64,000 bases of DNA from Hypomesus transpacificus (Eukaryota; Chordata; Actinopteri; Osmeriformes; Osmeridae): contig NC_061081.1 of NCBI RefSeq assembly GCF_021917145.1, forward strand, positions 8,130,269 through 8,194,268. Reading direction: 5' to 3'. The notes below the pieces were generated by a model. That model was not told where the DNA came from, searched no databases, and saw only the letters and a program-made list of their open reading frames with translations. The position numbers and the translations under genes are program-made. Positions 1 to 64,000 of this stretch are shown piece after piece (position 1 is the stretch's first letter; each line of letters begins with the position of its first letter).

Positions 1-205
1 TTTCTCTCTGTCTCTCTGTCTGTCTCTCTGTCTGTTTCTCTCTGTGTCTCTCTGCCCCCCCCCTCTCTCTCTCTCACTTGAGCCTGGCTAAAATGGATCT
101 ATGTCTTTGCCCCAAATGAAAGATTTTTTTTTGAGACCCTCCACCTCTCCCCCATAACCCTCTCTGTCTGTCTGTCATTTCTCTTTCTCCTCACAAAAAT
201 ACACA

Positions 206-239
<34 letters not shown>

Positions 240-850
240 CAGAGAGAAACAGAGAGAGAGAGAGAACGATGAATTGGGTCTATAGCTGGGATTTTCACCC
301 TCATCCCCTTTTTCTCTTTATCTTTCTCTTCGTTCCCTCTTTCTAATCATTTGTGGGCTGCGACTCTTCAGAGTTCTTATAATTGTCTTGTTCAGCCCCC
401 AGTGCTCCAATAACAGACCAGCGCTCAGTCACACAACCCGACTGACACAGGCAGACATACACTCCGTCCAGGAGAGGAGAGCGGGAGTCATATGGCGAGA
501 GAGTGCGTGTGTCTGTGAGAAAGAGACATAATGGATTGCATTTATATGGCACTCGATCCTAGAACTCTTTTTAGCCTCCCTCTCTATCCTTGTGTTGAGC
601 TCGTAAATCGTTTTCTAGCTATATTTTCATCCCTTATTTCTCTCTCCTGTCCCTCTCTCTGTCACAGCAGAAGTATTCAGCAGTGGTCTTTTTTCACACT
701 GTAAGATAAGATGAAACAAAGCACGTCAGCTCCTTTTGATCATTACATTCTTAGTCCTTAGGTTTGTACGCCCTCTTTTTCTCTCCCTCCATCTTAATAA
801 TTTGGGTGTTTTATTTCTCTCTGACATCCTGTCTTTCTCTCCCTCCACAG
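1..850. repeat. pax5 intron, simple-sequence rich
   Basis: This is the intron before the first pax5 exon in the window. Bases 1-80 are (TCTG/TC)n pyrimidine repeat, and 200-265 are (CA)n followed by (GA)n. The rest is unremarkable pyrimidine-rich DNA ending in a good acceptor (ccctccacag at 841-850). I see no other gene here; the open frames are low complexity. Confidence 0.7.
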
Positions 851-3401
851 GCATCCAGGACTCTCCGCTGGCCAATGGTCATGGTGGGCGGGACTTCCTC
901 AGGAAGCAGATGAGAGGGGAGCTCTTCTCGCAACAGCAGATCGAGGTATTGGACCGCCTGTCTGACAGACAACTTTCCTGGCCAATCCCCTGCAGCCCTG
1001 AACTCTCCCTGACCCCTGACCCTGGCAAGGTAAGGGGCGTGGCATAGCAACAGGATCCAGGTTGAATACTTGAGGGGCACTTGGTGTATGTCAGTCTCAC
1101 AAAGACTAAGCAAATCGGAGATGTGAATCAAGCATACCTCACTGGATTTTGACGTGATGTGTGACGGAAACACCTGAAGCTTGCTTATGCTCCGTCTGTT
1201 GCGCTTCCACGCCCTGCCTTGCCCTGCCCTTGCCTCGCCCCTGTCCTGCCTTGTTCCGCCCTACACTACCCTGCCCTGTCCTGCCATATCAAACAGCTTT
1301 ACTTCTATTATTTCTATTTCTAGAATAGAATTCAATAGAGCCGTACAACAGCAAATAAAGACAAGGTGCATGTCAGCCGATAATAACGTCAGAAGGCTGT
1401 GGGTCTCAGGACCATCCATCGACACCAGATTGTGGAGTTGATTGCCGCTCAAGCTGGGACACTATTGACTTCTCCGTCATCTTCTCCCACACTGCCAGGT
1501 AATGAGTGGTGCAGAGGTTTGGACCTGTCCGTCAATATGACCTCCCTCCCTACTGCTCAGGGATATCAATAGAACACTCGGCGGGAGGTATGCTGATGTA
1601 CCGTGGGAATAAAGGGAGGGGCTTATAGGAAGCAACCAATACTAACCGAGTTTTATGTTAACAATCATGATGACGCTGGGTTTCGGTGGTCGTTTGTTCC
1701 AGGGCTTTCTATACAGCCTATTTTAGAACACTGAATGTTTTAAAGCTGGAAAAGTTTACGGCCTCACAGGAAGCTGAGGAGGTGAGACCCTTGACAAGGA
1801 AGGTGCTTAGCAGAGGCTCTTTCTGCTCCATCAGCAGCGCTCTCTAGACTGAGAGGTTAGAGGTTGTACCAGGACAGGACCTGGTCTGACCAGGGCAGGG
1901 TGAAGCTTTGGCCAGTCCAAGACCCAGACTGACATCTGGACTGACAGCCATTCTCCTCCAGCTGACCCACACACACTGTCTAGTGTTTGGGGCCGAGAGG
2001 TCGATGGGGATTGGCTATCGAGGCTCTATAGCCTACGAGAGAAGACTATAATACCCATAATGCTGAGGTCAGGCCCCAAGTCAGGCCCAGGGGTCAGGGG
2101 TCAGGGGTGAGGGGTAGGGGTGTTAACCTCCACATCACATAGACTCTGTAAGACACAGTGGGGTCACACACACATACTTGCATGTGGACAACAGACACAC
2201 AGTCCCATTCCTGCACCTGCATAAACACAATGTCTCTTTCACAAACACACACTTTGCTGCCTGTACTTATGATGGGCACACATACACACTTGTGTACATC
2301 CAGACACATCACACAGTGTCACATGCAAACGCTTTCATAATTTCAGACACATTCAAACACAAGGCAAAGCCTCTGATGGCAGTAGCACCCTTGTACTTTC
2401 TCTCTCCTCTCTTCGCATGTCCCCCTCTCCTCCTGTCAGACTCTCCCCAACACTCCTCTCCTCCTCTCCTCTCCCCCTCCCCCCCGTCTCCCACTGCAGC
2501 CTGAAAACTTTTAGTTCCCAAACAGAATGATTGACAGACACACACTGAGCACTGGTGACTAGCAAGTCACAGGTTTTGGGGAAGGGGGAGGGGGGGGGGG
2601 GTGTAAGGGGGGAGGGGGTAGAGAGGGAGGGGGAGGGGGGGGGGTCATGGGGGCACGTTTTAAGAGACTGCTGGTGGACTTGGACCTGGCCTGCTGTGGT
2701 GTGCGTGAGCGTGTGTGTGTGTCTGTGTTCCCGGATCATGAACACAGACTGTGGGAGCAAAGGGCTCCAGGATCTCCTAGGAGGAGGATTTGGCTCTGTG
2801 GGAGTGTTGCCCAGTCTCTGATCTCTCCTCTCTGTTGGCCAGCCTTCTCTCTCACACAGTCTCTGTGGTCTATTAAGTCACAGTATTAATTAGTGTGTGT
2901 GTGCGTGTGAGCCTGTCAGGCGTAGTGATTTTGAATTTCCCTTTAATCACTTCCTATTACCCAGGTGATACATCACAGATCCGATGGTCCCTCCAGCCCC
3001 CCAGGGTCCTAGTGTCCAACTGGGGGAGGGGCAAGAGGAGAACTGGGAAAGGAGGTGTGACAGCTGGACAGGGAGGGACAGAGCTGCCAGTCCTCCCTTC
3101 CTTCATTCATCCTCCATCCCTCCCTTCCTTCCTTCCTTCCTTCCTTCCTCCCTTGTTTCCTTCCTTTCTTCTAATCTAGTCATGTCTGTTGTATTCTCCC
3201 CAGCATGTGTCATTGCTATTGAGGAAGAAACTGAAGTGTGAGCGCTACTGAATATCTTCCCTCCACTGCCGGTCTCAGTCATTCAGTGTGCATTGATAAA
3301 TATCTTCCCGACAGTTTAGGTTCTATTTTGTGGTTTGTGGTTCACTGTGAGACCTGTATTTGTTTTTAGTCTTTTCCATCAGGACTAGAGAGACATAGGG
3401 A

Positions 3402-3448
<47 letters not shown>

Positions 3449-3673
3449 GGGGGGGGAGAGTGATGGCACTGTGAATGGAATGGGGGATGGAAAAGGTAGG
3501 AAATAGCATTATGCAAATAACTTGTAGCGGCAGGGCCAAGATAGAATGAGTGTGTGTGTGTGGGTGTTCGTGCTTGTGTTTGTGTGAGCCAGTTGGCCGA
3601 TTAAGCCTCATCTGTTATTGATGTGAGATCTGGACCAAACCATTACAGCCTTGAACCTTCTCTGTACTATCTG

Positions 3674-3740
<67 letters not shown>

Positions 3741-4792
3741 GGTGTGTGTGTTTTAGATATGAAAAGTGGATATTTTTGTGTGTGTGGTAAGGTAACATTG
3801 TTATACAATCTCCCCTGTTGATATTGTAAAATCAATATCAGGGTAAAACTGTCCAAGTTTTGTAAGCTTGTTATTTCACACAAGCTTACTTGATTTCCAT
3901 GCTCGGTTGAATACAGCAAACTCTCACTTTCATCCTCCTGCCTCCCTACCATTTCTCTCTTCCTACCATGCTAAACGTTACCCCCTTCCTCCTCTCTTCT
4001 TCTCCTCTCAACTCTCCTCTCCTTTCTCCTCCTCTCCTCCTTTCAACTCTCTTCCTCTCCTCTCTCTTCTCCTGTCTGTCCCAGCTGGTCCTCTTCTCTC
4101 GTCCCTGATCAAGGCTGATGGCACTATGAGAGCTGGAATTGACAACATTTACAGGCCACAATGAGAATGATCCATCTTCCTTAGCAACCTGTCACCGTTG
4201 CCGGCCAAACTTCATCATCGCCAATTACCTTCTAGTCGACCAGCCCCCTTTTCTAACCTCCTTCCTCCCTTCATCTCTCCCCCTCTGCCGCTCCCCGCCC
4301 TTCACTGACACACACACACATCTTACATGGACATATTAGGAGACTACATGACAATAGGGGGTTGAGCAATGAGGGGAAAGTTGTTTAAACTGAAAGAGAA
4401 TAGGAGAGAGACAGGAGTGAGATACTGAGAGATAGAGAGAAGGGGGAGAGAGAGTGGAAGGGAGAAGGTAGAGAGGAATAGAAAGAGAAAGAGAAAGAAA
4501 CAGAGATAGAGCAAGAGAATGGGGAGAGGGGGGAGAGAGAGAAAGAAAGAAAAGAAAGAAAGACAGTTAGTGTAAGCCCTTATTGGGCAGGTCACAGTCC
4601 AGTGGTTGTGTTGAGTACAAGCACAAGGGTGTTTAAGAGGTCAGTGAGCAAACATGAACACACACCTTAGCACACACATATTAAAGTAACACACACACAC
4701 ACAATGACACACACAGGGCTATTTAAGGGCTCAGTGTGTAATTCTAAGTGCATCAACCAAAGGAGTTCTGATTGCTGTCATTGGTACACAGA

Positions 4793-4833
<41 letters not shown>

Positions 4834-5448
4834 CAGTCAATTACTACGTATCATGAGGGGAAATCCATAGTCCAATACATTCCATCTATAGTTGCTCATC
4901 ACTGTCATCCTGATGACCACAATCACTCTAAACCATTTATACCTCTGGTACACCTAGATACACCTAGTGAGCCAGCACCTGATGAGGAGGGATGAGTGTG
5001 TGTGTGTGTGTGTGTGTGTGGGGTCAGACACAGGTGAGGGACACGTTCTATCCATCAGGTTTGTGCATGTCATGATGAGAGGAAAGGGGATGGACAGAAG
5101 AGTGAATGAAAAGAAATGGCAACAAATTCCCAGGACCTTTGCTGAGTGTGTTTGATAGTATATCTGATTATAGAATTATACAGTTCTTTTAAAATGATGA
5201 AACACTTCTGGTACCTGACGTCCTCCCTTCTTCTCAGTCTTTGTCTCCTTTCATCCATCTCTCATTCTCTTCCCTGATCTCTTCATTTCTTACATGTATA
5301 GGAAAGGGTCTGTGGATAGGTTTTCTGCCAGACTCTTATCTGTGTGTGTGTGTGCCTGTTAGTTTGTGTGTCTCAATGATCACAGGTCTTATTGTTGTCG
5401 TACAGGAAGGCAGGGGGCTTTGTGTTATCTTTACTGTACCTAAGAGAT

Positions 5449-5511
<63 letters not shown>

Positions 5512-5917
5512 GGTGTAGAGAATCCTGATCCTGTGGTTATAGACTCTGGCCTGGATGTACAGTAAATCCCTGTCTTTGTCAACAGATCAATAACCTCTCC
5601 ACTGGAAGGGTGTGAATGTGTGTGTGTATGTGTGTGCATGTGTGTGTTTGTGTGTGTGTTTACTGCACATCCTGTAACTCTGTATTGACACGTTGGAATA
5701 TGATAAGGGTCCATATGGGATTTATAGCAGAATATTAGAGGTTTAAGACGTGCTGGTGGAACACTCCCCTCCTCCACCTCAACCGCATTACTTAAGTAAT
5801 CTCTCTCTCTCTCTCTGTCTCTCTCTCTGTCTCTCTCTCTGTCTCTCTCTCTCTCTCTGTCTCTCTCTCTGTCTCTCTCTATCTCTGTCTCTCTGTCTCT
5901 CTCTCTGTCTCTCTGTC

Positions 5918-5952
<35 letters not shown>

Positions 5953-6005
5953 GTCTCTGTCTCTGTCTCTGTCTCTGTCTCTGTCTCTGTCTCTCTCTCT
6001 GTCTC

Positions 6006-6056
<51 letters not shown>

Positions 6057-7116
6057 GTCTCTCTCTCTGTCTCTCTGTCTCTCTCTCTGTCTCTGTCTCT
6101 CTCTCTGTCTCTCTCTCTGTCTCTGTCTCTCTCTCTCTGTCTTTGTCTCTTTCTCTGTCTCTCTGTCTCTCTCTCTGTCTCTCTCTCTGTCTCTCTCTCT
6201 GTCTCTCTCTCTGTCTCTCTCTCTGTCTCTCTGTCTCTCTCTCTGTCTCTGTCTCTCTCTAGTCATCAGATTACTCCATGGCCTCTCTAGCAGGGGGATT
6301 GGAGGAGATGAAGAGCAGTTTGTCCAATACTGCAACAGGGGCCGAGTTAGGAGCCAGTGTTGCAGGTCCCCAGTCCTATCCGCTGGTACCAGGTAAGATA
6401 CGACCACAAAATACGAAGACACACCCATGTTTGACACACCCACAAAAGGCACGCCCACTTGGTAGAGAACCGACATTCCCTCCTCTCCCTAGAACACACT
6501 CCTGATCCTCGCACCCTACTCCCTATGTCCTACTCCCTAAACCCTACTCCCTATGTCCTTCTCCCTACACCCTGCACCCTTCTCCCTATGTCCTACTCCC
6601 TACACCCTACATCCTGGCCTCATCCCCTCTCTCCATCCTGGCCTCATCCCCTCTCTCCATCCTGGCCTCATCCCCTCTCTCCATCCTGGCCTCATCCCCT
6701 CTCTCCATCCTGGCCTCATCCCCTCTCTCCATCCTGGCCTCATCCCCTCTCTCCATCCTGGCCTCATCCCCTCTCTCCATCCTGGCATCATCTCCTCTCT
6801 CCATCCTGGCCTCATCCCCTCTCTCCATCCTGGCCTCATCCCCTCTCTCCATCCTGGCATCATCTCTCTCTCGCTCTGCTTTCCTGGGTGTTTGGAGGCG
6901 CTGGGAGAGGTGTGGGTTAATTAAGGGAGCTCAGGGAGTGTTCGGACAAGGCCTCTCTGTTCCAACCTCTAATGACACAATCATAGCCCTGGGAACGTGG
7001 GAACCTGGGAATGAGGTTTTTGCTTGTTGCCTCGAAGGAATATTACCTGGCCACACCGAGTGAAAAAGAGGGATATTTCCATTTTCCCTTATGTATGCAC
7101 ACGCACACACACATAT

Positions 7117-7150
<34 letters not shown>

Positions 7151-8652
7151 CTTTATATGTATGAATATCATTTGCATATTTATTCTCTGCCAGTCTCACT
7201 CTAAAGAGTCTGTGTAGCTTAATTATGTCTGAGTAGTGCCCTCTAGAGGATGGAAGCACATATACACACACACACACCCACACCCATACTCCACAAAACT
7301 CATGTTTCACAAATCCAATCTGCACGTTACTGTGTCAGAGAGGGATAGAGATAGTGAGAAAGAGGGAAGAAGAGAGAGAAAGAGAGAGATTGAGAGAGAG
7401 AAAAACACTTGAAAAGGCTATGGTGAACAGACACATGAACACACACACACACACACTCGCACCTCAGAGGATCTGGCCCTGTCTGCCCCCTCTAAGTTAG
7501 GTTGTAGAGACTCCATCTCTCCCTGTCCTCCCTCGCTCCCTCTCTCCTCTCGTCCCCCTCTCCTGTGCCCTGCTCATTTACCCAGAGAGGATGAGTAGCC
7601 CGTCTGGACTAATGCCTCAGTGTTGCTCCAACGCAGAGAAAAACTTTAGAGGGGAGGTGGGTGGAGGGAGAAAGAGGTGCGGGGGGAGAGGGAAGAGGCC
7701 AGGTGGAGGGAGGGAGGGAGGGCAGGAGGAAAAGGTGGGGGCGTGAGGGGAGGTGGATGGAGGAATAGGAGGAAGAAACAGTGCCCTGTGCTGTTCACCC
7801 TGCATCGCCACTGCTGTTCATATCAACACAGTCCAGAGCTCTCCTCTTCTCTGCCTTCTACCCCTCTCCTCCTGTCCCCTCTCCCCTCCCTCCCCTCCCC
7901 TCAGCCTCTCGCCTCCCTCTCTTCTCAGTCAGTTAGTGCTAGCTAAGTGGAGGGGAAATGAGTGGGATTGATGGTGTTAGTGAACGAGTCCTTTATGATG
8001 ATGATAAATGTGTGCGCGCGTGTGTGTGGGTGTGTGTGTGTGTGTGTACGTAAGTGATGATGATGATGAATGGACGGGTCTCTCTTCTCGTCTCCGACTG
8101 TCGAGTGCTGCAAACACAGAGAAATGATTTCGGCTGACACACTGTCATGTCGTCTAATGCAGTTATAAATCCTAGCAACACCCTGACAGAGAAAACGAAG
8201 GAGAGAGGGAGACAGGGAGGAGAAGTAATGAGAAAGGAGAGAAGGAGGAGTGTATTGAGAGGTATGAGAGGAAATGGGGAGATAAAAACAAATCTGGCTG
8301 TATACTGCTAACCTGTGGTTATTATCTGTGTGTGTGTGTGTGTGTGTGTGCAGGTCGGGACCTGGCCAGTACCACTCTACCGGGATACCCCCCACATGTT
8401 CCTCCAACAGGACAGGGCAGCTACTCTACCCCCTCACTAACAAGTATGGTACCTGGTGAGTATCCACACCAACACACACCCACACCCCCACACCCACACA
8501 CACTCTGTGAGATTTCTTACTCTGTCTACCACTATTTATTTTCCTTTTGTGTGTGTACAGTATGTGTGTGTTAGGGGGCTGCACTTGTCTTTGCCACTTC
8601 CTTTTCCCCCCTGTCTGCTAGGCTGACAGCACTCCCAGGGGGGTGATGTGTG

Positions 8653-8685
<33 letters not shown>

Positions 8686-10014
8686 ATAATTAGAGCCCAG
8701 TCACAGTATCACAGCTGTCCCTTCTCAACATTAGTAATTTGTTTTTAATGAGAATCACCAGTGACCCACGACTAATTCATTCATTCCTTTCCACTCTGCT
8801 TTTTACACAGCTTTGTGTTTCAATCCTGGGGCACACACACACACACACACACACAAATACTTCAGGGAGATCTACAGTAGAGTGGTCAGTATGGAGTGAA
8901 ATAGTCAAAAACCAGACACAAGCAGGAGGGAAGAAGAGAAAAGAGAAGAGAAAGATTAGTGCAGCCAGATAGTGTCTTCTCAGTCCCTTGCTGTCACATT
9001 CCCCCCCCCCTCACACACACACACACCTCTCTGTGGACTTGTAGGAACAGCTCGTCTAAAGATGGGTAACCCTGTCCCCTTGCTCTCACCCCAGCCTGTA
9101 CCCCGGTTTGACAGCATGTTTGGGTGGGTGTGTGTGTGTGTACTCTACGTGTGCCTGTGTGCTTGACTGCTTAACAGCATGTGTGTTTTTCAAAGTATAC
9201 GTATGTGTGTTGTGTGCATTTGACGGTGTGTGCGACCTTGACATAGAGCTCCGCACGGTGGGACCCCCCCCCCCCCTCTCCTTCCCCCCTCGTCTCTTAA
9301 ACAACCTGACACACTGCCGTCACCGCGGCAATGACAAGGGGAGGATGTTAGCACCCTGGGACGCCATGGAAACCGCCTCCCGACCCCACCTGACAGACGC
9401 ACTCTGAACACACAAACATACACACACACGCACACACACACAGACATCACACACACACACTGAATTAAGAGAATGCAGACAAAAGTGTTGAACATGAACA
9501 GGACACACTCAAACGTAAAAACAAACAAAAACAAACATCTACACACGTCACAAACAATAACACACAACTTAAACAATGACACACAGCCCCCACACTGTCT
9601 AACTAACACGCCTAGCTAGATCAGCTTCTCCCACATGTCACATTTCAACTGAAAGTTTGAATGTGTTTCCCCTGTGTGGACGTATACATTCATAGTGTCT
9701 AGTTACTGTGTGGACATGTACAGCCATACTGTTTACTTATGTGTGGACTTTACAGTCATACTATCTCGTGAATATGAGACCACATGCACCCCTGGGGTCT
9801 CTTATGGTGTGTCTTAGGTCTGTTCCAGCAAATAATCCTCTTTTCTTCTGTTCTCTCTAATATCATCCTTTCATCAAGCAAGCAAACTCTTTTGCTGCTC
9901 TATCTTTCTTCTTCACCTTTCTGTCTCCCCCCCCTCCCCCCCTCCTTTGTCTCCAGCAGGGGGCTGACACTCAGAGGGGGTGTAGAGAATCAGTGAGGCA
10001 GAACCGACAGAACA

Positions 10015-10078
<64 letters not shown>

Positions 10079-11416
10079 GGGGGGAGAGAGAGAGAAAGAG
10101 AAGAGAGAGAGAGACGGAGGGAGGGAGGAATGGCGGGGGGGAGGGCGTCAGGGTCTGTGACTGAGAGGCATCCCGAGGGGAGAGTAAAGGTTCAGAAGAA
10201 AAGAAAGAGAGACACAGACAGAGACAGAGAGAGAGAAACAGAGGGCGAGAGAGACAGAGAGAGAGAAGAAATGAAAAGAAGAAAAGAGAAGAATGTTGTT
10301 TTGACAGAAGAGGCTATGGGAGGGGTGTACTACACAACCTGAAAATAAGATGTCGTACACAAGCCTCAGTTAAACCAATTATAATAACCAACTCTCTGAA
10401 ACAAGTTCCAGGTACTGCAGGCAATGTAGTTTGCAGAAGTAAAATAGTATATCAGATTGGTTATTTATTCCCTCATAACGCACAGCTTCTTGGGCTCTTG
10501 TGCTAAATCAACAGATGTGTTTGGAGGCATGAAAATCTCTGAGGAATCTATATGGTCCAGTTATGCAATCATATCCACATGTTGACCCTTTCCTTGCTGT
10601 TTCTGTGTCTTTCAGGAGGAGATTTTTCTGGAAGTCCGTATTCCCACCCTCAGTATTCCACATACAATGACTCCTGGAGATTCCCCAATCCCAGCCTGTT
10701 AGGTAACCATGTCTATCTCTCATATCCCCTCAACCCTGATCCTTACAGGCGTCTGAACATCCTCTCACTCATCGCATATACTGTCATCATCATTCCCGGT
10801 TAAACATTAAACAGGGGCCAAGGATAGCACAGGACCTCAGTACTGGAGATAGGGGCTAAGTTGACAGATCTAGAATCATATCCTGACAATTCAACCAGAT
10901 CTTATTCCTTTTTTTTCTCCAAGATATTGTCATTTTTCAGTTTCAGTGTGATAGTGACAGGAAATGTAGGGAAGAGAAAGAGGGGAGGACACGCAGGAAA
11001 AGGCCTGGGCTGGAATCCCACCTGGGCCACTGCGCTAAGGCCTTAGTCTCCGTGGTAACGCTCTGCCTGGTGAGCCACAACATGCCCCTATCCTAACCAT
11101 GTCTTATTCTGAAGAGTAGCAAGTCATGGCCAGGCCTCAAAGTTCAGAGGCTCCCTCCAACTGTACTGTGCTGTGCCCCCAGTATTCCAGCAGGACTATG
11201 GGTGGGCAGGGTCAATGCCAGAGGTCAGAGGTCAGATTCTCTAACTGTCCTGTGTTGTGTTCCAGTGTTCCAGCAGGACTATGGGTCTCTCCTGGGGACA
11301 GAGATCGGCTGCTCCTCCAGCATTTTCACCAGCCAGGCAGGACAGATGCAAGGTAGGTCTGATGGACAGGCGAGAGGATGGGCTCCCAAACAGACAAGAT
11401 GGGTGGAAAGAGAAAA

Positions 11417-11471
<55 letters not shown>

Positions 11472-11830
11472 AAGACTGCAAGAGAGAGAGAAAAGTGAGC
11501 CTGTCTGTCAGAGAACGGGGATCTGTCAGTGGTATGTCAGAGATCTTTAGCTGTGGTGTCTTTATCCTGCCAGTCGTGAGGATTAGCTGAGGAGGGCACC
11601 ACAGACCTGTCACACACACACTCGCACACACACAGGTTAATGGATGGATGTGACACGGACAGGTACTGGAGAAAGAGAGTGTGTGGGTGTGTATGAGTGT
11701 TCATCAGTGTGGGGGGTGGAAGGACAAGGTTACAGTATTGAGTTGACCTCCTCTTGGGGAGAATAGACCTGTGGGATCAGTACCAGTAGAGCTGTTCTCT
11801 CTGTAAGCTTACAGTATCACTGCCCCTTCC

Positions 11831-11894
<64 letters not shown>

Positions 11895-12386
11895 TGTGCG
11901 TGTGTGTGTGTGTGTGTGAGGTAGTCAGCTCAAGCTGTCAGCACGACTACTGATATACATAGGTGAGGAGGGTCAGAAGAGTAGGTCTTTCCTAAGTGAG
12001 TTTGACTTTCTGTCTGTATTTAAGTGTTTCTGTCTGTATAAGTGTTGTTTCTGTCTGTATTTAAGTGTTTCTGTCTGTAAGAGTTGTTTCTGTCTGTATT
12101 TAAGTGTTTCTGTCTGTAAGTGTTGTTTCTCTCTGTAAGGGTTGTTTCTCTCTGTATTTAAGTGTTTCTTCTGTATAGGTGTTCTTTCTGTCTTTCCACA
12201 GTGTCCCTCCCATCCTCTCTTTTCATTTTATCATCATTATCATGACTTCCTCACATCTCTTGTCTTGAGATCATATATAATGGTGTTTCCTGTGTTGCTC
12301 CAGGGTCGCCATATTACTACAGTGCCGCGTCCCGGGGGGCGGGCCCTGCTGCCACGGCAACAGCCTCTGCCTACGACCGCCACTGA
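851..12386 (+). CDS. pax5: Pax5 paired-box transcription factor, C-terminal half (5' part outside window)
   Basis: Pax5 is a nuclear DNA-binding regulator of B-cell identity and of the midbrain-hindbrain boundary. Coding exons seen: 851-1029, 6263-6392, 8354-8455, 10616-10702 and 12304-12386 (stop TGA at 12384). All phases agree. The paired domain and octapeptide lie upstream of the window. The first exon carries the linker and the partial homeodomain start ([11 protein letters not shown]). Next come the transactivation segment ([22 protein letters not shown]), then [17 protein letters not shown], then [11 protein letters not shown] with NDSWRFPNP, and finally [11 protein letters not shown] ending in AYDRH. 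The [17 protein letters not shown] and NDSWRFPNP forms match PAX5 better than PAX2 (REMASTT, NEAWRFSNP) or PAX8. Oddities: the homeodomain remnant after VLDR is strongly diverged, and introns are packed with microsatellites. The paralogue call rests on remembered family sequence. Confidence 0.93.
3407..3446. repeat. (AG)n microsatellite in pax5 intron
   Basis: A near-perfect GA dinucleotide run, followed by a short poly-G. Confidence 0.9.
3679..3738. repeat. (GT)n microsatellite in pax5 intron
   Basis: About 29 uninterrupted GT units, with a second short GT stretch just downstream. Confidence 0.95.
5449..5510. repeat. (GT)n microsatellite in pax5 intron
   Basis: About 29 GT units. Together with other GT tracts nearby it creates long but meaningless open frames. 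Confidence 0.95.
5799..6262. repeat. 460-bp (TCTCTG)n pyrimidine tract ending at a pax5 splice acceptor
   Basis: Bases 5799-6262 consist almost only of TCTC and TCTG units and end in the acceptor ctctctctag of the exon starting at 6263. The tract thus doubles as an enormous polypyrimidine tract. On the other strand it is a purine-rich run that gives a false 342-codon frame of Arg-Glu-Asp repeats. Confidence 0.95.
6603..6866. repeat. 24-bp minisatellite in pax5 intron
   Basis: About 11 copies of a 24-bp unit (core CATCCTGGCCTCATCCCC) differing by one or two bases. It lies 210 bp after the exon ending at 6392. Because 24 is a multiple of 3, it is open in several frames on both strands, but it carries no sign of being coding. 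Confidence 0.95.
10025..10078. repeat. (AG)n microsatellite in pax5 intron
   Basis: About 26 AG units, followed by imperfect GA-rich sequence to about 10270. Confidence 0.9.
11266..11352 (+). other. pax5: Possible in-frame pax5 cassette exon
   Basis: An 87-nt open stretch with a strong acceptor (gttgtgttccag) and donor (G followed by gtaggt). It lies between constant exons 10616-10702 and 12304-12386. It enters and leaves in phase 1, exactly as those exons need, and would insert 29 residues ([29 protein letters not shown]) before [12 protein letters not shown] know of no such exon in mammalian PAX5, so this could be a fish-specific isoform or chance. The acceptor region is tandemly duplicated 83 bp upstream. 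Confidence 0.4.
11429..11470. repeat. (AG)n microsatellite in pax5 intron
   Basis: About 20 GA units, 76 bp downstream of the possible cassette exon. Confidence 0.9.
11833..11918. repeat. (GT)n microsatellite in pax5 intron
   Basis: GT run with a GCGC interruption near 11891. Confidence 0.95.
12010..12175. repeat. Imperfect 20/37-bp tandem repeat in last pax5 intron
   Basis: Alternating blocks of ctgtctgtatttaagtgttt and ctgtctgtaagtgttgttt, five to six cycles. It ends about 125 bp before the final pax5 exon. Confidence 0.85.
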
Positions 12387-14875
12387 CCCCCCCTCCCTGA
12401 GAGAAAGGGTGGATGAGGGAGGGAAGGAGAGAAGGAGAGATAGCACCAGCACTGTCCAATACTAGCCTGCCTACTGACAAGAGGAAGAGGAGGACGAGGA
12501 TGAGGAAGATGATGAGGAGGAGTTGACTGCCATCTGATTTTGTCAGTAAAGTTTCGACTTTTCTTTGATTGACACTCAACCCAACCAATCCCAGCCTTGC
12601 TGAGACACACAGCAGGAAAACCATTACCCTGCTATTCCACCTTTTTGACCAGCTGCTAGGATTCACTATGAAGCCGTAACAAATCTTTATGAACAACTTT
12701 ATGACAGGCTGAGAACCATCATAGTCGGAGTTGAATCATGGGGTCCTGGGCACTCTCCACCAAAACAGCGCACCCTGTTAATGCTCAGACGTTTAAGGTT
12801 CACTTCCCCACAACTCATTACATTACTGTTGCTCTTTCACCCAATGTGTGTCAGTGTTCTACGAACCTTCATAATAACAACAGTGCTGTGACTGGTGTCT
12901 ACCTTCTTTAGTATGTTACTGTGTTTATGGCCAAATCCCTCTTTACAATCACTCCCAGCGCTTCCTTATCAATCTTTATGTACATTCCACCATTTTCTTC
13001 TCCAACCTGAGATTTTGTGATGTTTGATCTCTGTTTTGAAGTCTTGTTTATGCAGTCAGTCAACTGGGGGTGTAAAGACAATCTGATACTAATCGATCGG
13101 GGGAGAACCAATCATACCACTACGATCTGTCATTGTGATGACATCACATAATTGTGGCATCACTGGAATGTCAAAAACATGCAAGAACACCAATTCCAAA
13201 TGGAAGTACGTAATCATTAGGATGCCCTGCTTTATGATGCAGACAGACATTGTCGCTGTGTGAAGACTTCCTGGTGGAGTGCCCAGCCTCATCATTCTAG
13301 GTTTGGCTAGGTGGTACACAACACCTGGCCCAAGTTACTCTGTGTCCCACCACACACCGGCATGCCTGGTGGTATGGACACACTTCCAGACAGTCCGTTC
13401 AGTAAAGCCCACTCCTCACTGTCTGTATCAGTAGTCAACAGATAGATTCTGCTCTCAACATGTGCCAGGCCTGACTGTTGTTGTATAGGGAAGTGCTAAA
13501 AGAGCTATTTATAAAAAGGAGAAGAGACAGAGTAATATATTTGAAAAAATATTTTTTTCTTTTGCTGTGTTTAGAGGAAGATGCTGGTAACAATGACAAT
13601 GATGGTGGTGAAGATAGATTGGACGCTTGTTACAGCGTTTCCTTGTCACACTCTTATAGTCAAGCAGAGTTGAAGCAGTAGTAGAATGATGTAAAATTCA
13701 ACTTCAACATTTCCGAATGAATTTTTGTTTTGTATGATGCAAGATTATTGCGGTATTCTGTGTCGTTTTTGTAGCGTGAATATAGACTGCCAATGCTAAT
13801 GAAGCAACAGGAAGTAGCTCTGGTGCCCTCTCTCTCTCGAAACTCCCCAAAGATGGCCCCATAGTGGACCGGCTGACCAACGACAAAAGCACAATGAAAC
13901 TCAATCACCTTCTACAGGACTTTAATTTTGAAGAAAAACGAAACAAAAACACAAACCTTATTTCTCCCTTTTCTAGTGCTTTTCCTTGTACTGTTTAGAG
14001 ATAAATGATTATCTCCCTTCACATTTCACACAAAAAAGAAAAAAATACATGTTTGATTCTCCGTTATGTTCTGCGCTGTGACAATGCATGACACCAGGGT
14101 TGAGGCCTTACCCATAACTACATAGAAAGGTGGGGGGAGGTTGGCCTTAAACTCTGATCTAAGGTCAGTTCTATATTTCCCTCCAAACTGTTAATATTAG
14201 AATTGGTGTAAGGAGATCCTACCCAGAGGATAACTTTTCTTCCAAACCTCCTGCCTAAATAGCCACTTCCTGTCTTACTTCCTGTTGACATTTGTATAGT
14301 ATTCTCCATTATGAGGAAGAGAAAGTCTTGATATCAAATACCCCATTTCCCAATTATTTAATATTCGAATTTAGATTTTTAGCATCAAAGTATATAAAAA
14401 GAAAAAAAAGAAAATGGTGTGATGTTTTAGCAAAGAGTGTTTCTCTTTTTTTTTTTTGGTCTGTTATGTTTGATACCATGTGTGGCTGACTGTAAAAGGC
14501 TCTTTCTACGGTTTCTAGTTTCAAGGTAACAAGTTGGGGGGCACCAAAACGTTGATGCGAGATACAAATACATATAGATATATTAACATATAGCCTACTA
14601 TGACTACTTAACAAAGCTGTTAGTTTTTTCAAATCTTTGTTTGTTGTTCTGGGTTGTAATATAGTAATAGAATGGATCCTTTAACATTTTTAGACCTTAA
14701 AGGTTGTGTGTGTGCAACTCTAAAAGAACATTTTTTTCACAAGGTTCTCTCCCTGAGAGGGGCCCTTATTTCTCTCTCCTTCTCTCCTTCTGTCTTTCCT
14801 TTCCCTTTCTCTTTTTTTCTTTGTCTCTCACTCCATCTTTCTCTCTTTCTCTCTTTCTCACTCCCTTTCTCACTC

Positions 14876-15075
<200 letters not shown>

Positions 15076-17679
15076 AATTTTGAGGCATTAAATGAGCTGA
15101 CCCTCACCAGCAGATAAACAAGGACAGTGCCTTTAGTTTTATATAAAAAAGCCCTCTGACAGCATATCACAAAAACAAGGTATTCCCACCGGTCCCCACT
15201 CACACAGCCCCACCAAACCCCTACTAGGGCCACCACAGGGTCAAGGGTTGAGACGATCATGTCAAGAACCAATGGACTCTAACTAACAAACGAGCTAGGA
15301 AATCTAAACATGGACTCTTGACTAAAATACTGAAAGCAACAAACTTTGTAACTTTAAAAGTATTTACACACAAAGAGTAGAAGAGTCAGGGTGACAACTA
15401 AATCAATCATCCAAAACGAACACAGCCAAGGATCCTGTTGAGGGAATTTCTGAATTTAAAAATATAAACTCAACTTTCGTTACTTTTGAAAAAAGTGTGC
15501 ATGTTGCATTGATATGCAATCTTTTTTTGATATTCCTTGCCAGAGTTTTCTTTAGTTTTTGCTTAAGTCCCTCACATTAGTCCCTTACAGTAGTTAAAAC
15601 ACGATTAGTCCCCGCCTTGAGGCAGTACCATCCTCCTATATACATTCATGTGTCAAACAGCTTGCCTTTCCATGGCTTCAACCTTATTGGTTGATAGGGA
15701 GAGAACAAGGATTCCCATTGGCTGAAAGACATTCTGATTGACAGCCGTGACATTGAGCACAGCAAAAGGGATGGCTGTCATTGTGGGTGGTACTGTAGCT
15801 CAGTGGGTAGGGGCCACACACACACACATGCACACGCGTACCCACCCACACACATACACACACACACATACAAACATCCTCCCTTTGTCCTCTGTGGAGC
15901 GTTACACCCCCAGTCCCCGGGGAAGGACAGACCTGCTGTGCCATCAAAACCTTACTGGGCTTTTTCTCCCCCTCCCCCCTCCCTCTCCCTACTCCCTCAT
16001 CCCTAATCTCATCATATCTCACAGTCGTCTTTCCCCTGGTTCCCCCTCTCCTCTCCTCTCAGATCCACAACCTCTGGATTAGAGATACAAACACTGCTCC
16101 ATTGATCCCAGTCCTGTGACCTTCAAAAAAGTCCTGTCTTTCTGGTGGTTTCCCATTCAGATGTATTAATCCTTTTCTCTTTTTCTCTCTCTTTACCTCA
16201 TTTTGCCATTCAGACATTATGTTCAAACGTAATTCAGAAATTGTGCAGAGGTAGGAATAAAATGTAGTAGCAGACCGCTTTGAGATATGATGGGAGGTCA
16301 TTTCAATGGCAAGATGAATCACAGTCTTTTTGCCAAGCAGCTCATATTCATACTGGTCTGATTACATTCAACCAGACCTTTTAGAACACTTCAAGTAATC
16401 ACCGCCACACTGTCAGTACTTTACAGCGCTACAGGAATCTGTACGTCTGTAAATATCAAATTGAATTGTGTGTTTTGTAGTCTCTAACTGACTGCCCACT
16501 GTCCATGTTACTGAATCAATACATGTTCAGGAATAATTCAACTCTTAAATACACCAGTAGCGATTTGTATTACAATAAATCTTCCACTACAAATAGGAAA
16601 CCAATGAAAATCCATGTTACCAAAATCTAAGAAAATCTATATTATTGTTGGTTACACCATCTTTGATGCCTTGTGTGGCTGTATTTCAGTTGTGTGTCAT
16701 CTGAACACAGTAACCACTGCAGTATACAGAGGAGACATTACAATAAAAGATGATTTAATCAGTGAAGGGGGTGGGGGAGGGGTACATGATTTACCCAACT
16801 TTCTAGAGAAAATAAATCAATCAAAGTGGAGGACATAATTTTCACCTAACTGTGGCCTTTAGTGTTCAATCTTCAGCTCCTGTGTCTGTCAACCTCTTAC
16901 AGTTGTTATTGTTTCTACTCCTGCTCTGGCCTGTTAATAGCAAGTTATATATCAGAAGACTGCTGAGACAAATGCAAATATAAAATCGGGTTTCAAATAT
17001 TGGACTACTTTTTCTTCTGTCGAAGAGAAAATCCCAGAAATCGTATAAAAAAAAAACATCACTTCAAACATTCACCAAAGGTCTGTTTCAATTATACAAA
17101 CCTACAAAAGAGGAAAATACTGACAAATAACTACAGAAATGACAGACAATAAAAAATGCCTTCAACCTTCAGGAAGGTGGGACTTACAACAAGAGAAATT
17201 AAATAAATGGTTCTTTAAAGAAAATGTGTATGTTTTTTATTAAATTTTCTAGTAGTTGCAAACAAACTTGGTGTTTTTCTCTGTGCGAGTTGTGTGTTGT
17301 CTTAATATTTGAATGTATTTTACTGCAGTGCAAATTTGCCAAAGATATCATATCACTTGATTTCCCTTTCGTTTTTTTTCTTTTGTTTGTTCAAAATTGT
17401 GACAAAAAAGTTTGTTTATGAGAACTGGAAATTAACAGTGACTTTGATATGGTTATTTTTATACTTATGTTATTGCTGTTAATATTATTATTAATTTTCT
17501 TTTCTGGGTTTACGGTGAAAATGAAATTGCAGTTTATTGGATGCCTCTCCATGCTCCGTGTGTGTTCCCTCAGTCCTCCAGGGTGAGTGTTGTTGGTGAA
17601 TTATTATGTATGTACTTGTAATGTGAAGCTAACAAGTCATTATTTGTAAATACTGGCCATAATTTTATTGGTTCTTCAG

Positions 17680-17685
17680 AATAAA
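17680..17685 (+). terminator. Candidate pax5 polyadenylation signal
   Basis: AATAAA followed within 30 bp by a T-run and GT-rich sequence. It is the last good signal before the repeat cluster at 17.86 kb. Confidence 0.4.
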
Positions 17686-17857
17686 AGTAATTTTTTTGAA
17701 GTTCAAAGGTTCTGTGTCCGTACTTGCATCTTATGCACGCACACTCCTCTGCACACACACATTTTATGCAGTACTCTATGTAGATTTTAGCAAGTTTGTA
17801 GTTTCATATGTAGCACAAGTGGTAGTTTAATGTAGTATGTAATGATCTATCACGTAG

Positions 17858-18550
17858 TTTGTAGGGCTCTAACATGTATGTAAGGGTCTGGTATGTAGGT
17901 CTCGATATTGTAGTATTTAGGGCTCTATAATGTAACATGTTGGTCTACACAGTTAACTACAGAATTATTGGCACCCCTGGCAAAAGTGTATCACCTTTTA
18001 GTAATTCAGCTTAATGTCACATTGAAAAATATAACAACAATCCAACCTTCAATTAAAGTTAATTTATTTACTTAAAAAAAAAATCTGTCATCAATAAATA
18101 TATTTCTATTTTAATTAAACCATGTGTGTCACAATTATTGGCACCTCTACATCTAATGCAGGAGAGCAGTCCTCTTTGAGTTTGTATCCAGTATTGATTT
18201 TATAAGTTCCTAATATTAACACTTAAAGTCTAATATTAATGGAACAATGCTTCCGTTATGTACTGTTCATAAGAATTTCTAAGGGTGCAAATAATTGTGG
18301 CACACACAATTAGAAGAGTTTTAACCTTTTAAACCTTTTTTTATTTATCTTAGCCAGGGGTATTAATAACTCCAGAGTTGACTGAGGGTCTCTTGTGTGT
18401 AAGGCACTCCAATGTGTTATGTTGGTTTCTAGTCTATAGGGCTCTATAATGTAATGTGTAGGGCTTTAGTATGTAGGGCTCTAGTATGTAGGGCTTTAGC
18501 ATGTAGGGCTCTAGTATGTAGGGCGCTAGTATGTAAGACTCTATAATGTT
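17858..18550. repeat. 15-bp minisatellite, split by a transposon
   Basis: The unit is close to AGGGCTCTAGTATGT. Degenerate copies fill 17858-17949 and clearer ones 18430-18550. The two halves are separated by the MITE at 17950-18384, and units with ctataatgtaa and ttggt(c/t)t occur on both sides. Confidence 0.75.
17950..18384. mobile_element. Tc1-like MITE with double inverted repeats
   Basis: The ends form an imperfect inverted pair: the left end (cagttaactacagaatta, then ttggcacccctggc) pairs with the reverse complement of 18353-18384. A second, inner inverted pair shares the core cacaattattggcacc (18121-18148 and 18281-18312). Two repeats per end is the IR/DR plan of Tc1/mariner elements of the Sleeping Beauty type. 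The 435-bp length and lack of an open frame mean it is non-autonomous. TA target duplications are not clearly preserved. Confidence 0.65.
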
Positions 18551-18970
18551 GTTCACAGTCAGCAGACACATACCCTCCATATCCAGGGCAGCCTATCCAG
18601 ACCTTCCAGAGAGAGCAGACACAGGTTTCAGCCCAGCCCCAGATCACTATCGCCCTCATGGGTGAAAACTCTCATCTGGTGGCCTAGAGGGGCCTGGGTG
18701 AATGGAGCATCACTGCCCCTCCCCCCTCCTCTTCCCCCTCCTCCCCCCTGACCTGGCTGAATGGAGTGTCCCAGCACAGCGCTCTTGGCTGGAGGCCCAG
18801 TCCAGGAGGGAGCAGAAACGGGGGAGGGTGATAATGGAACACAAGCACCGACAAGTATACGACATGCCACACACACGGAAAACAGCCAGCACCAAGCTTG
18901 AGACACAGACTGCCCCGGTCATGACTTGGGTGTGTGCCCAGGGCCACCCAGGACCGCATGGCAGGGCTGT

Positions 18971-18973
18971 GTG

Positions 18974-19065
<92 letters not shown>

Positions 19066-19078
19066 TGAGTGAGTGAGT
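18971..19078. repeat. (GT)n microsatellite
   Basis: Over 100 bp of GT with one TTT interruption, ending in GTGA units. Confidence 0.95.
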
Positions 19079-20659
19079 AAGTGTGTGTATATGTGTGTGT
19101 GCTATAATATTTGTGCTTCCCAAACTGGCTTAAGTCCCTATTGTAGGCTTGTCAGTGAAAGACTCAGGTATTCAATACAGCACAGGGGAGTCTCCAGACT
19201 GTTCTAGAACATTCCTCACCCTCCTGACCTCAGCAGATCATCCACAAGTCTCAGGGGTCAAGTGTCAAAGTTACTCAGTGAACACAAGAGTTCTGTTTGA
19301 CACCCCCTTGCCTTCTACCCTCCCTTTACACTCCTCATTCCGTCATTTACCATACACAACTGACTATCCCTCCGCTACCGCCTCCTCTACTGCTCCTTCT
19401 TTACCTGTCCTCCTCCTGTGAGGTCTGGGCAGCGACAGACAACAGAGGTAGTTATGGAGGGCAAAAAGCCACACAAATTAACGTCATTCAGCACTGGAGC
19501 TTTTTGGCCCTCCAGAGCCCTGGTAGGGAGAGAGTTGCTGGGGATGCTGGGTAATTGGGCCGGCTGATTAGTGAAGAAGAGGAGGAGGAGGAGGAGGAGA
19601 AGGACGAAGAGAAATGAAGGAGAGGAGAAGAGAGTAGAAAAAGTGATGTGAGAGCATAAGATTATTTGAGGGTGGGAGAGAAGGAGAGAAGAGAGTGTGA
19701 AGATGAGAGAGAGAACGAGCGAGAGAGAAAATCAAGGGAGTTGAAGAACAGTGTACACAGTAATTAGTTTGGTGAAGTATGGAGGAAAGAGCAGCAGTGT
19801 GGTGGTGGTTATTGAGGCATCAAAGAAGGTTAAACTACTGGGATCCTTGGAGAGAGTGATGAGAGATGAAGAAAGGAGTGAATGAAGAGATGTTGTGACC
19901 TTTTCATGTGTGACCTTTGGTCCTTATAGACTGTATTAACATGCTTCCCAGTGCCCTTTATCACACACACACTCATACACACAGTCTTTCACTACACTCC
20001 CATTCATACACTCTCTGTCTGACTCACTTCCTTTCATTGACACACACACCGTTCCAGAGAAGCTCTGCTCAGTGACAGTGTACAGCAGTAATGATGAGAG
20101 ACATGTGCAGAGAGTTTATATGCTGCGTTACACTCATTACAGCCCCTGGAAGCACATGAGGAGATGTGTGGTTCCACAGCGTTTTCCTCCTTTTCTCTCA
20201 GTCCGTCACTCAGGTTCTCTCCCTCTCAGCCGTACTACATGTAACAAATGTCAAATGTCAGCATAGTGTGAGTGTGTGCGTGTGTCTGTGTTACACTACT
20301 GACAGCCATAGAAGCAGCTTGTTGAACTAATAGCCTAACTAATGTGTCTACATTTCCTCTCCTCTCTCCCTCCCTCCCTCCCCCCTTCACTTGCTCCCTC
20401 CCTCTTCCATCCCACTTTGGTAAAACTGACATCCATGAGCCCAGAAGAAAAAGAGAGAGGGAGGAAAAAAGAGAAGGAGAGTGAGCTGACAGGCGGCAGG
20501 GCCTCTTGCCCTCCTGTTCGACTCCTTCTCTCCCTCGCTCAGTCTCTCCCTCGCTCCGTTTCTTCTTCTCTCCCAGAGGGTTTGTCTCCCTGGATCAGCT
20601 TATGATGAATGGGGCTGTCTGAGCTAACCTAGCAGAGGCCAATTAGAGGAGGGATGGAG

Positions 20660-20660
20660 T

Positions 20661-20745
<85 letters not shown>

Positions 20746-20801
20746 GGAGGAAGAAAAACAGAGAGAGAAAGAGAGATGGGTGGAGGGAGGGAGGGAAAAA
20801 C

Positions 20802-20846
<45 letters not shown>
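20660..20846. repeat. Compound (AG)n microsatellite
   Basis: Two pure AG runs (20660-20738, 20810-20846) separated by GA-rich sequence. Confidence 0.9.
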
Positions 20847-20850
<4 letters not shown>

Positions 20851-22649
20851 TTGGAGAAAGAGAATAATGGAAGAAAGGGGAAAGTAGGAAGAAAAATAAA
20901 GAAAAGAAAAGGATGGGTAGCGATGATTGAGAGTAGGGCAGTTTATGTGTTCATGCATATTTAGGCCCAGGAAAAATGTGTGTGTGACTGTGCAGGGACT
21001 TGTGTGTGTGTCTGCAGGAATGTGTGTGTGATCTGTCAGTTCGGCGAGAGGAGCAGTGTAAGGAGGCCTAAACTCTTAACCTCGTCTGCTACAGCACTGG
21101 AAGACATGACAGCACACACACAAACACAACTACCAGGTTCCACCACAACATCAAGTCTCATCCTTATTCTCTTCCTTCTCCCTCTGTGCTCTCCTAAACA
21201 TCAACTCTTTGTTCATTCTTGCTCTCTTCCTCACCCCCTTGACTTCTCTCAACAACGGAAATACCTCTACATCCCATTTCATTCTACCCCTCGTCCCTGC
21301 ATCTCTTTCTCCCTCTCGCTCTTTCTCTTCAAGACCTGAAGACATTAAACATTCTGCTTGTCCTCAACAATTAAACAACATGAACTCATATGCTTCAACG
21401 CAGAGGGAGAGAGGGAGAGAGGGAGAGAGGGAGAGAGGGAGAGAGGGAGAGAGGGAGAGAGGGAGAGAGGAAGGATGACAGCACAATTAAGTTTTTTAAT
21501 TCTCTGCTTGAGTGGGCTGGTCCGGTCTTTATGCTAATTAGGATGCTAAGACGATGTCATAAATCTCTATGATTCGCCTTCCTTCTCCCTCCATTACACA
21601 CAGACACACGCACACACCATTTACTGCTGTCTTTACACATGAAAAGATCTTCCTTTCATACAATTTGTAGTTATCCTCAAACCAGAAACGTGTAATGGTT
21701 CCACTGCTCTAAATAGACACTGGTGACCAAGTTGGAAGCCCCAGTGAGGGAGGGAAGTTTTGAAGCGTTATGTGCAACGCACATCATTGTGTAGACTATT
21801 TCATTTGAGAAGACACACTCAACATTTGACAATCAGTATGTATGCAAATGTATGTCTGTTAAGACTAACAAAGCACAAACTACCTACTCTCTCTCCCTCC
21901 CTTCATCCTTACATGACAGACATATCTAATGATAGTATCTGTAGTCATAGACAGAAAAACAAGAACAATCCACAGATAATTGGGATCCAGAGATGTGTGT
22001 GTGTGTGTGTATGACAGAAGCAGGCTTTGTTCTCCAGGACAGGTTTTTCCCTCATTTAGGTTAGAGGGACATCTAGTAACAACCAGTTTAATCAACATTC
22101 GTGTTTCCAGTCAATGACTAATGTAACAGCGTTAGCAGCTCTGCTGAGCTCACATCTTGGGCTTGTTTCGAACACCAGCACTCACGTCCATTCTGTTCAA
22201 TGAATAGACAGACGGCCTTTTACAAATGACTCTAAAGAGTTGTTGAAGAAATAATGTAGTCAGTAACAGTTTTTACTGTTAAGATATAAACAAAGCTGTC
22301 CAGATGATGACAATTGATTTCTAAAGTTTTGCATGGGTAAACAAAAGTCCAGAAAAAAATGATTGACTAAAAATAATTTAATGAGGAAATGTAAAAATCA
22401 ATGTGTTTGTGGATAGAACTTTGAGTCTGGTCAAGTACACACCCACTCCAAATTAAGGAGTGAACTATCAACCCTTTACTGTTATTACTCACGTGCTAAG
22501 GTCTCCAGAAATACAATTCAATCTGAAAAGTTAGTAATCTAATCATAGTTTGTAGTATGAGAAGTACATAACAGAATACAATGAAAGTTGTTAAATCAAC
22601 AGGAAACATTCATTTTTAAACTAAAACATTACTCTTGATATGCAGCCTT

Positions 22650-23349
22650 CTAAGACAACATCGCTCCCAAACTCGATTTTTGTCCCTTCTCCCTCTGCTC
22701 CTCCAGTTTCTCCTGGTGACTGACTTCCCCAACGGAGTTGGAAATGGGGTCCGTTTTATGCAGAGTCAGAGCCAGTATGGTCACTGTTGCCACAACCAAG
22801 CCTAGATGAAGCAGGTAGAGAGCCACCTGCAGGCAAGATAGCACCCCAAGCAGACAAAACGTGGCGCTGGCCCAAGGAGCAGCCAGGAGAAGGAGCAGAG
22901 AGTAGTAAAGAGAGCTGAGGAGTATGGCGGGGGCAGAGAGGAGGAGTCTGACCATGGTGGAGACCACCCAACTGTAGAGAGACACAGGGGAGAGCAGGAG
23001 GGAGGCGGTTTGCTGACTCACAAAGGGGACCTGGGGGGTCAACGAGGGGCAAACAGGAAGTTTGTCAGGTTTCTGCGCCACACATAACCACCATTTTAGT
23101 CTTGGTTAGGGGAAAAGGAAGGGTCTTACTTGGTCACAAGCAATTCCATCAACTTCAGATCTCTGTGCTTTGTGAAGCCCTGAGAGGCATACACACAGAC
23201 ACTCATGGTGACAAACACAGCGTATATTGACACACTAGTGACAGCTAAGTACGACTAACACAAAAGTTATTATGGTGCACAAACTCTTCTATTGCTCTCA
23301 ACTCACAGATGCAGAGGAGAACCAACATGACCAGCAGAAACCGCCTCAT
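22650..23349 (-). CDS. Unrecognised small multi-pass membrane protein, three exons
   Basis: Proposed join on the minus strand: 23349-23307, 23179-23130, 23030-22650. Donors gtgagt and gtaaga and acceptors ctctcag and cccccag fit, and the phases close (1, then 0) to give 157 residues. The start ATG has A at -3. Residues 1-15 (MRRFLLVMLVLLCIW) look like a signal peptide or anchor. A short hydrophilic part follows, then about three Leu-rich membrane segments (VRLLLSAPAILLSSLYYSLL; CLLGVLSCLQVALYLLHLGL; VVATVTILALTL), then a charged Glu/Lys/Gln tail. I do not recognise the family. It lies on the same strand as melk, about 1.2 kb beyond the melk polyA signal. It could be a real lineage-specific gene or a chance assembly of open frames. 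Confidence 0.45.
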
Positions 23350-24548
23350 CTTCCTCACGGCCTCACCCCTGGCAACACCGCTGGACACACGCCTGGACAC
23401 ACACCAACACACAACACGTTATATACACACACTCATTCACCAATAGACTTCCTTGCCTTTCAATGGCCTACCCTGCAACCATGGTGAACAGAGAAGCTGA
23501 ACTTCCTCCAAGTGTGGATTTCACCCAAGACAGACAATCACCTGGAGCAATAATTAATCACAGGAATTCGCAAACAAGTTCATGGGACTCACTGTTGGCT
23601 GCAGCTACGCTGATTCTCTGTGGCAGAGAAGCTGACTATGGTGAAAGCTGACTATGCCTGGGTTGAGAGTCCACTGGAAATGTTCTCTGTTCTTCAATTT
23701 AGTTCATTAATCCTCTTATGGATGTAGGGCTGGGGTACAGTACTAGCCTCTTGCTCTGAGCTTTAGAAGTGTATTGAGCTGTGGGCAGAGACAGTGCTAC
23801 CCCCTGCTGGTTTGGAGTAAACACTTGACCACTTCTATCACAGCAACACTGAGCTACTGTCCTATTAACCCCTACTACCTGACAGTCTACTTCCTGGACA
23901 CTGAGGGGGGTTGCTAGTGATGCAGTGTGGATCTGCTAGCCCGAGGGCAGGCTGTTTATCTTCACCTTGTACAAATACCCATATCTCCTCATATGTTAAA
24001 CCAGTGGTGAGGAAGAGAGAAAGTGTGAGAGGATGGAGAATGTTTCTTTCCCAAACGAGGCAGGTGACAGGTGGCGTCTGCTCCTGCTGCTGCCCCCTAC
24101 CCCACCCTCAAACACACACATTCCCACACGCACACAGCAATTTACCTACCCCCTTCCTAAGTGACCATTTAACCCCCTCCCCCTTATCTACCCCCCATCT
24201 TTCTTCTTCCTCTCCATCATTAAGGTTAAGCTCATATTATTTGTCTCACCCACCCATTCCTCCTCCCCCCCACTAGGGAACCAAGGAGAGTCTGACTCTC
24301 AAACACACGCCCACTCACTCCCACCAGGCACACTATTGTAGCTAAATGTCATTAGCATTTATGCTATTAGCTACAGTCATTATATGGACCTCACACAGAG
24401 CCAATTAGCATGATGTGCTAACTAGCCAGTTCACATCATAACAATCACTTTGTTATAGCCTTTCTACCATAACAATGATCACAGGTTCATAAAACATTTG
24501 TTTGGACCAAAAGAATCAAGTAAATAGAATGAAAATACTTATTTAAAT
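23350..24548. other. Intergenic region between the small gene and melk
   Basis: CA-rich and pyrimidine-rich sequence without exons that I can support. No transposon is recognised. Confidence 0.5.
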
Positions 24549-24554
24549 TTTATT
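24549..24554 (-). terminator. melk: melk polyadenylation signal
   Basis: TTTATT on the plus strand (AATAAA on the gene strand), about 375 bp after the melk stop codon. It implies a short 3' UTR, 24928 down to about 24530. Confidence 0.6.
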
Positions 24555-24927
24555 TCATTTGGACTTTTATGAAACTGTCAGTTCATGAAACCTATACATA
24601 GCTCAGTGGAAACTGAATTATTAATTTTCCTAAATGTACAACACATTATCAATAAAAAAGAGAAACTACAACAGACATAGAAACACTGTACATCCACAGC
24701 ACGGTAACATACATGATAGGAAAATATCACTTATGTACACATTTAAAAAACATAAAGACAGTAAACGAGTCCTACTTTCTGTCCAATGTTAGTCATGTGA
24801 AGCGTCAGGGGGGTGGGGGGGGGATGTGGTTCTATTAGATTGGTATGTTTGTCTAGAGAACACTGATGTGCACATCCATGCATTCGAGAATGACCCAAGA
24901 GCAGGAGCAGCCGGAGGCGGGCTCAGG

Positions 24928-30010
<5,083 letters not shown>

Positions 30011-30280
30011 CTCTCCGTAGACCTGAGTCAATAAACATAAGATACAGTTCAATCTACTTGCAAACTATCGTTTGCTGCATCAATACTTTTTAAATTGTCA
30101 ATCTAAGTTTGATCGATGGTCCTAGATAATTACGTGCCATTGATTCAGTAAAGGAAAAATCGCCCATTCTGTCATGAATGGCTACAGTAGCTTGTTGCTA
30201 GCAAACTAACGTGCTGGTATCTATCTGGTAAATATAATTAATTGCATGGTAAACTATCACACAACGACACTGTAACTTAC

Positions 30281-30480
30281 CTTAATATTATATTAAACTT
30301 CCGCGACAAGCGTTAGCAACGGGAGACATATGCTTCGTGAAACTAAAATAACTAAGACTGTTTGTTGCCAAAATTTGAATTTCCCACTTAGTGACGGAAT
30401 TTCCTGCTTCCGGTTTCTGGGGGCGTTGTGTGCCTCTTCTATAAATTTGCAGTATTGAATAGCCCACTCACAATGGTGAT
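30281..30480 (-). promoter_or_regulatory. melk: melk 5' region and probable non-coding first exon
   Basis: On the minus strand a donor (aatattaag followed by gtaagtt) ends an exon at 30281. The next exon (30024-29944) starts after ttgactcag and carries the ATG at 30010. The region above 30300 has a TTTGAA motif (about 30375) and a CTTCCGG ETS-type site near 30408. TTTGAA resembles the CHR element used by cell-cycle genes such as MELK, but its role here is only inferred. Confidence 0.45.
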
Positions 30481-30489
30481 TAAATAAAA

Positions 30490-31766
30490 ATGTTGAAGTT
30501 AAACCCGAGGTCATGCGCTGAAATTCAACAATTTACGCTCAGTAGTTGCCTTGTAGAAAACCAACATTTCTAGTTTGTTGTGATCTGATGCTCACTTTTT
30601 GAACTTTCAGATTTTGTGGCTGGTGGAAGAATGACCAGGGGTGTATGTTTAAGTGAAGGAGTGTGCGTCCTCATCTGCTTTAAGCCTGTCATTATGTATA
30701 AGGTCAGACGTCAGGGAGGCAACTAGTAGTTTAGGACAAACCCAGGGCTCTCTTCATCACCTGACCATATAATCAAAAACTCTCTCTGTTACTCTGGTCG
30801 CTCTGGATAAGAGCGTCTGCTAAATGAGTAAATGTTACTGTAGGCTAGTTGGTTGTGTTTTTTTTGTAGTTTTTTTACACAATATAAACTTTCTCAAGGC
30901 CATTCTTTTCGTACTTTCGTACTTTTCGTACTTTTCGTTTTAGCCATTCATCATCAATCATTGCTAAAACATCAGTAACTTATGTCTTAGAGGGATGAGC
31001 ATAGAAGCTAACGTGCCATGGACGTAAAGCATCTTCTCCTCTGTCATTGGAGGACATCACAAGAAAGAAGAAAAACACTTGACCAAATTATAGTTGTCTA
31101 ACCAATACAACCAAAAACAGAGAGGCCCAGTGGTTTCAAACTGTTCGTTGAGTGCATAATACGTATGTAACAATGTTTACATTCCACACACACTTCCTCA
31201 GGTATGCTTGATCAGTCAGCTTCTCTCAGTACTGCAGCTAACTGCCATTCTAGAACACTGTGCTAAGGTTCCAGAACGCTGCTTTTGATTGATGGATCAA
31301 GTGTTTATCTGGAGTTTCTCATGGTCGTTGGGGAAGCACTGTGTTGTTAGGGAGATAACTAGTCATTAAGGGAACTCCAGGTGTTGTCTTGGTGGCTGGA
31401 CCCTTCAGTTAGTTGTAGGGGCAGCTGGCGTGGACGAGGCACATTGACATCAAACAGCCTTGCAGCTGGAGCACAGGACAGGGGGAGGAAGGGGTGAGAA
31501 GGAGAGAGGGAAGGAGGGATGTGGAGGAGATGATAGGATGAGAAGGAGTGAAGGGGAATGGAACAAGAGAGAAAGGGAGGTCAGAGGAAGGGAGAGAGAG
31601 AAAAAAAGTGAGAGTAACGGTGGTGTGTGCTCTACAGACAATGTGTGTTCCCTTCTTTAACATTCTATTCCACCCTCGCCCCCCTTACCTGTACAACACC
31701 CCTCTCTCACAAATACACAGTCCTCCTCTGTTCTGTGCATGTCTATCTCCTTCTCTCAGTCTCTCC
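30490..31766. other. Intergenic region between melk and thsd4
   Basis: Head-to-head spacer with no exon recognised. It holds a SINE-tail relic (30797-30835) and a GA-rich block at 31480-31610. The thsd4 promoter should lie here, but I see no clear core element. Confidence 0.5.
30797..30835 (+). repeat. SINE 3' tail relic
   Basis: Sequence cgctctggataagagcgtct followed by gctaaatgagtaaatgtta, the same tail as the SINE at 26351-26551 but in the opposite orientation and without a head. Confidence 0.7.
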
Positions 31767-34700
31767 ATGGCTGGCTTGCGGCAGCAGCAGCCCATGCTCG
31801 CAGGGTTGGGTCTCCTCCAGCTCACCCTCTCAGTGTTCCTCCTCTTCCCTCCTTCGGATGCTCTCCCTGGGGACACCAAGAGGAGCAGCTCTACTTCTGT
31901 GGAGGTAAGGAAGACTCAGCGTCATTCAGGACCATCAAAGCTACAGGTCAGGAAATTGTGGCCTCCCAGTGCCGTGTGTCGTAGAACATATATGACATGA
32001 ACGTACAGTTAGTATATATCTGCAGGATGTGAGATACTGTACAATAAGGGCAAAATGTTCGAAATGATGTGTAGCTGTGACATTGTAGAGTGCTTTTGAA
32101 ATGGATTGTATTAGATTGATTTCATATTTTACATGACATGTGGTCATATGTGGCCCGCATTGGGAAAATGTATTAATTATATAGCATATTTTAACTGAAA
32201 ATAGCAGTTTGTCTTGTGTTGAGGTGCGGCACAGAGTTTTTAAGTTGTTTCTGTACATCTCAGATCCTTATCTCTGGGTCAGTAAAACACAGAGGCAAGA
32301 GAAAGAAACAGAGAAGAAAGAGAGGAGAAAGACAGAGAAGAAACTAATCAGCTGGTTTACGTAACACACATCAACCGAGCAACAAAAGAGAAAAACATTT
32401 ACATTTTATAGCCTACTGTTAGACTGAAGTTGAAGAATCATAAGAGGAAAGAGGTCTTGTGAGTGTATGAAACGTGTGTGTTTAGGTAGTGAGAGGGCTC
32501 TTCTCCCGAGCCATCCTCAGTCTTGGTTACCACAAGATCCTGGAGATCCCTGTTGGAGCGCAGAACATCACCATACGAGAAACCATCAAGAGCAGGAACT
32601 ATCTAGGTACCACACTCACACACACATACACACATAAGCACACACCTTTGTGATTGTCAGGTGGGTGAACACTCACTGTATGTTGTCTCCCAGCTCTGGG
32701 GACTGGAAGCGGTGTTTCCATCATCAATGGTAACTGGGCCATCAACAAACCAGGTGTTTACCTTGCTGCGGGAACCAGGCTGACATATCGACGGCCAAAT
32801 GAGGTCCGCTCCCGCACTGGCGAGTCCATTACTGCACCGGGACCAATAACGGAAGAGCTACATCTATATGTGAGACACACACATGCGTCTACATTTTGGC
32901 CATGGTGCAGATTGTGCAGTAAGATAGCTACTCTTATTAACTTATTGAAACTGCTGCCATTGTTTCAGGTAATATACCAGAAGCCTGGCCCCAGTGTGTA
33001 TTACGAATACAGTCTTCTGCCTCCCAATACACACACCAGTCCCCAGCCTGATACACTTCCTGACATCGTTTCCCTGGGTGAGTATACATATAAATATACA
33101 CTATTAATCTAAATAAGCGTAATTACGTTTTTAACCCTTCCACTTATTCACTCTCCTCTTTCCTCTGTATTTTGCTTTTGGATTCAATTATTTATACTCT
33201 CTGGCTCTGACATAACTTCCTCTGGCCCTGACATCACTACACCTTTCTCCTCTTTCATTTTTGGCCCCTGACACCCCTTCACCTCTATTCCCCCCAGTTG
33301 AGACTATTGGCCCCTCCCACAATGATACTTCTGGTCTCTCCCAACATTACACTAAAAGTCCCTCACATAATAGCACAGATAGCCTCTCCTACAGTAGCAC
33401 AGATAGCCCTTCCCATACAGACACTATTCCTTCCCACAATAACAATGACAGCCTTTCCAATGTAAGCATAATCCCCTCCCACATATACACCGTTAGCCCC
33501 TCCCACACAGCCACAGTTAACCCCTCCCATACAGACACTGAAAGCCCCTCCCACACAGTACCTGTCAGCCCCTCCTATTCAGACACAGATAGCCCCTCCT
33601 ACACTGCTAGTCCCTCCTATTTAGACACAGATAGCCCCTCCTACACTGCTAGCCCCTCCTATTCAGACACAGATAGGCCCTCCTACACAGTCACTGCTAG
33701 CCCCTCCTATTCAGACACAGATAGCCCCTCCGACACATACACTCTTAGCCCCTCCGACACATACACTGTTAGCCCCTCCCACACATACACTGATAGCCCC
33801 TCCTACTCAGAGATAGATAGCCCCTCCCATACAGATATTGTTACCTCCTCCCACACAATCACTGATTTCTCCACTTACCCAGAAACTGTTAGTCCCTCCT
33901 ACCCATACACTAGCCTCTTTCACGATTATAATTCTAGCCCCTCCTACACAGACACTGTTAGCCCCTCCTACACAGACACTGTTAGCCCCTCCTACACAGA
34001 CACTGCTAGCCCCTCCTACACAGACACTGTTAGCCCCTCCTACATAAACACTGTTAGCCCCTCCTACACAGACACTGTTAGCCCCTCCTACATAGACACT
34101 GTTAGCCCCTCCTACACAGACACTGCTAGCCCCTCCTACATAGACACTGTTAGCCCCTCCTACACAGACACTGTTAGCCCCTCCTACACAGACACTGCTA
34201 GCCCCTCCTACACAGACACTGTTAGCCCCTCCTACACAGACACTGTTAGCCCCTCCTACATAGACACTGTTAGCCCCTCCTACACAGACACTGTTAGCCC
34301 CTCCTACATAGACACTGTTAGCCCCTCCTACCCAGACACTGTTAGCCCCTCCTTCATAGACACTGTTCGCCCCTCCTACACAGACACTGTTAGCCTCTCC
34401 TACATAGACACTGTTAGCCCCTCCTACACAGACACTGTTAGCCCCTCCCACACAGACGCTGACTTATCTGCTTACCGAGACACTGATAGCCCCTCCCATA
34501 CAGTTGTTCCCTCTAACAAGGACTCCATTGGACAGAACCTCATAAGGAATGACATTCTCAATGAGCAGGAGCATACCAACCAGGTGCCCTCTCACCCCTT
34601 TGTGAGCCCTGACTCCTGGAGCAGCTACATCTGGACCAGCACCGGCCACACACCCTGCACCACCACCTGTGGCACCGGTGAGCCTCTTTAGAAATGTTTC

Positions 34701-37362
34701 CTCACACTCAAAGCTCCAACACACACATGAATGACTTGACACACATGAATCCTTGGCATGTAATGATAACCAGATGAGTCCAGGTGATGGTGTTTAGAGG
34801 TATATGACTGGACACTGAAGGCATGTCCTCAATGTGTGTCAGGCAGGCGCCAGGCGTTGTGGAGGTGTACGGAGAGGAAGACCCAGACCACAGTAGCAAG
34901 TGACCTCTGTGGCCCCGCCCTTCCTCCTCTAAACCATGAAGAGGACTGCAACACCCAACCCTGTCCGGCATTGTGAGAAACCACCCACACGCATGCACAT
35001 ACACACACACACGTTTGTTTTACTAACCTAGTGAAGACTGACAATTTAACCCCTCTACAAACTACAAGTAGCGCAAGTTGTGGGGCTCAAGAAACTGTTC
35101 CCACAAGGTCTTCTTCTTAGATCCTTGTTAGATCCTTGTGGGGACTGCACACACACATACACAGTTAGATTAGAATCATATGTTGGTGTTAATCTCTGAT
35201 AACATAGAAGAAGGTAACTTCTTGTAAGACCTCTATGTGATTTGATCAAAGCTGGGACTTTGGGGAGTGGTCAGAGTGCAGCAAAAGGTGTGGCCCAGGA
35301 GTCCAGCACCGGCAGGTCCACTGTCGCCAGGTGACCAATAACAACAGCAACGGAACGGTGAGAGTGGTTACTGTGGGTACAGACCTGTGCGAAGATGATG
35401 TCACTGCTATGCCAGCGACATCACAGCCATGCCAACTGAAGGTCTGCAGCCAATGGCAGTTACGTTCTGATTGGAGTCCGGTGAGCCTGACATACTGATA
35501 ATACTACCATAGTATTACTGCAGTATCATTACTTTTACTCTGGTATCATACTTCATAACTTTTAATACAGAGTTAAAACAGTTATCTTTGGAAAGAAAAA
35601 AACTATGAATGCAATATTTTATGACTACAAAACCCTCTCACTATTTGTACCAACTGTCCCTCCAGTGCTCTGTGCCGTGTGGGGTTGGGCAGCGCAGCAG
35701 GGAGGTGGTGTGTGTGGGCGGCACGGGACTCGTGGAGGAGGACCAGGAGTGTAACCTGGCCCTGAAGCCAGACCACCTCCACAACTGTGACATGGGAGCC
35801 TGCGCACGCAGCTGGTACACCTCGCTCTGGAGTCAGCGGGTAGGCTGGGTGGGCAGGGTGGGGTAGGCTGGGTGGGCGGGGTGGGGTAGGCTGGGTGGGC
35901 AGGGTGCGGTAGGTGGGGTGGGCTGGGTGGGCGGGGTGCGGTAGGTGGGGTGGGCTGGGTGGGCAGGGTGGGGTGGGCAGGGTGGGGTAGGCTGGGTGGG
36001 CTGGGTGGGGTAGGCTGGGTGGGCAGGGTGGGGTAGGCTGGGTGGGCTGGGTGGGGTAGGCTGGGTGGGCAGGGTGGGGTAGGCTGGGTGGGCTGGGTGG
36101 GGTAGGCTGGGTGGGCAGGGTGGGGTAGGCGGGGTGGGTTGGGTGGGCGGGGCGGGAGGGAAGTTCATGGTTGTGTTATGTATTGTGTGTGTGTGCATGT
36201 GTACATGTGTCATCTCTGTATCATGTCAGTGTTCTGCAGAGTGTGGCAAGGGCAAACGCACCCGAGCGTCCGTGTGTCTTGTCGATCACGTGACCAACCT
36301 CCGATTGGGCGGCTGTGAAGGGGAGCGACCACAGGAAGTGACATCATGTGATGCCGGGCCATGTCGCCAACAAGTGGAGTGGTACGCAGGACCCTGGGGA
36401 CAGGTGTGCCACAGAACCCACCACATCCAACATGTCACATAACACACAGAACACGCACCATGTGATACCTTACCATGTCTGTATACTAAAGCTTAATTCA
36501 TGCTGAATACATCACATGCGATTACAAAAAGAGCAGTTAATTGCGGGTGTCCCAGTGTTCTGCAGAATGTGGAAATGGAACGCAGACCAGAGGCGTGGCA
36601 TGTCTCCTTAGAGACGAGGGTCGCCTACAGGCTGTTGACCAATCCAAATGTTTCCACTTGCCTCAGCCAATCAGCTCACAGCCCTGCCAGCTGAAGCTGT
36701 GTGGCATGCAGTGGTACATGACAGAATGGAGCGCGGTGAGAATGCATGCACTTCTCCTTCCTTCTCTTTCTCCATTCATCCATCCACATATCATCTGAAC
36801 AAGCCAGGGCATGCATAACCCATGCGTGCATCTCTCACAACTCCTTCTAAGCATACAGGTCAGCATTTTTATTTTGTCCCCCTGGCTCCCCCTAGTGTTC
36901 ACGCTCCTGTGAGGGCGGTTACCGCGTGCGTGAGGTGCGCTGCCTTGCCGACAACATGGCCCCTAGCGATCTCTGTGACCCCAGCCTGACCCCGGAGAGC
37001 AGCGCGGAGTGCAACCCCCAGCCCTGTGTAACAGACGCCAGTAAGACATCACAACACTCATGGCAGGGAGATTGATTTTCAAAATGAAACACATAACTGA
37101 ATGACTTTTCCCCTTCCACGTCCATTCTCCCCCTGCCGCTCTCCACTCCTCTCCAGGCTTGTCGTGCCGGGACCAGTATGATAACTGTGTGGTGGTGGTG
37201 CAGGCCAGGCTGTGTGTGTACCCCTACTACAGGACTGCCTGCTGCACTTCCTGTTCACGTGTGACAAACAAACACCCCTACCCATACCTGAAGACTCACC
37301 GCCGCAGACACACACTCCAACACACACCTGAGAACTCCGCAGATGATGGCACTTCAGAATAG
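31767..37362 (+). CDS. thsd4: Thrombospondin type-1 domain protein 4 (ADAMTSL6), short form with mucin-like insert
   Basis: THSD4 is a secreted, protease-less ADAMTS-like protein that binds fibrillin-1 microfibrils. Exons: 31767-31904, 32486-32606, 32694-32869, 32969-33077, 33298-34677, 34843-34972, 35252-35480, 35666-35839, 36230-36403, 36556-36735, 36896-37040, 37157-37362; 1053 aa. A signal peptide (residues 1-33, LSVFLLFPPSDAL) leads straight into the ADAMTS spacer (GYHKILEIPVGA, SRNYLALG, INGNWAI, YRRPNEV, GESITAPGP). About 450 Ser/Thr/Pro/Tyr-rich residues follow, then six TSP1 repeats (for example FWDFGEWSECSKRCG, CSVPCGVGQRSRE, SQRCSAECG, VEWYAGPWGQCSAECG) and a PLAC domain (VVVVQARLCVYPYY). 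The TSP1 and PLAC parts match THSD4 better than ADAMTSL4. The usual N-terminal TSP1 and Cys-rich modules are absent, as in the known short THSD4 isoform. The 1380-bp fifth exon is abnormal. Confidence 0.93.
33936..34463 (+). repeat. thsd4: Coding 24-bp minisatellite in thsd4 exon 5
   Basis: Twenty-two tandem copies of a 24-bp unit (AGCCCCTCCTACACAGACAC plus TGTT) encode the octapeptide SPSYTDTV and variants (SPSYIDTV, SPSYTDTA, SPSFIDTV, SLSYIDTV). Older, degenerate units extend upstream to about 33340. All copies keep the reading frame and lack stops. Confidence 0.95.
35840..36160 (+). repeat. 23-bp G-rich minisatellite starting at a thsd4 splice donor
   Basis: About 14 units near GTAGGCTGGGTGGGCAGGGT plus GGG. 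The first unit begins with the GT of the intron that follows exon 35666-35839. The strand is G-rich with closely spaced GGG runs, so it may form G-quadruplexes. Confidence 0.9.
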
Positions 37363-37511
37363 AGACACACCATTGTGAATGTTCCTACAAAAGAGGAGTT
37401 ACGATAGGGAAAGTCTGCTTGTAACACTTATCTGAATGCATGTACCATCTGTTACACACTGTTGAAACCTTGGTATTCTTTGAAATTGTCTTCTTGAGAT
37501 TATTTTTTCTA

Positions 37512-37517
37512 AATAAA
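37512..37517 (+). terminator. thsd4: thsd4 polyadenylation signal
   Basis: AATAAA 150 bp after the thsd4 stop codon, followed by a GT-rich stretch (gggtatttgtggcgttgttt). Confidence 0.75.
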
Positions 37518-37552
37518 GGCATACAGGTTTAGGGGTATTTGTGGCGTTGTTT

Positions 37553-37558
37553 TTTATT
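37553..37558 (-). terminator. ptpn9: Candidate ptpn9 polyadenylation signal
   Basis: TTTATT on the plus strand, AATAAA on the ptpn9 strand, only 36 bp beyond the thsd4 signal. It would give ptpn9 a 3.1-kb 3' UTR. A nearer site cannot be excluded. Confidence 0.45.
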
Positions 37559-40500
37559 AAAATAATGACAAAGCCGACACTAACTTGCAAGACAATACGT
37601 AGTGGCTGATTCAATTATACTTTGGGTTAGTTCCGTCTCTCCCTTCCCTCCCTCAATAATCCATATCTAGACAGCAGTCCACACAGGTCTTTACTCAGGA
37701 TAATAATACCTTTGTTTTAATGAACAGCCAGGCTGACAGCATGTAAAAAGGCCATTATTCAATCACGAGAACTTAAAGCACAAAAAGAAACAAACAAAAA
37801 AGAAGCACCAACTCCAACGTCACATAGCATTCTCCACTGTCCAGGAACGAGGAGAAAACAGCTCACCAGTGCCTCTCTCTGGGGCCTTCTCTGCACACAT
37901 TCTGTTTCTCCTTCCATCCCAGACCACGTTCCATAGGGGTGTCCTGGCGCTCCGGGCGTGTTTGTCTGAGAGCAAGGCTGGGGTGCTCGGACCCTGCCTG
38001 AAGGCTGTGCAGGCAAAAGGAAAAGTCTGGGGCCTTTGGCATCAAGGGTCACCCCAGGGTCATCCATGCACCGCTCAGGTATGAACCCCTGGGCCGCTGA
38101 ACATTCATCTCCTCTGTCACTTTATCCTTCAAGCCCTTCCTTTTACCCCTCTAGTTTAAAAAACAATCATGTGGAAAGACATCAGCCAGTCCACTGGATA
38201 ATCCTGTTGTTTTCTTCCTCCTGTGATTGTGATTTGTAGGATGTCCAAAGATGAAACAGGCAATCTGGATACATAAGAGCTGATCCAGGCTTGGTGCCTA
38301 GAAACACCACTCTCCTCCAAACATACATTGTCCTGGATTCAAGCCACTGTTGTGTGACTCAGTACTGAAAAGACAACGGCAGGTCACATGTTCATAATCA
38401 TTCAATGGAAACTTCCAAACCCGTTTGTGTTTCACTCCATCTGATCTTCAGCTTATTGAATTAATTCAGGTTTGGTTTCCTAAACGTCGTACCAACATTC
38501 ACTGATTTTTCAATACTGTTGAAGTTTTACAAATACATAAATATTATAGGATACAATATTACAGTATGCTGTATAAAATACAAAATAAAAATTGATATAC
38601 TTAATTTAACTGATAATCACTAGAGGTAAGCAGAGAAAAATTATCTTTGACACTAGTGAGAAAACTTGGCAAAATAAACCAAAAACAATAAACATTGTAT
38701 TTCTTACCCCCTGAGGTCTAATGTCTACGGTCAAGACTCCAAACAAACCCAGTTCTAAACCTAAGCCCATCTCAGTGAAAAGCCCTTCCATCCATCCGTC
38801 CTCCTCATGTATGCCAGGTAAAGGAAGCAGGCTGTAAGGCGTTTGAAGAGTACTAGAACGGGCCCCCCCCCCCCCAACATCAAGATAGTGCACTAGGTTG
38901 GAGTACATATGGAGAGGCACATGGGACTCAGGGTCAAGGGTCGTGTACTAGGAGCTAGACGGAGACACAGCACGGTGTACTATGCAGGTACACACGTTTG
39001 GGTCCAGTTGCTGCGTGGGCGGGCAGACTGCACCCCGGGCCGCTACAGGAAGGCACATCTGAGGCAGCGTGACTCGTGAGACTCAGCACTGACGTGGCGT
39101 CAGGGGAACAGGGGGAAAGAAGAAAAAGACAGAAAAGGAGCATTGGTCCCGCTTCCACCTCCCCACGACAGGTAACCCACCCCTAGTAACAGGGAACACG
39201 CGTCTGACTGGAACCCTGGTGTCAACTGACCCTGTAGAGCTGGATGAAACCTGGGTCAGACACACAGCAGCAGGTACCGTAATACGACAATGTATTTTTC
39301 TTGACCAAAAATACAACATTTAAAGAACTCCTCAGGAATCGTTCGTCTAACCTTGTTCAGCGGACATGAACAAGAAGAGAGTGGATATGAGGAAGAGGCA
39401 GGATAATGGAGTTTAGGATATTTTTTACCAGGGTAACAGGCTCAGTATGGGTCTGACACAGGTTCAAAGCTAGGGCTTTAAAGGATAAAACACTAGTTGT
39501 CAAAAGGGGGGTGTAAAGATTTGAAGTCTGAGGACGACGAGGCAGTGAATCAGGAAGTTTTAAGGCCAATATTTATGTAACCGTCCAATCAGGATGCCCG
39601 AACAGTTAAAATGATGCAAGACCTGAACAATCACACAGGTTTACAATTACATATTTAAATATTCATCCAAAGCATTCACTCTCTTCCTCCTAAGAGTCTA
39701 GCTAGCCTACTATAGACTTTTCAAGGTTTAGTCACTTATATTAAAACAAGGCTTTTTTTTTGTTTGTTTGTTGTTCTTTCAGTTTGATATTATGCACAAT
39801 ATATAAACGTATGTTACAAGAATATACACGGCTTTAGTCATAATATCTTAGTCAAGAGTACATCCAAGCATTCAGGGCTTTGGCTTTGTGAGGTTAGTCT
39901 ACATATGCAGTTATGAAACGCACATACAAATCCACCATAGAAAAACTAAAGTACACAAGAAACAAGCAAGTCCAAAGAAAACGGAGAGAAACCAGATATG
40001 AACTTGATATATCTCGATCTCCTGTCGTTGACACATGGAAACAACATACGGCCCCACCTTGACCTGCTATCGTTAACGTTTACACACACACACACACACA
40101 CAGTCCCACCTCCGGCTCCTGTTGTTCACACACAGACACACACACACTCAGGAAAAATACAACTGAAGTATTCAAGTTTCACTTTTTGTCTCACGATCTC
40201 ACACACATACACACACCATGCACAAAGGAAGGACACACAATCGACCAATACCAAAGGAACAGGAAAGTCAAAGGTGAAAGGTCGGGATTCTAGTTCAAGT
40301 TTGTCATTCCTCATGTGCAAGTCAATATCAAAATGCTACAACGTGTACGTGGCTGTCATGGGCAGACCCGTCGGTCTCAGGGCAGGGCCCACCTCTCTCT
40401 GGAGATGGGCCATGTCAAAAATGGGAGTTGAAAATTGTCTGCACAACTCAATGAACGGATGCAGCTCCTCCACCTCCTCTTGGGATCTTTCGAGGGGGTC

Positions 40501-40669
40501 TGCTACACCACATGGAGGCCTCTTCAATCTATCCCTCCATCCTCTTCCCCCCCCCCCCCCCCCTCCCCGTCCTCTACCAGCGTTCCTTCTCTTGTCACTC
40601 CTCCGCTCCTCTTCCCAGTTTGGCTGGAGCCATTTCTACTCCTCTCCTCCCAATCCCTCCCTCCCTGCA
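37559..40669 (-). other. ptpn9: Probable ptpn9 3' UTR
   Basis: No supported coding exon on either strand between the ptpn9 stop and the convergent thsd4 3' end. Mostly AT-rich, with a poly-C run at 38864-38874, (AC)n near 40081-40101 and a poly-C/pyrimidine stretch at 40549-40562. The long plus-strand open frame starting near 40.0 kb is antisense to ptpn9 exons. Confidence 0.45.
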
Positions 40670-43600
40670 TCACTCGCTGTCTGTCTCCAGGTCGGAGTCG
40701 GACCACTGTACGGGGGACAGTTTCCCGTTGCGCTGGGCGTGCTCGATGACAGCGGTGTAGCAGAAGTAGTACTGGTCCCAGGTCTGGATGCTGAAGGCCC
40801 GCTGGCCACGCATGCGGCGGACCGTCTGTCGCACGTCCACCGTCCCGATGTCCTCCAGCCTGGCCAGACAGATGTCCAGCGTGCAGAACGTACCTGGGCA
40901 TCGGACGAGGAGGACGGACACAGGGAGAGAGAGGGAGATGACGATGTCAGTGGCAAACCCGTTTCCTGGTGTAGGTCTCCAAACTTCAGAAGGAGCACAA
41001 AGACGTGGACAGCCCCACAGGACCGGGACACGGGTAAACACAGGCAGACAGAGAGGACTGTCAGCCGGGTAAGAGAGGGCAGCAGTAGTTCTTCCTACCT
41101 GTGCGTCCGATGCCTGCGCTGCAGTGTACCACCAGAGGCGGCCCCCCCGGAGGCCCCGCCCACTGGGAGCCCAGGCTTTGGAGCGCCGCCTCCTGCTGCT
41201 GACGCACGTGCTCACGGAAGTCCAACATGGCCGACGCACACTTAGGCACTCCGAAATCTGGCCAGCTGACGTAGAGGTAGTGGGACACCTCCCGTCTTTC
41301 CCCTGTCTGGAGAGCAGAGGAGAGATGTGGATGGAAGAGAGATGTGGATGGGGGATGGAGGAGAGAGGGGGGATGGAGGAGAGAGGGGGGATGGAGGAGA
41401 GAGGGGGATGGAGAAGAGAGGGGGAGGAGAGAGAGTAATTTAAAGAGAGATGGATAAGCTGAGCTTTCTGGTTAAGTATTGTGTGTGTGTGTGTGTGTAC
41501 CTGGCTGTTATAGAGCTCCAGATGAGAAAGCTTGAAGTCGTGGAACACCTGGACATTCGTGTTCCTCACCAGGAAATAGCCATGTTGCTCAGTCCTCCCA
41601 TCCTCTAGGGGCCAGTACTGACCACACTTCACACGCCCGCGCTCTACCACCCTGGATCGCAAGCACGCACACACACACAGTCATGTTGTCAACCCTGTCC
41701 TGACACAAAACACTTACACACCTGTCTCACAACCACTGAACACACTCACCTGGTAGTCATGACAATGATAAGCACCATCTGTTCCCACACCATGCGCCAG
41801 AAATCACCAAAGGTTTTCGGCAATGGACCTGAATACCACAACGAGAACAACTGACATGACCACACTCTCCACACCGAGGTCTGCATGACTGAACCACAGT
41901 CGAAGACAAACTGGAAAAACCCTCTTCAGTAACATGCTGTAGACTGCTGACCAACCAGATAAAACCCTCTTCAGTAACATGCTGTAGACTGCTGACCAAC
42001 CAGATGCCAGTTTGAGGAAGCAGTGGGTAGACACCCAGGGAAGGCCCAGTCTCAGCTTGGAGCACAGGTGCATGCTGGGACTCACCCTGAGTGGCAATGT
42101 AAGCGCTGTTCCTCTTGTACCCGTCCATGAAGCTGGCATTAATGTAGTCCGAAGTCTGGGAACCACAAAGAGAGATCAGAGCCACAGAGAGAGAGATTAG
42201 AGTCACAGAGAGAGATGAGTCACAGAGAGATCAGAGCCACAAAGGGATCGGAACAGAGAGATCAACACTTCCAAGAAGGTGGATCATTAAAACGCCAGGT
42301 CTCACTTACCTCATCCCTATCATCACCCAGCTGACACAGCCGCACTCGGGATTGGTCCAGACAGAGAACGTCGCTGTACCTGTTCTTGATCTGATTGGCG
42401 GGCTTCCTAGGAAGGAGGGGCGGGAAAAACGTCAACAGGTCATCGCAGGTCAGAAAGAGGAGCTGCTTCTCCAGGGTTAGGGTTGCTTGTTTCTCCAGGG
42501 CATTACTGGCTCTTACTTGGAGTAGTCGAAGGTCCCGGCGGGCGGCTCTTTGCGGATCTCCTCGTACTCCTGGTAGATCCCCTTCTTCTTCTGCTTCTTC
42601 ACGTATTCCACCAGCTGCTGTACCGTCATGCCCCCGGATTCAGGCATGTGTATGGACACCTCAGCACACAAGTCTTCCTCCTCCTCCTCCTCTTCCTCAT
42701 CCTCAGGCCCCCACGAGGAGGGCAGGGGGGGGCACGGGTGCTGAGGGGGTCGGGGGAGAGATTTCTGGGGCAGCGGAGGAACCCCTTCCCCTTCCTCATC
42801 ATCATCATCCTCCTCCCCGTGATTCTCGTCCTCCACTTCCTGGTTGTCCACGATGTGGGTGGAGCCTGAGGGCTTGTCAACGAGCACGGCCTCACTTCCC
42901 TTCTGATGCAATGGTGTGTCCGGGGGGGTCTCGGACTGGGGAGGAGGCTGGCGGCCACGACCGTTAACATTAGCGTTGGGGGTGGTGCCGCTATTAATCC
43001 CTGACCCCGCCGTCACAGCAGAACCGTTCCAGTGTTGGTGGTTCCCATGTGGCCGGTTCTGACCCAAATGTGGGCTGTGCTGCTGCTGGGTCAGGGCCTG
43101 GCCACGAGTCCTGCCATCCACACCGTCACAGTGGTTGTGTTGGTTAGCATTGCTATCGTCATAGCAGTTGGAGTTGGTTGTGGCTAGCTGGGAGGCTAAC
43201 ACCAACTGGGGGTTTGTGTTGGAGCCTATGGAGGTTTGAGCCGTGGTTAGCATAGCACCCGCGCTAGCGTTGTTGGGATCCAGGTAGTAGGAGCACAACA
43301 GGCTGCCCACGCAGTCATGTGTGTCCTGTGTGAACATCTCTCCTGGGTTGGCGTGTGTGTGTTTGTTGACGCAGGACTGTATCCAGGCAACGTGGCTGTA
43401 CTGAGAGGTCCCACCCAGGTGCTCTGGGAGCGAGGAGACTGGGATGTGATTGGCCAGCTCGTGAGCCTTCACCGTACACACCTGATAAGAGGGGACACAA
43501 TTACACACGGAACATACAGAGAGCTTAAGCACACACATGTAAAACAGTAATCGACACACACATACCCGCTCTCTGAGCTTCTCGCGGACAAAGAGGCGCA

Positions 43601-44394
43601 GGACGGCAAAGGGAGCTCGGAACCAGAGTGGTGACGACACAATGAATACACACTTCAGACGGGCCGGGAATGCCCCCTGCAAAGACACACACATCTCACT
43701 GACTTGCCCTTCACTGGACCACAGGACACACGGAGCCTACTAGCCTAGGGGTTGGGAATAAAGAGAGACCTGGACAGACAGTTGTACCTTCAGCAGGTTG
43801 AGGATTTTGACACAGAGCTCGTAGTCAAAGTTGGCATAGCTGGAGTTGGTCATGTCATAGATGAATATGAGCCCTTCGCGCTGGGTCTGAGCACTGGACG
43901 GGGGGGGACGGGGGACGGGGGGGGGGGACGGGGGGAAGAGAGAGAGGGGTTAAGGGATAGAGGGGGCAGGAAGGGGTGACTAAGAAACACATTTTCGTAA
44001 GCAATGCTGTGAAAGCTTTAGTTTGCTGGATGTGTCTCACCTCTCGATGGCTTTGTCCAGCTGGTAGATGATGGCCTGAAGCACGGCCTTGTGGGTAGTG
44101 ACATCAGGTCGGTGAAGACGAGCGGTGAAAAGAGCAAGAGCAGCACCGTTCGCATCACGACCAGGCTGGAACACACACACTCACAGGTTACACACACACC
44201 CACATATGGGTTACACAGACACTCACAGGTTACACACACAGAATTTATACACTCACAGGTTACACACACAAACACAAGATATATACACACACACAGGATG
44301 TACATACAAAAACACACACATAGGTTACACGCACGAACACAAGAAATATACACACACACACACAATTTACACACACTCACAGGTTACACACAAA

Positions 44395-44431
<37 letters not shown>

Positions 44432-46086
44432 TACATACATACAAACACTCACCAGAACAGTAAATTTGCCACTCAACAGTTCCGAGCGCAGTGGCTCCTC
44501 TCCTGGATTGATATTGAAGATGCCCTCTTTTATCCTGGTGTTCTTGTTGGATAAACAAGACAGGATGACAAGGTGAAGAGGATTACAGATTGAAAGGGTG
44601 AGGCTGACTGTGCGCTTTGTGGCAGCAGAGTCATAGGCTTTACAGGACACCAGGCTTCAGAAGATAGGAATCCACTTCCTGGCAAGCAGACACTAATGGT
44701 AAATGATGAGTTGGTTCAGTGATTGAATGACTAAGACAAGCAAGGCAGAGACAGACTCACTCAGTACCTACAAGTGAGCACCGCACATACACCCACACAC
44801 ACACACACACACCTTGTATGCCTGGAAGAGGTCGATGGCTCTGGAGACGTCAAACTTGCGGGCCATGAGGAACTTAACTGCTGTTGTCTGGGAGACCAGA
44901 GCAGCACTCTGGGGCAGCTCTCTGCTGCGTACCTCACCCAGAAACTCCTCCACAGCCTGGAATAAGTAGGGGAGACAACTAAACATCTGAACACACACAG
45001 CACGTACTAAAGCATTATTAACATAATGTGGATTGCAGAATGTTCATATTAATTCGTTATCTTTTAGTACCATTCTATGTAATGCAACAGATCCCAAATC
45101 TGAATTAACATGGTTATGTGCACTCGCAAACATCTCAGGTTTCAGATTTAATCTACAGAGGCTAGCTGGGAAGCGAACATAGTTACCGTGTAAAAGTGCT
45201 AGCCAGCTATAACTGGGTGGTGATGTCCCAGACCATTTTTACATGGTCATCTGACACTTTCTATCCAACGAAAAACACGCTCGCTGAAGCTGAGCACCAG
45301 CAGGCAAGCTGTTCATGACAACAACAATGCTAGGAACTGGAAGACCAATTCTGTGAACTGTCTGCCGTAAACATGAGATGCAGCGTTCATGCTAACTGGA
45401 ACGCTAATACAAGGGCCAAGCCTTCGCAGAATTTGCTCGAGATTTGCTACCACACAGTCAGTTCATCACACGCACACAAAACCACGATCATTTTGAACAC
45501 TACCGTTTTACAGCTTTTCCCCACTTGCTATACCGTGCACTAGTTTCCTGTCATCACGGATTGGCTCGCTAGCCAGCTAGCTACATGTGGTATCGTAGAG
45601 ATGGAAACTAGCTTGCAAGCTGTTAAGAAGACTTGCTGTGCTACTTCGTCGAACAGCTGCATTAAAAACAACCATGACATGCGGCAAAAATTGAGGCTTG
45701 ACGCTAGTAACCATTCGGTTCCACTTATCGTATGGCATTTATTAAGACTTTCGATGAGTAGCCAGAATCACAACACATTGCTATGTACTAGCTATCCAGT
45801 CCCTCTTAGCCACTCAGCTAGCTGGGCTACCATCCTAACCATGCTAACCAGCTACTGTAGTCACACGGGATTTGGCCGTGACGGGAGGGTGCGAACGGGC
45901 CACGACTATTTATCACCCTCCTCGAAGGGTTCCAAAGAATTATTGCACAAAATATGTCCATAATTTGTGCATACTAAACAGGGAACAGGACTGACAAAAA
46001 TAATAATACAAGTTTAGAGAGAAGCGGTATTAAAAACATTTACGGAGACTTACCAGCTCTTCTTGGGTTGTTAGGGCTTCCGCCAT
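40670..46086 (-). CDS. ptpn9: Protein tyrosine phosphatase non-receptor 9 (PTP-MEG2)
   Basis: PTPN9 couples a CRAL-TRIO (Sec14) lipid-binding domain to a tyrosine phosphatase and acts on secretory vesicles. Exons on the minus strand: 46086-46054, 44956-44813, 44542-44453, 44165-44041, 43893-43788, 43676-43566, 43481-42517, 42406-42310, 42155-42086, 41828-41750, 41651-41501, 41306-41099, 40893-40670; 800 aa. The CRAL-TRIO N region and lipid-binding domain cover about residues 1-235 ([39 protein letters not shown]). The phosphatase has [23 protein letters not shown], the WPD loop VSWPDFGVP, the signature [12 protein letters not shown] and [13 protein letters not shown]. Human PTPN9 is 593 aa. 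The extra 200 or so residues are almost all in the single 965-bp exon between the two domains, a poorly conserved Asn/Gln/His-rich then acidic linker. A good CpG-rich 5' end lies just upstream. Confidence 0.96.
41311..41430. repeat. GA-rich 18-bp tandem repeat in ptpn9 intron
   Basis: Four to five copies near gatggaggagagaggggg, directly on the acceptor side of exon 41306-41099 (pyrimidine-rich on the gene strand). Confidence 0.85.
44406..44432. repeat. (CA)n microsatellite in ptpn9 intron
   Basis: Part of a wider CA-rich block (44168-44450) with recurrent cacaggttacacac units. Confidence 0.85.
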
Positions 46087-46180
46087 CTTGAAGCCTCCAC
46101 AACGTCACAACGGGCGCGCCCACTACTTGCTCGCTCACGCCAAGAGCGAAACAAGTGTGACAGGACAGGAGGATGGCGTC
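46087..46180 (-). promoter_or_regulatory. ptpn9: ptpn9 5' end, CpG-rich
   Basis: The start codon sits in ttcaagATGGCGGAAG. Immediately upstream the sequence is CpG-rich with a GGCGCGCC site (46111-46118) and no TATA box, as expected for a housekeeping promoter. Confidence 0.45.
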
Positions 46181-47320
46181 TCTTCAGGGATCAGAGCTTC
46201 ATAAACTAATGGTCAAATGTCATGATTTGTCATAATGGTTGGATATTTTTAGCTTGGTTTATTAACAAGAGCAAAGGACATGCCAACTACTCTCTGAAAA
46301 GTTCACTAAACCTTCACAGATTTGGAGGTTTGGATGCGAAACCATCAGCACCAGAACTACAGACTGTTAATTGTGTCTGAGTCCTATAGCGCTGAAGTGA
46401 GTTATACTGTCTGCCATGGTACTACGGGGGTGCATTTAAACACTGGCTCGGTTCAGAGTTTCCCCCTAGGAAAATATGGAGAACTAATCATTCTCTTCAT
46501 TTAGTAAAAGAGCACCACTATCCCACTGTGGGTTTGGGAACATGGCCAGTTAATCACTTTGCCAATGCCTCCCCATAAGAATGTGTGTGTGTGTTAACAT
46601 TTGTGTGTGGGCATTAGCAAGACAAATCATGACAATTCATGGCGATGTAGCATAGGGAATTTAGTTGACCAGTTGTCAGTAAAACACTATCCCAATCGTC
46701 TTTGGCTACCAGTAAAATAAGGTCAAATGTAAACTGCAATAGGCATATAATTTATCATCATAGGTCAATTTTATTGATGTGCATTTAAAGGGGGAACTTT
46801 GAATTTGCTTCAACACAGTTGCTGATTAGGCTTAAATAAATCTTCAGTGCAACTCAATAAATCAGGCCTATGGTTGCCTGCAGATGTTGTCAGGGTGACG
46901 CCCAGGTATAACATAAAGAACCTGGCCCAGTTAAACGCAGTTCTCCTAACAAGAAGCGTTTCATGGAGAAATCAGAACAGGGCATGATCAAAAAAGACTT
47001 TGACAAAAACAACATTTTCATGATAGAGCAGACAAGAACAGAGTATTAATATTTAATGAACAAGTATAGTTGAAGGTAATTCAGTTAAATCAAAGCTCTG
47101 TAATATGATAGGGATGTCTGATTGGCCTCATACAGGGGGCAGCCTCCCAGAATGATCGCCTGGAAGAGAGGCAAGGACATTGATCTGCCTCTACCACTAA
47201 GGATACCTGGAGGTTCAAACCATAGGAGCCCAGGTAAATACAGATCTGTCTCCAATGCTCCGTAGAATAATAAAGAAACAGCACACCAACTGGTTCTTAA
47301 CCATGTCCTGAAAACTGATT
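46181..47320. other. Intergenic region between ptpn9 and uba6
   Basis: AT-rich single-copy-looking DNA with no exon, RNA gene or recognised transposon. It lies between the ptpn9 promoter and the uba6 3' end. Confidence 0.5.
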
Positions 47321-48814
47321 TTTATTGGACCATTGGTTGTCTGTCACAAGGATGAACATCATCACAGTCATGTCACATGGTTTTTTTGTTTTAAATGCAT
47401 TTTCACTTGATGCATCTTCTGACATTATTCACTGCACAAGTAGGAGGACTAGATACATTTTCTGTGCAAAAGTCAGGCAAGGAGGAACAAAGCTGATGAC
47501 TGTTTTAGTTTGCTCTTGCAACACTGTTCATCTGCCAGTTACATGTCCTGGCTACAAGCTAAGCTTCTTACAGACCCACAGTGCCTGACTTGGGTCATAA
47601 CTGTTGGGGCGCACGATTGCTTTCTGTATGCCCCTTTAAAATAAAATGAAAATGCCTCCTTTCCGAAGCATTCTGGAACACAGGCCCTGTCCTTGAAATA
47701 AGGGAGTAGAAACAAAGACTCTCATGCTGCTGAGATGCACTGAGGTTAGTTATTAATAACCTGCTGGAGAGTTTGACAATAACAACAAAAACTCACTAAG
47801 AGAAACAATTTTAAAAAGTATGGAACAAATAAATACACCCCTCTCCATTGACACTCATTGATACACAACTGAAGACTACAAAACAAAGAATTGATGATGG
47901 ATTAAAACATACTGGAGTGTAATGATGACAAGGACTGACATATGGTGGCTTCTGTTTAATGTCCAATTACCTCACACAGACAACACCCTGGTCATTCAGC
48001 CAGTTTGGTCTCCCTTCTTTACTTTACAATAGTTCTTGCTGGTAGTCATACATACAGTGTTTAAACTTTCACGTGTGTGGGTTGAATTCTGAGACAAAAG
48101 ATATGCTTAAAGGTTTCAGAGGCAGTAGACCACAAGGACTCATCAGAGTCATGTTCAACAAAACACAAGAAAGAATCTTTGGTGGTTCTGGACCTTTCTA
48201 GCGCCTCAGTCTGTTCCACTGGTTCATCGTGAAATGAGCAACACTGAATCGACCCGTTTCTTGAGGGGAGATGACAACACGGCATCCTTTCTAAGACAAG
48301 CGAATACCATGCAGCATTCAAACATTCATCCATTACAACCAACAGGAGCATAGTGATGATCAAGAAAGGCTGCTTTGATTGGATGACATGATTGGACATT
48401 ACAATCCAGTTCCAAAGGATTTTCCAATGCTGGAATTCTCAATCACATCAATTAACATTTCTCTCTTTTTACTTCTCTTCTCCTTTCTCTACTTGTCTAG
48501 CTTCCAGAAAACAAAAAAATAGAAAACCCGGAGTGGTGTGTGTGTTTATATGTGCGTCTGTAAACAAGTTTTTTTTCTTCTTCCATGTAACTTGCAGAAT
48601 TGTCATCACAAACACCAGAAGCTCGTTAATTAAGGCATCGGCACAAACTGAAAGAGAGAAACTATGTACACAGTCAAGTGCTACTCGCATGGCCTAGTGG
48701 TCCGCAGGAGAGAGGAGGGGTTATATCAGACAGGATCAGGAGGTTGGTACTGGGGGAAGGAGGATAGGACTTCTGAAGGTAGAGCTGTTACGAGGGGGTA
48801 AGAAGGGGGGGAGG
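47321..48814 (-). other. uba6: Probable uba6 3' UTR with polyA signal at 47321-47326
   Basis: The plus-strand TTTATT at 47321-47326 is AATAAA on the gene strand, 1.49 kb after the stop. No coding exon is supported in between. Confidence 0.5.
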
Positions 48815-49599
48815 TCAAGGCTTGTTTGCCTCCCCACACTGGCTGAAGCAGTATCGGACCGGCGGGCCGGGGAGGTCCTCGTCTCCGTCCGTGTCGGGGG
48901 CGAAGGACACGGTCAGGTCCACGTAGCGGCGCTCCGCCGCCGGCTTGATCAGCTTGTGCATCCTGCAGGGAGACACACATGCCACGCCCATTCAGAAGGA
49001 TCCAGGGGAAAGGAAGACGAAAGCTTGTTTATCAGTGATTACACAGTGAGAGACTGTGGGGAGGGGAACACTGTTTTAGAGGAGAATGAATCATTGAAGA
49101 GTAAAGATGCTGTCTAGTCTCGCTCTGGATAAGAGCATCTGCTAAATGACTAAATGTAGTCTCACAGAGAGACCAACACCGATTCCTGGAATCATAGTTC
49201 CAGGAAACATTAACAAGTTTCCATTAACAGGAAAAAAAGACAGGGCGACGAATCAGCTCTGTATGACTGAATGAAGCTTACGTGAGTTTGAGCCTCTTGT
49301 TGTGTCCCGGCATCACAGGTACATACAGCATCTTCACGCCATGGACAACCATGGTGGGCTCCAAGCCATATTTCTCCTGACATCACACACACACCATGCT
49401 CCATCAGCATTAGCCATCATTCACATTCAAAACATCCACACTATGCTCGGAGGATGTGTGTGTGATCATACCTTGACGGCATGAATGAAGTCAGAGAGGG
49501 TGAAGTCTTCATGTCCACACACCATCCAGCGGTCCCAGATGGAGAAGGAGATGTCCTCCCTGAGAGAGAACCCACCAGCAGGCCTCAAAACAGGGCAGG

Positions 49600-49636
<37 letters not shown>

Positions 49637-51806
49637 TATGTGCATGAGTGTGTGAGTGTCTACCTGATCTGAGTCCTCTTGACAGGGGCAGCCTCAGTGA
49701 AGACCACCACAGGTATGGCCAGGTTAAAGAAGCAGTTTTTGAACGACTCAAACCCGTATCCTCCAACCACCTTAATGAGCTCTAGAGCCACCTGTAAACA
49801 CACACTGTTAGGACCCTGTTACTGTGAGACAGACCCTGTTAGGATCCTGTTACTGTGATATACACACACTGTTAGGATCCTGCTACTGTGAGACACACAC
49901 CCTGTTAGGACCCTGTTACTGTGAGACAGACACACTGTTAGGACCCTGTTACTGTGAGACAGACACACTGTTATGACTCAATGAGTTTCATAAACAGGGA
50001 ACTCGTCAACCTGTTAGCTGTTTCCTTCCATCAGAGCCAACAAACATGTGCCGGTCTCTGCACTTTGAATCCCACCATGAGAAATCTGGTGTTTAGTTCT
50101 CACCAGCCCGGCGACGGCTGCCGTTGCCGTAGCGATGGCGGGGATAATCTTGCCGGCGATGCGCTTGGTCTTGAGGCGGTCGGCAGCCTCGATGGCGTAC
50201 ATCCTGGCACGCAGGCCGGACGCCGCCGCCACAAAGTCCATGTGCCCGTTACTGTCGTCATCCTTCTCAAACTGCAGGGGGGTCATCTGTAACCTCTCTG
50301 CACACATACACATCAAAGTGTGTTTGAAAGCAACAAGTATGTGTGTGTACCTGGTGTGATCTAGCAGCAGCAGGAGAGGTGTGTGTAACTGGTGGTGTTT
50401 ACCAGGAGTGTGTACCTGGTGTGTGTGGGTGTGTACCTGGTGTGTGTGGGTGTGTACCTGGTGTGTGTGGGTGTGTACCTGGTGTGTGTGGGTGTGTACC
50501 TGGTGTGTGTGGGTGTGTACCTGGTGTGTGTGGGTGTGTACCTGGTGTGTGTGGGTGTGTACCTGGTGTGTGTGGGTGTGTACCTGGTGTGACGTTGTCA
50601 GCAGCGATGACCTCCTCCAGCTGAGCGATGGCCGCCCTCTCCTCCTCGCTGCTCAGAGACAGCTTCAGCTGATCGGGCTTCTTAGCCGTCTCGTCTGTCT
50701 CAATGCGCTGGACACAACAACCAAACAAGACGATTCAACACCAACCAATGAGAAAACTGCACATTCAGGATGAATAAGAATAAAGCACGTTCAGTACCAA
50801 CCACTAAGAATATGGCACAGTAACAATTCCTCAACCGACGGCAGGATAACCTGTAAAGCAACGATCAAAATACATCCCTCCCTCCCTCTGTCACTACCTT
50901 CTCTGCAGGTCTGTATTCTGGAATATTGATGTGGGATAGGATCCTGGCCACAGCCTCCTGGGAGAGATCCTTCAGACACACACACACACCTGTATCACTC
51001 CTCATTCTACATGGTGCGTGTCTGTATGTATGTCAAATGTGTGCGCCAATGAGAGACAGGGTCAGTGTGCATTAGTGTGTGCACGCGTGAATGTATGAGC
51101 GACCGCGTGTGTGTTCACCTTTTCCAAGTAGGAGATGTTGTAGATCCCGGCAAAGAGTCGAGCGCCGCTGACGACAAAACTGAAGTGCCTGATGGGAAAG
51201 AAAGTGAAACAGGATGAGGGGGAGAGGACTGTGGCCTTCTTCTCCTCAACCACTGGGAACAGGAGGCTCCACTCACAATGGGTCGTTCAAGTCAAACTGG
51301 ATGGGCGACGGGGGTCTCTTAGGGGACTGCCAGAACAAACCTGAGGGGGAGGGACCACAGTCAGTCATCACGTCAACCTGATACATGCTGACTGTGTGTG
51401 TGTGTGTGTGTGAGTGGGAGAGAGAGACTTACTGCCATCCTTTAACCGTGTGTCCAGAGGGAAGGAGTGCAGCAGTTGTAGCGCCTGCAATGGCACACAT
51501 GCGTGAGACACGTGTGGGGGGAAAAACCATGAAATCCACAACTCATAGTAAGAAGCCACTGCTACTCGGACAGGCGCGTGTGAGTGTGTCTGAAGTGGTG
51601 GTATCGTTAGCCTACCTTTCTCTTGAAGTACTTGTCAAACTTGAGGCGGGCCAGAGTGACGCAGTGCTCCCATTGGCTGGGACGTCTGCTTAGCAGCTTG
51701 ATCACTTGGAATGCCCCCTCCATGCTCTCTCTGGCCTGCATCCTCTACACACACACACGTCAGAACGGGCATACATCAGCACATGGCAGGACACACCCAT
51801 ACAGAG

Positions 51807-51837
<31 letters not shown>

Positions 51838-54800
51838 GAGACACACACACAAAGAGACACACACACAAAGAGACACACACATCTACAGTCTATGCTTTTC
51901 TAGATGGATGTACGGTGGTAAATGTATGAATGATGCGTCTGAATCCTAAGTACCTGTATCACTGCCTCTGGTGAACAGTGAGTCTGCCAGAAAACATTAT
52001 AGATGGAGGGCTTGTGGGCAAATGTACTCTCAAACTAGAGAAAGACAGAGCGAGAGAGACAAAGAGATTAAAAGATGACTAGATTCCAGGCCCTTTTAAC
52101 AAAAGTATTGATAGATTAACATTCTAGAAGCACAAGTGAAGAGAGCTCACCTTGTCTCTGGCCCACTGGATGGTGTGTTCTATGACAGCAGGGAAAGACT
52201 TGAGAGTGCAGAACGGGATCTCCTCTTCAGGAGGGTCCCTCTGTCCCCACAAAGAAAACATTGTCTGTTTCAAAACAAAGCTAGCAGATATGCATTGGAA
52301 AGAAAACACTTATTAAAAGACATCCCTCCAACTAAACACAAACGGTAATGGAAGCAGGCAGTTACATGGCTGTTGTAGGACTCGGTCAGGTTTGGCACAA
52401 TGATCTCTGTGTGGCCTTTGGTTCCCATGGTCCCAGAGTCCAGGAGAGGTTTCTGATTGGATACGCTGCGGCTGTAAGTGGATCAAAAATGTCTGCATTG
52501 CATGACCTAGACACACATGTCCATAGCAATCCCCCCAGTGTAAAGCAGTACACAGAGGACGTTCTGCTGTTAGCCCCCCCCCCTCTCACCTGTCGACGTA
52601 TCGGCGGGCCTCCACGTTGTCGAGTGCCGTGACGACCAGGTGGAGGCGGGAGAAGAAGGCATCGTTGTACATGTTCTCGCTGGCGGGGCACACCTTGTTG
52701 AGGTGGGCGTCGATTTGCAGCTCAGGGTTGATGTCCTGAGTGGCGGCCGCTGCCATGGTGCTCTTAGGTTTCTGGGGGGGGGGGGGGGAGGGAGGGAAGG
52801 GGGAAGAGATGGAAGACAAAGGGGGGAGGAAGGAAGAAGGAAGGACGGAGGGGAGCGAGTGATCATGAGAGGTTGCCACCTCTCTGTGGACAATGATGAT
52901 GCATTGGGGCCACCTGTATGTGGCGTCAGCTCACCTGTATGTGGCGTGGTCTGAAGAGGAACTGTCTGTTGAGGTTAGACTTCTCGATCAGGTCGGGGTC
53001 TGTGATGCACACCTGGAGAGATCCCAGCACACACACACTGTTCATCCTTCCGTTGGATCATTGTTCTCTCCATCTTCCTGCTCATCTCTCTGTCCATCCA
53101 TCCGTTCATCCGTACCTCCCTCCCCCTCCCTTCTCCATCCATCTATCCATCCATCCAACAGAGACCTACCTCTCCACAACTCTTGGTCAATCCAACCCCC
53201 AGCAGGGCAAAGTTCTTCAGCATCTCACAGCCGATGGCTCCACAACCCACCTGGGGGGACAGAAAGACCAAACCATGAACTCCTGCTCTGTGTCTGTGTC
53301 TGGGGAGAAGGGGGAAAAGAGACTCTGGCTTCCATGTAGAACATATGTGTCTGTGAGGAGAAGGCAGACGGGACTCACCATGAAGACTCTCAGCTTGTGA
53401 AGCTCCAGGGACATGGACTGTCCTATGCAGGCGCGCAGCCCGTCGTAGCGGTCCCCCCTGCGGGGCACGCACACTCCATCATCAGCCTTTGAGTCAGATG
53501 TGTGCATGTGTATAGGTAAGTGTGTGTGTCTATGCATGTGTGTGTGTGTGTTACCTGGGAGAAAACTCCTCAGCAGGTAAATGCTGCAGCTGCCTCACTA
53601 CCTCTATGGCATCTAGGTAGAACTGTGGACAAGAATGAAAACAGAAAGATCCCAGAGAGAGAGATCCCAGAGAGAGAGAGATCCCAGAGAGAGAGAGATC
53701 CCAGAGAGAGAGAGATCCCAGAGAAAGAGAGATCCCAGAGAGAGAGAGATCCCAGAGAGAGAGAGAGATCCCAGAGAGAGAGAGATCCCAGGGAGAAAGA
53801 GAGATCCCAGAGAGAGAGAGATCCCAGAGAAAGAGAGATCCCAGAGAGAGAGAGATCCCAGGGAGAAAGAGAGATCCCAGAGAGAGAGAGATCCCAGGGA
53901 GGAAGGAGCAGAGAAAGGGAAAGAGAAGGACAACCCAATTAACAGACAAAATTCCAACTGTATACTCGACGGCATGTCCTGTTCCAGGGGTGTTCTTGGT
54001 GTTTCCTGGGAGGTGTTTCCGGTACCCACCCACTGCTGCAGGGGGGCGAACTTCCCCGTGAGGGCTTTGAGAACCTCCTGACTGGCCAGGCCTCCGGCTG
54101 CCGCGGCCAGAGGGGGGAGAGCGCCCCTCGCCGTCCTAGAGAGGCAGCGAACCAGCTCAGCATTGACTGGGGCCTGGAGAAGGGAGAGATGGGAGGTGGT
54201 GGTGAAGGGGAGAGGGGAAGATGATGAGAAAGGTGGGGAGGCAGGGTGGGGACGGAGAGGAAAAGGAAATTCTAGATATTTGAGGGTCGGATTTGAATGT
54301 GTGTCACACACTGTCTGTGTGTGTGTGTGCATGCGTGCGTGTGGAAACGCCTGGCTGAATCACTTTGTTTCGGAGCGTATTGTTGACTTCCTCTGTGAGC
54401 GTCACCAAAACCTCAGCATCCTGTAAGCACCTGCACACGAACAGCAGGAACACACACAGAACGGCCTCACGTCAGTGAACTAACCCGCTCGCTTAAAAGC
54501 TGTACATTATTATGTGTCAGCGCTGTTCTCTACACAGTTTGAAGCTGGGTTACCCGATGCTGGGAAGTCGACCATGCTGCTCCTGGAAGTTGTCCAAAGC
54601 CAACATGGCGGCATGGATCTGAAGTGGAGCCTAAGGGACGGATTCAGAATAAAGCAAATAGGAAACTGTCAGACCCCGCTCACTCTGACAGGAAGTTGAA
54701 CTGAGGAATTCTGATCCCTCACCTCTGGTTTGCTGAAATCTGGGGTCAGAACCTGGGGTTCGCAAAGCTGTCTCTCCATCGTCTCCTGAAGATAGACACA

Positions 54801-56639
54801 CCCACACACACCCACAGAAGAGGGAAGCATAGCTCTCTCAATATACAGTCTTAGGCAGCAAGGGTGATTTAAAACACTGTAGGTCGTGAAGAGAGAGATG
54901 GATGAAGTTGTGTTTTTCTCTGTGTGTATGTGTGTGCGTGTGTGTATGTGTGAGAGAGTGTGTCCACGTGTATAACGCTTACAAATCTGTATGTTGTAGG
55001 CGTCTTCTCCAAGAGGAAGAATCCACCATGGGTGTATTGCTGCATGTGAGATGTGTCTCCTACGGCAAAACTATGAGGGGAGAGGACTGGACCACACACA
55101 CGCACGCACACGCACGCACGCACACCATTGACATATCTCAGTAATAAAACGGGAATCTTACACAAAGCAGGTAACACGTGGCAAGTCGCAGTACCTGTGA
55201 CCTGGCGTGAGCGGCTGTTGAGCTCCTCCATGCCGTTGACCTCCCTGAACAGAACGCTCTGGCCCGTCTGGAGCCCGTGGGTCCGGCTATCCATACAGGT
55301 CACCACCCCCGGGTTGTCCTGGGGTCAGAGGTCAAACGGGACAGGTCAGAACACACACACACTCCCCTAAAACAGACACACACTTCCAAACACAGGAAGT
55401 GTTACCTGAGTGATGTGTTGGATGAATATCTCCTTAGGCTCCTCCCCCGTGGGGTCCGTCACCTCAAACTCCTCCCCAAAGTCACAGAACACCCGGACGC
55501 AGATCCCGTACGTGTCGCAGCCAATGAACTGCGGAGAAAAGCCGCAACGTCAGCGCGCATCAGTAACAAAGGGCTAATGCTAGAAAGGATACTGGATACA
55601 AAATACATTTACAGGTCTGAGAGGTCAATTTGATCCTTTGGCAACAGATATCATACGTCATGGTCACATAACTCACCCTGATCGGGGGCCGCTGGTAGTG
55701 GCAGAACTGGTCCACCTTCTTCTGCAAGGTCAGTCTGGCCTCTGTTAGAATGACACACTGGAACCCAGAACACAACCGGAGTGCGTTAGCCTCAACACAT
55801 GGGGCGGGTCAGAGGTGACAGTGGACCCCCCCAGCGACGGTGCCCGTCTCTGCCTCACCTGGTACCTCTTGAGGAAGTTGAGGTCCGTGGCGTCGTCCAG
55901 GGGGCAGGAGGATGTCTCCACGTGAACGTAGGGATTCAGTTCTGCCACCCTGGGGTGCACCGCCTCCACCCTGATGGGGGGAGGAGAACAGGGGGGAAGA
56001 GAGACAGGGGGGAAGAGAGACAGGGGGGAAGAGAGACAGGGGGGAAGAGAGACAGGGGGGAAGAGAGACAGGGGGGGAAGAGAGACAGGGGGGGAAGAGA
56101 TAGTAAAAGAGTGAATAAGTAGGAGACACATTAACAGGTACTGTAGAGACATCATTTAGAGTGATGGTGTCCTACCTTCTCCTCTGGTTTACCACATCAT
56201 CTTGGTGGATGAAGAAGTTGGAGCCGAGGTCCCAGGTCTCACACTGCCTGGAGTCATGGAGGGTCACAGCCTATGGATGAGGAACACACACACCCTTTGG
56301 TAGTCTTCAGATATGTTACAAATGAGAAGAATAGGTTCCCAGTGACTTAAAACTCACCTTCACACCTGCCAAGACTATGTTCTTAGCTGTGAAACAACAA
56401 CCATTAACAGTAAGACACTTCTGTCACACAACCATTGTGACTTTATCTTTTGCCATGCCATGCACATGATGTCATATCATGATAACATGCAGCACCTACC
56501 TATCTCCACTCCTAGACCTCCCAGTCCACTGATGAATACTGAGGACTGGGCCATCTGCTGCATGGCACTGTCCCCCAGCACATAGCGCTGACGGCTGGAT
56601 GGACCGATGGAGAGAGAGAGAGATAGAGATAGAGATAGA

Positions 56640-56709
<70 letters not shown>

Positions 56710-56951
56710 GGGAAAAGCAGAAAATATATAAGAAAGGGAGAGATGGTGAAACAGGGTGAATGTAAGAAGGAGTAAAGAGGAAAGTCGGACAACAGATAGA
56801 AGAGACAGGGGTGATCAGTTGGCTTCTTGGTTAACTTTCAGAGTGGGATTACTACTATCCAGTACCTCCAGGTAAGTAATGCCAGGAGGCTATGTACTGA
56901 GGAGACTAACCTGTAGAGTGAGTCATCGATCTCCATAGAGTCTGCAGCCAT
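48815..56951 (-). CDS. uba6: Ubiquitin-like modifier-activating enzyme 6 (E1 for ubiquitin and FAT10)
   Basis: UBA6 adenylates ubiquitin or FAT10 and passes it to USE1/UBE2Z. It has 32 coding exons on the minus strand, from 56951-56911 to 48962-48815, giving 1027 aa (human 1052); all phases close. Landmarks: inactive adenylation half ([20 protein letters not shown], exons 56594-56358), FCCH region ([18 protein letters not shown], 55528-55406), active adenylation domain ([20 protein letters not shown], 53250-53170; [18 protein letters not shown], 53012-52935; [15 protein letters not shown], 52771-52590), catalytic Cys at about residue 594 in [10 protein letters not shown] (52240-52151), and the ubiquitin-fold domain ending the protein ([11 protein letters not shown]). 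The start [14 protein letters not shown] is shorter than human. In exon 52471-52366 the usual SRCLANLRPLLDSG reads [14 protein letters not shown]. Exon 50707-50584 ends in a tandemly repeated donor. Confidence 0.97.
49119..49160 (+). repeat. SINE 3' tail relic in uba6 intron
   Basis: cgctctggataagagcatct followed by gctaaatgactaaatgta, the tail of the SINE family at 26351-26551. Confidence 0.7.
49800..49975. repeat. About 34-bp tandem repeat in uba6 intron
   Basis: About five copies built from ctgttaggaccctgttactg and tgagacagacacac, just upstream of the acceptor of exon 49791-49664 on the gene strand. Confidence 0.85.
50407..50583 (-). repeat. 21-bp minisatellite of repeated uba6 splice donors
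   Basis: On the gene strand the unit is GTACACACCCACACACACCA plus G. It starts at the intron GT after exon 50707-50584. The motif ACACCAG|GTACAC occurs nine times (plus-strand tac at 50413, then every 21 bases to 50581). Each unit is in frame and free of stops. Confidence 0.95.
53643..53900. repeat. 19-23-bp minisatellite in uba6 intron
   Basis: Around 13 copies of gatcccagagagagaga with variable purine length, 20 bp beyond exon 53622-53555 on its acceptor side. It produces long open frames in five of six frames. Confidence 0.9.
55981..56101. repeat. 17-18-bp minisatellite in uba6 intron
   Basis: Six to seven copies of ggggggaagagagacag. On the gene strand it forms an extended pyrimidine tract immediately before the acceptor of exon 55970-55859. 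Confidence 0.9.
56641..56705. repeat. (AG)n microsatellite in uba6 intron
   Basis: About 32 AG units, 45 bp from exon 56594-56500. Confidence 0.95.
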
Positions 56952-57816
56952 GATGGGAAGGGAGGAGGGGGGAAACTGACAGGTCCAACCAACTAGAGAG
57001 AAGATAGAGATAAATACATATGACATGAGGAACATTAATTAGGCTATTATTATATCAAGGATGAGTAGAGTTAAGCACAAGCTGAACCCGGAATGTCAGG
57101 GAATAGTAGGCTACCAGCTTGACCAGCAGAAAGTGACTTATTATTACTCGTTAGGATGTCTATCAACCTATCTTGAAGGGTGGTACGTTAGTGCACAACA
57201 CCGGTGTAGGTTGTTTTAGCCAATAGGGTTAGCAGCAACGTTATATCCCTGCCTAAGACGTATCGCAAGTTAACCTACTTACCGTTAATATTTTTTTTCT
57301 GGCTTGTAAGACTAAAAAGCTACGCTGACAAATTATTGTATCTCTAAATCTCTAAATATGATGTTCATAAGAGTAGGCGTATGTTGTTACTATGTAGCTA
57401 GTTAATAATATAGGCACATTGATAGCGAACTACAGTATATATTCACTAATTGACTAAGTAATGCGGGCAATTTTGGGGTGGAAACAAAGTGTCTCTAGCT
57501 AAAAATATATCAGCTATGATTAGGTAGCTCCTAACGCAAGTTATACTGCTTACTCATTGGCTTGTGCTAGTGCTAGCTAAAAGAATAGCAACTAGCTAGC
57601 TAAGCTAGCTAGCTATAACGTAACTGGTAATATTGTTGGACTGGAGCCGGGTTTGTGCCGTGCATAACATAAGAGCCCCCCCAAGATCTAAAGGCAATGA
57701 CAATTCTAGAAGAAGTGCCATGGTTGGGCAGGTACGTGTGAATAGTGTCATTTATCCGAAATGTAAAATTCACCACTGTGTGTAAGCAAAAACAATGATA
57801 AAACAATTTCGGTTAC

Positions 57817-57900
57817 CTGTCACTGTCAGTGTACGCGAAGTGTAGTGAATGAATGGCTAGCTCTTCCGGGTTACCATGGTCACGTGACAATATTCTAACG
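57817..57900 (-). promoter_or_regulatory. uba6: uba6 non-coding first exon and shared uba6/grhpr promoter
   Basis: On the minus strand a donor (agtgacag followed by gtaacc) at 57817 ends a probable untranslated exon. Just above it are an ETS-type CTTCCGG (57863-57869) and a perfect palindrome GTCACGTGAC (57879-57888), the E-box form bound by USF/TFEB-type factors. The head-to-head partner grhpr starts 0.7 kb away. No TATA box. Confidence 0.5.
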
Positions 57901-58606
57901 AGACTATTTTAGACAAAGTAGCTTACAAAAGCATGGAAACCACAACGATATGAATTTTAAAAGCAGTGTTATATCGCAACAGTTAATGGTTTAATTTTAG
58001 GTAAATAAAATGCACTTGAGCAGTATTGGACAACAAGTTGCCTAATGAATTATTTTCAATAAGCCAAAAAAAAAACATTGAAATAATTAATAGGCTATAG
58101 GCTACAATTTCCAAGGTCATTTGGAACTTTTTCAGCCCATTGCAACGTTCATTTGGAAAGAAGTAACCAACTTGTTTAAACAGACAAAGTTCGTCTACCC
58201 AGTAAACCATTTACCGAACAATTTCCCATTTAGGACTTGGCCAAGGGGTGTTTGTCTAGCCTTGTGCATCCAATTAATTAAATAAACATGACTGAATCAA
58301 AGAAATAGACCTGTGTGTGCATGATGTGCGCATGATATGTTTGAATTGAATAATTGTTTAGGCTGATGTCGACATATTTTGCAGGAAATCCAGGTTTCGT
58401 ACTCAGTCCTTTTAAACCTCCAATCATATTGATCATTGACCGATGGAGACCTGCTGTACCTCCCCTCCAAGAGTTTGCCAAAAACAACCTGACTGACTCA
58501 CAACGACACACAGACACTAGTCTACGCCAAAGTTCCGAAGTCCCTGTTTTGAACCGGTCTTCTAACTCTTCCACTTGTCTGCCCTGGACTTCTCCCCTCC
58601 ACAGAG
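57901..58606. other. Spacer between uba6 and grhpr
   Basis: AT-rich, with no exon recognised. The stretch just before the grhpr ATG (58380-58606) may be its 5' UTR. A GTCACGTGAC box lies at its left end. Confidence 0.5.
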
Positions 58607-61349
58607 ATGTGGTGTAGTCGCGTGGCTTTGCGTCGTCTACAGCGGATTGCCGTTACTCCATTAAATACAGCAGGGGGTCTAACCGGCGCAGTGCAGAGAC
58701 AAATGTCAACGCTTCCGCGGGTGTATATCACCCGACAAATTCCCCCAGAGGGACTGAAGATCCTCCGGGAGTCTGGACAGTAAGTGTGTGACCACACAAA
58801 AACACAATGTTCAAATTGATGGCCCTTGTCTATAGTTTATTATGTAGGCTATGTTGTACAATTGTTTTGGGGTTATTTAACTGAACATTGTGGGTATAGG
58901 CTATATTTATAAAAGCATCTGCCAAATGAATACATTACACACATTTTACTTTTGTAAAATGCTAAGAGTTTGAAGTTGGTGAAAAAGTTCATCATTTACT
59001 TTGGGTAAACAGGTTTGCCAATATTTGCCCCGCCGACCTGTTGGATAAGAAGGGTCCAGTCAGTTTGCTTACATAGGTTGTGAGTGTTTGTGTGTGTGTG
59101 AGAGTTTAAATACATAATGTCTAGTTGCTCTTTAAATGTACGCTAACTTGTATATCATTTATTTGTTTATTTATTAATCTCAACGTCTCATTTCATGCAG
59201 AGTGCAGTTTGAGCTGTGGGACTCAGACGATGTCCCTGTGCCCAGATCGGAACTGCTCCAGAAGGTGAAAGGCATAGACGCTCTGCTCTGCGTTCTCACC
59301 GAGAAGATTGATACAGAGTTATTGGATGCCGCAGGTCAGGTGATTGTCTTTGTTGTCCATGTCAATGTCTTAACCCTGACACAATGCAAGGGGCCTCCTC
59401 TTATGTGTCTGTGCTGGCGTGTGTGTGTTCCTACAGGTCCAAACCTGAAGGTCATCAGCACTATGTCAGTGGGATTTGACCATTTGAATCTGGAGGAGCT
59501 GAAGAAGAGGTCAGTGACCTGACCAGATACACAGCAGGGACAGTCATGTGGCAATCCCTAATCCAATTCTGTGTATATATGTGTGTGCGTTTTCAGGGGG
59601 GTCCGTGTGGGCTACACCCCAGACGTTCTGACGGACTCTGTGGCAGAGCTCACCGTCGCTCTGCTGCTGACCACGTCCAGGAGATTGATCGAGGCCACGC
59701 ATGAAGCCAAGACGTACTGTCCACACACACTCACACACAGACACACACTCCCTCTCTCCCTGACACACACACATAAACTCTTTCTGTCTTACATACACAC
59801 ATGCTGCAACGTGTCTTCAAGTATGTCTAACCTCTTCTCCCTCTGTTCTCCTCCCCAGAGGAGGTTGGGGCACCTGGAGGACCTTGTGGCTGTGTGGCTA
59901 CGAGCTAGCTAACAGCACGGTGGGCATCCTGGGTCTGGGGAGGATCGGTGAGCATGACAACACTCCACCTCCCACACCCACACCTCATTACAACATGCAC
60001 ACCTCACACTAAACACACATCATGACACTCTCCCATACAATCTCACACGAAACACATACCCTGACCCATGTACTTCCACACGACGTTACTGCAGACGTTA
60101 GCATATCAGGTTGTTTAAATAGACGGATGCATTTGTCAAGCTGTAACTGTGTGTGCGACAGGGGTGGCCATCGCAGAGCGCCTGAAGCCCTTCAAGGTAA
60201 AGAAGTTCATCTACACCGACGTGGTACCCAGACCTGAACTGGCCAGCATGATCAATGCAGAGTACGGTGAGTAGCACCGGTCAACTCCCAGACCTCCATC
60301 TGAACAGCTATGGATAGATGGATGGATGAATGGATGGAGTGAGTGAATTGTGGTCTATGTTATGTATCTGTTGTTGTGTCTAACTATGTGTGTCATGTCT
60401 CTGTCCTCCAGTCTCTCTGGATGAGCTGGCTAAGCAGTCAGACTTCCTGACAATCTGCTGCGCTCTCACGCCAGAGACCAAGGAGATCTGCAACAAGAAC
60501 CTCTTTTCCAAGATGAAGAACACCTCCATTTTCATCAATACCAGCAGGTGACGGAGACACAGACATGCACATGCACAAATGTCCTACGTTTTCTAAATGT
60601 GTACATCAATAATGGAAACACACACAGATTTTCAGAGGTGTGTGTGTCTGGTGTTGTGTGTCAGGGGAGGGGTGGTGAACCAGCAGGACCTTTATGAGGC
60701 TCTGTCCATGGGTCAGATAGCCGGCGCCGGCCTGGACGTCACCGTCCCTGAGCCCCTCCCAATCAGCCACCCGCTTTTTACCCTCAAAAACTGTGGTGAG
60801 TCTGTCCTCTCCATCACTGTGGTGAGTCTGTCCTCTCCATCACTGTGGTGAGTCTGTCCTCTCCATCACTGTGGTGAGTCTGTCCTCTCCATCACTGTGG
60901 TGAGTCTGTCCTCTCCATCACTGTGGTGAGTCTGTCCTCTCCATCACTGTGGTGAGTCTGTCCTCTCCATCACTGTGGTGAGTCTGTCCTCTCCATCACT
61001 GCTTCCCTTGTCTCTCAGCTCTGTCCTCATGTCGTCACCTCTGGGGTTTTAATGCACCATTTCGATGCTTCTAAGCCCATAAAGAGACCTAATATTACTA
61101 TTAAAAAGTGTGGTTAAGTGTCTGAGGCTTTCACATGTATTTGTGACTTACACATTTGTGCTTGCTGTATATGAACAACAGAGCCTTATTGCACCTCTCT
61201 TCCTTTTCCCTCCATCCATCTTTACAGTAATTCTTCCTCACATCGCCAGTGCCTCCTACAGCACCCGAAATGCCATGTCTGCCCTGGCAGCCAATAACCT
61301 GCTGCTAGGCCTGACGGGCCAGCCAATGATCAAAGAGCTCAAGATTTAG
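58607..61349 (+). CDS. grhpr: Glyoxylate/hydroxypyruvate reductase
   Basis: GRHPR reduces glyoxylate to glycolate and hydroxypyruvate to D-glycerate with NADPH; human loss causes primary hyperoxaluria type 2. Exons: 58607-58779, 59201-59334, 59437-59509, 59597-59713, 59859-59947, 60162-60266, 60412-60547, 60665-60795, 61228-61349. From the ATG at 58703 it is 327 aa (human 328). Visible: [22 protein letters not shown], the Rossmann motif [24 protein letters not shown], the catalytic Arg region [15 protein letters not shown], Glu in [11 protein letters not shown], and the active-site His in ILPHIASAS. An in-frame upstream ATG (58607) adds 32 residues rich in Arg without acidic residues ([14 protein letters not shown]), which looks like a mitochondrial presequence. 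I give the longer start because it is in the same exon. The donor of exon 8 is tandemly repeated. Confidence 0.97.
58898..58937 (+). repeat. Degenerate SINE-tail-like fragment in grhpr intron 1
   Basis: tttataaaagcatctgccaa followed by atgaatacat resembles the L2-type tail, but with more changes than the other copies. Confidence 0.4.
60796..61003 (+). repeat. 26-bp minisatellite of repeated grhpr splice donors
   Basis: Eight units of GTGAGTCTGTCCTCTCCATC plus ACTGTG. The first starts at the intron GT after exon 60665-60795, and the exon end AACTGTG is mimicked by CACTGTG at every unit end. Unit starts: 60796, 60822, 60848, 60874, 60900, 60926, 60952, 60978; the last is partial. Confidence 0.95.
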
Positions 61350-63910
61350 GAGCCAATCACCTGCAACCAGGAAGGAAAGGGTCCAATCTTCAATGAGAAG
61401 AACTAAAGAAACAATTGTTTTGTTGTACTCTACTCTACATTCATACTCTATTTCTTATGCTTAAAATAATTTCTGTTTTCAATTCTATACTGTTCAACTT
61501 ATTGTACTACGTGGATGACACAAAGTTGAGACATTAACATGTTTTTATTCTATCAAAGCAACTGAAGAGGTTTTCTGTTATTTAGTTAGTTTATTTTTAA
61601 CAAAGAAAAAGTACAACATTTAGTTTTCTCATGGTTCCACTATGGTTACATGTAAAGAAAGAATGTCAATGTCCTTCCCTTGTACATTTAAATGAATTGC
61701 AGCTTTTCAAGCAACAGGGTATAAGGCAGTAACTTCTGTTACCAATTAATCTTTTGATTTAGGCTTTTCAAATTGGATTTGGCTTATCCACAAATGGGCT
61801 TATTGTATAAGTATTTTTTACAGTGCAAATATATAGATAAAGAAACTGTTTACACAACTGCTACAATGGACACGCACCATGGAAACAAAGTCACAGTGAG
61901 AGAAATGGAAGTCATCTTAGATTTTTGTAACAGGGTCTTCAACATAATTTCCCTAATGAGTACCCCAGTATTTCTACCTGACTAAAAATGAACCCATCAT
62001 TTCATACAACCTTTAATACTGTAGGTTTTCAGAAGTTAGATATGAAGAGTAGTATGAATATAGCTTATGTTTACAGTCACAAAATCCTACGAAGCAAATA
62101 ATTTGAGGTATGAAAAAAAGAAAAGAAATCGAATACTCATTTCATACAAAAAGGCAATTATTTTTTAACAGTGTAAAGACTCTACAGTAAGGTGCCAACT
62201 AGGAAACAGAAGCAGTGGGTGACATCATCATTGTTTGACACTGGCACAGAGTAGAAGACAAGCTACAACAAGACAAAAAGATACAGGACCTGTTCTAAAG
62301 GGACCCTAAACCTTTATATTCTGTAGCAAAGTAGTTTTATCCTTTCGTCTAGGACTTGCTGGGTTTTGGAGTTCATCTAGGACTCGCTAGGATCTAGGAC
62401 TTCGCAGAAACATACGTCCTGCGTTCTGACGCATAGTTCACTAACAGAACTCTACAGTGCTGAATCAATACTGCTCCAGACAGGGACAAACAGACCCACA
62501 TACGTTAACACTGCGATCAGGAGTCTGAGTCTGTTAGTTTCAGTTAGGTGGGGAAAAAACTGAAGAAAGCAGGGTTGAAAACTTATTTAAAGTTTTTCAA
62601 ATTTAATGTTTCCAACTTGGAATATAAAAAAAAAATCCCTGGCTTAAAGGCAGGGTAGGCAATGTTGTTGAGAAGCATATGTGTAATATTTGCTTAATAA
62701 ACTTCACATCCTGATAGCAACCAATTCATCTCAAGCTTTGACAGTAAAATGAAATCAATCTGATATCTGTGGGCATCGCAGGACTAATAGCTATTATAAA
62801 GGTTGAACCGGCACTAATGATTGGACGGAATTTGAACCGAATGCAATGACTGGATGGACTAGTTGTCTGTTTGTCTACCAACCTCATGGCAGTAGTCAGG
62901 CAGCATGTTCATGTGTTCTGGAGGAGTGGCTTTTAAGGGAGGGGTGGGATATTTTGGTTTGAATCCTTTCAAACTCAATCAAAAATTAAGATAAGATAAT
63001 CCTTTATTAGTCCCACAGTGGGGACATTTGCAATCGCTAGGTTCACAAAACTTTCCTATCCTGCCTTTAACTTCCCGGAAAGTTTCATAACGTTTTCCAC
63101 GCATTGCAAAGGATTTGTCTAGTTTTACCTATGTTACAGTACAGCAAGCATTAGATGTACAAAAAATGCGATTCGATATGCAAATGCTTTACCAAACTGT
63201 TACACAACAACAAATTAATTTGAGATTCTTTGCTTAATTCTCTTTGTAATGGCAAGTGATTAAAGCCATTTTATGTGCAATATTTACATTTATAATGTTC
63301 TCAGCTTACAGAATATTCCTTCATAAGGCTATAGACTAGGACAAACGCTGTGCGTTTCAATACACTCACACACACAGGCCAGGTGCAAATTAAAAAACGA
63401 TTCTCAAACAGAGAAACAAAAGGCCAACACACTGCAACATCTTCCTTCAAGAAGATGGCCTTCATCAGTGTTGATTTTCAAGTCAAAGGTGCTCAGACTA
63501 AAAGCAACTTCAAACATCCAAAAACCCTCCTTTGAACTTAATTGATGATAGGACAGAGGGGATTCAGCACCCTGTTGTGAGTTTCTTGAAGAATGTTAAT
63601 TGAATTAGGCTTCAACAAGAAAGTCTGTCAGTATTAAAGTATACTCAGTAACACTCAATTAGACAACATTGATATTCTGCAGAGGAATTTCTGACAATAA
63701 AACTAAGACTGGGGACTAACAGTCTAAGCAACCATTGTATGTTTAGGGAAAGGTGGCAATGTTGTGGATGTCCTTATTGTTGATCTCTCCACCTTTTACC
63801 CCTAAGACAATCTCCCTCACCCTGAAGAGGATCAACACAAACCAAAGCAGACAGTATGCTTCCGGGCTACAGCAGCGCTACACAGCAGGGTCCTCCCCAG
63901 GCAGAGGGCC
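61350..63910. other. Convergent 3' UTR region of grhpr (+) and the zinc-finger gene (-)
   Basis: No coding exon is supported. AT-rich, with no clear AATAAA close after the grhpr stop. The minus strand has AATAAA-type signals near 61543 and 61589, so the zinc-finger gene may have a 2.3-kb 3' UTR. A MITE sits at 62644-63070. Confidence 0.4.
62644..63070. mobile_element. piggyBac-type MITE with TTAA ends
   Basis: Both borders are TTAA. Inside them the left end aggcagggtagg is inverted as cctatcctgcct at the right, with one mismatch. The TTAA target duplication is typical of piggyBac elements. It is 427 bp and has no open frame. Inside, 62987-63030 holds the common fish motif agataagataatcctttatt followed by agtcccacagtgggga, perhaps a nested insertion. 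Confidence 0.65.
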
Positions 63911-64000
63911 TCACAGCATGCCGCCAGGCATGTTGCTGTTCTGCCACCTGAGGCAGGTGGTCTTGGAGTGTTTGTAGAGGTGGGAGGACTGGCTAAAGCG
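63911..64000 (-). CDS. zbtb5: C-terminal end of a zinc-finger protein, probably Zbtb5 (truncated by window edge)
   Basis: Reading the minus strand from the window edge gives 29 codons and a stop (63913-63911). It begins RFSQSSHLYKHSKTTCLRWQ, the second half of a zinc finger with the F-x5-L-x2-H spacing. The last ligand is C (C2HC type), and a short tail ends PGGML. The neighbouring gene of GRHPR in human 9p13 is ZBTB5, a BTB-zinc-finger repressor arranged convergently, and this is the same position and orientation. The fragment is too short to prove the name from sequence alone. Confidence 0.6.
   Translation of the reverse strand, partial: RFSQSSHLYKHSKTTCLRWQNSNMPGGML

Follow-up and report, generated by a model that had tools for sequence, protein, structure and literature searches.

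Tandem copies of a splice donor at a coding exon of uba6 in Hypomesus transpacificus, probably carried by a passive minisatellite

One coding exon of the uba6 gene in the fish Hypomesus transpacificus runs directly into a minisatellite that repeats the exon's own 5′ splice site nine times. The most probable account, in our view, is that this is a young minisatellite, seeded over the exon–intron junction of an apparently intact gene, in which the first donor is dominant and the others are passengers. The array was originally predicted to encode a protein segment in the enzyme whose length would vary with the number of repeats and with the donor chosen. As the main story of the array, this is doubtful on what we find in the sequence. 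Here we describe the array, its reading frame and the strength of its donors, and compare it with similar arrays in the same window (the 64,000 nucleotides of contig NC_061081.1 that were analysed), in the rest of the genome and in human genes.

The uba6 gene and its array

The identity of the gene is well supported. The two exons named in the original prediction, 50707-50584 and 50297-50104 (both on the minus strand), were borne out by an alignment to human UBA6 chains (E 4e-37). The first of these ends in ...GTCACACCAG in phase 1 and the next begins with AGAGGTTACAGATG... in the same alignment. Across the junction the fish and human proteins align without a gap (ADNVTP/ERLQM vs human SNEATK/SDLQM), and a 2-residue gap lies further upstream, inside exon 50707-50584. 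The SCCH domain (PF10585) matches the joined exons with an E-value of 2.5e-66, and the junction falls within it. For the rest of the gene, we joined the minus-strand peptides of those exons that were built, keeping their order in the genome and omitting gaps; together they score 1110 bits against a human UBA6 chain, and in a tblastn search the uba6 pieces fall one after another. The best match is UBA6, ahead of UBA1 and UBA7, and the SCCH domain is present, as expected for an orthologue. A protein search of the genome for a spliced retrocopy or other close copy of the two exons scored three candidates and gave two matches, both at this locus; uba1-like genes were also missed by this search, which therefore speaks for close copies only.

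The array itself was annotated by TRF at 50408-50591 on the minus strand, with 8.8 copies of a 21-bp unit (GTACACACCCACACACACCAG), 100% matches and 0% indels. It overlaps exon 50707-50584 by exactly 8 nt (50591-50584). The first unit holds the exon's own donor, and every further unit carries an intact CCAG/GTACAC donor (the slash marks the splice junction). Chance is excluded as the origin of the array. A search of the window with the 13-mer ACACCAGGTACAC (ACACCAG/GTACAC) returned ten sites on the minus strand and zero on the plus strand. Nine of these follow one another at 21-nt spacing, confirming the nine tandem 5′ splice sites that had been predicted after this exon, with the last exonic base at 50584, 50563, 50542, 50521, 50500, 50479, 50458, 50437 and 50416.

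The first copy (50583-50584) is the canonical, exon-proximal donor and the only one of the nine that reproduces the spacing seen in the human protein at this junction. The eight further identical donors (50415-50563) are all in frame. Right after the array there is a candidate cryptic donor, CTG/GTAAAC (50402-50403), and the tenth copy of the 13-mer is isolated (50350-50351, last exonic base 50351), 65 nt beyond the ninth array donor. Use of this tenth copy would leave an intron of 53 nt and join out of frame, running through a premature TAA.

A search of the genome (437 Mb) for a second haplotype or a second locus of the array gave eight matches, all at the array itself, in a search that skips simple repeats. 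The exon–array–intron stretch also folds worse than its shuffles as RNA (z +2.15; 98 of 100 shuffles at least as well folded), therefore no structural device is suggested.

Reading frame and donor strength

The predicted frame proved correct: each of the nine donors joins exon 50297-50104 in frame and free of stops, with the intron shrinking from 286 to 118 nt along the series. The prediction of seven residues per unit also stands; however, the added segment is not THPHTPG. Because the last G of the exon opens a codon that the intron divides, it is exactly k × GTHPHTP, with k from 0 to 8. If the intron were retained, the exon's frame would continue past the array to a TAA (...THSW, then stop).

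Divisibility of the period by three is a 1-in-3 event by chance, and random 21-bp stretches from the window that begin with GT were stop-free in the phase of the array in ~77% of 20,000 draws.

The repeated donor has a consensus score of 4.58, the lowest among 26 uba6 donors placed by reading, and the cryptic donor at 50403 scores slightly higher (5.86). Its pairing with the 5′ end of U1 (-7.1) is not the weakest, with 8 of the 26 donors pairing less well. As the nine donors are identical, the 9-mer itself gives the first donor no advantage. In the available part of one report, SRSF1 is described as favouring intron-proximal donors and hnRNP A1 intron-distal ones (PMC5585400).

Other arrays in the window

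The uba6 array is not the only one in the window that copies a coding donor. On the plus strand, TRF places an array of 26-bp units at 60790-61001 (ACTGTG/GTGAGTCTGTCCTCTCCATC, 8.2 copies, 100% identical). Its first 6 nt are also the last 6 of a grhpr exon, which ends at 60795, and the GTGAGT donor is repeated with each unit. The next grhpr exon, read from the sequence, starts at 61228, and the protein of the two exons aligns gap-free to human GRHPR (E 7e-29). Like the uba6 array, this one consists of perfect units and its first copy straddles a coding donor; unlike uba6, its period of 26 is no multiple of three and the frame is lost.

The intron after uba6 exon 50297-50104 hosts a 33-bp array of acceptor-like units (...GTGTGTCTGTCTCACAG/TAACAGG...; TRF, 49798-49977, minus strand), which reaches the real acceptor of exon 49791-49663. 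Its use as a series of acceptors was considered and rejected: 17 of the 18 upstream AGs listed give a stop, and only the one at 49815 joins open. Taken together, the grhpr donor array and this acceptor-like array indicate that arrays bearing splice sites are tied to no single site or frame.

Further arrays in the window were observed in passing. Two pyrimidine-rich minisatellites on the minus strand (55976-56100 and 53643-53901) lie close upstream of uba6 acceptors and are apparently part of their polypyrimidine tracts. At 33473-34461 a 24-bp unit (CCCCTCCTACACAGACACTGTTAG) with an acceptor-like look is repeated about 42 times.

Arrays at coding donors across the genome

In 264 kb of sequence we kept 38 minisatellite arrays, of which at least two (uba6 and grhpr) begin at a coding donor; edges were inspected for part of the remaining arrays. 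The 437-Mb genome was searched for strong donors repeated three times in succession, using the same pattern read backwards as the control. Triples of CAGGTRAGT were found 253 times against 30 backwards; with gaps of 3-15 the counts were 75 vs 2 (18 distinct loci were counted), and with gaps of 16-27 they were 123 vs 27. The counts were 310 vs 56 for MTGGTRAGT, 277 vs 167 for GAGGTRAGT and 26 vs 20 for AAGGTRAGT. Matches overlap within arrays and between patterns, therefore these counts are not of independent events. In the 264 kb, CAGGTRAGT taken singly occurs less often than its reverse (3 vs 9), a sample too small for a null. The donor of uba6 is weak and invisible to strong-donor patterns, hence arrays of weak donors are uncounted here.

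Loci were taken from all matches for AAGGTRAGT and for CAGGTRAGT with gaps of 3-15, and from the first 100 matches for each of the other four patterns. Among the matches listed we fetched 75 edges, omitting one MTGGTRAGT locus already taken from the other strand. By reading, 13 of the 75 start at the donor of a coding exon, and for ten of them the peptide matches a protein family or a structure. These are ST7 (L040; a Pfam match, for a peptide without a PDB match), TTC21 (L068), aldehyde dehydrogenase (L071) and 14-3-3 (L078) by family, GKRP (L050) by a family match below the curated cutoff, and a structure match to chain 8djk, listed as HMG-CoA reductase (L036). SLC12A4 (L076), GABBR1 (L072), TRPM2-like (L092) and GH47 (L095) have a family or structure match. 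The peptides ending at the donor in the other three (L039, L057 and L094) gave no match. Together with uba6 and grhpr, this makes 15 coding-donor arrays, with exact exon overlaps of 4-24 nt and periods from 17 to 42. At two of them, the st7-like 42-bp array and the ttc21-like 21-bp array, the first extra unit preserves the frame and is stop-free, as in uba6.

The other 62 edges were left uncalled as coding donors. For at least five of them (L037, L062, L065, L086 and L100) the fetched stretch starts inside the array, with the exon side outside it. Another five (L043, L044, L059, L085 and L090) appear, by reading, to be coding exons seen from the antisense strand; the opposite strand of L043 matches the heme lyase family, the sole family match among the five, and a family search with the L059 peptide gave no match. 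Three ambiguous loci (L054, L073 and L105) were omitted from the coding-donor set, and family searches with the peptides of L033, L049 and L051 were without a match.

A related case was noted in L013, where a 30-bp array of 19 copies (6954-7531) starts at the end of what appears to be the last coding exon of a CaMK2-like gene. By reading, the consensus unit has an in-frame TAG. This looks like another array that begins where coding constraint ends.

If frame-preserving units were favoured, periods divisible by three should be in excess among arrays of this kind. They were found in 4 of 14 coding-donor arrays (95% interval 8-58%), where 4.7 are expected, in a sample that is small and non-random. 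The 14-3-3 array was dropped from this count (spacings of 20, 27 and 27); the array at L039 has two possible periods, 17 and 34, and neither is a multiple of three, and L092 has spacings of 34 and 35. Among the four frame-preserving periods, the units of uba6, st7 and ttc21 are open in frame and that of L094 is closed. In 8 of the 15 arrays (L036, L039, L050, L071, L072, L076, L092 and L094) the first extra unit contains an in-frame stop, and the arrays persist. Selection for frame is thus unsupported. The comparative evidence runs against it, although modest selection remains compatible with the numbers. The frame preservation at uba6 is best read as luck, with the downstream donors presumably mostly silent.

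Comparison with known systems

Judged by its anatomy, the uba6 array is one of the exon-edge VNTRs that repeat a splice donor, a kind already known from human ABCA7, CBS and IFI6. The minisatellite of IFI6 (6-16) has a unit of 12 bp, against 21 bp in uba6. The title of a study by Turri et al. in 1995 reportedly says that the IFI6 minisatellite 'provides multiple splice donor sites'. Two downstream repeat units are stated to serve as donors, resulting in three mRNA species, in the portion of PMC4526556 available to us; such use is stated for IFI6, whereas for uba6 it is a prediction.

The intron-18 VNTR of ABCA7 has a 25-bp unit that opens with the two nucleotides of the exon 18 donor, GT, and RNA was observed in which a donor within the VNTR had led to one unit being retained (both from an extract of PMC5954066). 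Both this array and that of uba6 start at the exon's own donor. According to the same extract, the ABCA7 array is C-rich, has about 12 to 427 units and loses the frame when a unit is retained, whereas the 21-bp uba6 array is CA-rich and in frame with nine donors. The 31-bp VNTR of CBS (c.1444_1467+7) has 16 to 21 repeats (PMC2630376, in part). The coordinates given there describe a unit of 24 coding and 7 intronic positions that, as in uba6, crosses the exon–intron boundary; unlike in uba6, a 31-bp unit does not preserve the frame.

A search of a limited literature library found no paper that brings uba6 together with at least two of minisatellite, splice donor and teleost. In the same library, judged by title and the start of the abstract, we found no genome-wide treatment of minisatellites that span splice junctions.

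DISCUSSION

How would such an array come about? Because the units are perfectly identical, we infer a mutational route in which a 21-bp segment, with 8 nucleotides from the end of the exon and 13 from the start of the intron, underwent tandem duplication and was then amplified by slippage or unequal exchange. A duplication over the junction would be tolerated because the first copy preserves both the exon and its donor, so that exon-proximal splicing still yields the normal mRNA. With the first donor intact, the array could spread into the intron and carry the additional donors along. The first donor (50584/50583) would then account for most uba6 mRNA. Splicing would leak to the following units to a minor extent at most, each unit adding seven residues in the SCCH domain. 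The perfect units, the 8-nt exon overlap, the human spacing given by the first donor only and the recurrence at grhpr and 13 further loci all support this account. So does the persistence of out-of-frame arrays: heavy use of downstream donors would make these harmful and rare, and those that we sampled are not rare. A prevailing first donor is the most economical reading. Other observations stand against first-donor dominance. The nine donors are identical; their consensus score, the lowest of the 26 placed in the gene, invites competition, though their U1 pairing is not the weakest; and SRSF1 is reported to prefer intron-proximal donors (PMC5585400, in part).

We regard it as distinctly less probable, but worth taking seriously, that several of the nine donors are substantially used, producing UBA6 with zero to eight copies of GTHPHTP according to repeat number and donor choice. 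The donors are identical, in frame and stop-free over the whole range of intron lengths, and the portions seen of PMC5954066 and PMC4526556 provide precedents, in the retained unit of ABCA7 and the two downstream units of IFI6, that make some use of the downstream uba6 donors plausible by analogy. The site lies in the SCCH domain, and UBA1 and yeast E1 chains differ by 0 to 4 residues from the fish query in net length over the stretch around it. However, frame preservation is at chance level among similar arrays, and the insert would land immediately ahead of the domain's conserved LQM..FEKDDD stretch. On this comparative evidence the functional claim appears less likely than a passive repeat. 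A bolder and rather speculative extension is that coding donors repeatedly seed minisatellites in this genome, and that the open, frame-preserving subset (uba6, st7 and ttc21 of the 15) uses several identical donors, resulting in protein insertions whose repeat length is specific to the individual.

We give very little credence to a model in which the intron-proximal end wins, through the last donor (50416) or the cryptic one (50403), so that long or truncated products tune the dose of UBA6 by nonsense-mediated decay. The reported preference of SRSF1 would favour it (PMC5585400, in part), as would the higher score of the cryptic donor, whose use would place a stop at the junction; but it would impair a gene for which the genome protein search found no second copy. 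An assembly artefact, i.e. a collapsed or inflated repeat, is similarly improbable as the source of the copy number. All units are perfectly identical and a single haplotype was found (eight matches, all at the array), yet 184 bp would be short for assembly from long reads, and similar arrays with other units occur at many sites in the genome.

The value of the uba6 array lies in the comparisons that it offers. With nine identical donors set 21 nt apart behind one exon, nature has provided an experiment on how splice sites are chosen, in which intrinsic strength is constant and position varies, and every outcome among them would be readable because all nine junctions keep the frame. With 15 coding-donor arrays of periods 17 to 42, a rule of donor choice could be put to the test in one gene after another, and those arrays of the set that lose the frame are a ready control with nonsense-mediated decay. 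There is also a warning here for gene annotators, as exons with donor arrays may receive falsely extended predictions.
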